Assembly: GCF_001427105.1 (NCBI RefSeq)
Contig: NZ_LMGI01000001.1
Location: 62,001-126,000, forward strand
Direction: 5' to 3'
Length of the DNA stretch: 64,000 nt
Source of the DNA: Sphingopyxis sp. Root154
GTDB lineage: Bacteria > Pseudomonadota > Alphaproteobacteria > Sphingomonadales > Sphingomonadaceae
Shown here: one piece after another, positions 1 through 64,000 of the stretch
How the letters are laid out: every line of letters starts with the position of its first letter
Position numbering within the stretch: the stretch's first letter is position 1
The notes under the pieces: generated by a model
The model's database searches: none
The model's input: only the letters and a program-made list of their open reading frames with translations
Told to the model about the DNA's origin: nothing
Translations under genes and position numbers: made by a program

Positions 1-536
1 CCTTATCCCCTGCTCTTTTGAGAGCCGCAGGTGGCATCGCCGCCCTATTGAGCCATTATTCTATTCTCATTGTCTTCGTATCGATTCTGCTTCCCCCAAG
101 GTATCGCGGATTGGTGAAATACTTTCAGGGAAAAGAAGGCGGGTCTTGGAAAAGTTTCGTATTGTTTATTGCAACTTTTTTTGCCTTCATATTATTCTGT
201 ATCATATATAGTGATCAGATCATTGATAAGGTGAGCCAGTATCAATCATATGACATAACGGACATGGCGCGAAGCTTGGCGTTGCTTCTCGTCGCCATAC
301 TGGTGACAAGCGATCGGCTGAACATGGCGATTACATTATCATTTCCCTTGGTGGCCACATTCATCCTGGGCGGGGATCGCGTAAACATGCTGGCCATAAG
401 CATTTTTATCTATCTCGTTCTACGCGAAGGGAAGACGAACCATCCAGCCGTGATCGTGATTATGGCGTATCTTTCATATAAGAGTTTGGACTTCATTCAG
501 AATGTCCTTGCCTACGGAACCGGCTACTTGATTTAA
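1..536 (+). CDS. EpsG-like polysaccharide polymerase membrane protein, 3' end only
   Basis: This is the C-terminal 177 residues of a gene that begins left of the window; the frame is open from base 3. The protein is almost entirely hydrophobic, with about five membrane segments separated by short basic loops. A polar stretch with RYRGLVKYFQGK lies after the first segment. This is the layout of the C-terminal half of EpsG/Wzy-type polysaccharide polymerases. The call rests on topology and on the adjoining exopolysaccharide genes, not on a diagnostic motif. Base composition is clearly more AT-rich than the rest of the window, as is common for polymerase genes in surface-polysaccharide loci. It could instead be another multi-spanning membrane protein. 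Confidence 0.55.
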   Translation, partial: LSPALLRAAGGIAALLSHYSILIVFVSILLPPRYRGLVKYFQGKEGGSWKSFVLFIATFFAFILFCIIYSDQIIDKVSQYQSYDITDMARSLALLLVAILVTSDRLNMAITLSFPLVATFILGGDRVNMLAISIFIYLVLREGKTNHPAVIVIMAYLSYKSLDFIQNVLAYGTGYLI

Positions 537-1055
537 GATAAGGAGTTTGGTTAGGCCTCCCTGCGGAAACGCCGATCTGTGGAGCATTGCGAGAGCCCGA
601 AAGAGCCCGCATGCCTTTGATACACTTGACCGCGAGCCGGTCACCGCCAAACGGGTAGCGCACGACGCGTCTTTGCTTTGCGGCGCCCTTCATCGCGGGC
701 GCGGATATTGAATTGCTCGTGAAGCCTGATGCCATGCTTTGTCGGCGATTCATCCATGCGTGGCTTTTGCATGGCAAGCTTCCGTCGGTGAAATCTGCTC
801 TGCGCAGCGCATCTCCGCCAAGGCTCCCTCGCCCGCAGCAATTCTAGTTACCGCGCTGATCGAGATATCGTTAGCGCATCATTGGCAAACGGTCGAGCGA
901 CGCCCCGTGCGGAAAATGCGTCCCACGCAGGCATGTCGTTGACGAAGGCTTTCTGCCACCGTAGCCCGTTGCATCTTCCTGCACGTCGCCGCAATCGGAC
1001 GAAAGTCCGGAAACCGGGTGCTTTGTTGGTTTTGACGGACGACCTTCGCCGGGTT
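537..1055. other. 519-base gene-free stretch between convergent exopolysaccharide genes
   Basis: The polymerase-like gene and the BY-kinase gene converge on this interval. All frames on both strands are short or lack recognisable protein sequence, and no tRNA or clear terminator with a T-tract is seen. It may be an eroded gene, but I cannot recognise any family in it. Confidence 0.5.
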
Positions 1056-3287
1056 TCAAGCCGGCTTGGCTTCATCCTCGTCCTGGCCATAGTTAAAGCC
1101 ATAGCCATAGCCATAGCCGTAGCCCGCATGACGCTGATGCAGCTTCGTAAGGACAACGCCGAAAATGCGACTCTGGGCCGCGCGAAGCCGCGCGAGGGCC
1201 GAGCGGATACCGCGCACGGGGACACCGTCCGCCTCGACAACGAAGACCACACCTTCCACCGCGCGCGAGAGCAGCGGCGCGTCGGCCAAGCCGAGGATCG
1301 GGGGTGAATCGATGACGATATGGTCGAAATGCTGCCCCAACGTCCCGATGAGGTTTGACAGGCGGTCGCTCGACAAGAGTTCCGCTGCGCTCGGGGGCGT
1401 CGGGCCGGCCACCATATAGGCCGGAATGCCAGCGCCATTGTCATGGACCAGTTTCTGCCAGCCATCTTCGCCGGCAAGATAATTGCTGAGTCCATGCTCG
1501 TTCGAAAGACCGACGAATCCAGCAAGCGACGGCGAGCGCATGTCGGCATCGATCAGCAACACGCGGCGACCCGAACGCGCTAGAATCGTTGCCAGCGCGA
1601 AACTGGTCGTGCTCTTGCCTTCTGCGGGCCGCGTGCTGGTGACCATCAGCGAGCGTGGAACACCATGATCGGTCGAAAAGGCGATATTCGACTGAATGCT
1701 GAAATAAGCTTCCGAAAGCGCCGTTTTCGGATCGCGCAACAAGTTGATCGCCGATCCATCCTCGACGTCGGGGACACTCCCGAGCAACGGCAGTTGAAGC
1801 GCGCGGTTCACGTCCGCCGGATTGCGAAGACCTTCGTCGATCTGGTTCAAAACGAGCGTAGCAAGGCCGGCAAGGCCGATGCCCGCGATCAGCGCCAAGG
1901 CGAGATTCAGCGGGAGATTGGGCGATGAGGGAATCGTCGACGGCTTCGCGGTATCGATGATTGCGATGTTGTTCGCGGATACGCCGGCTACGCCGATTTC
2001 CTTATAGCGCTGCAGCAGAGCTTCATAAAGCTGGCGGTTGGTGTCGGCTTCTCGCATATAGATCTGATATTGGATGCCATTGCGTTCCTGATCTGCCAGC
2101 CGCCCTTTCAAGCTTTCGACCCGCTCGCGGAGCTTGTTTTCGCGCTGCACCGCTTCACGATATTCGCCGGTGCGTGTGCCCGAAATCCGTGTTTCCTCGC
2201 GCGAGATGCTCTGATCCAGAGCGTCCATCTGTCGCTTTAGCGCCACCGCTGCCGGATACTCAGGATCGAACTGGACCAGAATCTTGGCATAGTCCGCCGC
2301 GGCTTCGGCCCGCTTCGTCCGCATCGACGCAAGCGCTTGACTGCCAAGCGATTCCGCCGTCGCCGTCCGGCCGCCGGAATTCAGCCGGCTTTCGGCAGCC
2401 ACGCGCTGCGCGGTGGCCTTTACCAATTCGGTGTTCAGCAATGTCAGATCCATACTGGCCAGCGTCACATCGCCGCCAGATGCGCCGTTGTCGGAGCTCC
2501 TGCTGATTTGCACAATACCCTTGTCCGCCGCGAAATTGACCGCCTCGCGCTCTGAATTTTCTAGGCGCGCCCTCAATTCCCCCAGACGTCCTTCCAGAAA
2601 AGTTCGCGCGTCGGACGTCGATGAAAATCGGCGGTCCATGCTTTGCAGGATGAACTGCTGCGTCCAACTATTTGCAACTTGGGCCGACAAGTGCGGCGAT
2701 GCACTGACATAGCCGACATCGACCAACGCAGATCCACGGATCGGCGAGATCGCGATGTGATCAAGGAGCAAATCTACCGCCTGTGCTTCACGCTTGTGTC
2801 GCAACGTCGTCGACCTCATCGGCGATCCGGCCCCAGCTGTTTCATCATCTCCTTCGGGCGTCTCGCCGTGCGCGATGAAAAATTCGGGTTTGTCCGCCAG
2901 CCTGAGCTCACGCGCTACCCGTTCGGCCAGCGACCGGGCTTCAAGCAGGGCCCATTGCGTGTTATAAAATTCCAGATTCTGACCCGCGTCGGCGCCCTCT
3001 AACCCTTGAACATTCGTCACATTCTTCTGCTCGCGGCTAACCTCCATACGTGCGGTAGCACGATATTGTGGCGTCATCAGCAGCGACAGAATCAACCCAG
3101 CAATGACCGATGCGACGATGATCGCGGCAATCAGCCATTTCCAACGCAGCACGATCTGCCAATATGCCAGCAACAACGGCGGAATGTCACGCCCCGGTTC
3201 CTCTTTCGAACTCGGATTCTCGCGTAGAGTCTGATCATCCGTCTCGGTGGACCGATATACTAGCATGGCCGTGGTATCCAAATTCAA
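1056..3287 (-). CDS. Wzz-type chain-length regulator fused to BY-kinase
   Basis: The 743-residue inner-membrane protein controls polymerisation and export of an extracellular polysaccharide, together with the Wza-type lipoprotein encoded just upstream. The Wzz domain lies at about residues 35-130 with a first membrane segment near 50-75. A long periplasmic coiled-coil region runs to about 440, and a second membrane segment sits near 465-485. The cytoplasmic bacterial tyrosine kinase domain has a Walker A-like STRPAEGKSTTSFA near 550, Walker A' VLLIDADMRSP near 575 and Walker B HIVIDSPPILGLADA near 660. The tail carries a tyrosine cluster, GYGYGYGYGFNYG, the expected autophosphorylation sites. 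It is the last gene of a leftward operon, 21 bases after the export gene. The fused architecture is that of proteobacterial ExoP/Wzc proteins. Confidence 0.93.
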   Translation of the reverse strand: MNLDTTAMLVYRSTETDDQTLRENPSSKEEPGRDIPPLLLAYWQIVLRWKWLIAAIIVASVIAGLILSLLMTPQYRATARMEVSREQKNVTNVQGLEGADAGQNLEFYNTQWALLEARSLAERVARELRLADKPEFFIAHGETPEGDDETAGAGSPMRSTTLRHKREAQAVDLLLDHIAISPIRGSALVDVGYVSASPHLSAQVANSWTQQFILQSMDRRFSSTSDARTFLEGRLGELRARLENSEREAVNFAADKGIVQISRSSDNGASGGDVTLASMDLTLLNTELVKATAQRVAAESRLNSGGRTATAESLGSQALASMRTKRAEAAADYAKILVQFDPEYPAAVALKRQMDALDQSISREETRISGTRTGEYREAVQRENKLRERVESLKGRLADQERNGIQYQIYMREADTNRQLYEALLQRYKEIGVAGVSANNIAIIDTAKPSTIPSSPNLPLNLALALIAGIGLAGLATLVLNQIDEGLRNPADVNRALQLPLLGSVPDVEDGSAINLLRDPKTALSEAYFSIQSNIAFSTDHGVPRSLMVTSTRPAEGKSTTSFALATILARSGRRVLLIDADMRSPSLAGFVGLSNEHGLSNYLAGEDGWQKLVHDNGAGIPAYMVAGPTPPSAAELLSSDRLSNLIGTLGQHFDHIVIDSPPILGLADAPLLSRAVEGVVFVVEADGVPVRGIRSALARLRAAQSRIFGVVLTKLHQRHAGYGYGYGYGFNYGQDEDEAKPA
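1086..1121 (-). repeat. Hexamer tandem repeat encoding the Tyr-Gly tail of the BY-kinase
   Basis: The plus strand shows GCCATA three times in tandem (1098-1115), followed by the variant GCCGTA, with one more GCCATA at 1086-1091. On the coding strand each unit encodes Tyr-Gly. Because the unit is six bases, gain or loss of a copy keeps the reading frame and changes the number of phosphorylatable tyrosines by one. Confidence 0.85.
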
Positions 3288-3308
3288 ATGAGTGAAAGCG
3301 CGAGGCGA

Positions 3309-4055
3309 CTAATTGTTGCCACTCTGCAAGGCGATAACAAGCGGCGTTGTGATCAGCGGAACGACCTGCAATAGGTCGCGGAAGAGACGCCGTTGCGGGC
3401 TATCGCCGACCACGACCACATCATTGGCGAAAACCGCCGGATCGACATATGCGCCACGCCGGATGGCTGCCAGATTATATAGCGCGGCATAGCGCTGATT
3501 ATCGACCGTGCGGAAGATGATGACCTCGTCCAAGCGCGCGAACTCGCTCGTTCCTTCGGCCTTTGCCACGAGCGAGAGCAACGTCATATTACCGAGCGCG
3601 GGATATTGTCCGGGTCGGTCAACCTCGCCCTCGATCGTCACGACTTGGCTGTTGGTCTCTCGAAGGTTCACCGCCACTTTTGGGTCGCGCACATGCGCAG
3701 CACGCAGACGGCTTGCGACTTCCTGCGAGACCTCGTCGGCGGTCATGCCACCGATTTGAATCGTCCCCGCCAGCGGCACCGAGATATTGCCGCCTGCGTC
3801 CGCCTGCACCTCTTCCAGCGACAGTTCGGGAAGGCCAACAACATCGATCCGCAACTTGTCGAACGCGCCCAAAGCATAAGGGCGCGGGCTGGCACGATAG
3901 TCGCTTGCCATGGGTTCGGGCAGGCTCGCCTGGTCCAGCACCCGCAACTCCGGGCTACCGCCAACTTTGCTGGCGGACATGCTAGCACAGCCACTCAACG
4001 CACAGGCAAGCAGCACGCCGGTGTAAAGTCCTTTATACAAAACCCAACTCCTCAA
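3309..4055 (-). CDS. Wza/GumB-type polysaccharide export lipoprotein
   Basis: This 248-residue outer-membrane lipoprotein should form the export channel for the exopolysaccharide. An N-terminal hydrophobic segment ends in the lipobox LSGC, so the mature protein would begin at Cys22. A Poly_export domain follows at about residues 60-140, containing YALGAFDKLRIDVVGLPELS. A SLBB (beta-grasp) domain at about 140-220 contains VVTIEGEVDRPGQYP. The C-terminus ends in a hydrophobic stretch, consistent with the membrane-crossing helix of this family. It lies 51 bases downstream of the ligase gene and 21 bases upstream of the Wzz/BY-kinase gene, its usual functional partner. Confidence 0.93.
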   Translation of the reverse strand: MRSWVLYKGLYTGVLLACALSGCASMSASKVGGSPELRVLDQASLPEPMASDYRASPRPYALGAFDKLRIDVVGLPELSLEEVQADAGGNISVPLAGTIQIGGMTADEVSQEVASRLRAAHVRDPKVAVNLRETNSQVVTIEGEVDRPGQYPALGNMTLLSLVAKAEGTSEFARLDEVIIFRTVDNQRYAALYNLAAIRRGAYVDPAVFANDVVVVGDSPQRRLFRDLLQVVPLITTPLVIALQSGNN

Positions 4056-4106
4056 CGCGCCGGCCCGAAGGATTTGCTCTCCGGAACCCGTTTCAATTCG
4101 CGATAG

Positions 4107-5579
4107 CTAAACACCGCGACTGTTGCCAGCGGATATCGAATGGCCGCCCAAACCAAAGCGCATCCAGCAGCAGGCGACAACGAATAGGCACGCCAGCGAC
4201 GGCGTCCGCAGCGGATAATCCACAATGCTGCTAAGGGCGAAGAATAAAATAATGGCGGCCCCCGTCTGCGCAAGCAGGGTTGTCGAACTCGGCCCCGTTG
4301 TACGACTTGTAAACAATTTCCACGCGGCGGCGACATAGCCGGCGCCAGCCAGTGCGATCAATGCGACCCCCGGGACTCCGAAGGTCATCCAGACTTCCAG
4401 CCAGTCGTTGTGCGCATGATTGAAATAAACCGGGGTCAAGCTGGCGACGGGTTCGACCATGCGATACAATTCCACGAACGACCCCGCGCCGCTCCCCAGA
4501 GGCATGTTTTTCCATGCGATCTGCGACGTGATACCCCAAGCGCCTACGCGCGCTTCCTCAGCGAAATTGGTGCCAAGAAGACGCTGCAATGCCTCGGCCC
4601 GCGACGCCAAGACGGTGACCAAAGCCAGCAGCATGACGCCTAGCGATGCCATTATCGCCAAGGTATAATTTTTGCGCTCTGTCCGCTTCCGCACGCCCGT
4701 TGCCTCTGGCTTGCGATAGATGAACCAACTGCAAGTCAATGAAATCAGGCCCAATAAAAGACCGAGCCGCGATCCGGTGACAAGGATAAGCGGTATCAGC
4801 AACGCGACAATACCGACCGCGACGGCGCGTCGCAGCTTGATCGCATTTTCTGTCTTCATCGATTTTGAAGCGAAGAACGCAATGATCGGAAACATCGTCA
4901 GCAGCAGAATTGCCTGGTGATTGCGGTTGGAGAAGAAACCAACTGCCGCCCCCGGATTCGTTATGCGATAGAAATAGAGCGGCCCGCGCGCGTCACCCGC
5001 AACCTGGAAAATCCCGATGACGCCGCTGATCGCACCCAGGATCAGGATCGGCGTCGCCAGACGCTGCAGCCGCGCGCCGTCCAACTGCACAATCAGCAAA
5101 AGAACAGCTAGTGGAACAAAGAGCGAGAAAAATGCGTTGGCCCCCGCGCTCGGGGCCATCGTGATCGGTCGCCATATATCCTTGTTGCCCACCGCATTGT
5201 CGATTTCGATGATGACTTCGCGCCCCGGCAGCGCCTGCCAGATTGCGGGTGGCAGCGGAATCAGGTGGATACCCACAAGAATGAAGATCAGGCCCGCCAT
5301 CAAAAAGAAAAAGCGATAAGTCCGAATCTGCTCCATCGTAATCGACAAAAGCGCGAAGCCGCAGAAAACAACCGCCAGAGGACGCAAAATCAACAGTGAC
5401 TGGACATCGGAACGTGACGCCCCGCCGGTCAGAAAGACCAAGATCAAGAAGCCGATCAGCGCCCAATAGACGCGCGCTTGCGAACGGTCAGCCGACGGAC
5501 CGGAAAATGCGCTAAATCTCTGCGTCAAAAACTCAAGGCGCGCCTTTTTTCTGCGCGCGCCAGACTTCGAATGGGCCAT
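4107..5579 (-). CDS. O-antigen ligase/polymerase family membrane protein (Wzy/WaaL)
   Basis: The 490-residue protein has about 11-12 hydrophobic segments and a large periplasmic loop. The loop contains GSGAGSFVELYRMVEP and the HAHNDWLEVWMTFG motif, which is typical of the Wzy_C/O-antigen ligase superfamily; the family acts on undecaprenyl-linked glycans. In this context it most likely polymerises the exopolysaccharide repeat unit rather than ligating O-antigen to lipid A, but sequence alone does not separate the two. A basic N-terminal segment of about 25 residues precedes the first membrane helix. It lies in the leftward operon between the metallophosphoesterase and the export lipoprotein. 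Confidence 0.85.
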   Translation of the reverse strand: MAHSKSGARRKKARLEFLTQRFSAFSGPSADRSQARVYWALIGFLILVFLTGGASRSDVQSLLILRPLAVVFCGFALLSITMEQIRTYRFFFLMAGLIFILVGIHLIPLPPAIWQALPGREVIIEIDNAVGNKDIWRPITMAPSAGANAFFSLFVPLAVLLLIVQLDGARLQRLATPILILGAISGVIGIFQVAGDARGPLYFYRITNPGAAVGFFSNRNHQAILLLTMFPIIAFFASKSMKTENAIKLRRAVAVGIVALLIPLILVTGSRLGLLLGLISLTCSWFIYRKPEATGVRKRTERKNYTLAIMASLGVMLLALVTVLASRAEALQRLLGTNFAEEARVGAWGITSQIAWKNMPLGSGAGSFVELYRMVEPVASLTPVYFNHAHNDWLEVWMTFGVPGVALIALAGAGYVAAAWKLFTSRTTGPSSTTLLAQTGAAIILFFALSSIVDYPLRTPSLACLFVVACCWMRFGLGGHSISAGNSRGV

Positions 5580-5631
5580 GGTAAGACTTTAATGATTGGA
5601 AGGAGCGGGTCTCTAGCAGTCGCGGCTGGAT

Positions 5632-6432
5632 CTAGCAATAAGCCTGCAACACCCATCGATCGGTCCCTTCCAGGCCAAGCGCCGTCAATGCGCCGCTGCA
5701 ATAGGCGCCGGTATCGATCCCGATCCGGTTCGGCCGCATTTCGACCTGATCGCTGATCGTGTGGCCATGGACGACCAAGGCCCCGAAATCGGTCGACGTC
5801 GACAGGAAATCGTCGCGAATCCAGCGCAGGTCGGATGGTTTCTGGCTTTCCAGCGGCACGCCGGGCCGAACCCCAGCATGGACAAAGGCATAGTCGCCAT
5901 AACGTACCATGTCCTCGCCGCGTTTTAGAAACGCGATATGCGCAGCAGGAACGTGGGCTGGGAACAGTTCGGCCAGCTCCTCGAAAGATGCGTCACCATA
6001 GCGCGTGTCGTCGTTGATATAGCTGCGAATGGTGGCATCGCCGCCGATCCGCGAAAAATAGCGCAGCGCGCTAATATCGCCAGTCAATGCGCCGAGCATG
6101 CATTCCTCGTGATTGCCGATCAGATGATGGACCCGGTCGAAGCGCGACGACAGCGACAGCGCGCGTTCGACTACTTGGTTCGAATCCGGTCCACGGTCGA
6201 CCAGATCGCCCAGCAGAATCAGGATGCATTGCTCATGCGGCCGCTCGCCCCGGTCGCGGTCGATCCTGTCCAGCAACTGGGCGAACAGATCGTCGCGGCC
6301 ATGAATGTCGCCGACCGCATACACCAGCACGCCCGGCGGAAGCGTTCGTTCGATCCGAGCCGAGTCTGACCCCCTCAAAAACCGGGAGAAAATTCCCATA
6401 AATCGATGTAAACCTTGCTTCGAAAACGCCAA
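5632..6432 (-). CDS. Serine/threonine-type metallophosphoesterase
   Basis: The 266-residue protein carries the calcineurin-like signature in order: VYAVGDIHGRDD, LLGDLVDRGPDSNQV and LIGNHEECMLG, with the later metal-binding His in VHAGVRPG and VVHGHT. These are the dinuclear metal ligands of the PPP/bis(5'-nucleosyl)-tetraphosphatase group. The likely activity is phosphoprotein or dinucleotide phosphatase; placement directly upstream of the polymerase, export and BY-kinase genes makes regulation of exopolysaccharide synthesis plausible, but this is inference. An internal ATG eleven codons in (MGIFSRFLRG) is an alternative start, so the first residues are uncertain. Confidence 0.88.
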   Translation of the reverse strand: MAFSKQGLHRFMGIFSRFLRGSDSARIERTLPPGVLVYAVGDIHGRDDLFAQLLDRIDRDRGERPHEQCILILLGDLVDRGPDSNQVVERALSLSSRFDRVHHLIGNHEECMLGALTGDISALRYFSRIGGDATIRSYINDDTRYGDASFEELAELFPAHVPAAHIAFLKRGEDMVRYGDYAFVHAGVRPGVPLESQKPSDLRWIRDDFLSTSTDFGALVVHGHTISDQVEMRPNRIGIDTGAYCSGALTALGLEGTDRWVLQAYC

Positions 6433-6661
6433 ATGAATCGGAAACCCGATCGTCGCGGTGCCCTTTAACCGAGTTCATCTGTCCAAACCAGCGATCAATC
6501 GCTTTGAACGAGCTTGCAACGAATTCGATCATCGCCGGTTCGCTACGCGTCTAGCGCACAAGAAATTAAAGGAATAACAATTGCTTTAGCCTAGGCTTCT
6601 TAGGCAAGGATAGCGTGTGGCGGCCCGCCGCACGCATCATCGCAAAACGGGAATTTTGGTA

Positions 6662-7783
6662 GTGTCTGAGCGCATATTAACAGTCTTTGGCACTCGCCCC
6701 GAGGCGATCAAGATGTTCCCGGTTGTCCATGCGCTACGCTCGCAACCGGGCATTGAAGCGCGCGTCTGCGTGACAGCACAGCATCGCAAAATGCTCGATC
6801 AGGTGCTGGAAATCGCGCAGATCACGCCCGATATCGACCTCGATGTGATGACCCCCAACCAGACGCTCGACGCGCTGCTCGCGCGGCTGGTGACGGGCCT
6901 CGGCGAAACATTCGACGCCGAAAAACCCGACCGCATCCTTGTCCATGGCGACACATTGACTACGATGGCCGCAACGCTCGCAGCTTATTTCCGCAAAATC
7001 CCGGTCGGCCACGTCGAGGCCGGACTGCGAAGTGGGAACATCTATCATCCTTGGCCCGAGGAGGTGAACCGCAAGGTCGCCGGCGCCATCGCCGACCTGC
7101 ATTTTGCCCCCACAGAAACCGCCGCAGCGGCGCTTCGCGGCGAAAATGTGCCCGCCCACCGCATCCACGTCACCGGCAACACAGTCATCGACGCGCTGCT
7201 CGCGACAAGGGCGCGGATCGACGAGGAACCGGCCCTCGCCGCGGGGCTCGATCCGCTTGTCACGCGCTTTGCCGGCAAAAGGATCATCGCCGTCACGTCC
7301 CACCGGCGCGAAAATTTCGGCGACGGGATGAAAGCCATCGCCGAAGCGATTGCCGCCATCGCGGCGCGGAGCGATATCGCGGTCGTCTTTCCGGTCCATC
7401 CGAACCCGCATGTCCGCAGCGCGATGGAGCCGATCCTCGGCACCTTCGACAATGTGGCGCTGATCGACCCGCTCGATTATCCGCATTTCGTCCGCCTGCT
7501 TGCCGCCTCCGAACTCGTGCTGACCGACAGCGGCGGCGTGCAGGAAGAAGCGCCTTCGCTCGGCAAGCCCGTGCTGGTGATGCGCGAAACCACCGAACGC
7601 CCCGAAGGCATCGAAGCCGGCACCGCGCGACTTGTCGGAACCGACAAAGCGCGTATTGTTTCCGAAATTTTCAAGCTTTTGGACGACAAGGACGCTTATT
7701 CGGCCATGGCCCGTGCGCATAACCCCTTCGGCGACGGCACGGCGGCAAAACGGATTGCGGAGATTGTTGCGCGTGCCCATTGA
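6662..7783 (+). CDS. wecB: UDP-N-acetylglucosamine 2-epimerase (non-hydrolysing)
   Basis: The enzyme interconverts UDP-GlcNAc and UDP-ManNAc in the cytoplasm. I start at GTG 6662 because the protein then begins VSERILTVFGTRPEAIK, matching the canonical family N-terminus. The longer frame from 6617 adds 15 basic residues that the family lacks. The length is then 373 residues, close to E. coli WecB. Family motifs include VCVTAQHRKMLDQVL, VHGDTLTTMAATLAAY, GHVEAGLRSGN, VTSHRRENFG and LTDSGGVQEEAPSLGKPVL. It overlaps the dehydrogenase gene wecC by 11 bases, so the two are translationally coupled and together make UDP-ManNAcA for the surface polysaccharide. Confidence 0.95.
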   Translation: MSERILTVFGTRPEAIKMFPVVHALRSQPGIEARVCVTAQHRKMLDQVLEIAQITPDIDLDVMTPNQTLDALLARLVTGLGETFDAEKPDRILVHGDTLTTMAATLAAYFRKIPVGHVEAGLRSGNIYHPWPEEVNRKVAGAIADLHFAPTETAAAALRGENVPAHRIHVTGNTVIDALLATRARIDEEPALAAGLDPLVTRFAGKRIIAVTSHRRENFGDGMKAIAEAIAAIAARSDIAVVFPVHPNPHVRSAMEPILGTFDNVALIDPLDYPHFVRLLAASELVLTDSGGVQEEAPSLGKPVLVMRETTERPEGIEAGTARLVGTDKARIVSEIFKLLDDKDAYSAMARAHNPFGDGTAAKRIAEIVARAH

Positions 7784-9068
7784 TAGCGAACAGAAGGTTA
7801 CCGTCCTCGGTCTGGGTTATATCGGCCTGCCTACCGCCGCGCTGATCGCACGCTCGGGTTGCAAGGTCACCGGCGTTGATGTCAGCCAGCACGTCGTCGA
7901 CACGGTCAACAGCGGCAAGGTTCACATCGAGGAAGTCGATCTCGACGGTCTCGTTCAGGGCGTCGTGTCGCGCGGAACGCTTGTTGCTTCGACCGAGGTC
8001 GCCCCCGCAGATACTTTTGTCATCGCGGTGCCGACCCCGCACGACGAAGAGCACCGCCCCGACATCAGCCATGTCCTTTCCGCGGCGCGCGCGATCGCGC
8101 CGAAGCTGGAAGCGGGCAATCTGGTCATTCTCGAATCGACCTCGCCCGTCGGCACCACCGAAAAGGTCGCCGCCTTATTCGCCGAGCTTCGACCCGACCT
8201 CAAGGTTCCGGGCGCCTGCACCAGCGCGGCCGACATCTTCGTCGCCTACTGCCCCGAGCGCGTACTGCCGGGCCGCATCCTCGTCGAACTCGTCGACAAC
8301 GACCGCTGCATCGGCGGCATCACCCCGCGCTGCGCGCGCCGTGCGATGACCTTTTATCGTCAGTTCGTCCGCGGCGCCTGCGTCACCACCTCGGCGCGCG
8401 CCGCTGAAATGGTGAAGCTGGTTGAAAACAGCTATCGCGACGTCAACATCGCCTTCGCCAACGAGCTGTCGATGATGGCCGAGCATATGGGCGTCGATGT
8501 GTGGGAGGTGATCCGCCTCGCTAACCGTCACCCGCGCGTCAACATTCTCCAGCCCGGGCCCGGAGTCGGCGGTCATTGCATCGCAGTCGATCCCTGGTTT
8601 CTCGTCCATGGCGCCCCCGACCACAGCCGCCTGATCCGCACCGCGCGCGAAGTGAACCTCGCCAAGACCGCGCACGTCATCGGCGCCACCGAAATGCTCG
8701 TGTCGCAGCATCCCGAGGCGCGCGTCGCTTGCCTCGGCCTCGCGTTCAAGCCCAATATCGACGATTTCCGCGAAAGCCCGGCGGTCGAGGTCGCCGCCGC
8801 GCTCGCACGCCGCTTCGGCAAGCAGATCGAGATTGTCGAGCCCTATGCGCGCGGCCTACCGATGGAATTTGTCGGCACCGGCGCCGAACTGATCGATCTC
8901 GACAGTGCTCTCACCGGCTGTGACGTGCTGATCGTCCTCGTCGATCACGACCTGTTCAAGTCGATCCCGATCGAGGAACGCGGCGACAAGATCGTCTATG
9001 ACACGCGCGGCCTGTGGCTTGACCAGCCGAACGGCTCCAATGGCAATCGTTTGCATCGGGCCGCCTGA
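7773..9068 (+). CDS. wecC: UDP-N-acetyl-D-mannosamine dehydrogenase
   Basis: The enzyme oxidises UDP-ManNAc to UDP-ManNAcA using two NAD+ molecules. I chose GTG 7773, giving VPIDSEQKVTVLGLGYIGLP and 431 residues; the longer open frame from 7632 only overprints wecB. The N-terminal Rossmann motif is GLGYIGLPTAA. The middle domain has VKLVENSYRDVNIAFANELS, and the catalytic Cys region is GPGVGGHCIAVDPWFL. The C-terminal domain has CLGLAFKPNIDDFRESPA. It overlaps wecB by 11 bases. No obvious downstream terminator was seen before manA. Confidence 0.95.
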   Translation: MPIDSEQKVTVLGLGYIGLPTAALIARSGCKVTGVDVSQHVVDTVNSGKVHIEEVDLDGLVQGVVSRGTLVASTEVAPADTFVIAVPTPHDEEHRPDISHVLSAARAIAPKLEAGNLVILESTSPVGTTEKVAALFAELRPDLKVPGACTSAADIFVAYCPERVLPGRILVELVDNDRCIGGITPRCARRAMTFYRQFVRGACVTTSARAAEMVKLVENSYRDVNIAFANELSMMAEHMGVDVWEVIRLANRHPRVNILQPGPGVGGHCIAVDPWFLVHGAPDHSRLIRTAREVNLAKTAHVIGATEMLVSQHPEARVACLGLAFKPNIDDFRESPAVEVAAALARRFGKQIEIVEPYARGLPMEFVGTGAELIDLDSALTGCDVLIVLVDHDLFKSIPIEERGDKIVYDTRGLWLDQPNGSNGNRLHRAA

Positions 9069-9165
9069 CCTTCTTGCTTTTACGCAACGAGGCGGGCGCT
9101 ATTGCGTTATGAGATGATCTCCGTGATCGTTATCCTGACGCAAGAACGATAGGTTCCAACCTCGC

Positions 9166-9987
9166 ATGCCCGTGCTGACTCGCCTCGAAACCATTGTGGT
9201 CGAAAAGCCTTGGGGACGCACCGACATCCCCTCAGATTTTGGCGATTTCGGCGGTCGCCGTATCGGTGAGATATGGTTTGCGCATCCCGGCGGCGCGGAT
9301 GCGCCGATCATGGTTAAATTCCTCTTCACGTCTGAACGACTGTCAATCCAGGTCCACCCCGACGATGCCGCCGCGCAGGCGGCGGGCTATCCGCGCGGCA
9401 AGGAAGAGTGCTGGCTGGTGCTTGACGCGGAGCCTGACGCCGAACTCGGCGTGGGCCTGACTGCTCCGACGACGGGCGAGGCGCTGCGCAACGCCGCACT
9501 CGACGGTTCGATCGTCGATATGATCGACTGGCGCGCCGCAAGCGCCGACGACTTCGTTTACAATCAGGCCGGCACGATACACGCGATCGGCGCAGGGCTG
9601 ACCATCGTCGAGGTGCAGCAAAATGTCGACTGTACCTATCGGCTCTATGATTATGGGCGCCCGCGCGAACTTCACCTCGAAGCTGGGCTCGCCGTATCGG
9701 AAACGGCGCCGCGCCCCGATCCGCGCGACGGGCGTATCGCGGCGAACGACAACCGCCTGCTCGTCAACGGGCCGCATTTCCGCCTGCTCCACCTGTCGGG
9801 ATCCGACGCCGCGGGACTGTTGCCGCAGCATGACGCCGACTTCACCTTCACCCCTCTGTCGCAGGGATGCAGCATATCAGGCGAAGAGGTGAAACTCGGC
9901 GAATGCGTCGCGACCGACCGCGCCGACCGCATTGCGCTTGCCCCGGGGGCACGTGCGCTGCTGTGCTGGCCTGCCTACACCCCCTGA
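9166..9987 (+). CDS. manA: Class I mannose-6-phosphate isomerase
   Basis: The enzyme interconverts fructose-6-phosphate and mannose-6-phosphate, feeding GDP-mannose synthesis with the adjacent manC. The 273-residue protein is a short type I isomerase. Zinc-site features are visible as SIQVHPDD near residue 65 and the conserved GTIHAIGAG near 140, with KPWG near the N-terminus and KEECWLVLDAEPDAELGVGL. The helical insertion of the long enterobacterial enzymes is absent. It ends 15 bases before manC, so the two likely form one transcript supplying sugar nucleotides to the exopolysaccharide locus. Confidence 0.9.
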   Translation: MPVLTRLETIVVEKPWGRTDIPSDFGDFGGRRIGEIWFAHPGGADAPIMVKFLFTSERLSIQVHPDDAAAQAAGYPRGKEECWLVLDAEPDAELGVGLTAPTTGEALRNAALDGSIVDMIDWRAASADDFVYNQAGTIHAIGAGLTIVEVQQNVDCTYRLYDYGRPRELHLEAGLAVSETAPRPDPRDGRIAANDNRLLVNGPHFRLLHLSGSDAAGLLPQHDADFTFTPLSQGCSISGEEVKLGECVATDRADRIALAPGARALLCWPAYTP

Positions 9988-10002
9988 AAATCGAGACAAC
10001 AG

Positions 10003-11070
10003 ATGATCATCCCAGTCATATTATCGGGGGGTTCGGGTACGCGGCTCTGGCCCGTTTCGACCAATAGCGCACCGAAACAGTTCCAGCCGCTGACGGGTAA
10101 GGGCAGCATGTTCCTGCAAACGCTAGACCGCGCGGTCGACCGGAGCCGCTTCGCCGCGCCGATGATCGTCTGCGGCCCGGCGCACGTCGCGCATGTCGAG
10201 GCAGATCTGTTGGCGGCGGGTGTCACCGACGCACGCATCGTCGTCGAGCCTGCCGCGCGCAACACCGCCCCCGCGATCGCGCTTGCCGCGTGCGCTGCGC
10301 TTGCCGAAGATCCCGACGCGACGATCCTCGTCATGCCCGCCGATCATGTCATGACCGACGTACCCGCATTCCTGCGCGCCATCGAGGCCGCGATGCCGGC
10401 CGTCGAGGCGGGCGCGCTCGCAACCTTCGGCATTGCGCCATCGCATCCCGAAACCGGCTATGGCTACATCGCCGCCGGTGTTCCGCTCGCCGCGACACCG
10501 GGTATCTACGAGGTCCGGCGCTTTGTCGAAAAGCCCCCACGCGACAGGGCAGAGGCGATGCTTGCCGAGGGCGGCCACTATTGGAATGCCGGTATCTTTC
10601 TGATGCGTTCCGACCGCTTCCTGGCCGAACTCGAAAGGCAGCAGCCCGCGATCGCGGCGTCCTGCTCGGCAGCGATGGCGAAGATGCGGCAGGACGGCGC
10701 CCGCGTCCATCCCGCATCCGATGCCTTTCTTTCCAGCCCGTCGGATTCGATCGACTATGCGGTGATGGAGGGCGCCGAACAGGTGGTCGTCGCCCCGGTC
10801 GATCCCGGCTGGTCCGACGTCGGCGGCTGGGCGGCACTGCACGAGCTGGGCGAAAAGGATGAAAGCGGCAATGTTCGCATCGGTGACGTCATCGCGATCG
10901 ACGCCGAGAATAATTACCTCCGCGCATGCGAAGGAAAGCGCGTGGCCGTCGTCGGCGTTTCCGACATCATTGTCGTCATGCACGGCGACGATATCCTGAT
11001 CATTCCGCGCGACCGCTCGCAGGAGGTCAAGGCGATCGTCGAATATCTGGCGGCCAACCCATCGCGCTAA
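10003..11070 (+). CDS. manC: Mannose-1-phosphate guanylyltransferase
   Basis: The enzyme makes GDP-mannose from GTP and mannose-1-phosphate. The nucleotidyl-transferase signature is complete at the N-terminus: LSGGSGTRLWPVSTNSAPKQ. Further motifs are VMPADHV, ETGYGYI, FVEKP and YWNAGIFLM. At 355 residues it has the catalytic domain and the left-handed beta-helix tail. It lacks the C-terminal type II isomerase domain found in bifunctional enzymes, which fits the separate manA gene just upstream. The ATG follows manA by 15 bases. Confidence 0.94.
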   Translation: MIIPVILSGGSGTRLWPVSTNSAPKQFQPLTGKGSMFLQTLDRAVDRSRFAAPMIVCGPAHVAHVEADLLAAGVTDARIVVEPAARNTAPAIALAACAALAEDPDATILVMPADHVMTDVPAFLRAIEAAMPAVEAGALATFGIAPSHPETGYGYIAAGVPLAATPGIYEVRRFVEKPPRDRAEAMLAEGGHYWNAGIFLMRSDRFLAELERQQPAIAASCSAAMAKMRQDGARVHPASDAFLSSPSDSIDYAVMEGAEQVVVAPVDPGWSDVGGWAALHELGEKDESGNVRIGDVIAIDAENNYLRACEGKRVAVVGVSDIIVVMHGDDILIIPRDRSQEVKAIVEYLAANPSR

Positions 11071-11127
11071 AAGGCGCGGCCGCCCCTCCCCTTGCAGCGC
11101 GCGAGCCCATCGCCCATATCCTGCGGC

Positions 11128-11694
11128 ATGACCAATCCCCACGCGCAAAGCGCCGCGCCCTGGCACGGAACCACCATCCTCTCCGCCCGCAGCGCCGACA
11201 AGGTCGTCATCATCGGCGACGGTCAGGTGTCGATGGGCCAGACGGTGATGAAGCCCAACGCCCGCAAGGTGCGCCGCCTCCACGACGGGAGCGTGATCGG
11301 GGGCTTTGCCGGCGCAACCGCAGACGCCTTCACGCTGTTCGAACGCCTCGAAGCGAAGCTCGAGCGGCACAACGGCCAGTTGCTCCGCGCCGCGGTCGAG
11401 CTCGCCAAGGACTGGCGCACCGACAAATATCTGCGCAACCTTGAGGCCATGATGATCGTCGCCGACAAGGAGGTCACGCTCGTGATCACCGGCAATGGCG
11501 ATGTGCTCGAACCGTTGGGCGGGGTCGCCGCGATTGGGTCGGGCGGCAATTTCGCGCTCTCGGCGGCCCGTGCGCTCGTCGACTATGAGAAGGATCCCGC
11601 GGTGCTCGTTCGCAAGGCGATGGAAGTCGCCGCCGACATCTGCGTCTACACCAACGACCAGTTCACCCAAGAAATCATCGAAATTCAGGCATAA
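11128..11694 (+). CDS. hslV: ATP-dependent protease proteolytic subunit HslV
   Basis: HslV forms the two-hexamer proteolytic core of the HslVU protease in the cytosol. I start at ATG 11128 ([14 protein letters not shown]), giving 188 residues. A short propeptide precedes the catalytic Thr15 in [10 protein letters not shown], so autocleavage after Gly14 would expose the N-terminal threonine. Conserved family segments follow, such as [33 protein letters not shown] and [19 protein letters not shown]. The gene lies 57 bases after manC and 4 bases before hslU, its ATPase partner. Confidence 0.96.
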
Positions 11695-11698
11695 TCAC

Positions 11699-13000
11699 AT
11701 GAACAAGGATTTGACTCCCAAGGCGATCGTCGCTGCGCTCGATACGCACATCATCGGGCAGGACGCCGCCAAGCGCGCCGTCGCCGTCGCGCTGCGCAAT
11801 CGCTGGCGCCGCCAGCAGCTGTCCCCCGATCTCCGCGACGAGGTGAGCCCCAAGAACATCCTGATGATCGGGCCCACGGGATGCGGCAAGACCGAGATTT
11901 CACGCCGGCTGGCAAAGCTCGCCGATGCGCCGTTCATCAAGGTAGAGGCGACCAAATTCACCGAGGTCGGCTATGTCGGCCGCGACGTCGAGCAGATCGC
12001 GCGCGACCTTGTAGAGGAAGCGGTGCGGCTCGAGAAGGAGCGCCGCCGCGAGTCGGTGCGCGCGGCCGCCGAAGAGGCCGCAATGGAGCGCTTGCTCGAT
12101 GCGCTGACCGGCAAGGGCGCAAGCGAGGCGACGCGCCAGAGTTTTCGCCAGCGCATCCGCGAAGGCCATCTTGACGAGAGCGAAGTCGAAATCGAGGTCG
12201 CCGACGCCCAGGGGATGCCGTTCGAACTGCCCGGTCAGCCGGGGCAGATGAGCATGATTAACCTGTCGGACATGCTCGGCAAGGCGATGGGCGGCCTGCC
12301 CAAGAAGCGTCGCAAACTGAAGGTCATCGAGGCAGCGACGCGCCTCATCGAAGAAGAGCAGGATAAGCGCCTCGACCAGGACGATGTCGCGCGGATTGCG
12401 CTCGCCGATGCGGAAGCGAACGGCATCGTCTTCCTCGACGAAATCGACAAGATCGCGGTCAGCGACGTGCGCGGAGGTTCGGTGAGCCGTGAAGGCGTCC
12501 AGCGAGACCTGCTGCCGCTGATCGAGGGCACCACCGTCGCGACCAAATATGGCCCGATGAAGACCGACCATATCCTCTTCATCGCCTCGGGCGCCTTTCA
12601 TGTCGCCAAGCCGAGCGACCTGCTGCCCGAACTCCAGGGCCGCCTGCCGATCCGCGTCGAACTCGGCGCGCTGACCGAGGAGGATTTCGTGCGGATCCTC
12701 AGCGAAACGAAGGCCGGCCTGCCCGAACAATATGTGGCGTTGCTCGGTACCGAAGGCGTGACGCTGAACTTTACGGACGATGCCATCGCGCGCGTCGCGA
12801 AGCTTGCGGCCGAGGTCAACGAGAAGGTCGAGAATATCGGCGCGCGCCGCCTGCAGACGATCATGGAGCGGCTGGTCGAAGAAATCAGCTTCACCGCCGA
12901 GGACGTTGGCGGCACGACGCTCGAGATCGATGCCGCCTATGTCGAGCGTCAGCTTGCGGAGATCGTCGGCGACACCGACCTCAGCAAATATGTGCTCTGA
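11699..13000 (+). CDS. hslU: ATP-dependent protease ATPase subunit HslU
   Basis: HslU is the AAA+ unfoldase that feeds substrates to HslV. I start at ATG 11699 ([20 protein letters not shown]), giving 433 residues; the upstream extension of the frame overprints hslV. Walker A is [15 protein letters not shown] near residue 60. The I-domain region follows with [16 protein letters not shown]. Walker B is [12 protein letters not shown] near 245, and sensor motifs [12 protein letters not shown] and [12 protein letters not shown] follow. The C-terminus SKYVL is the conserved tail that docks into HslV. The 4-base gap to hslV indicates coupled expression. Confidence 0.97.
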
Positions 13001-13144
13001 CGTGCTGTTTTTCGGACGGAACTAGATCGTCTTTCTTTTCAGCCGGTCGATTGCCGAACTTCATTTGACTTTGCCGCGCGGTCAATGCGATGACTGCGCG
13101 GCACGATCGACATGGGTTGCGGACGATCGGCACCGGAGACAGCA

Positions 13145-13999
13145 ATGGCAGAAGAAGAGGTCGCCACCCAAGGCGAACTGGCGATTACGCGCACGGGTGA
13201 TCGGCTGCGCCTTGCGCGCGAAGCGGCAGGGCTCTCGCTCGCCGATGTCGCAACGCGGACGCGCATCACCCAGCGTCACTTGACGGCGATCGAAAAGTCC
13301 GATTTCTCGGAACTTCCGGGCCGTACTTATGTCACCGGCTTCGCGCGCGCCTACGCCCGCGCCGTCGACCTTCCCGAGGCCGAGATCGGTGCCGCAATTC
13401 GCCACGAACTCGAAGAAGACGCCTATGGCTCGCGCCCCCTGTACGAAGCCTATGAACCGACTGATCCGGCGCGGCTGCCCACCGCGCGGCTGACCTGGAC
13501 ACTCGTCATCGTCACGCTGCTGCTCGCGTCGGCGTACGGCGTCTGGCGCTTCCTGTCGGTCGAGCCCGACGAGGCGTTGATTGCCGCGCAGAATCGCGCT
13601 GCCGACGCATCGGAGGCGCCGCAGAGCGATGCCGCTGCTACCCCGGCGACCAGGGCCGCAACCGGGCAGTCCGCCGTCGCGGCAAATGCTCCGGTCGTGC
13701 TGACGGGGGTTTCTGAAGTCTGGATCGGCTTCGACGACGCGCAAGGCAAGACCGAGAATTGGCGCACGCTCGACGCCGGCGAAACCTATCAAGTTCCGCC
13801 GGACTATATTGAAAAGTTCACGCTGCGTACGAGCATCCCGCAGGCGCTCAAGGTCACCGTCGGTGGCCGCGACATCGGCCCGATCGGCCCCGCCGACACG
13901 CTGGTCAAGAATGTCTCGCTCAAGCCCTCCGATCTGGTCGCGCGCGCCGAAGGCAATGGCACCGCGGCACCTGCGGCGGGACCACGCCCCAAGGGCTGA
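13145..13999 (+). CDS. RodZ-like HTH and DUF4115 membrane protein
   Basis: The 284-residue protein has an N-terminal XRE-type helix-turn-helix of the RodZ kind (residues about 15-85, RLRLAREAAGLSLADVATRT and LTAIEKSDFSELPGRTYVTG). A basic linker and a single membrane helix near 120-140 (TLVIVTLLLASAYGVW) follow, then a periplasmic Ala/Thr-rich linker and a DUF4115 beta domain (VWIGFDDAQGKTENWRTLDAG). RodZ proteins link MreB to the cell-wall elongation machinery; the sphingomonad version probably has the same role, though that is inferred. The ATG at 13145 has GGAG seven bases upstream; an ATG 33 bases earlier is less likely. Confidence 0.88.
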   Translation: MAEEEVATQGELAITRTGDRLRLAREAAGLSLADVATRTRITQRHLTAIEKSDFSELPGRTYVTGFARAYARAVDLPEAEIGAAIRHELEEDAYGSRPLYEAYEPTDPARLPTARLTWTLVIVTLLLASAYGVWRFLSVEPDEALIAAQNRAADASEAPQSDAAATPATRAATGQSAVAANAPVVLTGVSEVWIGFDDAQGKTENWRTLDAGETYQVPPDYIEKFTLRTSIPQALKVTVGGRDIGPIGPADTLVKNVSLKPSDLVARAEGNGTAAPAAGPRPKG

Positions 14000-14113
14000 A
14001 CCGCCGATCATTCGGGCCGGCTCGAGCGGCAGTGCACCGAAATGGGTTTGCGCTGCCGTGCTTTGCCGCGTTATGAGCGACGAAATGGTTAATTAGTGGG
14101 AACCTAACGGCAG

Positions 14114-15061
14114 ATGATGATGCGTCAGATCACTTTCCTGGGGGCGGCAACGATCGCACTCGCCGCGACGATGCCAGCGGCAGCGCAGGACAACACGGTC
14201 GTCAAGCGGGTCGAACGGCTCGAAAAGGAAATGCGCGCCGTCCAGCGGTCGGTCTTTCCCGGCGGTAGCCCGACCTTCTTCGAGGGCGAGATCGCTCCCG
14301 ACAACACACCCGGCGAGCGCGCCCGCACAAATGCCCCTGTAATCGACCTGACCGCGCGCGTCGATGCGCTCGAATCGCAGCTGCAGGCCCTGACCGGCCA
14401 GACCGAACAAAATGCCTTCCAGCTCCGTGAACTCGAGAAGCAGTTCACCGCGTACAAGGCCGAAATGGACAAGCGCTTCGCCGACCCCGCAGTGGAAGCC
14501 GCGCCCACCCCGACGCCCGCCAGCCTCGCCCCGACGGTGAAGCCGCCGGCAGCGGCGACCACGGTCGCGGCCACCCCGATGAAGAAGCCCGCCGACAAAC
14601 CCGCGGCAAAGCCCGCGACCACCGACGCCGCGCGGCTCGCGCTCGTCAAGAAGGTTGAGGTCCCGGCCAGCGGCAACGAAACCAAGGACGCGTACGACTA
14701 TGGCTATCGCCTGTGGGAAGCGAAGCTCTATCCCGAAGCGCAGGCGCAGCTGAAGACCGTCGTCACCAAATGGCCCAAGAGCAGCCAGGCGAGCTTTGCG
14801 CAGAATTTGCTCGGCCGCTCCTATCTCGACGAAGGCAAGCCCAGCCTTGCCGCGGTCGCCTTTTACAATAATTACAAGGATCGCCCGAGCGGCGCACGCG
14901 CGCCGCACAGCCTGATGTACATGGGCGTCGCGCTCGACAAGCTCGGCCGCAAGGCCGACGCGTGCAAGGCGTTCCGCGAACTCGACGAAGTCTATGGCGA
15001 CAAGGCGCCGCAGGATGTCCGGACCGATGCTGCCGCCGCAAAAACAAAAGCAGGTTGCTGA
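14114..15061 (+). CDS. cpoB: Tol-Pal system protein CpoB/YbgF
   Basis: This 315-residue periplasmic protein works with the Tol-Pal envelope-constriction complex. A signal peptide ends at TMPAAAQ. A short coiled coil follows (VVKRVERLEKEMRAVQRSV) and a second one near residues 75-115 (RVDALESQLQALTG, NAFQLRELEKQF). After an Ala/Pro/Lys-rich linker come C-terminal tetratricopeptide repeats (YDYGYRLWEAKLYPEAQAQL, LGRSYLDEGKPSLAAVAFYN, LMYMGVALDKLGRKADACKA). tol and pal genes are not in the window. The 3' end overlaps the tilS reading frame, so the two genes are probably cotranscribed. Confidence 0.9.
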   Translation: MMMRQITFLGAATIALAATMPAAAQDNTVVKRVERLEKEMRAVQRSVFPGGSPTFFEGEIAPDNTPGERARTNAPVIDLTARVDALESQLQALTGQTEQNAFQLRELEKQFTAYKAEMDKRFADPAVEAAPTPTPASLAPTVKPPAAATTVAATPMKKPADKPAAKPATTDAARLALVKKVEVPASGNETKDAYDYGYRLWEAKLYPEAQAQLKTVVTKWPKSSQASFAQNLLGRSYLDEGKPSLAAVAFYNNYKDRPSGARAPHSLMYMGVALDKLGRKADACKAFRELDEVYGDKAPQDVRTDAAAAKTKAGC

Positions 15062-16019
15062 CCGCGACGCCGCGGACCGGCTCGCCGGCGATCTCGCCGC
15101 GCTCGTCGGGTCCGACTGGCACCGCCTCCACTATGGCGTCGCCGTTTCGGGCGGGCCCGACAGCATGGCGCTGCTCTGGCTGATGGCCTCGCTGCTGCCC
15201 GGACAGGTCTGGGCGGCGACGGTCGACCATGGCCTGCGCAAGGGCTCGGACGATGAGGCGCGCATGGTCGCCGGTTTTTGCGAGCGCGAACATATCCCGC
15301 ATTCGACGCTGCGTCCGCCGACGCCGATCAGGGGATCCCAGCAAGCGGCGGCGCGCACCGAACGCTACCGCCTGCTCGAGCAATGGCGCGAAGCCAAAGC
15401 GCTCAAACATATCGTCACGGCGCACCATGCCGACGATCAGTTGGAGACTATCGTCATGCGGCTCAACCGCAGCAGCGGCGTCGGCGGGCTTGCCGCGATC
15501 CGCGCGCGCAACGGGGCGATCCTGCGCCCGCTCCTGCACTGGCGGCGCAGCGAACTCGTCCATCTGGCGCTCGAAAACGACCTGCCCTTCGTCGACGATC
15601 CGTCGAACAGCGACAATCGCTTCGATCGGGCACGCCTGCGTCATGCCCTTCAGTCGCAGACCGCACTCGACCCTGCCGCCGCGGCGAAATCGGCGGCGTG
15701 GCTCGCCGAAGCCGACGAGGCGCTCGACTGGGCGGTCGAGCGCCTGATCGCTTCCTGGCCCGACGCATCGGACATCGCGGTGATCCGCGACGATGGCTAT
15801 CCGCCCGAGATGTTCCGCCGCATCGTCGCGCAGCGGCTGCGCGCAAACGCACCGCAACTCGTCCTGCGCGGTGCCTCGCTCGACGGCGTGATCGCCGCGA
15901 TGCACGAAGGGCGGCGAGCGATGGTCGGCGCGCTGCTGATCGATGCGGTACGCGGCCTCGAAGGGACGATCTGGCGCATTTCCGCGGCGCCGCGCCGGAA
16001 AGCAGCGAAAAAGGGCTGA
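15027..16019 (+). CDS. tilS: tRNA(Ile)-lysidine synthase
   Basis: TilS adds lysine to C34 of the CAU-anticodon isoleucine tRNA, changing its decoding from AUG to AUA. The PP-loop ATP-binding motif is VAVSGGPDSMALLW. Other family segments are ATVDHGLRKGSDDEA, TAHHADDQLETIVMRLNRSSG and LVHLALENDLPFVDDPSNSD. ATG 15027 gives 330 residues; in-frame ATGs at 15015 and 14994 are also possible. All three lie inside the 3' end of cpoB, so the start is uncertain by up to eleven codons. The small C-terminal region is shorter than in E. coli TilS, as is usual in alphaproteobacteria. Confidence 0.92.
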   Translation: MLPPQKQKQVADRDAADRLAGDLAALVGSDWHRLHYGVAVSGGPDSMALLWLMASLLPGQVWAATVDHGLRKGSDDEARMVAGFCEREHIPHSTLRPPTPIRGSQQAAARTERYRLLEQWREAKALKHIVTAHHADDQLETIVMRLNRSSGVGGLAAIRARNGAILRPLLHWRRSELVHLALENDLPFVDDPSNSDNRFDRARLRHALQSQTALDPAAAAKSAAWLAEADEALDWAVERLIASWPDASDIAVIRDDGYPPEMFRRIVAQRLRANAPQLVLRGASLDGVIAAMHEGRRAMVGALLIDAVRGLEGTIWRISAAPRRKAAKKG

Positions 16020-16099
16020 TTGCCTCATTGTCATTTAACCCGATTATCCTATCTTGTGCGGATAGGAGCGCAGTACCGCGCCGTTGAGGACGAATCCGA

Positions 16100-18043
<1,944 letters not shown>

Positions 18044-18105
18044 GCTTTTCCGCCTAGCCCCTTCGATTCAGGGACTATTCATTGGCTGAGGGCAAGTTGC
18101 GATAT

Positions 18106-18492
18106 ATGACCAAACGGACATATGCACGCCTCTTGCCCGCCCTGCTCGCCGCGCCCTTCCTGTGCGCGATGGCACCTGGCGATATGAGCGTCGCGGCGTT
18201 CCTCGCGCGCGCAACGTCGCTGGAACGCCTCGGCCCGCTGGCGCTCGCGACCCCGCAAGGAAACCAACTCAAGGGCGAAGTCGTCGCCGCAGGCAAGCGC
18301 TATAAGGCACGGATCGATGCCGAGCGCCGCGCCGGTCGCAAGACGACGAGCTGCCCCCCTGAATCGGGGAGCCTGACCCCCGATCAATGGCTGTCCCACC
18401 TCCGCAGCTATCCCGTCTCGGCACGCAAGTCGGTCAGCGTCTATTCGGCATTCGATGCGCTGATGAAGAAACGCTATCCCTGCCCCGCTTGA
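18106..18492 (+). CDS. Small exported protein of unknown function
   Basis: I do not recognise this family. The 128-residue product starts MTKRTYARLLPALLAAPFLC, a signal peptide probably cleaved after the LCAMA segment. The mature region is mostly helical and charged, with KGEVVAAGKRYKARIDAERR. Two cysteines (TTSCPPESG and the C-terminal RYPCPA) could form a disulfide in the periplasm. The frame is open upstream to a TTG at 18082, but the ATG places the signal peptide correctly. It sits between ftsH and another exported protein on the same strand, and coding bias matches neighbouring genes. Confidence 0.7.
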   Translation: MTKRTYARLLPALLAAPFLCAMAPGDMSVAAFLARATSLERLGPLALATPQGNQLKGEVVAAGKRYKARIDAERRAGRKTTSCPPESGSLTPDQWLSHLRSYPVSARKSVSVYSAFDALMKKRYPCPA

Positions 18493-18529
18493 TGCGTCAA
18501 AGGTGCGACCAGGACCAAAGGAGACGGCG

Positions 18530-19015
18530 ATGATCGGCAAAGCGCGGAATGCCCTGACCTTGGTGGCCCTTCTCGCAGTGGGAGCCCAGCCCGCAGCGGC
18601 GCAGGGAACCGGGTCGCTGATCAGCAAGATCGAACTCGAAAAATCGACCCCGTCTTCGGATGGCGAACCGCCGAAAAAGGCCTATGTTGCGCCCGATGTG
18701 GTCGTTCCTGGTGACCGCGTCCGCGTCGCGCACACCTTCGCAAACAACGGCGCCGCCCCGGCGGCAGGGCTTAATCTGGTCAATCCGATCCTCGACGGCC
18801 TGACGTTCGACGACACGGCCGATACGGCGGGCTTCGGCGTTTCGACCGACGGTGGCAAGACGTTCGGCCCCCTCGCGGCGCCGACGGTGCCCGTCGATGG
18901 TGCAGCGCTCCGCCCAGCGACGGCCGCCGATGTGACGCATGTCCGCTGGCTGTGGCCCGACGCGATCGCCCCGGGGCAAAGCCGTTCGGTCGCCTTTTTC
19001 GGCCGGGTTCGGTGA
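18530..19015 (+). CDS. Exported DUF11-like beta protein
   Basis: The 161-residue product has a signal peptide ending near AVGAQPAAAQ. A single beta-rich domain resembles DUF11-type conserved repeat domains: VVVPGDRVRVAHTFANNG, NLVNPILDGLTF, and a closing WLWPDAIAPGQSRSVAFFGRV. Such domains are usually found in surface proteins, but function here is unknown. ATG 18530 is preceded by a strong AAAGGAG at correct spacing, which decides the start. It follows the previous small exported gene by 37 bases and lies 8 bases before the DUF3800 gene, suggesting cotranscription. Confidence 0.72.
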   Translation: MIGKARNALTLVALLAVGAQPAAAQGTGSLISKIELEKSTPSSDGEPPKKAYVAPDVVVPGDRVRVAHTFANNGAAPAAGLNLVNPILDGLTFDDTADTAGFGVSTDGGKTFGPLAAPTVPVDGAALRPATAADVTHVRWLWPDAIAPGQSRSVAFFGRVR

Positions 19016-19023
19016 CCCGCTAA

Positions 19024-19629
19024 ATGACCATTTATTGCGATGAATCGGGCGGTCTCAACACCGGGGCGATGACCTTCTCCGCCGTGATGCTGACACCCAA
19101 GTCCGCGGCCGACATCCACGCGCGCTTTCGCAGCGTGACTGGGCTGCGCGGCGAACTAAAGGGCAGCCGGATCAGCATCGTCGAGCGCGCCTATCTGCTC
19201 GAACTCTTCGATCGCGCCGGCGGCCGCGCTTGGGTGGCCGTCGCCGAACGCGACAAGCTCGCGCAGAATCCCGGCGGCACCCTGCCCAGCGACCTCGCGC
19301 TCTATGGCGCTTTGCTCAACAGTGCGGTCGGCCACTGGCTGTCCGAAACCGGCGGGGTCTGTACCGACGTCGTGATCGACGACGGACGCTATGATCCGAA
19401 GATCCTTTCGCATGTACGCGAAGAGATACAGGCGGGACTCGGCCAATGGGGCCGTGCGTCGCTGGCCGACAGCAAGCGCAGCGACGGGGTCCAGATCGCC
19501 GACGTGATCGCGAACAGCCTGTTCAATATCACGGTCGGTTCACCTCGCGCGCATCGCATCCAGCGGATCATCGAACCCATGCTGGCGTCAAAGGCCATCC
19601 GCATTGCCGAGTTGACCGAGGTCGACTGA
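19024..19629 (+). CDS. DUF3800 domain protein
   Basis: The 201-residue cytosolic protein shows the DUF3800 pattern: an N-terminal acidic strand IYCDESG, a central VVIDDGRYD strand and a C-terminal LADSKRSDGVQIADVIANSL helix. These acidic residues fit the proposed RNase H-like fold of the family. Many DUF3800 genes are mobile or defence-associated, but here the gene sits 8 bases after a core-like exported gene and has normal coding bias, so a resident gene is more likely. The catalytic activity is unproven for the family. Confidence 0.8.
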   Translation: MTIYCDESGGLNTGAMTFSAVMLTPKSAADIHARFRSVTGLRGELKGSRISIVERAYLLELFDRAGGRAWVAVAERDKLAQNPGGTLPSDLALYGALLNSAVGHWLSETGGVCTDVVIDDGRYDPKILSHVREEIQAGLGQWGRASLADSKRSDGVQIADVIANSLFNITVGSPRAHRIQRIIEPMLASKAIRIAELTEVD

Positions 19630-19637
19630 CACAAAAA

Positions 19638-19664
19638 GGGCCGCAGTTTCCTGCGGCCCCCTTG
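19638..19664 (-). terminator. Intrinsic terminator of rpoZ
   Basis: A perfect 9-bp stem (GGGCCGCAG/CTGCGGCCC) closes a four-base TTTC loop. On the minus strand the stem is followed immediately by TTTTTGTGT, so it is a good rho-independent terminator for rpoZ. On the plus strand it may also stop transcripts from the DUF3800 gene, though without a strong T-tract. Confidence 0.85.
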
Positions 19665-19684
19665 GTGATCGGATTATACAGCGC

Positions 19685-20029
19685 TTATTCGAAGTCGCTG
19701 CCACCACCCGCGGGGCTGCGCGGCGGCGCAGCGGCGGTCAGGCGAAGCGCTTCGGCCGAGCGGCTGATCGAGCTGATTTCATCGGGCGTATCGTCATCGT
19801 CAACGACGACCTTCTGCATCGAACCGACCAGCGTTTCCTTAAGGTCCTTCGGACGCACGGTCTGTTCGGCGATCTCGCGCAGCGCGACAACCGGGTTCTT
19901 GTCACGGTCGCGGTCGACGGTCAGCTCCGAACCACCCGAAATCTCGCGCGCGCGATGCGCGGAGAGCAGGACCAGGTCGAAACGGTTGGGAACTTTGTCG
20001 ACGCAATCCTCGACGGTAACGCGGGCCAT
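19685..20029 (-). CDS. rpoZ: RNA polymerase omega subunit
   Basis: Omega helps assemble and stabilise the beta' subunit of RNA polymerase. The 114-residue protein begins [20 protein letters not shown] and contains the conserved [25 protein letters not shown] and [11 protein letters not shown] segments. The C-terminal half is an acidic then Ala/Pro-rich extension, usual in alphaproteobacteria. The gene is divergent from the cardiolipin synthase gene, with an 82-base shared upstream region, and is followed by a strong terminator. Confidence 0.96.
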
Positions 20030-20111
20030 ATTGTTTCCTTAGGTATAGGAGAGGCCAGCCCTTTGGAGGGGCGTGGCGGCAAGCGCTGCGCGCTAGCAGC
20101 ACCGCTGCCCG

Positions 20112-21359
20112 ATGTCAATCAAAGCGCTGCCCTTGCAGGCTTTACAGACACCGGCCTATGAGCGGTTGATGACCGAAGCCTGCGCACCCGTCGACTTGTC
20201 CGAAAGACTGACGGCGGACGTGGCCGGTCACCGGCTCGAGCTGATCTTCGACGGCGGCGAACGGCTGACCCGGCTGCTCGACCTGATCAACGGCGCAGCG
20301 CACAGCATCGACATCATCATGTATATTTTCGAGGGCGACGCCGCGGGCGTGCGCATCGTCGACGCCTTGCTGGTCGCCGCCAAACGCGGCGTTCGCGTGC
20401 GCGCGGTCATCGACAGCTTCGGGTCGGGGGACACCCCCGACGGCCTGTTCGCACCGCTTCGCGATGCCGGCGGCAGTGTTACCTTCTTCTCGCGCCGCTG
20501 GCGCTCGACCTATTTGATCCGCAATCACCAGAAACTGATCCTGATCGACGAATATATCGCGGTGACCGGCGGCTTCAACATCGCCAACGATTATCTGAGC
20601 CCGCCGCGCAGCGACTGCTGGTTCGACATCGGAATGATCATCAAGGGACGGACCGTCGCGCACGCGGCGCGATGGTTCGCCGAGATCCACGAATACACCG
20701 TCAACGATGACGGCAAGCTCTTGATATTGCGACGGATGATCCGCGAATGGCCGGTTGATGGCGGCGCGGTATCATGGCTCGTCGGAGGCCCGACCCAGCG
20801 GCTGTCGCCATGGGCGCGCGCGGTGCGCGCCGACCTGGAAGACGCACGGCAACTCGACATGGCGATGGCCTATTTTTCCCCGGGCCAGGGAATGCTCCGC
20901 CGCCTCGGACGCGTCGCGCAGCGCGGGCGGGCGCGGTTCGTGATGGCGGGCAAGTCGGACAATCCGGCGACGATCGGCGCATCGCGGCTGCTCTATGGTT
21001 ATCTGCTGCGCAAGACCGCCGATGTCTGGGAATATCGGCCGTGCAAATTGCATATGAAGCTGATTGTTATCGACGATGTCGTCTATATCGGGTCGGCCAA
21101 TTTCGACGTCCGCAGCCTGTTCGTGAACGTCGAGGTTATGGTGCGGATCGCCGACGCGGGCTTTGCCGAAAAGATGCGCAACTTTCTCGCAAGGCTGCGG
21201 CCTGACAGTGAAGTGATCACACCGAATTCGCACAAGGCGCGCGCCAGCTGGCTGACGCGCATCCGCTGGACGCTCGCCTGGTTCATCGTCGGCATCGTCG
21301 ATTATACGGTGTCGCGGAAATTGAACTTCGGGCTCGGCGATCCCGATCCCGAGGTTTAG
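20112..21359 (+). CDS. cls: Phospholipase D family cardiolipin synthase
   Basis: The 415-residue protein carries two complete HKD motifs, HQKLILIDEYIAVTGGFN near residue 140 and HMKLIVIDDVVYIGSANFD near 315. This is the arrangement of bacterial cardiolipin synthases of the ClsB/ClsC kind, which join two phospholipids or phosphatidylglycerol and another alcohol. There is no N-terminal membrane segment pair as in ClsA. The start could be ATG 20112 or ATG 20169 (MTEACAPVDL). It converges on the methyltransferase gene with a 4-base tail-to-tail overlap of stop codons; that neighbour also looks like a lipid enzyme. Confidence 0.85.
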   Translation: MSIKALPLQALQTPAYERLMTEACAPVDLSERLTADVAGHRLELIFDGGERLTRLLDLINGAAHSIDIIMYIFEGDAAGVRIVDALLVAAKRGVRVRAVIDSFGSGDTPDGLFAPLRDAGGSVTFFSRRWRSTYLIRNHQKLILIDEYIAVTGGFNIANDYLSPPRSDCWFDIGMIIKGRTVAHAARWFAEIHEYTVNDDGKLLILRRMIREWPVDGGAVSWLVGGPTQRLSPWARAVRADLEDARQLDMAMAYFSPGQGMLRRLGRVAQRGRARFVMAGKSDNPATIGASRLLYGYLLRKTADVWEYRPCKLHMKLIVIDDVVYIGSANFDVRSLFVNVEVMVRIADAGFAEKMRNFLARLRPDSEVITPNSHKARASWLTRIRWTLAWFIVGIVDYTVSRKLNFGLGDPDPEV

Positions 21360-21994
21360 TCCTTCCAGCCCCAGAATAGGAAGCAGGGCGGGACGTTGAC
21401 CCATTCGAACGCATTGTCGATGCGATTGAAATGCACGGCGAGGAAATCGCGCGCGCGGGCACGGAACTGATAGACGAGGAAGGCGCCGCCGGGGCGAAGC
21501 ACGCGGTGCGTCGCGGCGGCGATCGCCGGGCCGACGCCGGCGGGGAGCGTCGAGAACGGCAAGCCCGAAAGCACATAGTCGGCCTGTTCGAAACCGTGCG
21601 CGCGCACGATTTCCTCGACGTCGGCTGCCGATCCATGGACCGCGATGAAGCGACTGTCGCGGATGTCCTTGCGCAGATAGTCGATGAAATCCTCGTTTGT
21701 GTCGATCGCAATCAGCGTCGCATCGCCCGACATGCGTTCGAGCACCGGGCGGCAGAAGGTGCCGACGCCGGGGCCATATTCGACGAACAGCTTCGTGTTC
21801 TTCCAGTCGACGGGCTTCAACATGTGGCGGATCAGCGTCCGCGACGACGGCACGATCGATCCAACCATCACCGGATGCTTGATGAAGCCGCGGACGAACA
21901 TGCCCCACGGCCCGAAAAAGCGCTTGAGGCCCTCGCGCAGCCGACGGCCTAGCGGAGCTTTCTTTTCTTGGGCCTGCGCCCGCGGATTGGTCAT
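21356..21994 (-). CDS. Class I SAM methyltransferase, phospholipid N-methyltransferase-like
   Basis: The 212-residue protein has a Rossmann methyltransferase core: motif I VEYGPGVGTFCRPVLERM near residue 70, an acidic LIAIDTNEDFIDYLR, and the later ADYVLSGLPFSTLP. The N-terminal helix FGPWGMFVRGFIKHP and SIVPSSRTLIRHML are typical of the PmtA/ornithine-lipid methyltransferase group, which acts on membrane lipids at the cytoplasmic face. Proximity to a cardiolipin synthase supports a lipid substrate, but the exact acceptor cannot be read from sequence. rRNA adenine methyltransferases share the core and are the alternative. Confidence 0.75.
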   Translation of the reverse strand: MTNPRAQAQEKKAPLGRRLREGLKRFFGPWGMFVRGFIKHPVMVGSIVPSSRTLIRHMLKPVDWKNTKLFVEYGPGVGTFCRPVLERMSGDATLIAIDTNEDFIDYLRKDIRDSRFIAVHGSAADVEEIVRAHGFEQADYVLSGLPFSTLPAGVGPAIAAATHRVLRPGGAFLVYQFRARARDFLAVHFNRIDNAFEWVNVPPCFLFWGWKD

Positions 21995-22140
21995 GATGGC
22001 TTTCGCGTTGTTGCGGTTGCCAAGGGCGTGGCAAAATCGGCGCCGGGGCGCAAGGAAAGAGTCTGTCTTGACTCTGGACAGCGGAGCCCTCGCGTGTAGG
22101 GAGAGGCGGCGTTACCGACCACGGGCAAGGAGGGGCGAAC

Positions 22141-23457
22141 ATGGCGACGACATCGCATTCCATCCCCTCCGACCGTATGGCGGTGCTCTTCGCGGTGATG
22201 CTGGTCGCCGCCGCGGGCAACACCGCGATGCAATCGATCCTGCCCGCAATCGGCGCCAAATTGCGCATCCCCGACGTCTGGGTCAGCCTGGCGTTCAGCT
22301 GGTCGGCATTGCTCTGGGTGCTCACCGCGCCGCATTGGGCGCGCCAGTCGGACAAGCGCGGTCGCAAGGCATTGATGGCGCTCGGCGTCATCGGCTTCCT
22401 GTCATCGATGGCCTTGTGCGGGTTGACCCTCTGGGCCGGACTTCAGGGCTATCTCGCCGCGGGCGTCACTTTTATCGTCTTCGCTGTGTTTCGCAGCCTT
22501 TACGGCGGCTTCGGCTCGGCGTCGCCCCCCGCGGTGCAGGCCTACGTCGCCGCGCGCACCGATCCGGAGCAACGGACGCAGGCGCTCTCGCTCGTCTCCT
22601 CCTCCTTCGGGCTCGGCACCGTCATCGGCCCGGCGATCGCGCCCTTCTTCATCCTGCCGATCGTTGGCCTCGCCGGCCCATTGCTTGTCTTTGCGCTGAT
22701 CGGCCTCGGTGTGCTCATCATGCTGCGCTGGCGCCTGCCCGACGACATGCCCCGCTATGCCGCGCGCGGCGCGATCGTTTCCTATCCCACCACGGGTGGC
22801 TCACCGCAGACCGCCGCCGAAGAAGCCGAGGACCAGGTCCTCGATCAGACCGCCGACACCCCTACCCTTCGCTGGACCGACACCCGCGTCCGTCCATGGC
22901 TGCTCGCCGGGCTGTTCGGCGGGCAGGCGCAGGCGATGGTGCTCGGGGTGATCGGCTTCCTGATCCTCGACCGCCTGCACCTGCGCCTGCGTCCCGATGA
23001 GGGCGCCGCGATGACGGGAATCGTGTTGATGGCAGGCGCGTTCGCGACACTGCTCTCGCAATGGGGTCTGATCCCATTACTCAAAATGTCGCCGCGCACT
23101 GCCGTACTCTGCGGCGCCAGCCTTGGCGGCCTGGGGACGGTGATGACCGGCCTATCTTATGACTTCCACGGCATCATTATCGGCTTCGCGCTCGCCTCGC
23201 TCGGCTTCGGATTGTTCCGTCCGGGTTTCACTGCGGGCGCATCGCTATCGGTGCCGCGCCGCGACCAAGGCAGCGTCGCGGGGATGACCGCGTCGATCAA
23301 CGGATCTGCCTATATCGTGTCGCCCGCGGTCGGTGTGCTGCTCTATAATTGGCACCCGATGGTCGCGTACGGCCTGATGGCGGGCTTTTGCGGCTGGCTG
23401 GTCCTGTGGGGCTGGACGGCGCTGAAACCGAACCAGCCCAAGGAACAACAGCTTTAG
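22141..23457 (+). CDS. MFS transporter, drug-efflux type
   Basis: The 438-residue protein has about 12 membrane segments and the MFS motif between helices 2 and 3 as HWARQSDKRGRKALM. Helix 5 has the antiporter-like SFGLGTVIGPAIAP (motif C), which is characteristic of drug/proton antiporters such as TetA. A long cytoplasmic loop near residue 205-250 separates the two halves. The substrate is unknown. ATG 22141 follows GGAGGGGC. It converges on the Cdc48 gene with a 4-base overlap of the two stop codons. Confidence 0.85.
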   Translation: MATTSHSIPSDRMAVLFAVMLVAAAGNTAMQSILPAIGAKLRIPDVWVSLAFSWSALLWVLTAPHWARQSDKRGRKALMALGVIGFLSSMALCGLTLWAGLQGYLAAGVTFIVFAVFRSLYGGFGSASPPAVQAYVAARTDPEQRTQALSLVSSSFGLGTVIGPAIAPFFILPIVGLAGPLLVFALIGLGVLIMLRWRLPDDMPRYAARGAIVSYPTTGGSPQTAAEEAEDQVLDQTADTPTLRWTDTRVRPWLLAGLFGGQAQAMVLGVIGFLILDRLHLRLRPDEGAAMTGIVLMAGAFATLLSQWGLIPLLKMSPRTAVLCGASLGGLGTVMTGLSYDFHGIIIGFALASLGFGLFRPGFTAGASLSVPRRDQGSVAGMTASINGSAYIVSPAVGVLLYNWHPMVAYGLMAGFCGWLVLWGWTALKPNQPKEQQL

Positions 23458-25775
23458 TCGGCCGTATCGTCGTGCTTACGCTCGCGAACGGGCTTGAGCA
23501 TGCCGGGCGCGAAGAAGCCGATCGGATCGACGCTCATCGCGGCCTGCTTGATCTCGCCCTGGATCTTTTCATAGTCCTTTTCCATCGCCTCGGTCACCGA
23601 GGCGCGGGTGTCCTTCAGGGCCGATTCGAAATCCTCCATCGTGACCGTTTCGCTGTCGAGTGAGCGCTTGAGCGCGGCAAGCCCCGCGCGCCGCGTCAGA
23701 TCTTCGAGGTCAGCACCGGTGAAGCGATCAGACTTTTCGGCTAGCACCGCGAGGTCGACATCCTTCGCGAGCGGCATCTTGCTCGTCTGGATTTCGAGGA
23801 TACGCCGACGCCCTTCCTTGTCGGGCACCGCGACGTAAATCAGTTCATCAAGCCGCCCCGGACGGAGCAACGCCGGGTCGATCAGATTCGGACGGTTGGT
23901 GGCGCCGATGACGACCACCGACTGCATCTCCTCGATCCCGTCCATTTCGGCGAGGATCGTGTTGACGACACGCTCGGTCACCTGCGGTTCGCCCGACGCC
24001 CCGCTGCCGCGCGCGGGCACCAGGCTGTCGAGCTCGTCGATGAAGATGATGGTCGGTGCAACCGCGCGCGCGCGGGCGAACAGGCGCGCGATCTGCTGCT
24101 CGCTCTCACCATACCATTTCGAGAGCAAATCCGACGACTTGATCGAGATGAAGTTGGCGTCGGACTCGCGCGCCGCCGCCTTCGCCAACAGGGTCTTGCC
24201 GGTTCCGGGGGGCCCATAGAGCAGGAAGCCTTTCGCCGGACGAATGCCAAGCCGGCGGAACGCCGCGGGGTTCTTCAGCGGCAGTTCGATTCCTTCGATC
24301 AGCTTGTCGCGCGCGGCGTCGAGCCCGCCGATGTCGCTCCATCGGGTTTTCGGCGCCTGCACCATCACTTCACGCATCGCCGACGGCTGCACGCGTTTCA
24401 GCGCATTATTGAAATCCTCGCGCGTGACGCGAAGCTCTTCGAGAACCTCGGCCGGAATCGTGCCTTCGGCAAGATCGAGCTTCGGCATGATTCGCCGCAC
24501 CGCCTCAATCGCGGCTTCGCGGGTCAGCGCCGCCATGTCGGCGCCGACGAACCCGAAGGTCGTCCGCGCGAGTTCGGCGAGATCGACATCTTCCGCCAAC
24601 GGCATGCCGCGGGTGTGGATGCCCAGGATTTCGCGCCGCCCGTTCTCGTCCGGAACACCAATCACGATTTCACGGTCGAAGCGACCGGGACGACGCAACG
24701 CTTCGTCGATCGCATCTGGGCGATTGGTCGCGGCAATGACGACAAGGTTCGTCCGCGGCTCGAGCCCGTCCATCAGAGTCAAGAGCTGAGCAACGAGGCG
24801 CTTCTCAGCCTCGCCCTGTACCTGTCCGCGCTTGGGCGCGATCGAATCGATTTCGTCGATGAACAGGATCGAGGGCGCGGCCTTTGCCGCAGCCTCAAAG
24901 ACATCCCGCAGGCGCTTTTCGGACTCGCCATAGGCGCTGCCCATGATTTCAGGGCCGTTGATCAGGAAGAATTGCGCATCGCTTTCATTGGCCACCGCAC
25001 GCGCAAGCCGCGTTTTGCCCGTTCCCGGCGGGCCGTGCAGCAACACGCCGCGCGGCGGATCGACACCGAGGCGCTGGAACAGTTCGGGATAGCGCAGCGG
25101 CAGTTCGACCATCTCCCGCAGCTGGTCGATCGTATCCCCAAGACCGCCGAGGTCATCGTAGGTGACGTCGGTGCGGCGCGCGTCCTGCGGCTCCTGATAT
25201 TCGGGGAGCAGCTCGATTTCAGTATTCTCGTCAATGAAGACGACGCCCTTAGGCGTTGCGGATACGACGAGCAGGCGCACTTCGGCGAGCGCGTAGGCCG
25301 GCGCGTTGAGCATCTGGCGAAGCTGCGGCGGCATGTCACCGGAGGGCAGTCGCTGCTGTCCTGCGGTCGCGACCGTGTCGCCTGCGACCACCGGGCGGCC
25401 AAAGAAGCTGCGCTTCAATGCATTGGCCGACCCCTGAAGGCGCAGATTTTCCTGCGCCGGCGCGAACACAACGCGCGTCGCTGGACGCGTTTCCACACGG
25501 CTCAGTTCCACCATATCGCCGGCGCCAGCACCCGCATTGGCGCGTTGCAGGCCGTCGAGACGGATGACTTCCAGCCCTTCATCTTCGGCATAGGGCAACA
25601 CGACGCGTGAAGCGGTTTGCCGCTTGCCGCTGATCTGGACGATATCGCCTTCGGTCACGCCAAGTTCGGCCATCGCCGAGCGTGGAATTCGGGCGATGCC
25701 CCCACCGCTCTCTTCGGCACGCGAATTCGCCACCTGCAGTTTCACCAGTTTTTCTTTTACCGCTGCGTCGGCCAA
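23454..25775 (-). CDS. Cdc48/VAT-type tandem AAA+ ATPase
   Basis: The 773-residue protein has the full Cdc48/VAT/p97 architecture. An N-domain spans about residues 1-190, including the double-psi barrel half with [17 protein letters not shown]. Two AAA modules follow: D1 Walker [17 protein letters not shown] near 248 and Walker [18 protein letters not shown]2 Walker [17 protein letters not shown] near 522 and Walker [17 protein letters not shown]. Both modules keep arginine-finger regions ([19 protein letters not shown] and [19 protein letters not shown]). Such hexamers unfold or segregate proteins; the bacterial versions are sporadic and little studied. No adaptor or proteasome gene is adjacent. 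The tail lacks an HbYX motif, ending HDDTAD. Confidence 0.93.
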
Positions 25776-25926
25776 AGCGTGTCTCCCGCAAAATAGTCAG
25801 AATGCCGAAGATAGGATGGTCGTTCCTGATTTACGACCCCTCACCCGTACCGAGGCTCCGTCCTTTTATGACGCACTGCACAAAATTCTGGCAAGTCCGG
25901 CGAGGTCATGTCATCATCGGCAACCG

Positions 25927-26805
25927 ATGCCACGTCTTCCCCCCATCAGCAGCATGGAAGCCTTTCTCGAGGTCGCCCGTCACGGCACGGTCAAAGCGGC
26001 CGCAATCGAACTCGGCCTGTCGATGCCCGCGCTTTCGCGCCGCATCCAGACATTAGAACACACCGTCGGCCGGCCGCTGTTCAACCGCCACCACCATGGG
26101 CTCAGCTTGACCGAAGCCGGCCGGGCGCTGCACGAACAATTGTCGCCGATTCTCGACGAATTGCGCGGTGTGATCGAACAGGTCGGCAGCCCCGACGCCT
26201 CTTTGCGGCTGCACCTCAACGTCTTGCCGCTCTTCGCGCAGCAGCGCCTGTTCCCTCGGCTTCCCGAGCTTCGGCGCAAGCACCCCGAACTGCATATCGA
26301 TATCGACACCATGTCGCATGCGGAAGCCCGGCTGGGGGACGGCATTGATGCCGCGATCGCCCTCGCGCGCTCGATCGATCCCGCGCTCTATGCCGCGCGG
26401 CTCGACCAGGACAAGGTGTTCCCGATTGCCTCGCGGACACTGAGCGACGGCGATCGCGCGATCACTGTGCCCGAACAGATGCAACGGATGACCGTCCTGC
26501 TCCACCGCGAGATGCCGGAGACCTTCACCGAGTGGAAGAAGGCGATCGGCATGCCTTATCTCGAGCCCGCGGGAATCGACTATTTCGATTCGGGGCCGCT
26601 GATGCTCGAAGCCGCGGCGCAGAGCATCGGTGTCGCTTTCATGCACGGCCATCATTTCGACGATGCGCACGACCCGCGCCTCGTCCGCCTGTTCGATTTC
26701 GATGTCGACAGCCCGTACAGCTATTGGTTCGTCTGCCGTCCCCGTGCCCTGCGGCAGCCGGCGGTCAAACTATTTCACGACTGGCTGCTTGCTGCGAAGA
26801 TATGA
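25927..26805 (+). CDS. LysR-family transcriptional regulator
   Basis: The 292-residue protein has an N-terminal winged helix (LPPISSMEAFLEVARHGTVK, AAIELGLSMPALSRRIQTLE) of the GcvA-like subgroup and a C-terminal periplasmic-binding-like effector domain (LRLHLNVLPLFAQQRLFPRL, MTVLLHREMPETFTEWKKAI). I start at ATG 25927 because the HTH begins a few residues later; the longer frame from 25624 overprints the 5' end of the Cdc48 gene. It is divergent from that gene. Its target and effector are not visible from context. Confidence 0.9.
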   Translation: MPRLPPISSMEAFLEVARHGTVKAAAIELGLSMPALSRRIQTLEHTVGRPLFNRHHHGLSLTEAGRALHEQLSPILDELRGVIEQVGSPDASLRLHLNVLPLFAQQRLFPRLPELRRKHPELHIDIDTMSHAEARLGDGIDAAIALARSIDPALYAARLDQDKVFPIASRTLSDGDRAITVPEQMQRMTVLLHREMPETFTEWKKAIGMPYLEPAGIDYFDSGPLMLEAAAQSIGVAFMHGHHFDDAHDPRLVRLFDFDVDSPYSYWFVCRPRALRQPAVKLFHDWLLAAKI

Positions 26806-26869
26806 GTTCGGGGTTGCCGGCGTGGCGCTTGGCCAGAACCATCTGGATGATATCCAAATAGAGGAAAAA

Positions 26870-26944
26870 TGGTGCTGCTGGACAGGATTGAACTGTCGAC
26901 CTCGTCATTACCAATGACGCGCTCTACCACTGAGCTACAGCAGC
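26870..26944 (-). tRNA. tRNA-Thr(GGT)
   Basis: The 75-base gene folds into a complete cloverleaf with acceptor GCTGCTG/CAGCAGC, D-arm GCTC/GAGC, anticodon loop TTGGTAA (anticodon GGT, reading ACC/ACT), a five-base variable loop and T-loop TTCAATC. The 3' CCA is encoded. Confidence 0.97.
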
Positions 26945-27050
26945 AACCGAAACGCCCGCAAACGGATGTTCGCCGGGCAGGCGCGGCCTATGGCGGGGCG
27001 CCCTGCACCTGTCAAGGTGCGAGGCTTGACGATAGGGCGATTTCGTGGGC

Positions 27051-27191
27051 ATGACCCTTCGCGTGAGCAAAACCCCCTCTCCCGCCGACATCGAACGCGA
27101 GCGTCGCCTCGCCGAAGCGCTGCGCGCCAATCTGCGCAAGCGCAAGACACAGGCACGGGATAATAAGGCCGAAACGCCGCCTAAAGACTGA
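27051..27191 (+). CDS. Small basic conserved-type protein, 46 residues
   Basis: This ORF is short but looks real. It encodes MTLRVSKTPSPADIERERRL and then a highly charged helix with ALRANLRKRKTQARD. I recall similar tiny proteins in sphingomonads but cannot name a family. An alternative GTG start at 27063 gives VSKTPSPADIERE. No strong Shine-Dalgarno is obvious. Its stop overlaps the convergent DUF1905 gene by 11 bases. It lies between a tRNA and that gene, and its codon bias agrees with coding. Confidence 0.55.
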   Translation: MTLRVSKTPSPADIERERRLAEALRANLRKRKTQARDNKAETPPKD

Positions 27192-27495
27192 CGGTCACCG
27201 TCACGTCGTCGCCCTCGGCGATCCCCTCGGTCTTTCGCACCATCGCCTTGACCGGCAGCAACCAGCCGCCACTTTCCTTGTGCGGGAAGACCGACGTATT
27301 CCACCGCGTGCCGCCGATACTCGCCTCGACACGCGCGGATCCGAATCCCTTTCGCCCGTCGAGCCACTGGCCGGTCATCGCCGCCATGCGAATATCATCG
27401 GCGGCGTCACCGGCGATGGTAACGAAGAACCAAGCGGCGGGCGCGGTCGCCGATTGCCAACGCCAAAGCGGCGTCGTGACCGTGAAATCCTCCAA
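27181..27495 (-). CDS. DUF1905 domain protein
   Basis: The 104-residue protein is a single DUF1905 beta-barrel domain: TPLWRWQSATAPAAWFFVTI, KGFGSARVEASIGGTRWNTS, and WLLPVKAMVRKTEGIAEGDD. Members are cytosolic and of unknown role, sometimes fused to bacteriocin-protection (YdeI/OmpD-associated) domains. It begins 5 bases after the end of the PPIase gene, so the two form an operon. Confidence 0.85.
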   Translation of the reverse strand: MEDFTVTTPLWRWQSATAPAAWFFVTIAGDAADDIRMAAMTGQWLDGRKGFGSARVEASIGGTRWNTSVFPHKESGGWLLPVKAMVRKTEGIAEGDDVTVTVSL

Positions 27496-27499
27496 TGGC

Positions 27500-28441
27500 C
27501 TATTTCACCGGAACCGGACGCATGGGCACCGGAATGTTGCAGATGTCGGCCCCGCCCGCCGGCGTGATGAAAAAGGGATCGCGCCGGTTCTGCCGCGCAT
27601 CGGCGTAGCGCGCAAAGCTGTCACTTTCGGTCGACAGATACTCAAAGCGCGGCTGGTCTGCCGCAGGCAGTTCGGTCGCAACGCGAATCGAGGCGATCGC
27701 GACGCGTTCGGCCGCATCCTCATAAAAGCCGAGTGCGCCCGTCCCGCGCGGCAGGCTCGATAGATGCTCGATCCCGCTGATCACGCGGCCCACGACCGCT
27801 ATATTGCGGTCGAGATGACGCGGGGCATGGCCGATGACGGTATAAAGTTCGGCCCCCGACCCCGTGTCAGGAGACATATTGCGGCCGACTCCGACGGCGC
27901 CATAGCAGTGGACGGGCCATAATTCGCCGTCCTTGCCATGGCCGACAGGCCAGCCCCAAAGCGCCTGGGTGGACGCATAGGGGTCTGGAATGATCGGCGC
28001 GGAATTATGCATCGCTCTCGCGGCGTGCCATCCCCCGGCACCCGCGCGACTGACGACATATTCACTCTCCGTCATCGCCGCCAACCCTGCCGGCAATGCC
28101 TTCTTCTCGGTCGCGTCGCCCCATTGCGCGACATAATTGTCCTGCACGCGGTTGACGCTCGTTCCGTCCCACCAGTGTGCGGCGGCGAGCTTGCGGATAT
28201 TGCCGATCCACCCCTGACTGAACGGCGCGGGCATCAGCTGGATGACGACGCGGCGCGTTTTGCCTTTGGCGTCAGGCGCGAGGTCCATCACCAGCAGGTC
28301 CGACGGCGCAATGGCGATCCAGTCGCTCGCCGCCGCCGCAGCGGCCATCTCCCCCGGCGATGGGATCGGTGCGGGCTCCGCGCCATGTGCGGGAAGGATG
28401 AGCGACGCAGCCGCGACGGCCGACAGGAGCAGATGTTTCAT
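27500..28441 (-). CDS. Periplasmic cyclophilin-type peptidylprolyl isomerase
   Basis: The 313-residue protein starts MKHLLLSAVAAASLILPAHG, a signal peptide, so it acts outside the cytoplasm. The cyclophilin core is divergent but recognisable: LVMDLAPDAKGKTRRVVIQL, AHWWDGTSVNRVQDNYVAQW (equivalent to YYDGTxFHRVIpgFmiQGGD) and NIAVVGRVISGIEHLSSLPR near residue 215. An extra C-terminal region of about 70 residues ends in PVPMRPVPVK. The core catalytic Arg is replaced in context, so isomerase activity should not be assumed. I chose ATG 28441 rather than the longer open frame, which would run through the tRNA-Ser gene. Confidence 0.83.
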   Translation of the reverse strand: MKHLLLSAVAAASLILPAHGAEPAPIPSPGEMAAAAAASDWIAIAPSDLLVMDLAPDAKGKTRRVVIQLMPAPFSQGWIGNIRKLAAAHWWDGTSVNRVQDNYVAQWGDATEKKALPAGLAAMTESEYVVSRAGAGGWHAARAMHNSAPIIPDPYASTQALWGWPVGHGKDGELWPVHCYGAVGVGRNMSPDTGSGAELYTVIGHAPRHLDRNIAVVGRVISGIEHLSSLPRGTGALGFYEDAAERVAIASIRVATELPAADQPRFEYLSTESDSFARYADARQNRRDPFFITPAGGADICNIPVPMRPVPVK

Positions 28442-28515
28442 ACCCAATGTCTGCCATGCCCAATCGGCTTGCGAAAGCCCTGCCAAGCGATTAGGGCGCC
28501 CGTTCCAGAGCATGC

Positions 28516-28606
28516 GGAGCGGTGGCCGAGTGGTCGAAGGCGCTCGCCTGGAAAGTGAGTATACGTCAAAAGCGTATCGAGGGTTCGAATCCCTCCCGCT
28601 CCGCCA
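28516..28606 (+). tRNA. tRNA-Ser(GGA)
   Basis: The 91-base gene has acceptor GGAGCGG/CCGCTCC, a D-arm with GGCCGAGTGGTCGAAGGC, anticodon loop CTGGAAA (anticodon GGA), a long class II variable arm (TATACGTCAAAAGCGTATC) and T-loop TTCGAAT. The 3' CCA is encoded. Confidence 0.97.
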
Positions 28607-28895
28607 CCGGAACAGAATTCCGGTCAAATCGGCTCGATCCTCGATGGGGCATCCGCTTTTTGCGCGGTCAACAGGGACAAGCAGCCGTCGAGAAGCGCGG
28701 AGTTCCTTGTCAGTTAGGCAGTGCCGAGGATAGCCGGGCAGCACAGTTGCTGCACTCCAAAAGATCGGTTCGTGCTGCTTGCCGACTGTCCATTCGTGGT
28801 TGAAAATGTCAGAATCCGGGCGCGATATGTTCGCTTGGATGCTCGAAACACGATCCCACTAGCGATTTCGAACGCCACGCCGTAAAGGCGCGGCC

Positions 28896-29477
28896 ATGCG
28901 GATCGCGATCATCGACACCAGCACGACGCGCGCGGCGATCATCTCCGATGGTTTACGCGAGGCGGGGCTCGACGATCTGGTGCTGATCGATCCGGCGGGT
29001 GCGCTGGTCGCGCAAATCGAAGCGGCGAAACCCGAAGTCATATTGGTCAATCTTGAGAATCCCAGCCGCGACCTGCTCGAGGATTTCTTCGCTATGTCGC
29101 GCGCTCTGGCCCGGCCGATCGCGATGTTCGTCGACCAGAGCGATACCGAGGCAACCGGCGCCGCGATCGACGCGGGCGTGTCGGCCTATGTCGTCGACGG
29201 CCTGTCGAAGCAACGGATCAAGCCCGTCATCGATCTCGCGGTGCGACGTTTCCAAGCCTTTTCGCGGCTCCAGCGCGAACTCGACGAAGCCAAAAATGCG
29301 CTGGCGGAGCGCACGGCGATCGATCGCGCCAAGGCGATCCTGATGAAACGCCGCGCAATCGATGAGCCCGCCGCCTACGCGCTTCTGCGGGGCCAGGCGA
29401 TGCGCACCAACCGCCGGATCGCCGAGATCGCCGAAGCGATCGTCACGAGCGACGCGCTCCTGGGAGACATGGAATGA
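28896..29477 (+). CDS. nasT: ANTAR-domain nitrate antiterminator NasT
   Basis: The 193-residue protein has an N-terminal receiver-like domain (MRIAIIDTSTTRAAIISDGL, PEVILVNLENPSRD, AGVSAYVVDGLSKQRI) and a C-terminal ANTAR RNA-binding domain (AERTAIDRAKAILMKRRAID, AAYALLRGQAMRTNRRIAEI). In this receiver the usual phosphoacceptor Asp position reads NLENPS, so it is not a phosphorylated receiver, in keeping with NasT. Known NasT proteins bind two hexaloop hairpins in nitrate-operon leaders and allow read-through of a terminator; such a leader lies at 30768-30918. Its stop overlaps the nasS start by 4 bases. Confidence 0.93.
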   Translation: MRIAIIDTSTTRAAIISDGLREAGLDDLVLIDPAGALVAQIEAAKPEVILVNLENPSRDLLEDFFAMSRALARPIAMFVDQSDTEATGAAIDAGVSAYVVDGLSKQRIKPVIDLAVRRFQAFSRLQRELDEAKNALAERTAIDRAKAILMKRRAIDEPAAYALLRGQAMRTNRRIAEIAEAIVTSDALLGDME

Positions 29478-30685
29478 GCGCCGAGACATTTCGTATCGGT
29501 TTCCTGCCGCTGGTCGACGCCGCGCTGCCGATCCTCGCGCACGAACTGGGCTTTGCGGCGCGGGAAGGGATCAGCATCGAACTGGTCCGCGACATGACGT
29601 GGGCGACGGTGCGCGACCGGCTGCTCTATGGCCACACCGACGCGGCGCATATGATCGCGCCGCTCGCGATCGCCACCGCGCTCGGCCGCGACCGGCCGGC
29701 GGTGCCGATGGCGGTGCCTTTCGTGCTCGGGCTCAACGGCAATGCGGTGACCTTTTCGACCCAGCTCGCAAGGGATGTGGGGCTTGGCGAAACGCTCGGC
29801 GATCCGGCGACCATCGGCGCGGCGCTGCGGCGCGTGGCGGCAGCGCGAAAAATAGCGGGAAGGCCTCTGCGCTTTGGCGTCGTGCATCGCTACTCCAGCC
29901 ATAATTATATGCTTCGCTATTGGCTCGCGGGCGTGGGCATCCGCCCCGACACCCATGTTGACATCGTCGTCACCAGCCCGCCCTTTGCCGCCGATGCGCT
30001 GGCGGCGGGCGAAGTCGATGGCATCTGCGTCGGCGAGCCGTGGAATTCGATCGCGGTCGAACGCGGCGTCGGCCATATCGCGCTCGCCACGGCACAAATA
30101 TGGCGCCGCGGCGTCGAAAAAGTCCTCGCGATGCGCGAGGCCATCGCCGATGAACGGCGCGATGCAGTCGAGGCGTTGCTGCGTGCGCTCCACGCCGCAG
30201 CCGCCCATTTCGTCGAGCCCGGCACCGCCGAGGAAAGCGCCGACATATTGGCGCGGTCCGAATATCTCGGCGCACCGCGCGATGCGATACTGCGCGCGAT
30301 CACCGACCGTATCCGCCTCGTTCCCGGCGGCGAACCGATCCACTATCCCGATTTCATGTTCCAGCATCGCGAAGCCGCCAACTTCCCATGGCGCAGCCAG
30401 GCCGCGTGGCTCTATTCGCAGATGCTCCGCTGGGACGGTGTGACCTATTCGGCGACCGACGCCGCCACGGCAGGCGCGGTGTTCCGCCCCGACATTTATC
30501 GCGCCGCATTGGCCGGGTCCGGCGCGCCCCTTCCGGGCGCCAGTTCAAAGCTCGAAGGCGGCATCGGCGAACCCCTCGGCGCCGGGTCGGTTCAGGGCCG
30601 CCTTGTCCTTGGCAGCGACCGATTTTTCGATGGCCGCGCATTCGATCCCGACGACATTCAGGGCTATCTTGCTGATCTCAAATAG
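29474..30685 (+). CDS. nasS: Cytosolic nitrate/nitrite sensor NasS
   Basis: The 403-residue protein is a NrtA/CmpA-type nitrate-binding protein: FRIGFLPLVDAALPILAHEL at the start, GYTDAAH-like YGHTDAAHMIAPLAIATALG, RYSSHNYMLRYWLAGVGI, and EVDGICVGEPWNSIAVERG. There is no signal peptide or lipobox, unlike the ABC transporter subunits, which identifies it as the cytosolic sensor. Known NasS proteins sequester NasT until nitrate or nitrite binds. The ATG overlaps the nasT stop (ATGA). The gene is followed by the leader region of the nitrate operon. Confidence 0.9.
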   Translation: MSAETFRIGFLPLVDAALPILAHELGFAAREGISIELVRDMTWATVRDRLLYGHTDAAHMIAPLAIATALGRDRPAVPMAVPFVLGLNGNAVTFSTQLARDVGLGETLGDPATIGAALRRVAAARKIAGRPLRFGVVHRYSSHNYMLRYWLAGVGIRPDTHVDIVVTSPPFAADALAAGEVDGICVGEPWNSIAVERGVGHIALATAQIWRRGVEKVLAMREAIADERRDAVEALLRALHAAAAHFVEPGTAEESADILARSEYLGAPRDAILRAITDRIRLVPGGEPIHYPDFMFQHREAANFPWRSQAAWLYSQMLRWDGVTYSATDAATAGAVFRPDIYRAALAGSGAPLPGASSKLEGGIGEPLGAGSVQGRLVLGSDRFFDGRAFDPDDIQGYLADLK

Positions 30686-30689
30686 ATTT

Positions 30690-30767
30690 TTCGACGTGTC
30701 GAATTTTATGCTGCACCTGCGAAATAACCGGTTGCGCCGATAGGGCGAATCAGGCAGTCTTGACGCA
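30690..30767 (+). promoter_or_regulatory. AT-rich segment between nasS and the leader hairpins, weak hairpin
   Basis: A short stem TTCGA/TCGAA (30690-30703) followed by TTTT lies immediately after nasS and could end that transcript weakly. The rest should contain the operon promoter. TTGACG at 30760-30765 resembles a -35 box but would place the start site inside the first hairpin. No convincing sigma-54 promoter was seen, so the promoter is unassigned. Confidence 0.35.
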
Positions 30768-30918
30768 CTCGGCAAGGATGCCGGGGCAGGATAAAGCGGC
30801 TACGGCTCCAACGACGGGGCCGGTCCGCGCGGCAGGTGGGGAGCCTTTTCCCCGCACTCCAACAGGCAATGAAGCCGTCAGGATGCGCCCGCGTGGCCGC
30901 CGTCCTGGCGGCTTTTTT
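30768..30918 (+). ncRNA. NasT-responsive leader: two ANTAR hexaloop hairpins and terminator
   Basis: Hairpin P1 is CTCGGC-AAGGAT-GCCGGG (30768-30785) with a six-base loop. Hairpin P2 is CGGCTCC-AACGAC-GGGGCCG (30803-30822), also with a six-base loop. Both loops have A at position 1 and G at position 4, the known ANTAR recognition signature. An intrinsic terminator follows: GCCGTCAGGA at 30874-30883 pairs with TCCTGGCGGC at 30903-30912, then six T (30913-30918). The transporter ATG is 28 bases after the T-run. The arrangement matches NasR/NasT-controlled attenuators, so NasT binding should favour read-through into the nitrate operon. The translated frame over this region (30760-30945) is therefore not the transporter's N-terminus. 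Confidence 0.88.
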
Positions 30919-30945
30919 ATTGCCCGTCGCACAAGGGGACGGACG

Positions 30946-32181
30946 ATGACGGACATGATGAACGGCGCCAGCGCCGGGGCAAAATCGAACTTCTGGACCA
31001 GCGGGCACTGGCCAACGCTGCTCGCGGCCTTTCTCTATTTCGACCTCGCCTTCATGGTGTGGGTCATCCTCGGGCCGCTGGCGCCCGCAATTTCCGAAGA
31101 TCTGGGGCTCACCCCCGCGCAAAAGGGGTTGATGGTCGCGGTGCCGACATTGGCAGGCGCGTTGCTCCGCGTCGTCAACGGCCTTCTCGTCGACCGGATC
31201 GGTCCGAAGCGGGCGGGCGCGATCAGCCAGCTGATCGTCATCGCCGGACTGTTCACCGCATGGACCATGGGGGTTTCAAGTTTTGCCGGCACGCTGGCGC
31301 TGGGCATCATCCTCGGCTTCGCCGGCGCGAGCTTTGCGATCGCGCTGCCGCTCGCGAGCCGCTGGTATCCGCCCGAACATCAGGGCAAGGCGATGGGGCT
31401 CGCCGGCATGGGCAATTCAGGCGTTGTGCTCGCGGCGCTCTTCGCACCCAGTGTCGCCAAACTATTCGGCTGGAACGCCGTACTCGGCCTCGCGTGCATC
31501 CCGCTGACCATCGTCTTCTTCGTCTATCTCGCGATGGCGAAGGACGCGCCGAACGCGCCGGCACCGAAGAAGCTGGCCCATTATTTCGAGCCGCTCAAGA
31601 CCGCCGACGCCTGGTGGCTGATGGCCTTTTACGCAGTGACCTTCGGCGGCTTCGTCGGACTCGCGGCGTCGCTGCCGATCTACTTCACCGACCAGTTCCA
31701 CCTGACCCCGGTGATGGCAGGTTATTGCACTGCGGGCTGCGTCTTCGCCGGATCGCTCGTGCGTCCGATGGGCGGCGCGCTCGCCGACCGGATCGGCGGG
31801 GTGAAAGCGCTGATGATGGTCTTCGTCGTCGCGGCGCTGGCGATTGCCGGGGTGCCCCAGGCGAACACGCTGCCTGCCGCGCTCGGCCTATTCGTGATCG
31901 CGATGCTCGCGCTCGGCACCGGGAATGGCTCGGTCTTCCAACTCGTGCCGCAGCGCTTTTCAGCCGAAATCGGCGTGATGACCGGGCTCGTAGGTATGGC
32001 TGGCGGGATCGGCGGCTTCTACCTCGCCTCCTCGCTCGGCTTCGCCAAGCAATGGGCGGGCACCTTCGCCCCTGGCTTCTATATCTTCGCCGGACTTGCG
32101 GTGGTCGCGCTCGTCGCGTTGCTCTTCGTCAAGGGCCAGTGGCGCCGGACCTGGGGCGCCGCCGAAGGCGTGCGGATCTGA
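30946..32181 (+). CDS. Nitrate/nitrite MFS transporter (NarK/NasA type)
   Basis: The 411-residue inner-membrane protein belongs to the nitrate-nitrite porter family. The family signature in helix 5 is visible as GFAGASFAIALPLASRWYPP, and the second signature as GTGNGSVFQLVPQRFS near residue 325. Conserved nitrate-binding Arg regions are in LLRVVNGLLVDRIGPKR and LVRPMGGALADRIGG. I start at ATG 30946, which has AGGGGA upstream. In-frame ATGs at 30955 and 30958 are alternatives. It is the first structural gene after the NasT leader, so its expression depends on antitermination. Confidence 0.93.
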   Translation: MTDMMNGASAGAKSNFWTSGHWPTLLAAFLYFDLAFMVWVILGPLAPAISEDLGLTPAQKGLMVAVPTLAGALLRVVNGLLVDRIGPKRAGAISQLIVIAGLFTAWTMGVSSFAGTLALGIILGFAGASFAIALPLASRWYPPEHQGKAMGLAGMGNSGVVLAALFAPSVAKLFGWNAVLGLACIPLTIVFFVYLAMAKDAPNAPAPKKLAHYFEPLKTADAWWLMAFYAVTFGGFVGLAASLPIYFTDQFHLTPVMAGYCTAGCVFAGSLVRPMGGALADRIGGVKALMMVFVVAALAIAGVPQANTLPAALGLFVIAMLALGTGNGSVFQLVPQRFSAEIGVMTGLVGMAGGIGGFYLASSLGFAKQWAGTFAPGFYIFAGLAVVALVALLFVKGQWRRTWGAAEGVRI

Positions 32182-32184
32182 TCG

Positions 32185-33387
32185 ATGACTTGCACGCTCA
32201 TCTTCCTGGCCACGCTCGCGCCCGCCGGATTGGCGCAAGCACAGGATATCGTCCTGACGCCGATCGGCGAGGCGCGCCTGCGCTATGAGAGCGTCGATCA
32301 GGACAGTCTGCCCACCGATGCCGAGGCGCTGACGCTGCGCGTCCGCGCCGGGGTCGAGGCCAAGGCGGGCAACTGGTCTGCGCTCGTCGAGGGGCAAGGC
32401 AATCTGGCAATCGTCGATGACTATTTCGACGGACTCTACGGAGCGGCCACCCGTCCGCTGATCGCCGACCCCGACAATATCGCCCTCACCCGCGCGCAAA
32501 TTCGCTATGCGTCGCCCGCCTTCGCGCTCACCGCGGGGCGGCAGCGGCTCGGCTTCGACGACGAGCGTTTCGTCGGCAGCGTCGGCTTTCGCCAGAACGG
32601 CCAGAGCTTCGACGCCGTGCGCGCCGAAGTCACGCTCGTAAAGGGCGTGAAGGCTGACGTCGCCTATGCGTGGAGCGTGCGGACGATCTGGGGCATCGAC
32701 GGCACGGGCGCGCGGCAACAGGCGGTGTCGGGAGATAATCTCTTCGGCAACCTCAGCGCGCAGACCCCGATCGGCAAGCTCGCCACCTTTGCCTATCTCG
32801 TCGATCAGGACGAGGCGGCGATGCAAGGTTTTCGCATATCGAGCCAAAGCTATGGCGCTCGCCTCGACGGGTCGCAGGCCGTCGGCAAGGCGAAGATCGC
32901 TTACCAGCTGAGCTACGCGCGCCAGTCTGACTGGCACCGCAATCCGAACAATTACGGCGCCGACTATTATCTCGCCGACGTAGCTGTCGATCTTGGAGGC
33001 CCCCGGGTCGGCGTCGGGTACGAGATACTCGGCGCCGACGACGGGGCCGCGCTCACCAGCTTCCAGACCCCGCTCGCGACGGGTTTCAAATTCCAGGGCT
33101 GGACCGACAAATTCCTCACCACCCCGCCCGACGGCGTGCGCGACCTGTATGCAAGCGTGGGCTGGAACTGGAAGGCTGTCGGACCGCTCAAGGCCGTGAC
33201 GCTGCAAGCCGCGTACCACGACTATCGCAGCGACCGCGCGAGCCGCTCCTATGGCGACGAAATCAATCTGCTCGCGAGCGCGAAGCTCGGCAAGGTCACC
33301 GCGGCCGCCCGCTACGCGCATTACAAGGCCGACACTTTCGCCACCGATACCGACAAATTCTGGCTGCAACTGGACTGGATGCTTTGA
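32185..33387 (+). CDS. Alginate-export-type outer-membrane porin of the nitrate operon
   Basis: The 400-residue protein has a signal peptide ending GLAQAQ and an AlgE-like (alginate_exp) beta-barrel. Strand-rich segments include RLRYESVDQDSLPTDAEALT, FALTAGRQRLGFDDERFVGS and the closing WLQLDWML, whose pattern suits recognition by the barrel-assembly machinery. Alternating hydrophobic residues run through it. Placement between the nitrate transporter and nirB, with a 4-base ATGA overlap to nirB, implies a nitrate or nitrite porin rather than alginate export. Similar porins recur in proteobacterial nitrate-assimilation operons. Substrate specificity is inference. Confidence 0.82.
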   Translation: MTCTLIFLATLAPAGLAQAQDIVLTPIGEARLRYESVDQDSLPTDAEALTLRVRAGVEAKAGNWSALVEGQGNLAIVDDYFDGLYGAATRPLIADPDNIALTRAQIRYASPAFALTAGRQRLGFDDERFVGSVGFRQNGQSFDAVRAEVTLVKGVKADVAYAWSVRTIWGIDGTGARQQAVSGDNLFGNLSAQTPIGKLATFAYLVDQDEAAMQGFRISSQSYGARLDGSQAVGKAKIAYQLSYARQSDWHRNPNNYGADYYLADVAVDLGGPRVGVGYEILGADDGAALTSFQTPLATGFKFQGWTDKFLTTPPDGVRDLYASVGWNWKAVGPLKAVTLQAAYHDYRSDRASRSYGDEINLLASAKLGKVTAAARYAHYKADTFATDTDKFWLQLDWML

Positions 33388-35864
33388 TGAAACACCACCC
33401 CCTCAAGCCCGAGGGCGACACGCGCGACCATCTGGTCGTGATCGGCAACGGCATGGCCGGCTGCCGCGCGGTCGAGGAGCTGCTCGCGCGCGATGCTGCC
33501 CGCTACCGCGTGACGATTTTCGGCGCCGAGCCGCGGGTCAATTACAACCGCATCATGCTGTCCCCCGTGCTCGCGGGCGAGAAGAGCTTCGACGACATCG
33601 TCATCAACGACGCCGAATGGTATGCGGCGAACGGCATTGCGCTGGTCGCAGGCGACCCGGTGGTTGCAATCGACCGCGGTACAAAGACGGTGACGACGCG
33701 CGGCGGCGAGACCGAAAGCTATGACCGGCTGCTGATCGCGACCGGCTCCGATCCCTTCATCATCCCGGTGCCGGGCAAGGACCTGCCCGGGGTGATCGCG
33801 TTTCGCGACATGGACGATGTCGACACAATGCTCGCGGCCGCGGATGCGGGCGGCGATGCGGTCGTCATCGGCGGCGGGCTGCTCGGGCTCGAAGCCGCGC
33901 ACGGGCTTTCGCTCCGCGGGATGAAGGTCACCGTCATCCACCTGATGCCGACCTTGATGGAACGCCAGCTCGACGAGGCGGCGGGCTGGCTGCTCAAGCA
34001 GGCATTGGAAGGCCGCGGCCAGACGATCTTGACCGGCGCCGACACCGCCGAGATCGTGGGCGACGGCAAGGTCGAGGGGGTAAAACTCAAGGACGGGACG
34101 CTAATTCCCGCCAGCCTCGTCGTGATGGCGGTCGGCATCCGTCCCTCGGTTGCGCTCGCGCGCGACGCGGGCCTCGCGGTCGGGCGCGGCATCCAGGTCG
34201 ACGACCATATGGTGACGAGCGATCCCGCCGTGCTCGCGGTCGGCGAATGCGTCGAGCATGACGGGCAGGTCTATGGCCTCGTCGCGCCGCTGTGGGACAT
34301 GTGCCGTAGCCTCGCCGACGGGCTCGTCGAACAGCCGACGGGCTATCGCGGATCGGTGACCTCGACCAAGCTCAAGGTATCGGGAATCGACGTGTTTTCC
34401 GCGGGCGATTTTTCGGGCGGCGACGGGTGCGAAGACATCGTGCTGCGCGACGCGAGCCGCGGTGTCTACAAGCGCGTGATCGTCAAGGACGACCGGATTG
34501 TCGGCGCGGTGCTCTATGGCGATACCGCCGACGGCAGCTGGTATTTCGACCTGCTCAAGAAGCAGGAGGATGTCTCCGAGCTTCGCGACCTGCTGATCTT
34601 CGGCCAGTCCTTCGCCTCAGGAGGGGGCGCGGCGGACCCTAAGGCGGCCGTTGCGGCGCTCTCGGACGATGCTGAGATCTGCGGCTGCAACGGCGTCACT
34701 AAAGGCCAGGTCGTCTCGTGCATCGCCAAGGGCGCGCGCAGCCTCGATGCGGTACGCGGCACCTGCAAGGCGTCGGCGAGCTGCGGCAGCTGCACCGGAC
34801 TCGTCGAGAATCTCCTCGCGCTGACGCTCGGCGACGAGGTGCAGGCGGGCCCGAAGACGATGTGCAAATGCACGAGCTTCGGCCACGACGACGTTCGCCG
34901 CGAGATCGTCGCGCAGGGCATGCGCTCGATCCCCGAGGTGATGCAAAAGCTGCACTGGACGACCCCCGACGGTTGTTCGTCTTGCCGCCCGGCGCTCAAT
35001 TATTATCTGCTCTGCGCGCTGCCCTGCGACTATGTCGACGACCAGCAGAGCCGCTTCGTCAACGAGCGGATGCACGCCAACATCCAGAAGGACGGCACCT
35101 ATTCGGTCGTGCCGCGCATGTGGGGCGGGCTCACCAACCCGACCGAGTTGCGCGCGATCGCCGATGTCGTCGAGAAGTTCAATGCGCCGATGGTCAAGGT
35201 GACCGGCGGCCAGCGACTCGACATCTTCGGGATCAGGAAAGAGGATCTTCCCGCGGTCTGGGCCGACCTCAATGCCGCCGGGATGGTGTCAGGGCACGCT
35301 TATGGCAAATCGCTGCGCACGGTGAAGACCTGCGTCGGGTCCGAATGGTGCCGCTTCGGCACGCAGGATTCGACCGGGCTCGGCGTCAAGATCGAGCGGA
35401 TGAGCTGGGGCAGCTGGATGCCGCACAAGTTCAAGATCGCGGTGTCGGGCTGCCCACGCAACTGCGCCGAGGCGACGATCAAGGATTTCGGCATCGTCTG
35501 CGTTGACAGCGGTTACGAGCTGCACGTCGGGGGGAATGGCGGCATGCACGTCCGCGTGACCGACCTGCTCTGCAAGGTCGCGACCGAGCAGGAGGCGATG
35601 GACTATTGCGCCGCCTTCATCCAGCTCTACCGCGAGGAAGCCCGCTATCTCGAGCGCACCGCGCCGTGGATCGAGCGCGTCGGGCTGGCACATATCACCG
35701 CGCGGATCGTCGACGATCCGGCAGGCCGCGAGGCGCTGCGCGCACGCTTCCTCTATTCGCAAAGCTTTTCGCAGGACGATCCGTGGGCGCAGCGCGCCGA
35801 GGGTGCCGAGGCCGAGCATCATGCGCCGATGGCGCGCTTTACCCCCCAGGAGGAACTCGCATGA
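33384..35864 (+). CDS. nirB: Assimilatory nitrite reductase [NAD(P)H] large subunit
   Basis: The 826-residue cytosolic enzyme reduces nitrite to ammonium. The N-terminal flavoprotein part has VVIGNGMAGCRAVEELLA, LLIATGSDPFIIPVPG and a second dinucleotide fold VVIGGGLLGLEAAHGLSLRG. A BFD-like [2Fe-2S] region near residues 430-485 has CGCNGVTKGQVVSC and CKASASCGSCTG, and a second Cys-rich one follows with WTTPDGCSSCRPALNYYL. The sulfite/nitrite reductase half has the siroheme-[4Fe-4S] ligands TCVGSEWCRFGTQDST and SGCPRNCAEATIKDFG. It is coupled to the porin gene upstream and to nirD downstream by ATGA overlaps. It needs siroheme, and cobA lies in the same operon. Confidence 0.96.
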   Translation: MMKHHPLKPEGDTRDHLVVIGNGMAGCRAVEELLARDAARYRVTIFGAEPRVNYNRIMLSPVLAGEKSFDDIVINDAEWYAANGIALVAGDPVVAIDRGTKTVTTRGGETESYDRLLIATGSDPFIIPVPGKDLPGVIAFRDMDDVDTMLAAADAGGDAVVIGGGLLGLEAAHGLSLRGMKVTVIHLMPTLMERQLDEAAGWLLKQALEGRGQTILTGADTAEIVGDGKVEGVKLKDGTLIPASLVVMAVGIRPSVALARDAGLAVGRGIQVDDHMVTSDPAVLAVGECVEHDGQVYGLVAPLWDMCRSLADGLVEQPTGYRGSVTSTKLKVSGIDVFSAGDFSGGDGCEDIVLRDASRGVYKRVIVKDDRIVGAVLYGDTADGSWYFDLLKKQEDVSELRDLLIFGQSFASGGGAADPKAAVAALSDDAEICGCNGVTKGQVVSCIAKGARSLDAVRGTCKASASCGSCTGLVENLLALTLGDEVQAGPKTMCKCTSFGHDDVRREIVAQGMRSIPEVMQKLHWTTPDGCSSCRPALNYYLLCALPCDYVDDQQSRFVNERMHANIQKDGTYSVVPRMWGGLTNPTELRAIADVVEKFNAPMVKVTGGQRLDIFGIRKEDLPAVWADLNAAGMVSGHAYGKSLRTVKTCVGSEWCRFGTQDSTGLGVKIERMSWGSWMPHKFKIAVSGCPRNCAEATIKDFGIVCVDSGYELHVGGNGGMHVRVTDLLCKVATEQEAMDYCAAFIQLYREEARYLERTAPWIERVGLAHITARIVDDPAGREALRARFLYSQSFSQDDPWAQRAEGAEAEHHAPMARFTPQEELA

Positions 35865-36199
35865 CCGCAGAATGGCTCGACATCGGCTGGGTCGACCAGA
35901 TTCCAGTACGCGGCAGCCGCACGGTACAGGTCGAAGGCGGCGACGACATTGCGGTCTTCCGCACCGCCGAGGGCAAGGTGTTCGCGCTGCTCGACCGTTG
36001 CCCGCACAAGCACGGTCGGCTGAGCCAGGGCATCGTCCACGGCGGCGCGGTCGCCTGCCCGCTCCACAATTGGCGGATTTCGCTGTCGACCGGCGAAGCG
36101 CTCGGCGAGGACAAGGGCTGCACCCCTACCGTGCCCGTGAAGATCGACGGCGGCCGCGTCCTCATCTGCCGCGCGAGCACTTTGAAGGCCGCGGCCTGA
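35861..36199 (+). CDS. nirD: Nitrite reductase small subunit, Rieske-type
   Basis: The 112-residue partner of NirB has a Rieske-like fold. The [2Fe-2S] ligands appear complete: CPHKHG near residue 47 and CPLHNW near 66. This differs from enterobacterial NirD, which lacks the cluster ligands, so this version may carry electrons. ATG 35861 follows CCAGGAGGAACTCGC, a strong ribosome binding site, and overlaps the nirB stop. Its own stop shares one base with the nasA start. Confidence 0.93.
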   Translation: MTAEWLDIGWVDQIPVRGSRTVQVEGGDDIAVFRTAEGKVFALLDRCPHKHGRLSQGIVHGGAVACPLHNWRISLSTGEALGEDKGCTPTVPVKIDGGRVLICRASTLKAAA

Positions 36200-38796
36200 T
36201 GAACGCAGCCGTCCGCACCACCTGCGCCTATTGCGGCGTTGGCTGCGGTATCCGCGCGACGGTGACGGGCGAACGGGCGGTCGAAATCGCGGGCGATCCC
36301 GACCATCCTGCCAACAGGGGCAGGCTCTGCTCGAAGGGCACGCATCTGGGCGAAACCGTCGGGCTCGAAGGCCGCCTGCTCGCGCCCATGATCGGAAGGA
36401 AGCGCGCCAACTGGGGCAAGGCGCTCGACCTCGTCGCAAAGCGGTTCAAGGAAACCATCGCGCGCCACGGCCCGAACAGCGTCGCCTTCTACGTCTCGGG
36501 GCAATTGCTCACCGAGGATTATTATGTCGCCAACAAGCTGATGAAAGGCTTCATCGGCACCGCGAATATCGACACCAACTCGCGGCTCTGCATGTCGAGC
36601 GCAGTCTCGGGCCACACGCGCGCGTTCGGCGAAGATATCGTCCCCGCGACCTATAACGACCTCGATGCCGCCGACCTGATCATCCTCGTCGGATCGAACA
36701 CCGCCTGGTGCCATCCGATCGTCTATCAACGCATCCGCGCACGCTGCGAGGCCGGGGCAAAGCTTGTCGTCATCGACCCGCGTCGCACCGAGACTGCCGA
36801 AGAGGCCGATCTGCATCTCGCGATCCGCCCCGGCAGCGACGTCGCGTTGATGAACGGCCTGCTGCAATGGTGCCGCGAGGCGGGCGCGCTCGACGACGGC
36901 TATCTCGCCGCGCATGTCGCGGTGCCCGACAGCTTCTGGGATGAACTTGGAGAGGGGAATGACCTGTGGTCGGTGGCGCGCGCGTGCGACGTGCCCGTCG
37001 CCGACCTCAGGCGTTTCTATGAACTGTTCGCCGCAACCCCGCGCACGGTGACGATGTTCAGCCAGGGGATCAACCAGTCGACGTCGGGCACCGACCAAGT
37101 GAACGCGATAACCAACCTCCATCTCGCGACCGGACGCATCGGCAAGCCCGGAGCGGCGCCCTTCTCGATCACAGGCCAGCCCAACGCGATGGGCGGGCGC
37201 GAGGTCGGCGGGCTCGCCTCGACCCTCGCCGCGCATATGGATTTCGCGCCCGAGAACCGCGACCGCGTCCAGCGTTTCTGGGCCGCGCCGGCGATGGCGG
37301 AAAAGCCGGGCCTGAAGGCAGTCGACCTGTTCCGCGCGGTCGGCGAGGGGCGCATCAAGGCGCTGTGGGTGATGGCGACCAACCCCGCGGTGTCGATGCC
37401 CGACGCGGGCCGCGTGCGCGAAGCCCTCGCCGCCTGCCCATTCGTCGTCGTCAGCGACGTGATCGAAAAGACCGACACCGGCGCCTTCGCGCATGTCCGC
37501 CTGCCCGCCGCTGCGTGGGGCGAAAAGGATGGCACGGTCACCAACAGCGACCGCACGATCAGCCGCCAGCGCGCGCTGTTTCCGCTGCCCGGCGAGGCGA
37601 TGCCCGACTGGTGGATCGTCAAGGAGGTCGCGCGGCGCATGGGCTGGAAGACCGCCTTCACCTATGACCGTCCGGCCGACATCTGGCGCGAGCATTGCCG
37701 CCTGTCGACCTATGACAATGACGGCGCGCGCCTCTTCGCGCTCCCCGGCGCCGCACAGGGCGGCAATGCCGCCTATGATGACATCTTGCCCTTTCGCTGG
37801 GGCGGCGAGCACGTCTTTGCCGATGGCACCTATCCGACCGGCGACGGCCGCGCGCGGCTGGTATCCATCGCCCAAAAGCCCCTACCCGAACCGCTTACGA
37901 AATGGCCGTTGACGCTCAACACCGGCCGCTATCGCGATCAGTGGCATACGATGACGCGCACGGGCCTCGCGCCCAAGCTCGCGCGCCACCGCGAGGAGCC
38001 GCTGGTCGAGGTGCATCCCGATGACGCCGCGCGGCTCGGGCTTGCCGACGGCGGACTCGCGCGCGTCGAAACCCCGCAGGGCGATAGCGTCTATCGCACC
38101 GTCGTTTCGGAAGGCCAGCGCCCCGGCGAGCTGTTCGTCCCGATCCACTGGACCGACCGAACCTCGAGCGGCGGTCGCACCGGGCTCCTCCCGCGCCCGC
38201 TCGTCGACCCCGTGTCGGGGCAGCCGGGCTTCAAACGGACCCCCGCCGCGATCGCGCCGGTCGCGACGAAATGGCGGGGTTTCCTGTTGCTCGCGAACGA
38301 ACTCGACGAACGGCCCGCCTGCCTGTGGGCGACCCGCGTCGCGGTGCCGGCGGGGGTGCTCTGGGAACTCGCCGGCAACGGCGACCTCAAGCGCATCGAA
38401 GCGCTGCTCCCGCGCGGAGAACGGATCGAGGCGCACGACAGGGCGCGCGGGACACGCCGCGTCGCGGTCGTCTCCGGAGGGCGCCTCGCAGGCGCGCTGT
38501 TCGTTACGGAGAGCGGTGAATTGCCGCCGCGGGACTGGCTGATCGCACAACTCGGCGCCCCCGAAATCGCACCCACGCTGCTCGCCGGCCGGGCACCGGG
38601 CGTCCAGGCCGACCGCGGCCCGATCATTTGCGTCTGCTTCGATATCGGATTGAAGACGATCGCCGCGGCCATCCGCGACCAGCAACTCGCCGACGTCGCC
38701 GCAATCGGCGGTGCGATCAGCGCGGGAACCAACTGCGGATCGTGCCGCCCGGCGCTCGCCCGCATATTGGCAGAGGAGGCGAGCGATGCAACCTGA
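36199..38796 (+). CDS. nasA: Assimilatory nitrate reductase catalytic subunit
   Basis: The 865-residue cytosolic molybdoenzyme reduces nitrate to nitrite. I start at ATG 36199; the long upstream frame overprints nirD. N-terminal [4Fe-4S] ligands are TCAYCGVGCGIRA and a fourth Cys in NRGRLCSKGTHLG. Molybdopterin-binding segments include YVSGQLLTEDYYVANKLMKG, TNSRLCMSSAVSGHTRAFGE, MFSQGINQSTSGTDQVNAI and the C-terminal TLNTGRYRDQWHTMTRTG. A C-terminal BFD-like [2Fe-2S] domain is present (IICVCFDIGLKTIAAAIRDQ and GTNCGSCRPALARIL), as in Klebsiella NasA. No separate NADH-dependent NasB/NasC subunit is present in the operon. Confidence 0.95.
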   Translation: MNAAVRTTCAYCGVGCGIRATVTGERAVEIAGDPDHPANRGRLCSKGTHLGETVGLEGRLLAPMIGRKRANWGKALDLVAKRFKETIARHGPNSVAFYVSGQLLTEDYYVANKLMKGFIGTANIDTNSRLCMSSAVSGHTRAFGEDIVPATYNDLDAADLIILVGSNTAWCHPIVYQRIRARCEAGAKLVVIDPRRTETAEEADLHLAIRPGSDVALMNGLLQWCREAGALDDGYLAAHVAVPDSFWDELGEGNDLWSVARACDVPVADLRRFYELFAATPRTVTMFSQGINQSTSGTDQVNAITNLHLATGRIGKPGAAPFSITGQPNAMGGREVGGLASTLAAHMDFAPENRDRVQRFWAAPAMAEKPGLKAVDLFRAVGEGRIKALWVMATNPAVSMPDAGRVREALAACPFVVVSDVIEKTDTGAFAHVRLPAAAWGEKDGTVTNSDRTISRQRALFPLPGEAMPDWWIVKEVARRMGWKTAFTYDRPADIWREHCRLSTYDNDGARLFALPGAAQGGNAAYDDILPFRWGGEHVFADGTYPTGDGRARLVSIAQKPLPEPLTKWPLTLNTGRYRDQWHTMTRTGLAPKLARHREEPLVEVHPDDAARLGLADGGLARVETPQGDSVYRTVVSEGQRPGELFVPIHWTDRTSSGGRTGLLPRPLVDPVSGQPGFKRTPAAIAPVATKWRGFLLLANELDERPACLWATRVAVPAGVLWELAGNGDLKRIEALLPRGERIEAHDRARGTRRVAVVSGGRLAGALFVTESGELPPRDWLIAQLGAPEIAPTLLAGRAPGVQADRGPIICVCFDIGLKTIAAAIRDQQLADVAAIGGAISAGTNCGSCRPALARILAEEASDAT

Positions 38797-39565
38797 CGAT
38801 TTTCCGCCAGGCACCGTCTGGCTCGTGGGTGCCGGGCCCGGCGATCCCGAGCTTTTGACGCACAAGGCGATCCGGCTCATCGAACACGCCGACATCATAT
38901 TCCATGACGCCCTCGTCGGCCCTGCAATTCTCGATCTCATCCCGGCGGGGGTCGAACGCGTCAGCGTCGGCAAGCGTTCGGGTCGCCATTCGAGGAATCA
39001 GCAGGAGATAGACGCTCTGCTGGTGGCCGCCGCCGCGGCAGGCAAGCGCGTCGTTCGACTGAAAGGCGGCGATCCTTCGGTATTCGGCCGTTCGACCGAG
39101 GAAATCGCCGCCTTGCACATGGCCGGCTATCCGGTTTTCGTCTGCCCCGGCATTACCGCGGCGAGCGCCGTCGCAGCGTCGGCCAAAATATCACTCTCGC
39201 TCCGCGACGTCGCGCGCGACGTCCGCTTTGTCACCGCACACAGCCGCCGCGGCGCGGCGCTCGATCTCGACTGGCACTCGCTCGCCCGCTGTGGATCGAC
39301 CCTTGCCTTCTATATGGGGCGCGACGCGGGGCCTGAAATCGCCCGCGGTCTCATCGGCGCAGGCATGCCGGTGGATATGCCTGTCATGATCGCCTGCAAC
39401 GTCAGCCGCGCCGACGAACAGCGGCTCATGACGCGCCTCGACCTGCTCGGCCTTGCTACGCGCGCGCTGGCGAACGACGCGCCGACGCTTATCCTAATCG
39501 GTGCTGCGGTTATGCCTGCCATGTCGGCAAAGATTCTTGCGACTGAGGCGGACAGAACGATATAG
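38786..39565 (+). CDS. cobA: Uroporphyrinogen-III C-methyltransferase
   Basis: The 259-residue enzyme methylates uroporphyrinogen III to precorrin-2, the first step to siroheme for NirB. Signature motifs are VWLVGAGPGDPELLTHKAIR, DIIFHDALVG, VVRLKGGDPSVFGRSTEE, and VCPGITAASAVAASAKISLS. No oxidase/ferrochelatase (CysG-type N-terminal) domain is fused, so those steps must be encoded elsewhere. ATG 38786, with AGGAGGC upstream, overlaps the nasA end by 11 bases. It is the last gene of the nitrate operon and the last clearly core gene before the accessory patch. Confidence 0.95.
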   Translation: MQPDDFPPGTVWLVGAGPGDPELLTHKAIRLIEHADIIFHDALVGPAILDLIPAGVERVSVGKRSGRHSRNQQEIDALLVAAAAAGKRVVRLKGGDPSVFGRSTEEIAALHMAGYPVFVCPGITAASAVAASAKISLSLRDVARDVRFVTAHSRRGAALDLDWHSLARCGSTLAFYMGRDAGPEIARGLIGAGMPVDMPVMIACNVSRADEQRLMTRLDLLGLATRALANDAPTLILIGAAVMPAMSAKILATEADRTI

Positions 39566-39616
39566 CATCGATGTCGACATCGTGCTCGCAACCAAAACGA
39601 ACAAACCCAACTTTTT

Positions 39617-39994
39617 ATGGCGTGGTCGCTTAAAGAGGCCGCAGCCAAGCGACGCGTGCTTACTGCAGCAACCGCAATACTCGATGACGCTGGCAATCCT
39701 GTAACCGGGCGCGGCGGGAAACCTCTCACCCAATCCAATGATTTGGGCCGTGTCATCGTCTACCTACGCGATCACGTCGGCCGGAATATGCTTGGCCTGC
39801 ACGCCGGTGCACCCGAAAACTTCCTCGACCAAATTTTGTTGGCCTATCGCTGTCGCAACAAGATTGCACACGAAGGTGGTATTAGCGTTCCTGGCGCGCC
39901 CTCAATTGCAGGCTGTTCGGGGCAATTCGCATTCAGGGTGAAAGATTGGGCGGCTGAAGTTGTGCGACACGAGTCCAATTTAGCAGCGCGGTAG
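39617..39994 (+). CDS. Orphan HEPN-like protein
   Basis: The 125-residue product does not match a family I can name. A central helix pair ends in LAYRCRNKIAHEGG; RNKIAH fits the R-x4-H (RNxxxH) signature of HEPN ribonuclease-like domains. The C-terminal helix is RVKDWAAEVVRHES. HEPN proteins act in abortive infection and toxin-antitoxin systems, yet no MNT antitoxin or other partner gene lies beside it. There is no Shine-Dalgarno before the ATG and the upstream sequence is AT-rich, so this could be the tail of a larger lost gene. It opens the accessory patch downstream of cobA. Confidence 0.5.
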   Translation: MAWSLKEAAAKRRVLTAATAILDDAGNPVTGRGGKPLTQSNDLGRVIVYLRDHVGRNMLGLHAGAPENFLDQILLAYRCRNKIAHEGGISVPGAPSIAGCSGQFAFRVKDWAAEVVRHESNLAAR

Positions 39995-40336
39995 ACACTT
40001 CGCGACGTGAAGCGGTGAGATTGGGGCGGAAAATCAGACTTCTACTGACGAATGTGCCGAAATCGGTGGCTGATGTCGTTTTCGCGGTTCCACAGCGCAT
40101 ATGGATCTCAAATCCCCTAGGTAGGACCCGCAGATTTTTCCGCAGTTTTCCGCCGTTTCTTGCGAATAAGCATGATTTCTTGCGACCCTCGTCGCAACGG
40201 TGCTGTTGCCTGCGAGATTCCTTTCCGGCCCCCTGCATTCCTTAAATGCGAAACGGCTGTTTCACGTCACCTCGCGGCGTCATCAAATCCTCATTGCCGG
40301 GCAGAGTAGACCTGTTCTCGCCGCCTCCTTGCAGGT
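39995..40336. other. Gene-free stretch in the accessory patch
   Basis: Only short, low-complexity frames occur here on both strands. Imperfect repeats of CCGCAG-T-rich and CCGCCG-T-rich units lie at about 40127-40165. I see no gene, RNA or terminator. Confidence 0.5.
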
Positions 40337-40348
40337 ATGCTTCCCGCT

Positions 40349-40678
40349 ATGACGGCATGGATCGATTATCTGATCAACAGCGATGATCCGGCGGACAAAG
40401 TCTTACTTAACGAACACCGCGCTCGCTCATGGGCGTACGCTCAGACGATGCAGTGGGTCGTGGCGCGCGACGGGCCCGAGGCCGATGCGTTCGAGAGGCT
40501 CCGGCAAGAGAACGATCTGGTCAACGAGCTACAGGACCGTATCCACGCCCGCGGATTCGAATTGATGGAAAGCGGCGTACCACCTGCGTCAGTGGAACAA
40601 ATTGCAGCTTGGAACGCGACCTGGGTGCCTCTGGTGTCGAACTTGCAAGATGACGAGACCTCTCCACACTGGGCATGA
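40349..40678 (+). CDS. Hypothetical small acidic protein
   Basis: I do not recognise this 109-residue product. It is acidic and helical, with MTAWIDYLINSDDPADKVLL, a charged middle (FERLRQENDLVNELQDRIHA) and a Trp-containing tail. An in-frame ATG at 40337 adds four residues. Coding bias is weaker than in the core genes. A hairpin followed by a T-rich stretch lies about 110 bases downstream. It may be real or a chance frame. Confidence 0.4.
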   Translation: MTAWIDYLINSDDPADKVLLNEHRARSWAYAQTMQWVVARDGPEADAFERLRQENDLVNELQDRIHARGFELMESGVPPASVEQIAAWNATWVPLVSNLQDDETSPHWA

Positions 40679-40785
40679 TCAGCGCCAGTGGGATGGCCGA
40701 TATCTCATAGTGGTCGAGTGCGAACTACCGGGTGGCGACACTCCCCCCACCGAGGGACGCCAAGGGGGCTGCATGAAAATGCCGG

Positions 40786-40817
40786 AAAGGCCGTGCTCCA
40801 CTGGCGCGGCCTTTCTT
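40786..40817 (+). terminator. Terminator-like hairpin
   Basis: AAAGGCCG (40786-40793) pairs perfectly with CGGCCTTT (40807-40814), followed by CTT; the strand complement also carries a T-run from the AAA arm. It lies between the hypothetical gene on the left and the frameshifted TonB-domain gene on the right and could serve either. Confidence 0.5.
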
Positions 40818-40861
40818 GCATCGCAACCTCTCTAGGTCGTGCCGGACCGCAAGGGCCGATT

Positions 40862-41237
40862 TAGCGCTTCGGCAGGCGCCAGTTCACCTTGTTCCGATAA
40901 GTGCCGCCCACCGCCTCGCCTTGAGCATTTTGCCGGGGCCGAACCGGGCTCGGGCTTGGACAAGTTGGCATGTCATCGCGTCGAGATCGTCGTGGCCGCT
41001 CGACGAAACAATCTCGCACCCGACGGGCCATCCGTCTGCACCGTACCGCACCTTAAACTCGACGCTGCCTTCGCGCTTCTCTCTTCGCGCGCTAATCGGA
41101 TAATCCCCCATCGTTACCCAAGTAACAGGATGGGTTTTCACCGAACCAGGACGCTCAAGGCTCCTGCGAGGAATGGGGGTTGGCGCCGACGCGGGTGCCG
41201 CAAGCGCGAAGATCATTGCGGTCAGAATCATTGTCAT
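40862..41237 (-). pseudogene. TonB C-terminal domain protein with a late frameshift
   Basis: The intact-looking part starts at ATG 41237 with signal peptide MTMILTAMIFALAAPASA. A TonB C-terminal domain follows: YPISARREKREGSVEFKVRY, VGCEIVSSSGHDDLDAMTC and RARFGP. After that point the frame turns to GKMLKARRWAALIGTR and stops at 40884. Changing frame by one base near 40935-40940 restores QNAQGEAVGGTYRNKVNWRL and a stop at 40862-40864, exactly the usual end of this family. So one base has been lost near there, either in the organism or in the read. The domain is the periplasmic, transporter-contacting part of TonB-like proteins; there is no membrane anchor or proline spacer. Confidence 0.75.
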
Positions 41238-41472
41238 CCCCTATCTCAGCGCTGGTGCTTCCAGTGCCGCTGTCTTCCGCTTGAACCACGGATCGGTCGC
41301 GAATGGTAACAAGCGACCAAATTCCGACGCCTAAAAATTACACCAATCTACACAGCGACTGCCACCCGTCAGCGCTTCTCGGTCGGGATTGCGCCACGAC
41401 GATATCGGTCCGCACTGTTCCAATTTGGGACGGTTCCGAAAAACGTGGCCGTTAGATGGCTGGCATTAGAAA

Positions 41473-41487
41473 ATTAACCGCGTTAAT
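41473..41487. promoter_or_regulatory. Candidate operator palindrome upstream of the PEP-CTERM gene
   Basis: ATTAAC and GTTAAT form a perfect 6-bp dyad around CGC, about 40 bases before the ATG at 41528, in a locally AT-rich segment with a further AATTAAC repeat just downstream. No regulator can be named. Confidence 0.3.
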
Positions 41488-41527
41488 TAAAAATTAACAG
41501 CAAACGATTCGCATTGGGGACAGGGTA

Positions 41528-42208
41528 ATGAAAATAAAAATGCTTGCATCGGCGATCGCGCCACTTGCTATTTTAGCCTCGGATCCCGCAGCGGCAGCTG
41601 CGTTCGTGAATGGAAGCTTTGAAAGCAGCACCTGCGGTGCCGGTGCTGGGGGCTTTGCAACGGTCTCAGCGGGCAACAACTGCATTACAGGTTGGACTGT
41701 GGCTTCTGGCTCAGTCGATTACATCAATGGCTACTGGCAAGCCAAGGATGGTGTGGCGAGCATCGATCTCGCTGGTAACAACCCAGGGACTATCTCACAG
41801 ACCTTCGATACCGTCGCCGGACAGCTCTATTCAGTTGACTATTGGCTTTCCGGAAACCCGGATGGCGGTGATCTGGCCAAATTTGGTGTAGTCTCGGCAA
41901 TCAATGGCTCCTTAATCGGCTCGGCGACCTTTTTAGGTATTAAGGGTAGCAGCCGTGATGACATGAACTACCTGCCTTGGAACTTCACTTTCACGGCCAC
42001 TGGCCCAACGACTACGTTAAGCTTCGCTTCCAACCCTAGCGCAGGCAACTTCTATGGTGCTGCACTTGACTCGGTTTCGGTGAGCGCTGCCGTTCCGGAA
42101 CCCGCAACTTGGGCCCTGATGCTCGTTGGCTTTGGCGCTATCGGCTTCGGGATGCGTCGTCGCCGTGGTGAGAAGATGGGACAGACGCCGGTGCGCTTTG
42201 CGGTCTGA
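41528..42208 (+). CDS. PEPxxWA-CTERM sorting-domain exported protein
   Basis: The 226-residue protein has a signal peptide (MKIKMLASAIAPLAILASDP, then AAAAA). A beta-sandwich ectodomain resembles the choice-of-anchor C/DUF642 group: FVNGSFESSTCG, NCITGWTVASGSVDYINGYW, and VDYWLSGNPDGGDLAKFGVV. The C-terminal sorting signal is complete: VPEPATWALMLVGFGAIGFG followed by MRRRR. PEP-CTERM signals are processed by an exosortase at the membrane; none is encoded in this window. Such proteins are often linked to exopolysaccharide or biofilm matrices. Codon use is less GC-biased than in surrounding core genes. Confidence 0.88.
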   Translation: MKIKMLASAIAPLAILASDPAAAAAFVNGSFESSTCGAGAGGFATVSAGNNCITGWTVASGSVDYINGYWQAKDGVASIDLAGNNPGTISQTFDTVAGQLYSVDYWLSGNPDGGDLAKFGVVSAINGSLIGSATFLGIKGSSRDDMNYLPWNFTFTATGPTTTLSFASNPSAGNFYGAALDSVSVSAAVPEPATWALMLVGFGAIGFGMRRRRGEKMGQTPVRFAV

Positions 42209-42711
42209 TCTCTCAGAATAAATATGAATTGCAGCGCCGCTGGTCTTAAAGACTGGCGGCGTTTTGCTGTCAAACACATCTTCCGCAATCCACCCATTCC
42301 GGTCATAAGCACGGGCAAAGTAGGCCCCGCCGAAGCGGGGCAGTTTTGAGCGGGTTCCAAGAGGCCCCGCCGCCTTGACTGCCAAGAGAACATACTGAGC
42401 GGCGGGTCATGTAGAAACGCTCATAATGCGCGCATGTTCCCGACCCGCTGCACTCTGAGGCTTCTCGTAGGCCGCACGGCAAATGTGCTGTATAAATCCG
42501 CGCAGCCGTGCCCTTTCCCCGCGAATGGCATGGTCAGGGCGGCGCAAATGGTTGGTCCCGCAAGCGCCGCCTGTCTTGACGCCGCTCCTATATTTCATAA
42601 AAATCGCCCACGGAAGCCAGCTTCATGCTGGCCGAAGGGGCTCCTCTTGTGTAGCCATAACGAGAGGGCGGAAGGGCTTCACCTCCGGTGGGTCCTTTTA
42701 AGCATCGCCAG
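42209..42711. other. Mostly gene-free stretch with two hairpins
   Basis: Besides the terminator at 42235-42265, a second hairpin GCCCCGC-CGAA-GCGGGGC (42324-42341) is followed by AGTTTT on the plus strand and has a TTCG loop on the minus strand. The remaining sequence has only short frames without recognisable protein content. It adjoins the broken phage gene and is probably eroded mobile DNA. Confidence 0.5.
42235..42265 (+). terminator. Intrinsic terminator of the PEP-CTERM gene
   Basis: CGCCGCTGGTC (42235-42245) pairs with GACTGGCGGCG (42251-42261), eleven pairs with two G-T wobbles, a five-base TTAAA loop and then TTTT. It lies 27 bases after the stop codon. Confidence 0.85.
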
Positions 42712-43417
42712 TCAACGGCGTGCTAATTGCTGCTCGATCAGCGCCGGCAGCGATGCCTCAGCCTCCCGCATTATCGCTGGCACATCAACGCGGGCTCGTC
42801 TTGACGTGCGGCGGATACCGACGAAAGCGACGATCGTTTCCGTCGCAACCTGACCCTTCCGCAGCCTGCTATCCTTCTGCAGCGATTTGGCCGACCGCGA
42901 CTTACCCGACCCGTTCAGGTTCGCACCCTGGACCACGAGCAGAGCCTGACCGCCCGGAGAAAGCACGAAGACTGGCGGCCCGATCTTGGTTGCCAACCCC
43001 AGCCGCGAATAATTCTCAGGCGGGATGCTCCGCTTGCCGACCCGAGCGGGAATGTCATCTGTCGGAATCCAAAGCCAGCGACCACGGCGAGGCGAGATCT
43101 CAGCGCCGGCTGTATAAGCCTCGATCGCCCCGTGCGGTCCGACTTGCTACGGACGTGCACCCAGCCCGACGCCGACCACCCGGGCCTCGAACTGCGCACC
43201 GCATCACGCTTGCCCCCGGTCACCGCCATTTCCGATGGCATTGTTCAGGCGGCCCAGCCCGGCGCCGCGCATGGCCTGTATCTTAAACCTAGCCCGCCCC
43301 GCCGCAATCTGTGTCGCGTTGAGCGATGCCGCCTTGCAGCCGCGCCTTGGTCTCGCGCTCGAAATTGTCGAATGCGGACCGCGGCGGCATGCGAAGCTCG
43401 ACCTTAATCCGGCTCAC
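42712..43417 (-). pseudogene. DUF6441 phage protein, broken by several frameshifts
   Basis: The original start is probably GTG 43417 (VSRIKVELRMPPRSAFDNFE), with AGGAAG upstream. The frame runs through ETKARLQGGIA, then shifts near 43315. The next frame reads ATQIAAGRARFKIQAMRGAG and LGRLNNAIGNGGDRGQ, then is lost near 43205. A third frame resumes from about 43130: GAIEAYTAGAEISPRRGRWL, WIPTDDIPARVGK, GPPVFVLSPGGQALLVV and IMREAEASLPALIEQQLARR, ending at 42712. RGRWLWIPTDDIP and FVLSPGGQALLV fit the DUF6441 family of phage structural-region proteins. At least two frameshifts make it a pseudogene and a marker of a decayed prophage. Confidence 0.8.
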
Positions 43418-43472
43418 ATGAACTTCCTCAAGAGGTACCACGCGCCTGGAGCGCATCCCCTTCTGGCCCGCG

Positions 43473-43589
43473 ATGATGACACGCAAGATGGCCGCCGACT
43501 ATTGCTCGCTGAGCGAAGTACAGTTCGAGAAAAGCCAAGGCTGCCTCCTTCGGCCTCCCCATGATTTGATCGAAGAGACAAGACGATGA
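43473..43589 (+). pseudogene. AlpA-like phage DNA-binding stub
   Basis: The frame reads MMTRKMAADYCSLSEVQFEK and then loses similarity, ending after 38 residues. In the same frame upstream it also reads LERIPFWPA, again as in small phage AlpA/excisionase-like proteins with a helix-turn-helix of the TxxxAAxYxxxSxxxF type. The expected wing and C-terminus are missing, so it is probably a truncated remnant. Its stop overlaps the ATG of the next HTH gene by 4 bases. The family call rests on a short match. Confidence 0.45.
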
Positions 43590-43804
43590 CTCCAGCCCAA
43601 TCGAAAATGGCCCGCGTAGGGCTCAAATGGACGACCGACGATCTTGCGCGCAACGCCCGCGTCGACCGCATGACCGTCGCCCGCTTCGAGCGCGGCGATA
43701 CCGTTGTGGAAACGTCAGTCACGAAGATGCGCGATGTGCTCACCACCGCCGGCGGCCACTTCACACAAAAAGCAGGCAAGGTCGGAGTAGCGGTGCCGGA
43801 ATGA
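43586..43804 (+). CDS. Small XRE-like helix-turn-helix protein
   Basis: The 72-residue protein is a single HTH domain: MARVGLKWTTDDLARNARVD, RMTVARFERGDTVVETSVTK, ending in GHFTQKAGKVGVAVPE. The Q/R-rich recognition helix region TVARFERG fits XRE/Cro-like phage repressors or accessory regulators found with integrative elements. It is intact and overlaps the preceding AlpA-like stub, suggesting an old two-gene phage control module. It lies 109 bases from tRNA-Arg. Confidence 0.65.
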   Translation: MTPAQSKMARVGLKWTTDDLARNARVDRMTVARFERGDTVVETSVTKMRDVLTTAGGHFTQKAGKVGVAVPE

Positions 43805-43817
43805 CTGGCGAGGATCC

Positions 43818-43839
43818 CGTGCATGTAGCGTGCATGTAG
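43818..43839. repeat. 11-base perfect tandem duplication near tRNA-Arg
   Basis: CGTGCATGTAG occurs twice directly in tandem. It sits between the small HTH gene and the 3' end of tRNA-Arg. Short direct repeats next to a tRNA attachment site can be arm-type integrase binding sites, but no integrase gene is present. Confidence 0.6.
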
Positions 43840-43912
43840 GGCATCCGATCCAGACGCCAAAACTCCCCTCCGAGAAATCCGAGTGAAATTATGTCACAAT
43901 TTCAGGAAGTTA

Positions 43913-43989
43913 TGGCGCACCCGGAACGATTCGAACGTCCGACCCTCAGATTCGTAGTCTGATGCTCTATCCAGCTGAGCTACGGGTGC
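43913..43989 (-). tRNA. tRNA-Arg(ACG)
   Basis: The 77-base gene has acceptor GCACCCG/CGGGTGC, D-arm GCTC/GAGC, anticodon loop CTACGAA (anticodon ACG) and T-loop TTCGAAT, with encoded CCA. Its 3' end faces the accessory patch at 39.6-43.9 kb, the orientation expected if that patch was inserted at this tRNA. Confidence 0.97.
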
Positions 43990-44033
43990 GTGGAGAGGCG
44001 CCTTTAAGACCCGTCGCGCGGGGGCGCAACCCC

Positions 44034-44561
44034 CTATTTCAGCTTTGTGACCGTTCCGCACGACGATTGGCGGCGGATCGCGTCGAGCCCGCCGATTTCC
44101 GCGGGCTCTTTCAACAAAAGACGGATCAGCGCGATGCCATGATCGTGGTTCGTGCGAACGACCTCGGCTCTTTTCGGCACCGACTGCCCCGCGCGCGCGA
44201 CGATGATTCGAAACGGCTTGCCGCCCGCCTCGACATCGTTGCGCACGAAAATCACGTCGGTTGCGGCGTCGAAGATGCTGAGCGAGCTGTAGCGGCCGGG
44301 CGTTGGCACCACGTTGATCGCAACCGGCCCTTTTGACAGGTCATAAGGACAGCTCGAATAAGCGAGATCGGGGCTCGGCCGCACGACCGGCTGGCGCTCG
44401 GGAGTCGCGAGGTTGCCATAGGACATCGTATTGATGCCGCCTTGGCCCAGCCGCTCGATCGCGACATTCATCAGGCCATAGGGAATCGCCCAGATCGCCG
44501 CCCAGGCAGTAGCGACCGCGACGATCAGGCCGAAGGCGAGCGGGCCGAGCCAGTTGCGCAT
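44034..44561 (-). CDS. DUF1254 domain protein
   Basis: The 175-residue protein has an N-terminal membrane anchor (LGPLAFGLIVAVATAWAAIW). A short DUF1254 domain follows: GGINTMSYGNLATPERQPVV, YSSCPYDLSKGPVAINVVP, GRYSSLSIFDAATDVIFVRN. DUF1254 and DUF1214 usually occur together as two halves of one module of unknown function. It starts one base after the stop of the DUF1214 gene, so the two are cotranscribed. Confidence 0.83.
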   Translation of the reverse strand: MRNWLGPLAFGLIVAVATAWAAIWAIPYGLMNVAIERLGQGGINTMSYGNLATPERQPVVRPSPDLAYSSCPYDLSKGPVAINVVPTPGRYSSLSIFDAATDVIFVRNDVEAGGKPFRIIVARAGQSVPKRAEVVRTNHDHGIALIRLLLKEPAEIGGLDAIRRQSSCGTVTKLK

Positions 44562-44562
44562 C

Positions 44563-45138
44563 TCAGCAGCCCTCCTTCGCGATTTTCGGGAGCGCGGCTT
44601 TCTCGGGATCGGCGCGAAAGGCTTTACCCGGGTTGTACATGCGCAAGGTCAGGTGGAAGGGTTGCCCCTTGGTTCCGGGCAGCCACGCGCCATTAGCGGG
44701 CTTTGTCGGCGCGATGGTGACGCGCCACTGCCCCTTGCCGTCCAGCGCCACATTCGCGCCGTTCACCGACCAGATATTCGCGGGACCGGCGACCAAATAG
44801 CCCTTGGTGTCGTAAATCGTGACGCTCCACCAGCGCGCGTCGAGCGGCGTGCCCGACAGGCTGTAGCGGCAATTCCCGTCGAGCAATGCGCCCGCGCCGT
44901 CGGTCTTCGAAGACCAGTAGACGGTTTCCTTTGCGGGAAGCGCAAGCAGGCCCGCGCGCGCCACCGCCGCGCGGGTCACCGGATCGGTCGCCTTGGTTCC
45001 AAAGCCGAGCGAGGTTGTCCACGGGCCATTGACGATCGCGCCGCCACTGAGCCCGCCGCCGGTTATGGCCCATGCCGCGCCGAGCCCCACCGTCAATCCG
45101 CCCACCAAAGTGATCGTATAGCGGTGCCAGCTCTTCAT
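44563..45138 (-). CDS. DUF1214 domain protein
   Basis: The 191-residue protein has an N-terminal membrane segment (YTITLVGGLTVGLGAAWAIT) and a DUF1214 domain: VNGPWTTSLGFGTKATDPVT, CRYSLSGTPLDARWWSVTIY, ANIWSVNGANVALDGKGQW and FHLTLRMYNPGKAF. It is the upstream member of the pair with the DUF1254 gene. It lies 13 bases downstream of ppdK on the same strand and may be part of that transcript. Its function is unknown. Confidence 0.85.
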   Translation of the reverse strand: MKSWHRYTITLVGGLTVGLGAAWAITGGGLSGGAIVNGPWTTSLGFGTKATDPVTRAAVARAGLLALPAKETVYWSSKTDGAGALLDGNCRYSLSGTPLDARWWSVTIYDTKGYLVAGPANIWSVNGANVALDGKGQWRVTIAPTKPANGAWLPGTKGQPFHLTLRMYNPGKAFRADPEKAALPKIAKEGC

Positions 45139-45151
45139 CCGCGTTCCCCCG

Positions 45152-47818
45152 TTATTTGCCCTTTTTCAGCGCAGCCTGAGCGGCCGCGAGGCGGGCGATG
45201 GGAACACGGTAAGGCGAGGCGCTGACATAGTCGAGGCCCGTCTTTTCGCAGAAATGGATGCTCGGCGCGTCGCCGCCATGCTCGCCGCAGATGCCGAGCT
45301 TGACGTCGGGGCGAGTCTTGCGCCCGCGGTCGGCGGCAATCTCGATCAACTGCCCGACACCCTCGACATCGAGGCTGACGAACGGGTCGGTCAGGAAGAT
45401 GCCCTTGTCGACATATTGCGTCAGGAAGCGCCCGGCGTCGTCGCGGCTGATGCCGATCGTCGTCTGCGTAAGGTCGTTGGTGCCGAAGCTGAAGAATTCG
45501 GCGCTCTCGGCGATCTCGCCCGCCATCAGCGCGGCGCGCGGCAGCTCGATCATCGTACCGACCAGATAGGCAATCTCGCGGCCCTTTTCGGCGAACACTG
45601 CTTTTGCCTGCGCATCCACGACCGCCTTCATCAGGTCGAACTCGCGGCGCGTCGCCACCAAAGGTATCATCACCTCGGGGATCGGCGCCGCGCCGGTTTC
45701 GGCGGCGACGTCGCACGCCGCTTCGAAGATCGCACGCGCCTGCATTTCGTAGATTTCGGGATAGGTAACGCCGAGACGGCAACCGCGATGGCCGAGCATC
45801 GGGTTGAATTCGTGCAGTTCGTTCGCACGCGCCTTGAGCGCCTCAATCCCCACGCCCGCGGCCGCTGCGACATCGGCGAAATCCTCCTCGCGCGTCGGCA
45901 GGAATTCGTGGAGCGGCGGGTCGAGCAGGCGGATCGTGACGGGCAGTCCCGCCATCACGCCGAAGATCGCGGCAAAGTCGCCGCGCTGCTCGGGGAGGAG
46001 CTTCGCGAGCGCGGCGCGGCGGCCGGCTTCGCTGTCGGCGAGGATCATTTCGCGCACCGCGGTGATCCGCGCGGCGTCGAAGAACATATGTTCGGTGCGG
46101 CAGAGCCCGATGCCCTCGGCGCCGAAGTCGCGCGCGACTTGGGCGTCTTGGGGCGTTTCGGCGTTGGCGCGCACCTTCATGCGTCGCACCTTGTCGGCCC
46201 AGACCATCAGCGTGCCGAAATCGCCGACGAGTTCGGGGAGCAAAGTCTTGACTTCGCCCGCCATCACTTCGCCGGTCGAGCCGTCGAGGGTCAGGATATC
46301 GCCTTCGCGCAGTTCGCGCCCGCCGACGCGCAGCACGCGCTCCGTGCCATCGATCGACAGCCCGCCGGCGCCCGAGACGCACGGGCGCCCCATGCCGCGC
46401 GCCACAACCGCCGCGTGTGACGTCATGCCACCGCGCGCGGTCAGGATGCCCTTTGCGGCGTGCATGCCGTGAATGTCCTCGGGGCTGGTTTCGACGCGAA
46501 CGAGGATCACGGCCTCGCCCATTTCGGCTTCCTTTTCAGCGCCATCGGCGGTGAACATGATCTTGCCCGACGCCGCACCGGGGCTTGCAGGAAGCCCCTT
46601 CGTCAGTACGTCGCGCGGCGCGTCGGGATCGAGCGTGGGATGGAGCAGCTGGTCGAGCGCGCCGGGATCGACGCGGCCGACGGCTTCTTCTTCCGAGATC
46701 AGCCCCTCGGCCGCCATATCGACCGCGATCTTGAGTGCCGCCTTGGCGGTGCGCTTGCCCGAGCGCGTTTGCAGCATCCAGAGTGTCCCGCGTTCGACGG
46801 TGAACTCGATGTCCTGCATGTCGCGATAATGGGTTTCGAGCGTGTCGAAGACGCGGCCGAGCTCGGTGAAGGTCTCGGGCATCGCCTCTTCCATCGACGC
46901 CGGCTTGGCGCCCGCCTTCTCGCGCGCGATCTTAGTGAGGTACTGCGGCGTCCGGATGCCCGCGACGACATCTTCACCTTGGGCATTGATCAGCCATTCG
47001 CCGTACCAGGCGCGCTCGCCGGTCGCGGGGTCGCGCGTGAACGCCACACCCGTGGCCGAGGTGTCGCCCATATTGCCGAATACCATCGCCTGGATATTGA
47101 CCGCGGTGCCCCATTCGGCGGGGATCGAGTTCAGGCGGCGATAGACCTTCGCGCGGTCGCTTTCCCAGCTCGCGAAGACGGCGCCGACGGCGCCCCAAAG
47201 CTGCTCGTTCGGCTCTTGCGGGAAGGGTGCGCCGGTCTCGCGCTCTACGATCGCCTGATATTCCTTGACCAGCGCCTGCCAGTCTTCAGCCGACATCTCT
47301 GTGTCGAGGTAGAAGCCCCTGTCTTCCTTGGCGATTTCCAGCGCCTCCTCAAACTCGGCATGGTCGAGGCCCATGACGACGTCGGCGTACATCTGGACGA
47401 AACGGCGATAGCTGTCCCATGCGAAGCGCGGATCGCCCGACGCGTCAGACAGGCCGACGACGGTCTTGTCGTTGAGCCCGAGGTTGAGGACGGTGTCCAT
47501 CATCCCCGGCATCGACACGCGCGCACCCGAACGGACCGAGACGAGCAAGGGATCGGCTGCGTCGCCGAATTTCTTGCCGGTGATGCCTTCGATGTGCGCG
47601 ATGCCCGCCGCAACCTCTTCGATCAGGCCCGCGGGGAATTGCTCGCCATTCGCATAATAAGCGGTGCAGACGTCGGTGGTGATCGTAAAGCCCGGGGGCA
47701 CCGGCAGGCCGATCGAGGCCATTTCGGCGAGGTTCGACCCCTTGCCGCCCAGCAATTCCTTCGAGCGCTCGGCCGTCGTGGCCGCGCCGCCGAACAAATG
47801 CACCATATTCGTCATCAT
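45152..47818 (-). CDS. ppdK: Pyruvate, phosphate dikinase
   Basis: The 888-residue enzyme interconverts pyruvate, ATP and phosphate with phosphoenolpyruvate, AMP and pyrophosphate. The N-terminal nucleotide-binding part has LLGGKGSNLAEMASIGLPVP and RSGARVSMPGMMDTVLNLGL. The phosphohistidine domain has GGMTSHAAVVARGMGRPCVS near residue 460, where the catalytic His is followed by the usual small-residue context. The C-terminal PEP-binding domain has GLCRTEHMFFD, EFNPMLGHRGCRLG and FFSFGTNDLTQTTIG. No PPDK regulatory protein gene is adjacent. Confidence 0.96.
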   Translation of the reverse strand: MMTNMVHLFGGAATTAERSKELLGGKGSNLAEMASIGLPVPPGFTITTDVCTAYYANGEQFPAGLIEEVAAGIAHIEGITGKKFGDAADPLLVSVRSGARVSMPGMMDTVLNLGLNDKTVVGLSDASGDPRFAWDSYRRFVQMYADVVMGLDHAEFEEALEIAKEDRGFYLDTEMSAEDWQALVKEYQAIVERETGAPFPQEPNEQLWGAVGAVFASWESDRAKVYRRLNSIPAEWGTAVNIQAMVFGNMGDTSATGVAFTRDPATGERAWYGEWLINAQGEDVVAGIRTPQYLTKIAREKAGAKPASMEEAMPETFTELGRVFDTLETHYRDMQDIEFTVERGTLWMLQTRSGKRTAKAALKIAVDMAAEGLISEEEAVGRVDPGALDQLLHPTLDPDAPRDVLTKGLPASPGAASGKIMFTADGAEKEAEMGEAVILVRVETSPEDIHGMHAAKGILTARGGMTSHAAVVARGMGRPCVSGAGGLSIDGTERVLRVGGRELREGDILTLDGSTGEVMAGEVKTLLPELVGDFGTLMVWADKVRRMKVRANAETPQDAQVARDFGAEGIGLCRTEHMFFDAARITAVREMILADSEAGRRAALAKLLPEQRGDFAAIFGVMAGLPVTIRLLDPPLHEFLPTREEDFADVAAAAGVGIEALKARANELHEFNPMLGHRGCRLGVTYPEIYEMQARAIFEAACDVAAETGAAPIPEVMIPLVATRREFDLMKAVVDAQAKAVFAEKGREIAYLVGTMIELPRAALMAGEIAESAEFFSFGTNDLTQTTIGISRDDAGRFLTQYVDKGIFLTDPFVSLDVEGVGQLIEIAADRGRKTRPDVKLGICGEHGGDAPSIHFCEKTGLDYVSASPYRVPIARLAAAQAALKKGK

Positions 47819-47902
47819 ATGCTCCTGCTGCCCCGGGGAGGAGGTGGGCGGGGGAATAGGGTCGATCCGCGCGCGGGTCGACTCAGTTTTGCTTTAGCGA
47901 TG

Positions 47903-48364
47903 TCAGGCTGGCCTGCCTCCGTGACGAGCCTGCCAATAGTTGAAAATCGCCTGCCCAGCGCCGCCGCCGAAGGTCAAAATCGGCACGTCGCGGCGAAAGC
48001 CGAGCGACCAGGCCTTGATCCACAGCGCCTTGCGCGGCTCGATCGCCGCGATCTGGTCCCAGCCGATGTGCAGCGGCGGATGAAACAGGCGGAAGAAGAC
48101 GGGCGGGCGAAGATAGATGCCGCGCTGGTCGAGCCAGACGTTCATGGCATTCTTGTAGCTGACCCCGCCCGGAAAGCGCCCGATGACCATGGTCGCCCAT
48201 GAAAAGCGCTCCGCATCGGCGGGGATCGGGCGATCCCATGCGAAGGCGGGCAGGTATTTCGACCAGCCCACGAACGACAGGATGCGCGTGACCAGCAGCC
48301 ACATCGCGACAAAGAACAGCGGAAAACCGACCGCAAAAATCCAGACGAGATGCGTTTCGTTCAT
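47903..48364 (-). CDS. Hypothetical membrane-anchored protein
   Basis: The 153-residue protein has one N-terminal membrane helix (LVWIFAVGFPLFFVAMWLLV) and a cytoplasmic PH-like or beta domain: GIYLRPPVFFRLFHPPLHIG, WDQIAAIEPRKALWI, FRRDVPILTFGGGAGQAIFN. I do not recognise a named family. It lies between ppdK and glyS on the same strand, 27 bases after glyS, and may be translated from the glyQS transcript. Confidence 0.7.
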   Translation of the reverse strand: MNETHLVWIFAVGFPLFFVAMWLLVTRILSFVGWSKYLPAFAWDRPIPADAERFSWATMVIGRFPGGVSYKNAMNVWLDQRGIYLRPPVFFRLFHPPLHIGWDQIAAIEPRKALWIKAWSLGFRRDVPILTFGGGAGQAIFNYWQARHGGRPA

Positions 48365-48391
48365 GGCACCCCTTCCCGCGCGCGGCCGCGC

Positions 48392-50452
48392 CTATCCCTC
48401 GATCTTCGAGAAATCGGCGACGCCGTGCACCGCGCCGGTGAAGCGCGACAGCAGACCGAGGCGGTATGCGCGAACGTCCTCATCGGGGTCGTTGACCATC
48501 ACGCCGTCGAAGAAAGCGTCGATCGGGGCGCGGAGGCTGGCGAGCGCTGCCATGGCGTCGGTGAAGCGTTCGTCGGCGACGGCGGCGGAAGCCGCGGGTT
48601 CAGCGCTGTCGAGCGCGGCGAGCAGCACGGCGTCGGCATCGGTCGGCGGCGTCGCGGCAGCGTTGCCGCTCACCTCACCCACCTGCTTCAGGATATTTGC
48701 CGCGCGCTTGTAGCCCGCAAGCAAGTTCGTGCCATCCTCGGTCGCCATGAACGCCTGCAGCGCCTTCACGCGGGCGAGCAGGCGAACAAGATCATCCTCA
48801 CCGCCGAGCGCGAACACCGCGTCGATCAGGTCGTGCCGGACGCCGGCTTCGCGCTGCTGGACCTTGAGGCGGTCAGCAAAGAAATCGAGCAGCTCGGCCG
48901 AAACAGCTGCCCCATCGACGTTTTCCAGATTCTGCCGGATAGCATCATTTGCTGCTGCAATCTCGTGACTCTTCTGAACCAATCGCTTCAGATTGAGGCG
49001 CGTGCCGTTGACGAGTACGGTCTGGATCGTCTGCAGCGCGGCACGGCGCAGCGCGAACGGATCCCGTGAGCCGGTCGGCTTGATGTTGCGCGCGAAGAAG
49101 AGTGTCAGCGTGTCGATACGGTCGGCAAGCGCGACGCAGGCGGGAATGCAACCCTCGACGGCGGCGACATATTGCTGCTGCAGAGCCGAAACCGTTCCCG
49201 GCTTTTCGCCGCCCTTTTCAGCATAATAGCTGCCCATGACACCCTGGAGCTCCGGGAACTCTCCGACCATTCCGGTCGCCAAATCGGCCTTGGCAAGCAA
49301 GCCGGCACGGCGCGCTGTATCCGGGTCACGCTCGGGGAAATATTGCTCCGCAATCCATCCCGCCAGTGTGGAGATGCGATCAGCCTTTTCGCGCAGCGAC
49401 CCCATGCCCTCGTAGAGAAGCATAGATTCAAGCTTCGGAAGATAGGATTCAAGCGGGTGGGCGAGATCCTGCTCCCAAAAGAAGCGTGCATCTGAAAGGC
49501 GCGCCGCAAGAACCTTCTCGTTGCCTGCCACGACTTCCTTGCCGCCATCGACCGCGTCGATGTTCGCGGTGCAGACGAAGCCGTTGGCGAGTTTGCCGTC
49601 CTTGCCGTTCACGACGAAATATTTCTGGTTCACGCGCGCGGTGAGCTGGATGACCTCGGGCGGGACTTCGAGGAAGGCGGTGTCGAAGCGGCCGAGCAGC
49701 GGCACCGGCCATTCGGTGAGGCCGGCATTCTCGATCACCAACCCCTCGTCCTCGACGAGCGCCAGCCCCGCATCGGCCGCCGCCTTCGCAGCGCCATCGC
49801 GGATGATCGACTGGCGCTCCTCATGGTCGACGATGACGTGGCAGGCGCGAAGCTTTTCGGCATAGTCCGATGCCGAGCCGATCGTGATCTCGCCCGGGCA
49901 GTGGAAGCGGTGGCCGCGCGTCGCGAAACCGGCGGAAATCCCGCTAACTTCACACGCAATGAGGTCTTCGCCGAAAATCGCGACGATGCCCGACAGCGGG
50001 CGGACCCAGCGCAGGCTTTCGCTGCTCGCGCTGTCCCTGCCCCAGCGCATCGACTTCGGCCAGGCGAAGGCGCGGATGATCGCGGGGATCGCCTCGGCGA
50101 GCACGTCATTCATTGGACGACCAGGCTTGTGCTGCCTCGCAAACCACACGCCGTCGCTCTGGACCAGTTGATCCTGCGTAAGACCTGTCTTGCGAAGGAA
50201 GCCCTCCAACGCGGCCGGAGGCGCGCCAACACGAGGGCCTTTGATGTCTTCATGAACTGCGTTCGTTTCGAGTGGCAGGTCACGGACAATTAGAGCCAGC
50301 CGACGGGGCGTTGACCACACTGTAATCTTCCCAATCGCGACATCGACCGCCAGCATTTGGTTGGTGAACAAGGTTTCCAGTGTCGCTCGCGCGCCGGCCT
50401 GCATCCGCGCCGGGATTTCCTCGCTGCGCAGTTCGAGAAGAAAGTCGGTCAC
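48392..50452 (-). CDS. glyS: Glycyl-tRNA synthetase beta subunit
   Basis: The beta subunit of the alpha2-beta2 glycyl-tRNA synthetase binds tRNA. I start at GTG 50452 ([18 protein letters not shown]), 686 residues; the longer frame overprints glyQ. Family motifs include [14 protein letters not shown] at the N-terminus, [40 protein letters not shown], and the HD-like [20 protein letters not shown], with [14 protein letters not shown] near 500. It overlaps the glyQ stop by 4 bases (GTGA). Confidence 0.95.
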
Positions 50453-51372
50453 AGCGTCCACCCCGGATATTTTGCGGTCCAGCGTTCGGACTGGCTGTCG
50501 ATCCACGCCTTGCAGCTGCCTTTTGCGAGGTCGCGGACGCGCGCCATATAGTTGGCGCGTTCCTGCACGCTGATCACGCCGCGCGCCTGGAGCAGGTTGA
50601 AGAGGTGGCTCGCCTCGATCGCCTGGTCATAGGCCGCGAGCGGAACGCCTGCCTCGATCGCGCGGTTGCACTCATCCTCGGCAGCCTTGAAGCCAGCAAA
50701 GAGCGTGCCGGTGTCGGCGACCTCGAAATTCCATTTCGAGAACTGCTTTTCATTCTCGAGGAACACGTCGCCATAGCTGACCGCCGCGACATCGCCGACC
50801 GCGTCGGAAAAGCGCAGGTCGTAAACATTGTCGACATTCTGGATATACATGGCGAGGCGTTCGAGCCCGTAGGTGAGCTCGCCCGCGACGGGTTTGCAGT
50901 CGAAGCCGCCCATCTGCTGGAAATAGGTGAACTGGGTGACTTCCATCCCGTCGCACCAGACTTCCCAGCCCAATCCCCACGCACCGAGCGTCGGCGACTC
51001 CCAGTCGTCCTCGACGAAACGGATGTCGTGGAGCAGCGGGTCGATGCCGATCGCGGCGAGGCTGCCCAGATATTGTTCCTGCAGGTCGGCCGGCGACGGC
51101 TTCAGGATCACCTGATACTGGTAATAATGCTGGAGCCGGTTCGGGTTCTCGCCATAGCGGCCGTCGGTCGGGCGGCGGCTCGGCTGGACATAGGCGACAT
51201 TCCACGGCTCGGGGCCGAGGCTGCGCAGCGTCGTCGACGGGTGAAAGGTCCCTGCCCCGACGCGCATGTCATACGGCTGCAAAATCGCGCAACCGCGCGC
51301 CGCCCAATAGGCGTGCAGCGTCAGGATCATGTCCTGAAAGCTGAGTGGTGTCTTGTCCGCCCCGTCGGCCAC
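50449..51372 (-). CDS. glyQ: Glycyl-tRNA synthetase alpha subunit
   Basis: The alpha subunit holds the class II aminoacylation core. The 307-residue protein includes [75 protein letters not shown] and [20 protein letters not shown], all hallmark segments. It heads the glyQ-glyS pair and is divergent from urcA, with a 235-base intergenic region between them. Confidence 0.96.
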
Positions 51373-51511
51373 GGCCGCAATTCCTTCGCAGGTGCAAAAA
51401 ATCGCCGCCGCATTGGCCTAGCGGCGGCGCATGGTCAAGGCTCCGCACTTTTCGTCACGGCGCGAAAATACGCGACTTGGTCAGGTGTGCAGAACTTTTT
51501 GTAAGGTGTTG

Positions 51512-51540
51512 TTGACATGGTCAGCAAATCGCGACATATA
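51512..51540 (+). promoter_or_regulatory. Candidate sigma-70 promoter of urcA
   Basis: TTGACA (51512-51517) is followed after 17 bases by CATATA (51535-51540). The -35 box is perfect and spacing ideal; the -10 is weak. It lies about 70 bases before the ATG, which has its own AAGGAG site at 51594-51599. Confidence 0.5.
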
Positions 51541-51607
51541 GTCATGCATACCTGACATTAAGACATGTTGAGTTGACCAAGACCCGGTCGATCCAAGGAG
51601 AATACAC

Positions 51608-51934
51608 ATGATGGCCCGCACGCTGATCCTCGCCCTCTCGTTTACCGCCGCCGCCATCCCCGCCGCGGCGCACGCCGAAGACAGGCGCGCCGCCGTCCGC
51701 ACCGACGACCTGAACCTGAGCCGCGCAACCGATCGCGACCGGTTGGACACCCGCCTGAAGAGCGCGGCTCGCGCCGTCTGCAATACCGGCGCTCGCGGCG
51801 CTGCCGAGAACAGCCGCCGCGCGGCGTGCATTTCGGCCGCCCTCGCACAGACCGAACCGCGCACTAAGCGCGCAATCGCCCGGGCTCAGGGCGGCACGCA
51901 GCTCGCGCTGCTGATGATCGGCGCGCCGCGCTGA
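51608..51934 (+). CDS. UrcA family protein
   Basis: The 108-residue exported protein has signal peptide MMARTLILALSFTAAAIPAA and a short UrcA domain: VRTDDLNLSRATDRDRLDTR, LKSAARAVCNTGARGAAENS. Two cysteines (AVCNTG and AACISA) probably form the family's disulfide. UrcA-family proteins are abundant in sphingomonads and have no proven function. A strong AAGGAG precedes the ATG. Confidence 0.85.
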   Translation: MMARTLILALSFTAAAIPAAAHAEDRRAAVRTDDLNLSRATDRDRLDTRLKSAARAVCNTGARGAAENSRRAACISAALAQTEPRTKRAIARAQGGTQLALLMIGAPR

Positions 51935-52170
51935 CGACAGGATTGGATGGTTTCGTTCGCGCCGCGCCTCCCCGGTGGCGGCTGGCGACTTGGGCTGGAG
52001 CGCCCTCATGATGACGGCGCTCCAGCCCATTGCCGAAACGAACGAACGATCCGGACCCCGTTGCCCCAAACCCCGACCATCCCGAAGGCCCATAAAATTC
52101 CCTTCCCCGAGATTTTGATGCGCTATGGGAAGGCCGGGATTCTTCGGATGGAAATGCTGGCGAGGCGCCG

Positions 52171-52383
52171 ATGAACAATAAATTGAAAGTGCTGCGCGCG
52201 ATGCGGAACTGGAGCCAGGCGGAACTCGCCGACCGGCTCGATGTCTCGCGGCAGGCGGTGAACGCGATCGAAACGGGGAAATATGACCCCTCGCTTCCGC
52301 TCGCCTTCAAGCTCGCGCGGCTGTTCGACATGCCGATCGAAGAGATTTTTGATGACGGCCACGAAGGAAGCGACAATGACTGA
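52171..52383 (+). CDS. XRE-family regulator (YozG-like)
   Basis: The 70-residue protein is a compact helix-turn-helix: MNNKLKVLRAMRNWSQAELA, DRLDVSRQAVNAIETGKYDP, SLPLAFKLARLFDMPIEEIF. This type typically pairs with a small membrane protein gene immediately downstream. That is the case here, with an 8-base overlap. Confidence 0.9.
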   Translation: MNNKLKVLRAMRNWSQAELADRLDVSRQAVNAIETGKYDPSLPLAFKLARLFDMPIEEIFDDGHEGSDND

Positions 52384-52801
52384 GACCCGGAACATGAAAC
52401 GCCCGATGTCGCCGCGCCGCAAATGCTATGCGGCCGGAATCGGATTGGCTTTGGTGGTGGGCGCCGTCCTCGGTGCCGTGATGCAGCGCGGAGAAACCGG
52501 TGACGGGCTGACGATATTCAGCAACGCGCCGCTGACCCCAGGCTTCGCCACCGGCGCCGCAATCCTCTGGGTCGTCGGCATGATCGTCAGCCTCGCCATC
52601 TATCATCGCGCGGTCGATGATCATGAGGAGCGCGCCTATCTGTGGGCCGGTCTCGCCGCATGGTACACGTTCACGCTGTCGGCGCCGACATGGTGGGTTT
52701 TGCACCGGGCCGGCATCGCGCCAGCTCCCGACGCGATGCTGCTGTTCGCCGGCGCGCTGGCGGTCAACCTCATCGTCTGGCTGTGGCTCAAATACCGCTG
52801 A
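52376..52801 (+). CDS. Small membrane protein coupled to the XRE regulator
   Basis: The 141-residue protein has a basic N-terminus and four hydrophobic segments (YAAGIGLALVVGAVLGAVM, FATGAAILWVVGMIVSLAIY, LWAGLAAWYTFTLSAPTWWV, LLFAGALAVNLIVWLWLKY). ATG 52376 lies inside the end of the regulator gene, so translation is coupled. The longer frame from 52283 overprints that gene. The family is not named, but HTH plus small membrane protein pairs are common in sphingomonads; the role is unknown. Confidence 0.78.
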   Translation: MTETRNMKRPMSPRRKCYAAGIGLALVVGAVLGAVMQRGETGDGLTIFSNAPLTPGFATGAAILWVVGMIVSLAIYHRAVDDHEERAYLWAGLAAWYTFTLSAPTWWVLHRAGIAPAPDAMLLFAGALAVNLIVWLWLKYR

Positions 52802-52866
52802 GTATTTTCCGCTCCCCTTCCCCGCTCGATCCGGCCATAAGCGCCGGTAACGAAAGTGATTTCCCG

Positions 52867-53793
52867 ATGAAAACCTGGTTCAAGAAGCTTGCCACAACCT
52901 GCGCGATCGTCGCTTTCTCGTCGTCCGCACTCCCCGCCGCTTATGCCGCCGAGCCGGGCGCCGCGGCGGCACCTGCCACGACCGATGCCGATCCCGCGCT
53001 GTGGGTCGTCAAGGACAAGGACACCACGATCTACCTCTTTGGCACCGTCCATGTGCTGAAACCCGGCCTCGGCTGGTTCGACGAGGCGGTGAAGACGGCG
53101 TTCGACAAATCCGACGAGCTGATGCTCGAAATGGTGATGCCCGAAGATCAGGTGGCGATGCTGAAGGAAATGATGTCGCTGGCGATGGACCAGAGCGGCA
53201 AGACGCTCTCCTCGCGCCTCGATCCCGAGCAGCTCAAGGCCTATGAGGCCGCGTTGGCCAGCCTCGGCATAGCACCAACGCAGTTCGATATGTTCGAGCC
53301 CTGGTTTCCCGCCATGACCCTGTCGGTGCTGCCGCTCACCAAGCTCGGCTATGATCCCGAACAGGGCGTCGAAAAGCTGCTGACGAGCTCGGCCAAAAGG
53401 GCCGGGAAGCCGGTTGTGGGGCTTGAAACGCTGGGCCAGCAGCTGGGCTATTTCGATACGCTGCCCGAAAACCAGCAGATCAGCTTCCTGAATTCGGTGG
53501 TCAGGGATCTCGACAAGCTGGGGCCGCAGCTCGACAAGATGGTCGGGCAGTGGGCGAAGGGCGATCCCGATGCGCTGGCCGTGACGATGAATGAAAGTTT
53601 GGCCGAGACGCCCGAACTCGGGAAGGTGCTGCTCTGGGACCGCAATGCCCGCTGGGCCGATCAATTGAAGGCACGGATGGACCAGCCGGGCACCGTGTTC
53701 GTCGCGGTCGGCGCGGGTCATCTGGCAGGCGATAAAAGCGTGCAGGATTATCTGAAGGCACGCGGCATCGTCGCCAAGCGGGTCAAATATTGA
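52867..53793 (+). CDS. TraB/GumN family protein, first copy
   Basis: The 308-residue exported protein has a signal peptide (MKTWFKKLATTCAIVAFSSS, then ALPAAYAAE). The TraB/GumN domain shows the two GX2H-type sites: TTIYLFGTVHVLKPGLGWFD near residue 55 and VFVAVGAGHLAGDKSVQDYL near 280, with LMLEMVMPED between. These conserved His/Glu residues suggest a metal-dependent hydrolase related to Tiki proteases. A weakly related copy follows directly. I start at ATG 52867; the longer frame overprints the preceding membrane-protein gene. Confidence 0.88.
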   Translation: MKTWFKKLATTCAIVAFSSSALPAAYAAEPGAAAAPATTDADPALWVVKDKDTTIYLFGTVHVLKPGLGWFDEAVKTAFDKSDELMLEMVMPEDQVAMLKEMMSLAMDQSGKTLSSRLDPEQLKAYEAALASLGIAPTQFDMFEPWFPAMTLSVLPLTKLGYDPEQGVEKLLTSSAKRAGKPVVGLETLGQQLGYFDTLPENQQISFLNSVVRDLDKLGPQLDKMVGQWAKGDPDALAVTMNESLAETPELGKVLLWDRNARWADQLKARMDQPGTVFVAVGAGHLAGDKSVQDYLKARGIVAKRVKY

Positions 53794-54689
53794 GCGGGGC
53801 GCCCCGCCTTTCCGGCCATCGGGGTCGCCGCATTGCGGCGGCCCTTTTGCCGTGCCTGCTCGCGGCGTGCGGCACCGCCGAGCCGACACAGCAGGCGAAG
53901 CCGGCAATGTGGCTGGTCGCCGACGACGACACGCAAATCTATATGCTAGGCGCAATGCACGCGCTGCCGCGCGGCACCGACTGGCACGGCGACAAGGTCG
54001 CTGATGCGATCGGGTCCGCCGATGAACTGGTGATGGAATTGTCGCCCGAGGAGCTGGCGGAGGCGGGCGGAGTCTTTCAATCGCTCGCCCCCCGGACCGC
54101 ACCACTCGCGATGGAAAAACGGCTGCCGCCCCCCGCGCTCGCCGGCTATCGGGCGCTGGAGGCGAACGGCGGCGATTTCGGCGGTGACACGCTCGACGAT
54201 TGGGCGGTGATGGTGCTGATGGGTCAGCGCGTGGCACAAAATGCCGAGCTGGATTCTTCGGACGGTGTCGAAACGCGACTGACCGAACAGTTCAAGGACG
54301 CCCGAAAGCCGATCCGCGGTCTCGAGACCGCGCGCGAGCAGTTGATGCTGTTCGAAACGCTCGACGCGAAGACGCAGCGCACGCTCCTGACCCGTGCCGC
54401 CGAAAAATCGGGCGATGCGGTGAAGGAGGTCGGCGCCCTGACCGCTGCGTGGGGCCGCGGCGACGTGGCTGCGCTGGAAAAGGTCATCAACGAGGATGTC
54501 GACACGGTGCCGGCAGCGCGCAAGGCGATCATCACCGACCGCAACCGGCGCTGGAGCGCGTGGGTGCAGAAACGCCTCGAACAGCCGGGGACGGTGCTGA
54601 TGGCGGTCGGCGCAGGGCATCTGGTCGGGGCCGACGGCGTACCCGCGATGCTCGAGGCGGACGGCCTCAAGGTGACGCGGGTGCAATAA
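53790..54689 (+). CDS. TraB/GumN family lipoprotein, second copy
   Basis: The 299-residue protein has lipobox LLAAC, so it is probably a lipoprotein. The TraB/GumN core is TQIYMLGAMHALPRGTDWHG near residue 50, LVMELSPEE, and VLMAVGAGHLVGADGVPAML near 270. The Gly-x-x-His sites are kept (GAMH and GAGH). The start is a TTG overlapping the previous stop (TTGA), which couples translation. With the first copy it is a diverged tandem duplication. Confidence 0.85.
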   Translation: MSGAPRLSGHRGRRIAAALLPCLLAACGTAEPTQQAKPAMWLVADDDTQIYMLGAMHALPRGTDWHGDKVADAIGSADELVMELSPEELAEAGGVFQSLAPRTAPLAMEKRLPPPALAGYRALEANGGDFGGDTLDDWAVMVLMGQRVAQNAELDSSDGVETRLTEQFKDARKPIRGLETAREQLMLFETLDAKTQRTLLTRAAEKSGDAVKEVGALTAAWGRGDVAALEKVINEDVDTVPAARKAIITDRNRRWSAWVQKRLEQPGTVLMAVGAGHLVGADGVPAMLEADGLKVTRVQ

Positions 54690-54800
54690 GCGCCGTCGCG
54701 CTTGCATTTCCGTCGCTTCCCCGCTAAGCGCCGCCGCTTCCGTCCATGGTCATCCCTGGAGGCGTGGCGGAACTGTGTAACTGTTTCTCGGAGAAATGAT

Positions 54801-55439
54801 ATGAGCGATCAGCTGACGCTGACGGCCGAGACGCGCGAACGCGGAGGCAAGGGAGCCTCGCGTGACCTGCGTCGCAATGGCCGCGTCCCCGCCGTTGTCT
54901 ATGGCGGCAAAGAAGAACCCCTGATGATCCACGTCGAAGAAAAGCTGCTGATGAAGCAGCTGATGACGGGTCACTTCATGAACTCGGTCGTGATGATCGA
55001 CGTGGGTGGCAAGACCATCCGCACCCTGCCGAAGGACGTCGCTTTCCACCCGGTCAAGGATCGCCCGATCCACGCCGATTTCCTCCGCATCGCGAAGGAC
55101 GCCAAGGTTACCGTCGCGGTTCCGGTCGTGTTCACGAACGAAGAAGCCTCGCCGGGCCTGAAGCGCGGCGGCGTGCTGAACGTCGTTCGTCACGAGCTGG
55201 AAATTGCCTGTGACGCGGACAAGATCCCTGACGAGATCACGATCGACGTCACCGGTTTCGACGTTGGCGATTCGATCCACATCAGCAACGTCACCCTGCC
55301 CAAGGGCGCCGAAAGCGCGATCACCGATCGCGACTTCACCATCGCCACGATCGTCGCCCCCTCGGCGATGAAGTCGAGCGAAGGCGATACCACCGTCGAC
55401 AGCGGCGAAGCTGCTGCCGAAGACGGCGAAGAAGCCTGA
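54801..55439 (+). CDS. rplY: 50S ribosomal protein L25/general stress protein Ctc
   Basis: The 212-residue protein has the L25 N-terminal domain that binds 5S rRNA ([34 protein letters not shown]) and the TL5/Ctc C-terminal beta domain ([39 protein letters not shown]). It ends in an acidic Glu/Asp/Ala tail. ATG 54801 follows CGGAGAA. It precedes pth, a conserved bacterial arrangement. Confidence 0.95.
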
Positions 55440-55451
55440 TCATATCCGGGC

Positions 55452-55476
55452 GGCCCCTCCCCTGGCGGGAGGGGCC
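55452..55476. terminator. Strong hairpin between rplY and pth
   Basis: GGCCCCTCCC (55452-55461) pairs perfectly with GGGAGGGGCC (55467-55476) around CTGGC. Only two T follow, so it may attenuate rather than fully end rplY transcription before pth. Confidence 0.6.
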
Positions 55477-55496
55477 TTCCACGAAAGGCGAATAGC

Positions 55497-56066
55497 ATGC
55501 AGCTCTGGGTCGGCCTCGGAAATCCCGGGCCCCAATATGCGATGCACCGCCACAATGTCGGCTTCATGGCCGCCGATGTCATCGCCGATGTCCAGGACTT
55601 TCCGGCGCCCGCGAAGAAATTCCAGGGCTGGATCCAGGACGGGCGCATCGGATCGCAGCGCATCCTGCTGCTCAAGCCCGGCACCTTCATGAACGAAAGC
55701 GGCCGCAGCGTGCGCGCCGCGCTCGATTTCTATAAATTGACCCCGCAGGATGTCACCGCCTTCTACGACGAGCTCGATCTCGCGCCGATGAAGGTGAAGG
55801 TGAAACAGGGCGGCGGCGCGGCGGGCCATAATGGCATCCGGTCGATGATCCAGCATATCGGCGAGGATTTCCGCCGCGTGCGCATCGGCATCGGCCATCC
55901 GGGACACAAGGACCGCGTCACCGGCCATGTCCTTGGCAATTACCACAAGAGCGAGATGGAGCCGCTGATCGACCTGCTCGGCGCGATCGCCGCCGAGGCG
56001 AAATGGCTCGCCGACGGCGACGACGTGCGGTTCCAGAGCGACCTCGCGCTGCGCCTGCAGGGGTGA
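55497..56066 (+). CDS. pth: Peptidyl-tRNA hydrolase
   Basis: Pth recycles peptidyl-tRNA. The 189-residue protein has the expected LWVGLGNPGPQYAMHRHNVG with the catalytic His (HNVGFMAADV), LLKPGTFMNESGRSV, FYDELDLAPMKVKVKQGGGA, AGHNGIRSMIQHIG and FRRVRIGIGHPGHK. It is in the rplY-pth order and overlaps the GNAT gene by 4 bases (GTGA). Confidence 0.96.
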   Translation: MQLWVGLGNPGPQYAMHRHNVGFMAADVIADVQDFPAPAKKFQGWIQDGRIGSQRILLLKPGTFMNESGRSVRAALDFYKLTPQDVTAFYDELDLAPMKVKVKQGGGAAGHNGIRSMIQHIGEDFRRVRIGIGHPGHKDRVTGHVLGNYHKSEMEPLIDLLGAIAAEAKWLADGDDVRFQSDLALRLQG

Positions 56067-56473
56067 CCACCACGCGCGACGCAACGGCCGCCGATCGCGA
56101 TGCCGTCGTCGCGATCTGGGAAGCGTGCGGCCTGACGCGCCCATGGAATGATTCGGACGCCGATTTCCGGCGCGCGCTCGACCATGAAGCTTCGACGGTC
56201 ATTGTGGCTGAACGCGGCGCGCGGATCGTCGCAACCGCGATGACCGGTTTCGACGGACACCGCGGCTGGATCTATTATCTTGGCGTCGCGCCGGACCATC
56301 AGGGACAGGGCCTTGCGCGACAATTGCTCGACGCCGCGTGCGAATGGCTCCGGCTTCGCGGCTGCCCCAAGGTCGAGTTGATGCTTCGCGATGGCAATCC
56401 TGTATCGGGCCTTTACGAGCATCTTGGCTGGGAACAGCAGGACGTCCGTGTTTTCGCCCGGTGGCTGACCTGA
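56063..56473 (+). CDS. GNAT acetyltransferase (YpeA-like)
   Basis: The 136-residue protein is a single GNAT domain: DADFRRALDHEASTVIVAER, AMTGFDGHRGWIYYLGVAPD, and the acetyl-CoA loop QGQGLARQLLDAACEWL, then VELMLRDGNPVSGLYEHLGW. This pattern matches the YpeA-type acetyltransferases. I start at GTG 56063, overlapping the pth stop; the longer frame overprints pth. The substrate is unknown. Confidence 0.87.
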   Translation: MTTTRDATAADRDAVVAIWEACGLTRPWNDSDADFRRALDHEASTVIVAERGARIVATAMTGFDGHRGWIYYLGVAPDHQGQGLARQLLDAACEWLRLRGCPKVELMLRDGNPVSGLYEHLGWEQQDVRVFARWLT

Positions 56474-56623
56474 TCCGACGGCTCCTCATGTCACTGAAGC
56501 GTCATAGGAATCATACGCTCCCGACATGGTGAAGCCATCTAGCTGACACCTCCCTCTGCAATCGGTGCGCCACCTCATTCCGGACGATCCAGTCCGGGGC
56601 TCAACCGAAAACAGGGGGACTGC

Positions 56624-58492
56624 ATGTCACATCTTACCGACGACGCCCGCGCGCCTTATCGCGGCGAAACCGATACGCTTCCGGGGCCTGACAGCCTGGA
56701 GGCGATCGTTGCCAAAAATCCCTCGCGCCGGACGTTGCTCCGCAACGGCCTGTTCGGTCTGTCGATCCTGCCGGCGCTCGCCGCGTGCGACGACACCAGC
56801 GGCGACCCCTCGGTCGTTCTGCCTACGCCCACCCCGACACCGACCCCCACCCCGACGCCCACGCCGGTCAGCTACGCGGTCAGTTTCGCCGCGGTCGCCG
56901 CGAATCAGGACGACAAGGTCACCGTACCCGCGGGCTACAGTGTCGACGTGCTGCTGAAGGCCGGCGATTCGGTTGAAACGGGCGCCGCCTATTCGGGCAG
57001 CTTCCCCACCCCCGCGGTCGCCGAAAAATGGGCGGGCGGCAATCACGACGGCATGGAATATTTCGCCTTTCCGGGCGTCGACGCCAACAACCGCGGCATC
57101 CTCGCGATGAATTACGAATATCCCGACTTCAACATCCTGATGGCGGGCAGCTATGACGCCGCGACCGCAACCGCCGACCAGAAGGCGCTCGCGCTTTCGG
57201 CGGTCGGCATCGGCGTCGTCGAAATCGCCAAGGGCAGCGACGGCAAATGGGCCGTGCAGGCCGGATCGACGTACAACCGGCGCTATACCGGCAACAGCAG
57301 CTATCGCGCCGGCGGCCCCGCCGCGGGCCTGCTGTCGGGCACGATCAAGGGCATGCTCAACAATTGTTCGAGCGGCCGGACGCCGTGGGACACCTATCTG
57401 ACCTGCGAAGAGACGATGGACAATTATTTCGACCCGACGCAGCCCGCGAACAACTATGGCTGGGTGGTCGAGATCGATCCGCTGCGCGAACTGGCGCAGC
57501 CGACGAAGCGCACCGCGATGGGCCGCTTCAATCACGAGAATGTCGCCTATATGGCGAACGCCGACCGCCGCGTCGCTTTCTATATGGGCGACGACACGAC
57601 GCCGGGCTGCATCTATAAATTCGTCCCCGACCGCGCCTACAGCGCCACGAACCGCGCCGCGAACACGGACCTGCTCGACTATGGCACGCTCTATGTCGCG
57701 CGCTTCAACGGCAACGGCACCGGCGAATGGCGTGCGCTGGTGGTCGGCCAGAACGGCCTGACCGCGAACGCGTCGGATCCCGGCAACGTCAGCCAGAGCA
57801 CGACGCCGCCGACGCCGGCGATCGTCAGCTTCAACAACCAGGCCGACGTCCTGCTCCGCTGCCAGTCGGCGGCGCGCGTCGCGGGCGGCACCGTAATGGA
57901 CCGCCCCGAATGGCTGACCGTCGCGCCCGACAACAAGGCGGTCTATTGCACGCTGACCAACAACAGCGGCCGCCGCGTCGTCGACCCCGCCAACCCGCGC
58001 GTCACCAACCTGCACGGGCACATCATCAAGTTCCGCGAAGAAGGCGATTCGCCGCTGGCGACCAAGTTCAGCTGGGAAATCTTCCTGACCGCGGGCGATC
58101 CGTCGCTCTCGGCGGGCGGCAGCAACCTCGTCGGCAATATCAACGGCGACACCTTCTCCAGCCCCGACGGCCTGCGCATCGACCCGCAGGGTCGCATGTG
58201 GGTGCAGACCGATCACAGCGTTCCCGGCAACTCGGGGGTCGCTGGGCGGACGATCGACCAGGCGTTCGGTCACAATGCAATGTTCTATGTCGATCAGGTC
58301 ACGAAGCAGTCGAAGCGCTTCCTCGTCGGCCCGCTTGGCTCCGAGATCACGGGTCTGGCCTATACGCCCGACCTCAAGACCTTCTTCGTGAACATCCAGC
58401 ACCCGACGGGCAACTGGCCGGTCGCGGGGCAGCAGCCGCGCTCGTCGACCGTCGTCGTCCGCCGCACCGACGCCCAGCCGGTCGGTGTCTGA
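56624..58492 (+). CDS. PhoX-family phosphatase (DUF839), Tat lipoprotein
   Basis: The 622-residue protein has a twin-arginine signal SRRTLLRNGLFGLSILPALA, followed by a lipobox-like LAAC. A low-complexity Thr-Pro linker at about residues 65-85 spaces it from the catalytic part. The DUF839/PhoX beta-propeller part has GGNHDGMEYFAFPG, NYEYPDFNILMAG, TPWDTYLTCEETMDNYFDP, MGRFNHENVAYMANADRRV, and ERPEWLTVAP-like DRPEWLTVAPDNKAVYCTLT. PhoX enzymes are calcium- and iron-dependent alkaline phosphatases. No Pho-box was found upstream by eye, so phosphate control is not shown. Confidence 0.88.
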   Translation: MSHLTDDARAPYRGETDTLPGPDSLEAIVAKNPSRRTLLRNGLFGLSILPALAACDDTSGDPSVVLPTPTPTPTPTPTPTPVSYAVSFAAVAANQDDKVTVPAGYSVDVLLKAGDSVETGAAYSGSFPTPAVAEKWAGGNHDGMEYFAFPGVDANNRGILAMNYEYPDFNILMAGSYDAATATADQKALALSAVGIGVVEIAKGSDGKWAVQAGSTYNRRYTGNSSYRAGGPAAGLLSGTIKGMLNNCSSGRTPWDTYLTCEETMDNYFDPTQPANNYGWVVEIDPLRELAQPTKRTAMGRFNHENVAYMANADRRVAFYMGDDTTPGCIYKFVPDRAYSATNRAANTDLLDYGTLYVARFNGNGTGEWRALVVGQNGLTANASDPGNVSQSTTPPTPAIVSFNNQADVLLRCQSAARVAGGTVMDRPEWLTVAPDNKAVYCTLTNNSGRRVVDPANPRVTNLHGHIIKFREEGDSPLATKFSWEIFLTAGDPSLSAGGSNLVGNINGDTFSSPDGLRIDPQGRMWVQTDHSVPGNSGVAGRTIDQAFGHNAMFYVDQVTKQSKRFLVGPLGSEITGLAYTPDLKTFFVNIQHPTGNWPVAGQQPRSSTVVVRRTDAQPVGV

Positions 58493-58536
58493 TTGCGCGC
58501 CGCCCGCTCTCTTTTACCGGGAGCGGGCGGCGAGCC

Positions 58537-59694
58537 TCAGATGAACTTCATATCGCCGAAGATCCAGCGCCACGGAGCGCCGGTCTCACCCAATATGTCC
58601 CGCACGATCATGGGGAAAGCGGCCTCGGCACGGACGTCGTTCGACATGATCAGTACGCACCGCTCGCCATTTTCAAGGCAGACGAGCGTGTTGCCGGTCG
58701 AATCATTGTGTCCGCCGCGGAAGAATGCGGTGCCCTGCGGTCCGGTGAAGGTGATCAGACCGACGCTTGATGCCACACCCACGGGCTGTTCCGCCGCAGG
58801 AGCGTCGCCATCCAGCGTCGGGAATTGCGAGCGCGAACGGATCGCGAGGCTCGGTCGCAGCAGTTCCGCGCGCGATGCCTTTGACAGCCCCTGTCCAGAC
58901 ACTAACGCCGCCGCGAAATTGGCCAGATCGGTGATCGTCGTATCCATCGACCCCGCGGCGCGGACGCGGCCGCGCTCGTCGTGCGGCACCGCCTTACCGT
59001 CGAGTTCCCAGCCGTCAGCCAGATTCGCGGCGAAATCGGTGCGCCAGACCAGGCTACTGTTCGGCATCTGCAGCGGATCGAAGACGAGCCGCTGAAGCTC
59101 CCTGCCCGCATCGAGCCCGAGCCCCTTCTCGATCCCGAACTGGAGCAGCATGATCCCTTCGCCCGAATAGCTGTAGCGGCTGCCCGGATCGAAATGGATG
59201 CGCAGCCTGCCGTCGGGTTCGAGGAAATGGAAATTCGCAAAGCCGGTGCTGTGGTTCAGCACCATACGCGGGGTGATCGTTCGCCAGCGCTTGTCGCCGG
59301 CAAGGTCGGCCCAATTGCCATAGGCGTCGAGATTGCCATAGTCGGGCAGCGGCTTTTCGAGCATCGCAGCAATCGGCTTGTCGAGCTCGACCTTGCCCTC
59401 ATCGACCAGCCGCAACACCGAATAGGCGAAGACCGCCTTGGTCAGCGACGCGCCGTACATGATGGTCTGCGGCGTCAGCGGATCGCCCTTCGCATTGCGC
59501 TCGCCGAACGCCTGCACCGACACGACCTTGCCTCGGTCGACCACCGCGATAGCGAGACCCCGCGCGCCCGTTGCGGTCATTGCCTGCCGCGCGGTTCCGG
59601 CGATTGCCTCGTTGCCCGGTATCGGCTTGGCCACCGCGGGCGTTGCCATCAGCATGGGCAGAATCCAGGCCAGTTTCGCAGCGCGCATCGCCAT
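58537..59694 (-). CDS. Serine hydrolase, class C beta-lactamase fold
   Basis: The 385-residue exported protein has a signal peptide (LAWILPMLMATPAVAK). The catalytic SxxK motif is YGASLTKAVFAYSVLRLVDE, with Ser near residue 85. The second motif is YSYSGEGIMLLQFG near 190, where Y-S-Y replaces the lactamase YxN, as is common in esterase/peptidase relatives. FNHNDSTGN-like GGHNDSTGNTLVCLENG near 345 fills the HxG site. It is therefore more likely a peptidase or esterase than a resistance beta-lactamase. Confidence 0.85.
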   Translation of the reverse strand: MAMRAAKLAWILPMLMATPAVAKPIPGNEAIAGTARQAMTATGARGLAIAVVDRGKVVSVQAFGERNAKGDPLTPQTIMYGASLTKAVFAYSVLRLVDEGKVELDKPIAAMLEKPLPDYGNLDAYGNWADLAGDKRWRTITPRMVLNHSTGFANFHFLEPDGRLRIHFDPGSRYSYSGEGIMLLQFGIEKGLGLDAGRELQRLVFDPLQMPNSSLVWRTDFAANLADGWELDGKAVPHDERGRVRAAGSMDTTITDLANFAAALVSGQGLSKASRAELLRPSLAIRSRSQFPTLDGDAPAAEQPVGVASSVGLITFTGPQGTAFFRGGHNDSTGNTLVCLENGERCVLIMSNDVRAEAAFPMIVRDILGETGAPWRWIFGDMKFI

Positions 59695-59756
59695 CTCCCG
59701 ATATCAAGACATAACAGCTGCTATACCATAACAACACACCTCGCAACAGATTGCGG

Positions 59757-60413
59757 TCAGGGCGCTTTTCTCTGCGGCGGTGGCGGCGGCGAGCCGTCGC
59801 GCGTCTGCGACATCAAGGTCACGCACATCGTCCGGTGCACCGGATGCCGGCCGCAGGCGATGCCGGCATAGCGGTGCGTCGGACGCAGCAGGCTGTGGCG
59901 ATGGCCGCGGTCGGGCACGCCGTCGTCGATCAGCAGCTGGTCGACGACGCCTTCGGGCGTGTGATGCCCATAGGTGATAACTTCGTTCACATAGGGGCGG
60001 CCGCCGCGCGCCTTCATCCGTTCGCCGGGGCCGCTGCCCCGCGTATAATGGCCGACCGCCCCCGACCGCGACTGGACCGCGACATGGTCCGCGGCGGCGC
60101 GCGCCAGCGGGTCGCTCCATTCCAGTTCGGGGAGCGGCCTTTCGCGGCGGAGGTCGCGGATCGCCTCGTCGACCGCGGCGACGCCCTCGCGCGTCATGAT
60201 GTCGATCTCGCTGTCGTCGTTGCTGACCAGCAGCTTGCCTTCGAAGCGCGGGCGATAGTCGCGCAGATATTCGGCATAGGCCGCGGGATCGCTGCGAAAG
60301 CGATTGAGTTCGGTGAAAACGCCCTCTTCGAAGCGGCTCGGCGCAGCGACGGCGGCGGTGGCGCCGATAGTCAGCAAGATGCCGGCGGCAAGAAGGAGGC
60401 GGGGCTTTGTCAT
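59757..60413 (-). CDS. CAP-domain (SCP-like) extracellular protein
   Basis: The 218-residue protein has a signal peptide (KPRLLLAAGILLTIGATAAV). The CAP domain shows VFTELNRFRSDPAAYAEYLR, LPELEWSDPLARAAADHVAV, GAVGHYTRGSGPGERMKARG, and DRGHRHSLLRPTHRYAGIAC. These contain the two His and two acidic residues of the CAP cavity. A proline-rich tail ends the protein. I start at ATG 60413; the function of bacterial CAP proteins is not established. Confidence 0.85.
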   Translation of the reverse strand: MTKPRLLLAAGILLTIGATAAVAAPSRFEEGVFTELNRFRSDPAAYAEYLRDYRPRFEGKLLVSNDDSEIDIMTREGVAAVDEAIRDLRRERPLPELEWSDPLARAAADHVAVQSRSGAVGHYTRGSGPGERMKARGGRPYVNEVITYGHHTPEGVVDQLLIDDGVPDRGHRHSLLRPTHRYAGIACGRHPVHRTMCVTLMSQTRDGSPPPPPQRKAP

Positions 60414-60544
60414 GGCGAGCGCGATAAAGCCGCAAGTCTGAACCGCGCGCAACGGCAAAGACTGGCGCCGAAAGCAATCTGGCGCTAGGGGCGCTGCAAC
60501 ACCGGCGCCTCACTCAATCGCGCGCCGAACCTCACGGAGTTTTT

Positions 60545-61642
60545 ATGGGTTTCAAATGCGGCATCGTCGGCCTGCCCAACGTCGGCAAGTCCACCCTGTT
60601 CAACGCGCTGACCGAGACCGCGGCGGCTCAGGCGGCGAACTATCCTTTCTGCACGATCGAGCCGAATATCGGCAATGTCGCGGTGCCCGATGCGCGGCTA
60701 GAAAAGCTCGCCGCGATCGCGAGCAGCAAGAAGATCATCGCGACGCAGCTCGCCTTCGTCGACATCGCCGGCCTCGTGCGCGGCGCGTCGAAGGGCGAAG
60801 GGCTCGGCAACCAGTTCCTCGGCAACATCCGCGAAGTCGATGCGATCGTCCATGTCCTGCGTTGCTTCGAGGATGATGACATCCAGCATGTCGAAAACAA
60901 GGTCGACCCGGTCGCCGACGCCGAGACCGTCGAAACCGAGCTGCTGCTCTCCGACCTCGAAAGCCTCGAAAAGCGCGTCCCCGCCTTCGCCAAAAAGGCC
61001 GCGCAGGGCGACAAGGAAGCGAAGATCGCCGCCTCGGTGCTTGGCCAGGCGCTCGACCTGCTGCGCGAAGGCAAGCCCGCGCGGCTGACCGAACCCAAGG
61101 ACGAGGAAGAAGCCCGCGTCCTGCGCACCGCGCAACTGCTGACCTCGAAGCCCGTTCTCTACGTCTGCAACGTCGACGAGGGCAGCGCCGCGAACGGCAA
61201 CGCCTTTTCCGAGAAGGTCTTCGCCAAGGCGGCCGCCGAGGGTGCGCAGGCAGTGGTCGTCTCCGCCGCGATCGAAAGCGAGCTGGTGACGATGGACATG
61301 GCCGACCGGCTCGAGTTCCTCGAAGAAATGGGCCTGCACGAAACCGGCCTCGCGCGCGTTATCCGCGCCGGTTACGAGTTGCTGCACCTGATCACCTTCT
61401 TCACCGTCGGGCCGCAGGAAGCGCGCGCGTGGACCGTCCACACGGGCGCCACCGCGCCCGAGGCCGCGGGCGAAATCCACAGCGATTTCCAGAAGGGCTT
61501 CATCCGCGCCGAAACGATCGCCTATGACGATTATATCGCGCTGGGCGGCGAAGCGCGGGCGCGCGAGGCAGGCAAGCTGCGCGCCGAAGGCAAGGCCTAT
61601 GTCGTCCATGACGGCGACGTGATGCATTTCCTGCACAGCTGA
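60545..61642 (+). CDS. ychF: Redox-regulated ATPase/GTPase YchF (OLA1)
   Basis: The 365-residue protein is a ribosome-associated P-loop NTPase that prefers ATP. Motifs are G1 GLPNVGKSTLFNALTETAAA at the N-terminus, the switch region YPFCTIEPNIGNVAVPDARL, FVDIAGLVRGASKGEGLGNQ, and the NxxE motif replacing NKxD as VCNVDEG near residue 205. A C-terminal TGS domain has TFFTVGPQEARAWTVHTGAT. ATG 60545 is preceded by ACGGAG. Confidence 0.97.
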   Translation: MGFKCGIVGLPNVGKSTLFNALTETAAAQAANYPFCTIEPNIGNVAVPDARLEKLAAIASSKKIIATQLAFVDIAGLVRGASKGEGLGNQFLGNIREVDAIVHVLRCFEDDDIQHVENKVDPVADAETVETELLLSDLESLEKRVPAFAKKAAQGDKEAKIAASVLGQALDLLREGKPARLTEPKDEEEARVLRTAQLLTSKPVLYVCNVDEGSAANGNAFSEKVFAKAAAEGAQAVVVSAAIESELVTMDMADRLEFLEEMGLHETGLARVIRAGYELLHLITFFTVGPQEARAWTVHTGATAPEAAGEIHSDFQKGFIRAETIAYDDYIALGGEARAREAGKLRAEGKAYVVHDGDVMHFLHS

Positions 61643-61675
61643 TGCGGCCCCGTCATGGCGGCGCCGATCAGCGCT

Positions 61676-61783
61676 TAAAGCCACAAAAGCCCCGCATACG
61701 CGCATCAATTTTGCGTCCTTTGAGGCTTTAAGACGACAAAGGATACGCATGTGCGCGTCGAAACTGTCTCTTTTGTCGCTTTA
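61676..61783. repeat. 108-base imperfect palindrome after ychF
   Basis: The outer arm TAAAGCCACAAAAG (61676-61689) is complementary to CTTTTGTCGCTTTA (61770-61783) with one mismatch. The inner arm ACGCGCA then TGCGTCCTTTG (61699-61720) pairs with CAAAGGATACGCATGTGCGCGT (61737-61759 region) with small bulges. The centre is AGGCTTTAAGACGA. The element has no ORF. It could be a MITE-like remnant, a structured RNA or a bidirectional terminator. Confidence 0.65.
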
Positions 61784-61936
61784 GGAACATGTTGCGAAAG
61801 CCGGTGATTTCAAAGAGCGGGCCGCAGGCTGGCACGGCGCGATAATGTAGGACAGCGATTTCGTGCCGAGCGGCTTCTAGCGGCTTGGCTGTAGCCCCCC
61901 TGATCGCATGGCTCTCAACGGCAGCATTTCGGAACA

Positions 61937-62485
61937 ATGGCAATGGCGAATTCTGTACAAATGCTCAGCGAATCCGATCGGCGATTGGTTGCCGAGTGGG
62001 CAGCAGCGTGTGCCGAACGAGTGCTGGGGTTGTTTGAGGCCGAAAGCCCCGGCGATGACCGCCCCCGTGCCGCTATTGCCCGCGCCCGCGCATTTTCTCG
62101 CGGCGAGTTGGACACCGCGTCGGGAATACGCCAACGGTTCGGCGGTGGGAGCACCGCCCGTGAAGCGAACTCGCCCGCGGCAGCGGCCGCAGCCAGGGCT
62201 GCCGGTCAAGCCTCGGCGATCTGCCACATGGGCGCGCATGCCTTGGGCGCTGCAGCCTATGCTGTCAAAGCCGCCAGCCTAGCCGCTCCACACCAACCGG
62301 ATGCCGCCGACAACGAGATCCGGTGGCAATTTGCCCAAATGACGGCTGACGTGCGGGCTGCACTTCGGTTGCTCCCGCCAGTCGGCGAGAGCCGATCGGG
62401 ACCTCTCGGGCCAGGCCTCCTCGCATCAGGTCAGATCGGCATCATCATCCGTCAAATCCAAGCCTATCTCGCTGGAACGGGCTGA
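61937..62485 (+). CDS. Putative immunity protein (Imm5-like)
   Basis: The 182-residue protein has the pattern of the 'putative immunity protein' family: SESDRRLVAEWAAACAERVL, FEAESPGDDRPRAAIARARA, AICHMGAHALGAAAYAVKAA, and LPPVGESRSGPLGPGLLASG. No polymorphic toxin gene is beside it, so if it is an immunity protein it is orphaned. An ATG two codons later is an alternative start. Coding bias is normal for the window. Confidence 0.7.
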   Translation: MAMANSVQMLSESDRRLVAEWAAACAERVLGLFEAESPGDDRPRAAIARARAFSRGELDTASGIRQRFGGGSTAREANSPAAAAAARAAGQASAICHMGAHALGAAAYAVKAASLAAPHQPDAADNEIRWQFAQMTADVRAALRLLPPVGESRSGPLGPGLLASGQIGIIIRQIQAYLAGTG

Positions 62486-62603
62486 CCATGAGCGGCGCGC
62501 GAATTGCCGGATTTGTCGCTCGCGCAACGCCATGGATTGGCTAGTAACCGCAAACCAATCCTGGCAGCCCGCAACCCGCCGTTAGCTGCCGTTGCGGAAC
62601 AGG

Positions 62604-63005
62604 TTAAGGCTCGAACGCCGCCAATATCGGGCACGGCCCCTTGTCGCTTGCCGCGCATTGGTCGGCGAGGCGCGTCAGCGCGGCGCGTGTCGCGGTCATC
62701 TGTGCGATCTTTTCATCAAGCAGATCGATCCGCTGCCGCGCCAGCGTGCGTACGCGCACGCGGTCATCGCTCGCCTCGAGCGCGAGCAGTTCGGAAATCT
62801 CGTCGAGGGTGAAGCCCGACGCCTGCGCGGAGCGGATGAATTTGAGGCGGCGGAGATCGTCCTCGCCATAGCGACGGATCCCGCCTCGCCAGCTGTCACC
62901 GCCGCTCCGCGCGGGCGTATCGAGCAGGCCGCGGCGCTGGTAATAGCGAATGGTTTCGACCCCGACGTCGCCCGCCGCCGCCAATTTTCCGATCGTGAGC
63001 TGCAT
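62604..63005 (-). CDS. MerR-family transcriptional regulator
   Basis: The 133-residue protein has a MerR winged helix (MQLTIGKLAAAGDVGVETIR, YYQRRGLLDTPARSGG, IRRYGEDDLRRLKFIRSAQA) and a dimer helix with IDLLDEKIAQMTATRAALTR. Two C-terminal cysteines, in DQCAASDKGPCPIL, match Cys117 and Cys126 of mercury MerR. The first mercury ligand (Cys82) is absent: the helix reads LLALEASDDRVRV. So mercury sensing is doubtful. I start at ATG 63005; a longer frame crosses the operator. It is divergent from the glutaredoxin-MauE gene, with the operator between them. Confidence 0.92.
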   Translation of the reverse strand: MQLTIGKLAAAGDVGVETIRYYQRRGLLDTPARSGGDSWRGGIRRYGEDDLRRLKFIRSAQASGFTLDEISELLALEASDDRVRVRTLARQRIDLLDEKIAQMTATRAALTRLADQCAASDKGPCPILAAFEP

Positions 63006-63008
63006 CGC

Positions 63009-63039
63009 TTGACTCCGTACCATGGTACGGACGCTATAT
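63009..63039 (+). promoter_or_regulatory. MerR-type promoter/operator with 19-bp spacer
   Basis: TTGACT (63009-63014) and CTATAT (63034-63039) are separated by 19 bases, the overlong spacing diagnostic of MerR-activated promoters. The spacer holds a perfect 16-bp palindrome, CCGTACCATGGTACGG (63015-63030), with GTAC-N4-GTAC half-sites. This closely resembles the mer operator of Tn501 (TTGACT, CCGTAC-N4-GTACGG). It directs transcription rightward to the glutaredoxin-MauE gene, and the MerR gene starts divergently four bases away. Confidence 0.9.
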
Positions 63040-63046
63040 GGGTGGC

Positions 63047-63784
63047 ATGACAAAGCAAGCAACCCTCCATCGCATGGTCATGCCGGGACACACCTGCCCC
63101 TATGGCCTCAAATCGAAACATCTGCTCGAAAGCCGCGGTTTCACCGTCGACGACCGCTGGCTGACGACGCGCGAGGAAACCGACGCGTTCAAGGCCGAGC
63201 ATGGCGTGAAGACGACGCCGCAGACCTTCATTGATGGCGTGCGCATCGGCGGTCACGACGATTTGCGCCGCCATTTCGGGCTGAAGGTCGCCGACCCCGA
63301 CGCGACGAGCTACACGCCCGTGATCGCGCTGTTCGCGATGACCGCGTTGATGGCGCTCGCGGCGAGTTTCGCGGTCGAGGGCAACGCCTTCACCCTGCGC
63401 GCCGCCGAATGGTTCATCTCGTTCAGCATGATCGTCCTCGCATTGCTCAAGCTGCAGGACGTCGACAAATTCGCGACGATGTTCCTCAACTATGACCTGC
63501 TCGCCAAGCGCTGGGTTCCGTACGCGAGCATCTATCCCTTTGCCGAAGGCCTCGCGGGCGTGCTGATGACCGCGCATGCGCTGCCCTGGCTTTCGATCCC
63601 GCTTGCCCTCTTCATCGGCGGTATCGGCGCGGTATCGGTGTTCAAGGCGGTCTATATCGACAAGCGCGACATCAAATGCGCGTGCGTCGGCGGCAGCAGC
63701 AAGGTGCCCTTGGGCTTCGTGTCGCTGACCGAGAATGTGATGATGGTCGCAATGGCGCTGTGGATGGCGCGCATGTGGTTCTGA
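63047..63784 (+). CDS. Glutaredoxin domain fused to MauE-type membrane protein
   Basis: The 245-residue protein has an N-terminal glutaredoxin-like domain (residues about 5-75: RMVMPGHTCPYGLKSKHLLE, VKTTPQTFIDGVRIGGHDDL). The active site is CPYG, so it is monothiol in place of CPYC. A MauE/DoxX-like membrane part with four helices follows (VIALFAMTALMALAASFAV, AAEWFISFSMIVLALLKLQ, FAEGLAGVLMTAHALPWLS, ALFIGGIGAVSVFKAVYID), with DIKCACVGGSS between helices, a CxC pair typical of redox MauE relatives. ATG 63038 lies inside the -10 box, so ATG 63047 fits a leaderless transcript. A later ATG at 63074 is also possible. It is the target of the adjacent MerR. Confidence 0.85.
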   Translation: MTKQATLHRMVMPGHTCPYGLKSKHLLESRGFTVDDRWLTTREETDAFKAEHGVKTTPQTFIDGVRIGGHDDLRRHFGLKVADPDATSYTPVIALFAMTALMALAASFAVEGNAFTLRAAEWFISFSMIVLALLKLQDVDKFATMFLNYDLLAKRWVPYASIYPFAEGLAGVLMTAHALPWLSIPLALFIGGIGAVSVFKAVYIDKRDIKCACVGGSSKVPLGFVSLTENVMMVAMALWMARMWF

Positions 63785-63862
63785 CGCGCTCCACCATCCG
63801 TCATTGATGAAACATGGGACTGGGCTATCAGGGGCGGTGATTCGTCCCCGGGGAGCCCAGCC

Positions 63863-64000
63863 ATGTTCAACCGCCGCCACTTCCTTGCCGGGGCGACGCT
63901 CGCCGGCCTTGCCGCCCCCGCAATCCTGCGCGCCGAGGGCGGTATCTTCCGCGAATTCCCGTTCAGCCTCGGCGTCGCGGCGGGCGATCCGGCGAGCGAC
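63863..64000 (+). CDS. PhoD-type alkaline phosphatase, 5' end only
   Basis: The first 46 residues are visible and run off the window. They carry a Tat signal (NRRHFLAGATLAGLAAPAIL) followed by REFPFSLGVAAGDPASD, which matches the PhoD N-terminus (FxxGVASGDP). PhoD enzymes are exported phosphodiesterase/phosphatases. The ATG has CGGGGAG at close range. The gene is on the same strand as the glutaredoxin-MauE gene but 78 bases later. Confidence 0.82.
   Translation, partial: MFNRRHFLAGATLAGLAAPAILRAEGGIFREFPFSLGVAAGDPASD

Follow-up and report, generated by a model that had tools for sequence, protein, structure and literature searches.

A leader with three hexaloop-like hairpins and a spacer hairpin ahead of the nitrate operon of Sphingopyxis sp. 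Root154, very probably a variant NasT-type antitermination switch

Introduction

This locus raises the question of what the 260-nt gap between nasS and narK does and, should it act as an RNA switch, which of its hairpins the regulator NasT would read. Our window is the whole stretch of DNA that was analysed (64,000 nt), and it corresponds to positions 62001-126000 of contig C1 in the 4.73-Mb genome of Sphingopyxis sp. Root154. A sequence-only reading had proposed for this gap a NasT-type ANTAR antitermination leader in which two canonical hexaloop hairpins, P1 and P2 (here called hairpins A and B), stand ahead of a terminator.

Comparative sets and sources

Matches to NasS were found in 38 of the 60 genomes of the genus set, in 49 of 149 for the family, and, at E<=1e-70, in 40 of 246 for the order and 47 of 385 for the class. 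Each of these sets includes our own genome, the sets overlap, and genus, family, and class are groups as drawn by the search tool. The loci compared were the best 30 matches per search plus 20 further regions, which cover all 39 places in the genus and part of the matches in the family, order, and class. Leaders were taken downstream of nasS. Alignment of 40 distinct leaders, own row included, comprised 33 from the window genus and seven from a sister genus; the other seven of 47 leaders were left out as identical over the 160-nt core. A covariance model was built from 29 leaders, 22 of these from the window genus. For the literature, we compared excerpts of PMC3369931, PMC3795266, PMC5424462, PMC6759348, PMC7496416, PMC8164766, and PMC8934654.

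Gene context

The sequence-only reading had nasT and nasS immediately upstream of the leader, and both are confirmed there as open reading frames with Pfam matches (Table 1), nasT being two genes upstream of narK. A genome-wide search for ANTAR domains in our own genome returned a single match, namely the nasT product. The nasS product is probably the nitrate/nitrite sensor and partner of NasT, as judged by analogy to Paracoccus NasS (PMC3795266, in excerpt), after which it is named. All genes of the cluster (nasT, nasS, narK, porin, nirB, a nirD-like gene, nitrate reductase, and a tetrapyrrole methylase that is SUMT-like by position) run in one direction. From its synteny with nirB and the nitrate reductase genes, NarK probably has nitrate/nitrite as its substrate. 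Among the other products, the porin (32185-33387) is of the alginate-export type and is again a neighbour of narK or nirB in several relatives, and the molybdopterin nitrate reductase (36193-38796) has a BFD-like [2Fe-2S] domain at its C-terminus.

Table 1. Coordinates of the leader elements and surrounding genes in the window
Feature	Positions	Strand	Description
nasT	28896-29477	+	Pfam ANTAR, 63.5 bits, E 1.5e-17; regulator with receiver-like N-terminal part and ANTAR RNA-binding part
nasS	29474-30685	+	Open reading frame; Pfam NMT1_2, E 1.1e-63; start overlaps nasT end
Possible leader promoter	30732-30760	+	TTGCGC-17 nt-CAGTCT, by eye, weak; 40-row genus alignment shows partial conservation of the region
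Hairpin A (P1)	30768-30785	+	CUCGGC[AAGGAU]GCCGGG, read directly
A-B linker	30786-30795	+	GATAA-like motif, conserved in the 40-leader alignment
Hairpin B (P2)	30796-30828	+	Core 30803-30822, CGGCUCC[AACGAC]GGGGCCG; outer stem GCGG/CCGC
Spacer hairpin M	30831-30860	+	Between B and C; core 91.7% paired, two-sided changes in 4/6 pairs
Hairpin C	30865-30876	+	GGC[AAUGAA]GCC hexaloop; 3' half opens the terminator 5' arm
Intrinsic terminator T	30872-30918	+	12-bp outer stem, arms 30872-30883 / 30903-30914; six T at 30913-30918
narK	30946-32181	+	Pfam MFS_1; MFS transporter; first gene behind the switch
Operon remainder	32185-39565	+	Porin, nirB, nirD-like Rieske protein, nitrate reductase, tetrapyrrole methylase

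Architecture of the leader

Two hexaloop hairpins with loops AAGGAT and AACGAC, and a terminator with six T before the nitrate transporter, had been read from the bases, and all are present (A, the core of B, and T in Table 1). The gap from P2 to the terminator, put at about 50 bases, counts 49 nt, and the intermediate structure guessed to lie within it takes shape as a covarying spacer hairpin, M, followed by a third hexaloop hairpin, C. Elements that had gone unmentioned also include the outer extension of P2, in which 30796-30799 pairs with 30825-30828, and the spacer hairpin itself.

The leader folds better than any of 200 shuffles (z -4.5). In the 40-leader alignment, 96.1% of the 1370 cells that enter the covariation count are paired, and 17 pairs are changed on both sides versus 6.5 in shuffles, with none of 500 shuffles reaching 17; sliding the partners by 1 to 3 columns left only 40-59% paired. 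By element, pairing and two-sided changes come to 99.2% and three of six pairs for hairpin A, 95.7% and four of seven for the core of B, 86.7% and all four for its outer stem, and 99.8% and two of 12 for the T helix.

As for the loops, A1 and G4 are kept together in all 40 leaders for loop B and likewise for loop C, which always reads AAYGAA. In loop A, both occur in 32 of 40 leaders (A1 in 33, G4 in 39), with a purine at position 1 throughout; the exceptions are G at position 1 in seven leaders and A at position 4 in one. The C-G pair that closes the loop is found in 39 leaders for A and in all 40 for both B and C. Moreover, bases 1 and 6 of loop A can pair in 33/33 window-genus leaders and in 2/7 from the sister genus, compared to 1/33 for loop B and 0/33 for loop C by the same test in the window genus. 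Fold prediction of the window leader alone gives loop A closed to a tetraloop. Hairpin A may thus be a relaxed ANTAR-like hexaloop or, by way of an A-U closing pair, a tetraloop, and of the two hexaloops that had been termed canonical, P1 fits the word too loosely. Between A and B, the linker of 10 nt lies within the EutV range; by eye, its GATAA / GAGATA-like motif is also seen in some leaders of other genera.

Hairpins with a purine at position 1, G4, and a C-G closure recur upstream of C. At least two such hexaloops are found in 38 of 39 window-genus leaders versus 6/780 two-base-block shuffles. Among leaders that have C, the counts are 6/7 in the sister genus (block shuffles 0/140), 8/42 of those listed for the family (5/840), and 4/10 of those listed for the class (1/200). 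The 42 listed family leaders break down into 10 with no upstream hexaloop, 24 with one, and eight with two. An extra loop ahead of B is hence usual in the window genus and the sister genus, and found only now and then in other groups.

Hairpin C and the terminator

The last two loop bases and the 3' arm of C are at the same time the first five bases of the 5' arm of T, and since the end of C is the start of that arm, C and T are mutually exclusive. Predicted energies are -29.0 kcal/mol for T and -2.8 kcal/mol for C alone (-4.2 kcal/mol with flanks); C being so much weaker than T, it would need NasT to hold.

A terminator-anchored search found C in 40/40 genus, 7/7 sister, 39/48 listed family, and 6/26 listed class leaders (dinucleotide shuffles: 3/800, 0/140, 6/960, and 2/520, respectively), though it picked the wrong hairpin for L055, L079, and L088 (family) and L099 and L104 (class). 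Its nine family leaders without C include L057, L074, and L076, where a motif-based search does find one. By this second search, C is present in 39/39 genus, 7/7 sister, 42/48 listed family, and 10/26 listed class leaders, and was not found at the other 16 of the 26 listed class loci, although two of these (L106 and L117) do have one; its absence there counts against the switch favoured below. Many of the distant class-level matches that lack C may not be true NasS.

The stem of C varies with compensation between groups (GUGGC/GCCGC, CAGC/GCUG, CCGGC/GCCGG, and UGGC/GCCA). In most genus leaders it has 3 bp, and these three pairs are invariant in the 40-leader alignment, with GCC also held by the terminator. 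Because the C pairs never vary there, support for C at the genus level comes from invariance and not from covariation, a point against the switch favoured below.

Separately, a small open reading frame (30869-30949) has its ATG inside loop C and looks signal-peptide-like by eye.

Spacer hairpin M and the distance between B and C

In the window, the core of B and hairpin C lie 42 nt apart, most of which is folded into the spacer, and formation of M together with the outer B stem would leave 12 nt unpaired. With the nearest upstream purine-1 hexaloop taken as B (a loop that has G1 in L102, L110, and L119 of the class and L037, L041, L057, and L070 of the family), the distance from its core stem to the C stem is 37-44 nt in the window genus (39 leaders), 29-42 nt in the sister genus (six), 9-85 nt with a mean of 32.8 in listed family leaders (32), and 3-9 nt in listed class leaders (10, with A1 in the upstream loop of seven). 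When this stretch was folded with B held, the mean number of unpaired nucleotides was 14.1 for the genus, 6.8 for the sister genus, and 8.6 for the family, figures that are rough, as the outer B stem can swallow the spacer (L079 and L081). Either the extended outer stem of B or a hairpin of its own absorbs the remainder. In the sister genus, four leaders (L032, L083, L084, and L085) have 8-bp spacer hairpins of three different sequences, none like that of the window.

Natural EutV linkers between the two hairpins measure 5-12 nt, and 14 nt drastically reduced induction (PMC3369931, in excerpt), while 20 added nucleotides abolished antitermination (PMC8934654, in excerpt). An actinobacterial survey of ANTAR targets, also seen in excerpt, accepted 2-25 nt (PMC8164766). 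The distance of 42 nt in the window (37-44 nt in the genus) is outside the 5-12 nt of EutV-type leaders, and for this reason we do not file the leader as EutV-type. As a raw distance, it exceeds both the EutV tolerance and the range of the survey, which counts against a leader read by NasT through B and C.

Occurrence of the leader

In our own genome, the covariance model gives one clear site (E 9e-38); the runner-up (E 0.16) is terminator T read on the opposite strand, and three more hits have E above 4. Across the genus, it hits 38 of 60 genomes, own included, and these are the same 38 that have NasS. One of the genus genomes (G014) has two nasS genes about 42 kb apart (L012 and L068), each with its own leader, and both RNAs were found.

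At E<=0.01, the family search returned 20 places in 19 of 149 genomes. Eight of these adjoin nasS, eight are at other nitrate genes, and four look false, with none of six nas-cluster proteins of the window in the locus (L136, L140, L144, and L146); as L136 scores E 3e-7, the E-values of the model are unreliable near 1e-6. Leaders away from nasS stand before nirB (L131, L132, L141, and L145), before narK (L133 and L134), before a nasS-like binding-protein gene (L139), and between porin and nasA (L142). Loops like A, B, and C are all seen in L131-L134, just two in L139, L141, and L145, and three in L142, where the first stem has 3 bp. In the genome of L134, about 63 kb separate this leader from the nasS match. 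These dispersed leaders of relatives form a regulon of which our own genome shows one site.

Rfam gave no ANTAR-type match at the leader. This is uninformative, because nine other nasS-downstream leader loci, seven of them with short linkers, were unmatched too.

Flanking sequences

A scan of the leader for sigma-70 promoters found none, which counts against the switch favoured below. The genus alignment shows a conserved TGCGAAATAA...TTGCG...GAATCAGGCAG ahead of hairpin A, within 30700-30760, and GAATC recurs in leaders of other genera. This conserved stretch is possibly a promoter or an activator site.

On the other side, GGCAAU (30865-30870), the 5' part of C, is complementary to AUUGCC (30919-30924) behind the T run, and could pair with it as a helix X. 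In the window genus, own pairing is predicted at -9.1 kcal/mol versus -6.4 kcal/mol with the sequences of other clades, with a shuffle p<=0.05 in 13 of 18 distinct but near-identical rows. For the clade having GUGGC in the C stem, these values are -12.1 and -9.0 kcal/mol, with 12 of 25 rows at p<=0.05. Own pairing was weaker than swapped pairing in the rows from the sister genus (6), other family members (17), and the class (10). Helix X is thus clade-limited, and may represent a refolding of the read-through transcript.

NasT protein

Among PDB sequences, NasT matches EutV (6wsh/6ww6, E 6e-16) and NasR (4akk, E 2e-7), and also Rv1626 and AmiR. We numbered EutV as the chain index minus 2, by which all eight residues named in the excerpt of PMC8934654 fit their letters. 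The NasT equivalents (with EutV residues in parentheses) are then R139 (R142), T140 (K143), R144 (K147), Y161 (Y164), M169 (M172), R170 (N173), N172 (R175), and R174 (R177). Here, Met169 is kept across all 94 loci with a NasT match, and position 161 is Tyr in 31/31 genus, 7/7 sister, 36/37 listed family, and 14/19 listed class rows.

The replacement of EutV K143 by T140 in the window NasT counts against the antitermination switch favoured below. Lysine is found at this position in 11/11 short-linker rows, 3/32 long-linker rows from L032 on, and 0/31 window-genus rows, with the linker lengths of L057 and L093 uncertain in this count. A correlation between residue 140 and linker length was considered and dropped, since the tree shows about two changes of each trait and the association is not significant.

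The phospho-acceptor position in the receiver-like part of NasT (residue 52) is Asn, as it is in 31/31 genus, 7/7 sister, and 9/37 listed family rows, with Asp in 18/19 listed class rows. Judged from these sequences, there is an apparent lineage-specific loss of the receiver Asp. A link between Asn52 and the second upstream hexaloop was unsupported on the tree.

Proposed mechanism

Several properties of ANTAR leaders are found together in this one. It holds at least two A1/G4 hexaloops (B and C in 40/40 leaders, A in 32/40) with C-G closure, its terminator is overlapped by the second hairpin of the pair (C, and not P2), and the genome encodes a cognate ANTAR protein with a probable nitrate sensor gene beside nasT. 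On account of the gene context, the conservation, the covariation, and the co-occurrence of the RNA with NasS, we assign the leader to the NasT type. The kind of switch in the sequence-only reading is very probably right; its anatomy needs one correction, the addition of hairpin C.

We consider it very probable that the leader is a nitrate-responsive antitermination switch, in which NasT binds B, perhaps also A, captures C, and blocks T. From the structures and their overlap, we infer how NasT binding, its release by NasS, the order of events, and the parts of M and A would fit together. With nitrate lacking, NasS would hold NasT and T would form, keeping narK and the downstream genes off. Nitrate or nitrite would free NasT from NasS, by analogy with Paracoccus (PMC3795266, in excerpt). 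For recruitment to the nascent RNA, the freed NasT would then bind hexaloop B, the probable recruitment hairpin, and perhaps A as well, and would next capture hexaloop C as this leaves the polymerase. Held by NasT, C would occupy 30872-30876, where the 5' arm of T starts, and the polymerase would read through. Spacer hairpin M would fold most of the long B-C distance and so bring B and C near enough for one NasT assembly.

Alternative readings

Foremost among the alternatives, we lean slightly towards the same mechanism with NasT reading B and C only, where A would be a stem that stabilises the 5' end, a pause site, or a folding guide. This fits with the relaxed A1/G4 of loop A (32/40) and with its pairable bases 1 and 6 in all 33 genus leaders, such that purine 1 is perhaps kept for pairing and not for NasT. 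Many family leaders do without A (among the 42 listed with C, 10 have no upstream hexaloop and 24 have one), and the textbook motif requires just two hexaloops. Against this, hairpin A retains G4 and the C-G closing pair in 39/40 leaders each, its loop is closable in only two of seven sister-genus leaders, and its linker to B has a EutV-like 10 nt. Hexaloops like A are also seen where relatives have the leader before nirB or narK and not next to nasS (L131-L134). Moreover, in the excerpt of PMC8934654, G4 stacks on Tyr164 of EutV and A1 has no specific contact, to which a relaxed base 1 would conform.

Alternatively, all three loops would serve NasT, which as a relay or higher oligomer would be recruited by A and B and handed over to C across M in place of a short linker, with NasT changed accordingly at its K143 equivalent (about two changes per trait on the tree). 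We regard this three-loop version as rather unlikely, and it was marked down, and the version with B and C alone marked up, because loop A is closable in 33/33 genus leaders.

The model of the sequence-only reading, with A and B as a dual ANTAR hairpin that controls, from a distance, a terminator with which it shares no bases, is very unlikely. While the A-B spacing of 10 nt is EutV-like and both hairpins covary, P1 and P2 alone cannot be a mutually exclusive antiterminator, since neither overlaps the terminator. In contrast, C does overlap it, has A1/G4 invariant across two genera, and matches the position of the terminator-overlapping hairpin in other genera and in other families of the class.

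Slightly less probable still is that A is a palindromic DNA operator, with the transcript holding just B, C, and T. Hairpin A is indeed near the possible promoter position, but its second pair is a U-G wobble in 32/40 leaders and C-G in seven, which keeps the RNA pair and breaks the DNA palindrome.

We give scarcely any credence to a constitutive nasTS terminator or a leader-peptide attenuator that works through the small open reading frame (MKPSGCARVAAVLAAFLLPVAQGDGR), which overlaps the narK start by ATGA and has the same ending in 14/40 genus leaders, but whose ATG lies 76 to 79 nt from the narK start, depending on the genus leader, and is replaced by ACG in 7/7 sister-genus rows, so that a peptide from the loop-C ATG was rejected; conserved A1/G4 loops would also be needless for a plain terminator.

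Comparison with known systems

For Paracoccus denitrificans, the excerpts of PMC3795266 and PMC5424462 report that, with nitrate present, NasT binds the RNA of the nasA leader, that hairpin HI is required for nitrate induction, and that HII is suggested to aid attenuation. As in that system, nasTS here lie directly upstream of the nitrate operon, with a non-coding leader that contains hairpins; the hexaloops of nasA are given in PMC3795266 as data not shown. Hairpins of the Bradyrhizobium leader are given in a supplementary figure of their source.

With the Klebsiella NasR/nasF leader, where nitrate-dependent read-through of a terminator is described, the likeness extends to the A1, G4, and C-G-closed hexaloops, the closing C-G being part of the NasR SELEX motif. 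Unlike here, the Klebsiella regulator is a one-component NIT-ANTAR protein that reads a two-hairpin motif, P1P2 (PMC7496416, in excerpt). As for EutV and eutP of Enterococcus faecalis, the order is the one proposed here, with a recruitment hairpin first and then an antitermination hairpin overlapping the terminator (PMC3369931 and PMC8934654, in excerpt). However, EutV is kinase-driven and has a 5-12 nt linker, whereas the present leader has 42 nt with a spacer hairpin and an extra loop in front, and its NasT has Asn for the receiver Asp.

Short-linker leaders downstream of nasS-like genes in the class (L097, L099, L101-L105, L107, L110, and L119) have an upstream hexaloop and a terminator-overlapping C, as in the window, but only 3-9 nt between hexaloops and no spacer hairpin. 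The nearest upstream loop is G1 in three of these 10 (L102, L110, and L119), and further upstream hexaloops occur in four.

We found no description of the spacer-hairpin and three-loop layout in the excerpts of open literature on ANTAR leaders, though a prior description elsewhere is possible, and no experiments on this leader in the literature searched under one genus name. The system is an architectural variant of a kind already established.

Implications

The published picture of ANTAR leaders, as given in the excerpt of PMC8934654, is one of a strict short linker between two hexaloop hairpins, with no account of the way in which a single dimer would serve the two. In the present leader, the loops persist at a distance of about 42 nt, and the hairpin in the gap turns over in sequence while a fold is maintained; the layout either meets the spacing rule by way of M or breaks it. 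For the nitrate switch itself, the data yield predictions loop by loop.
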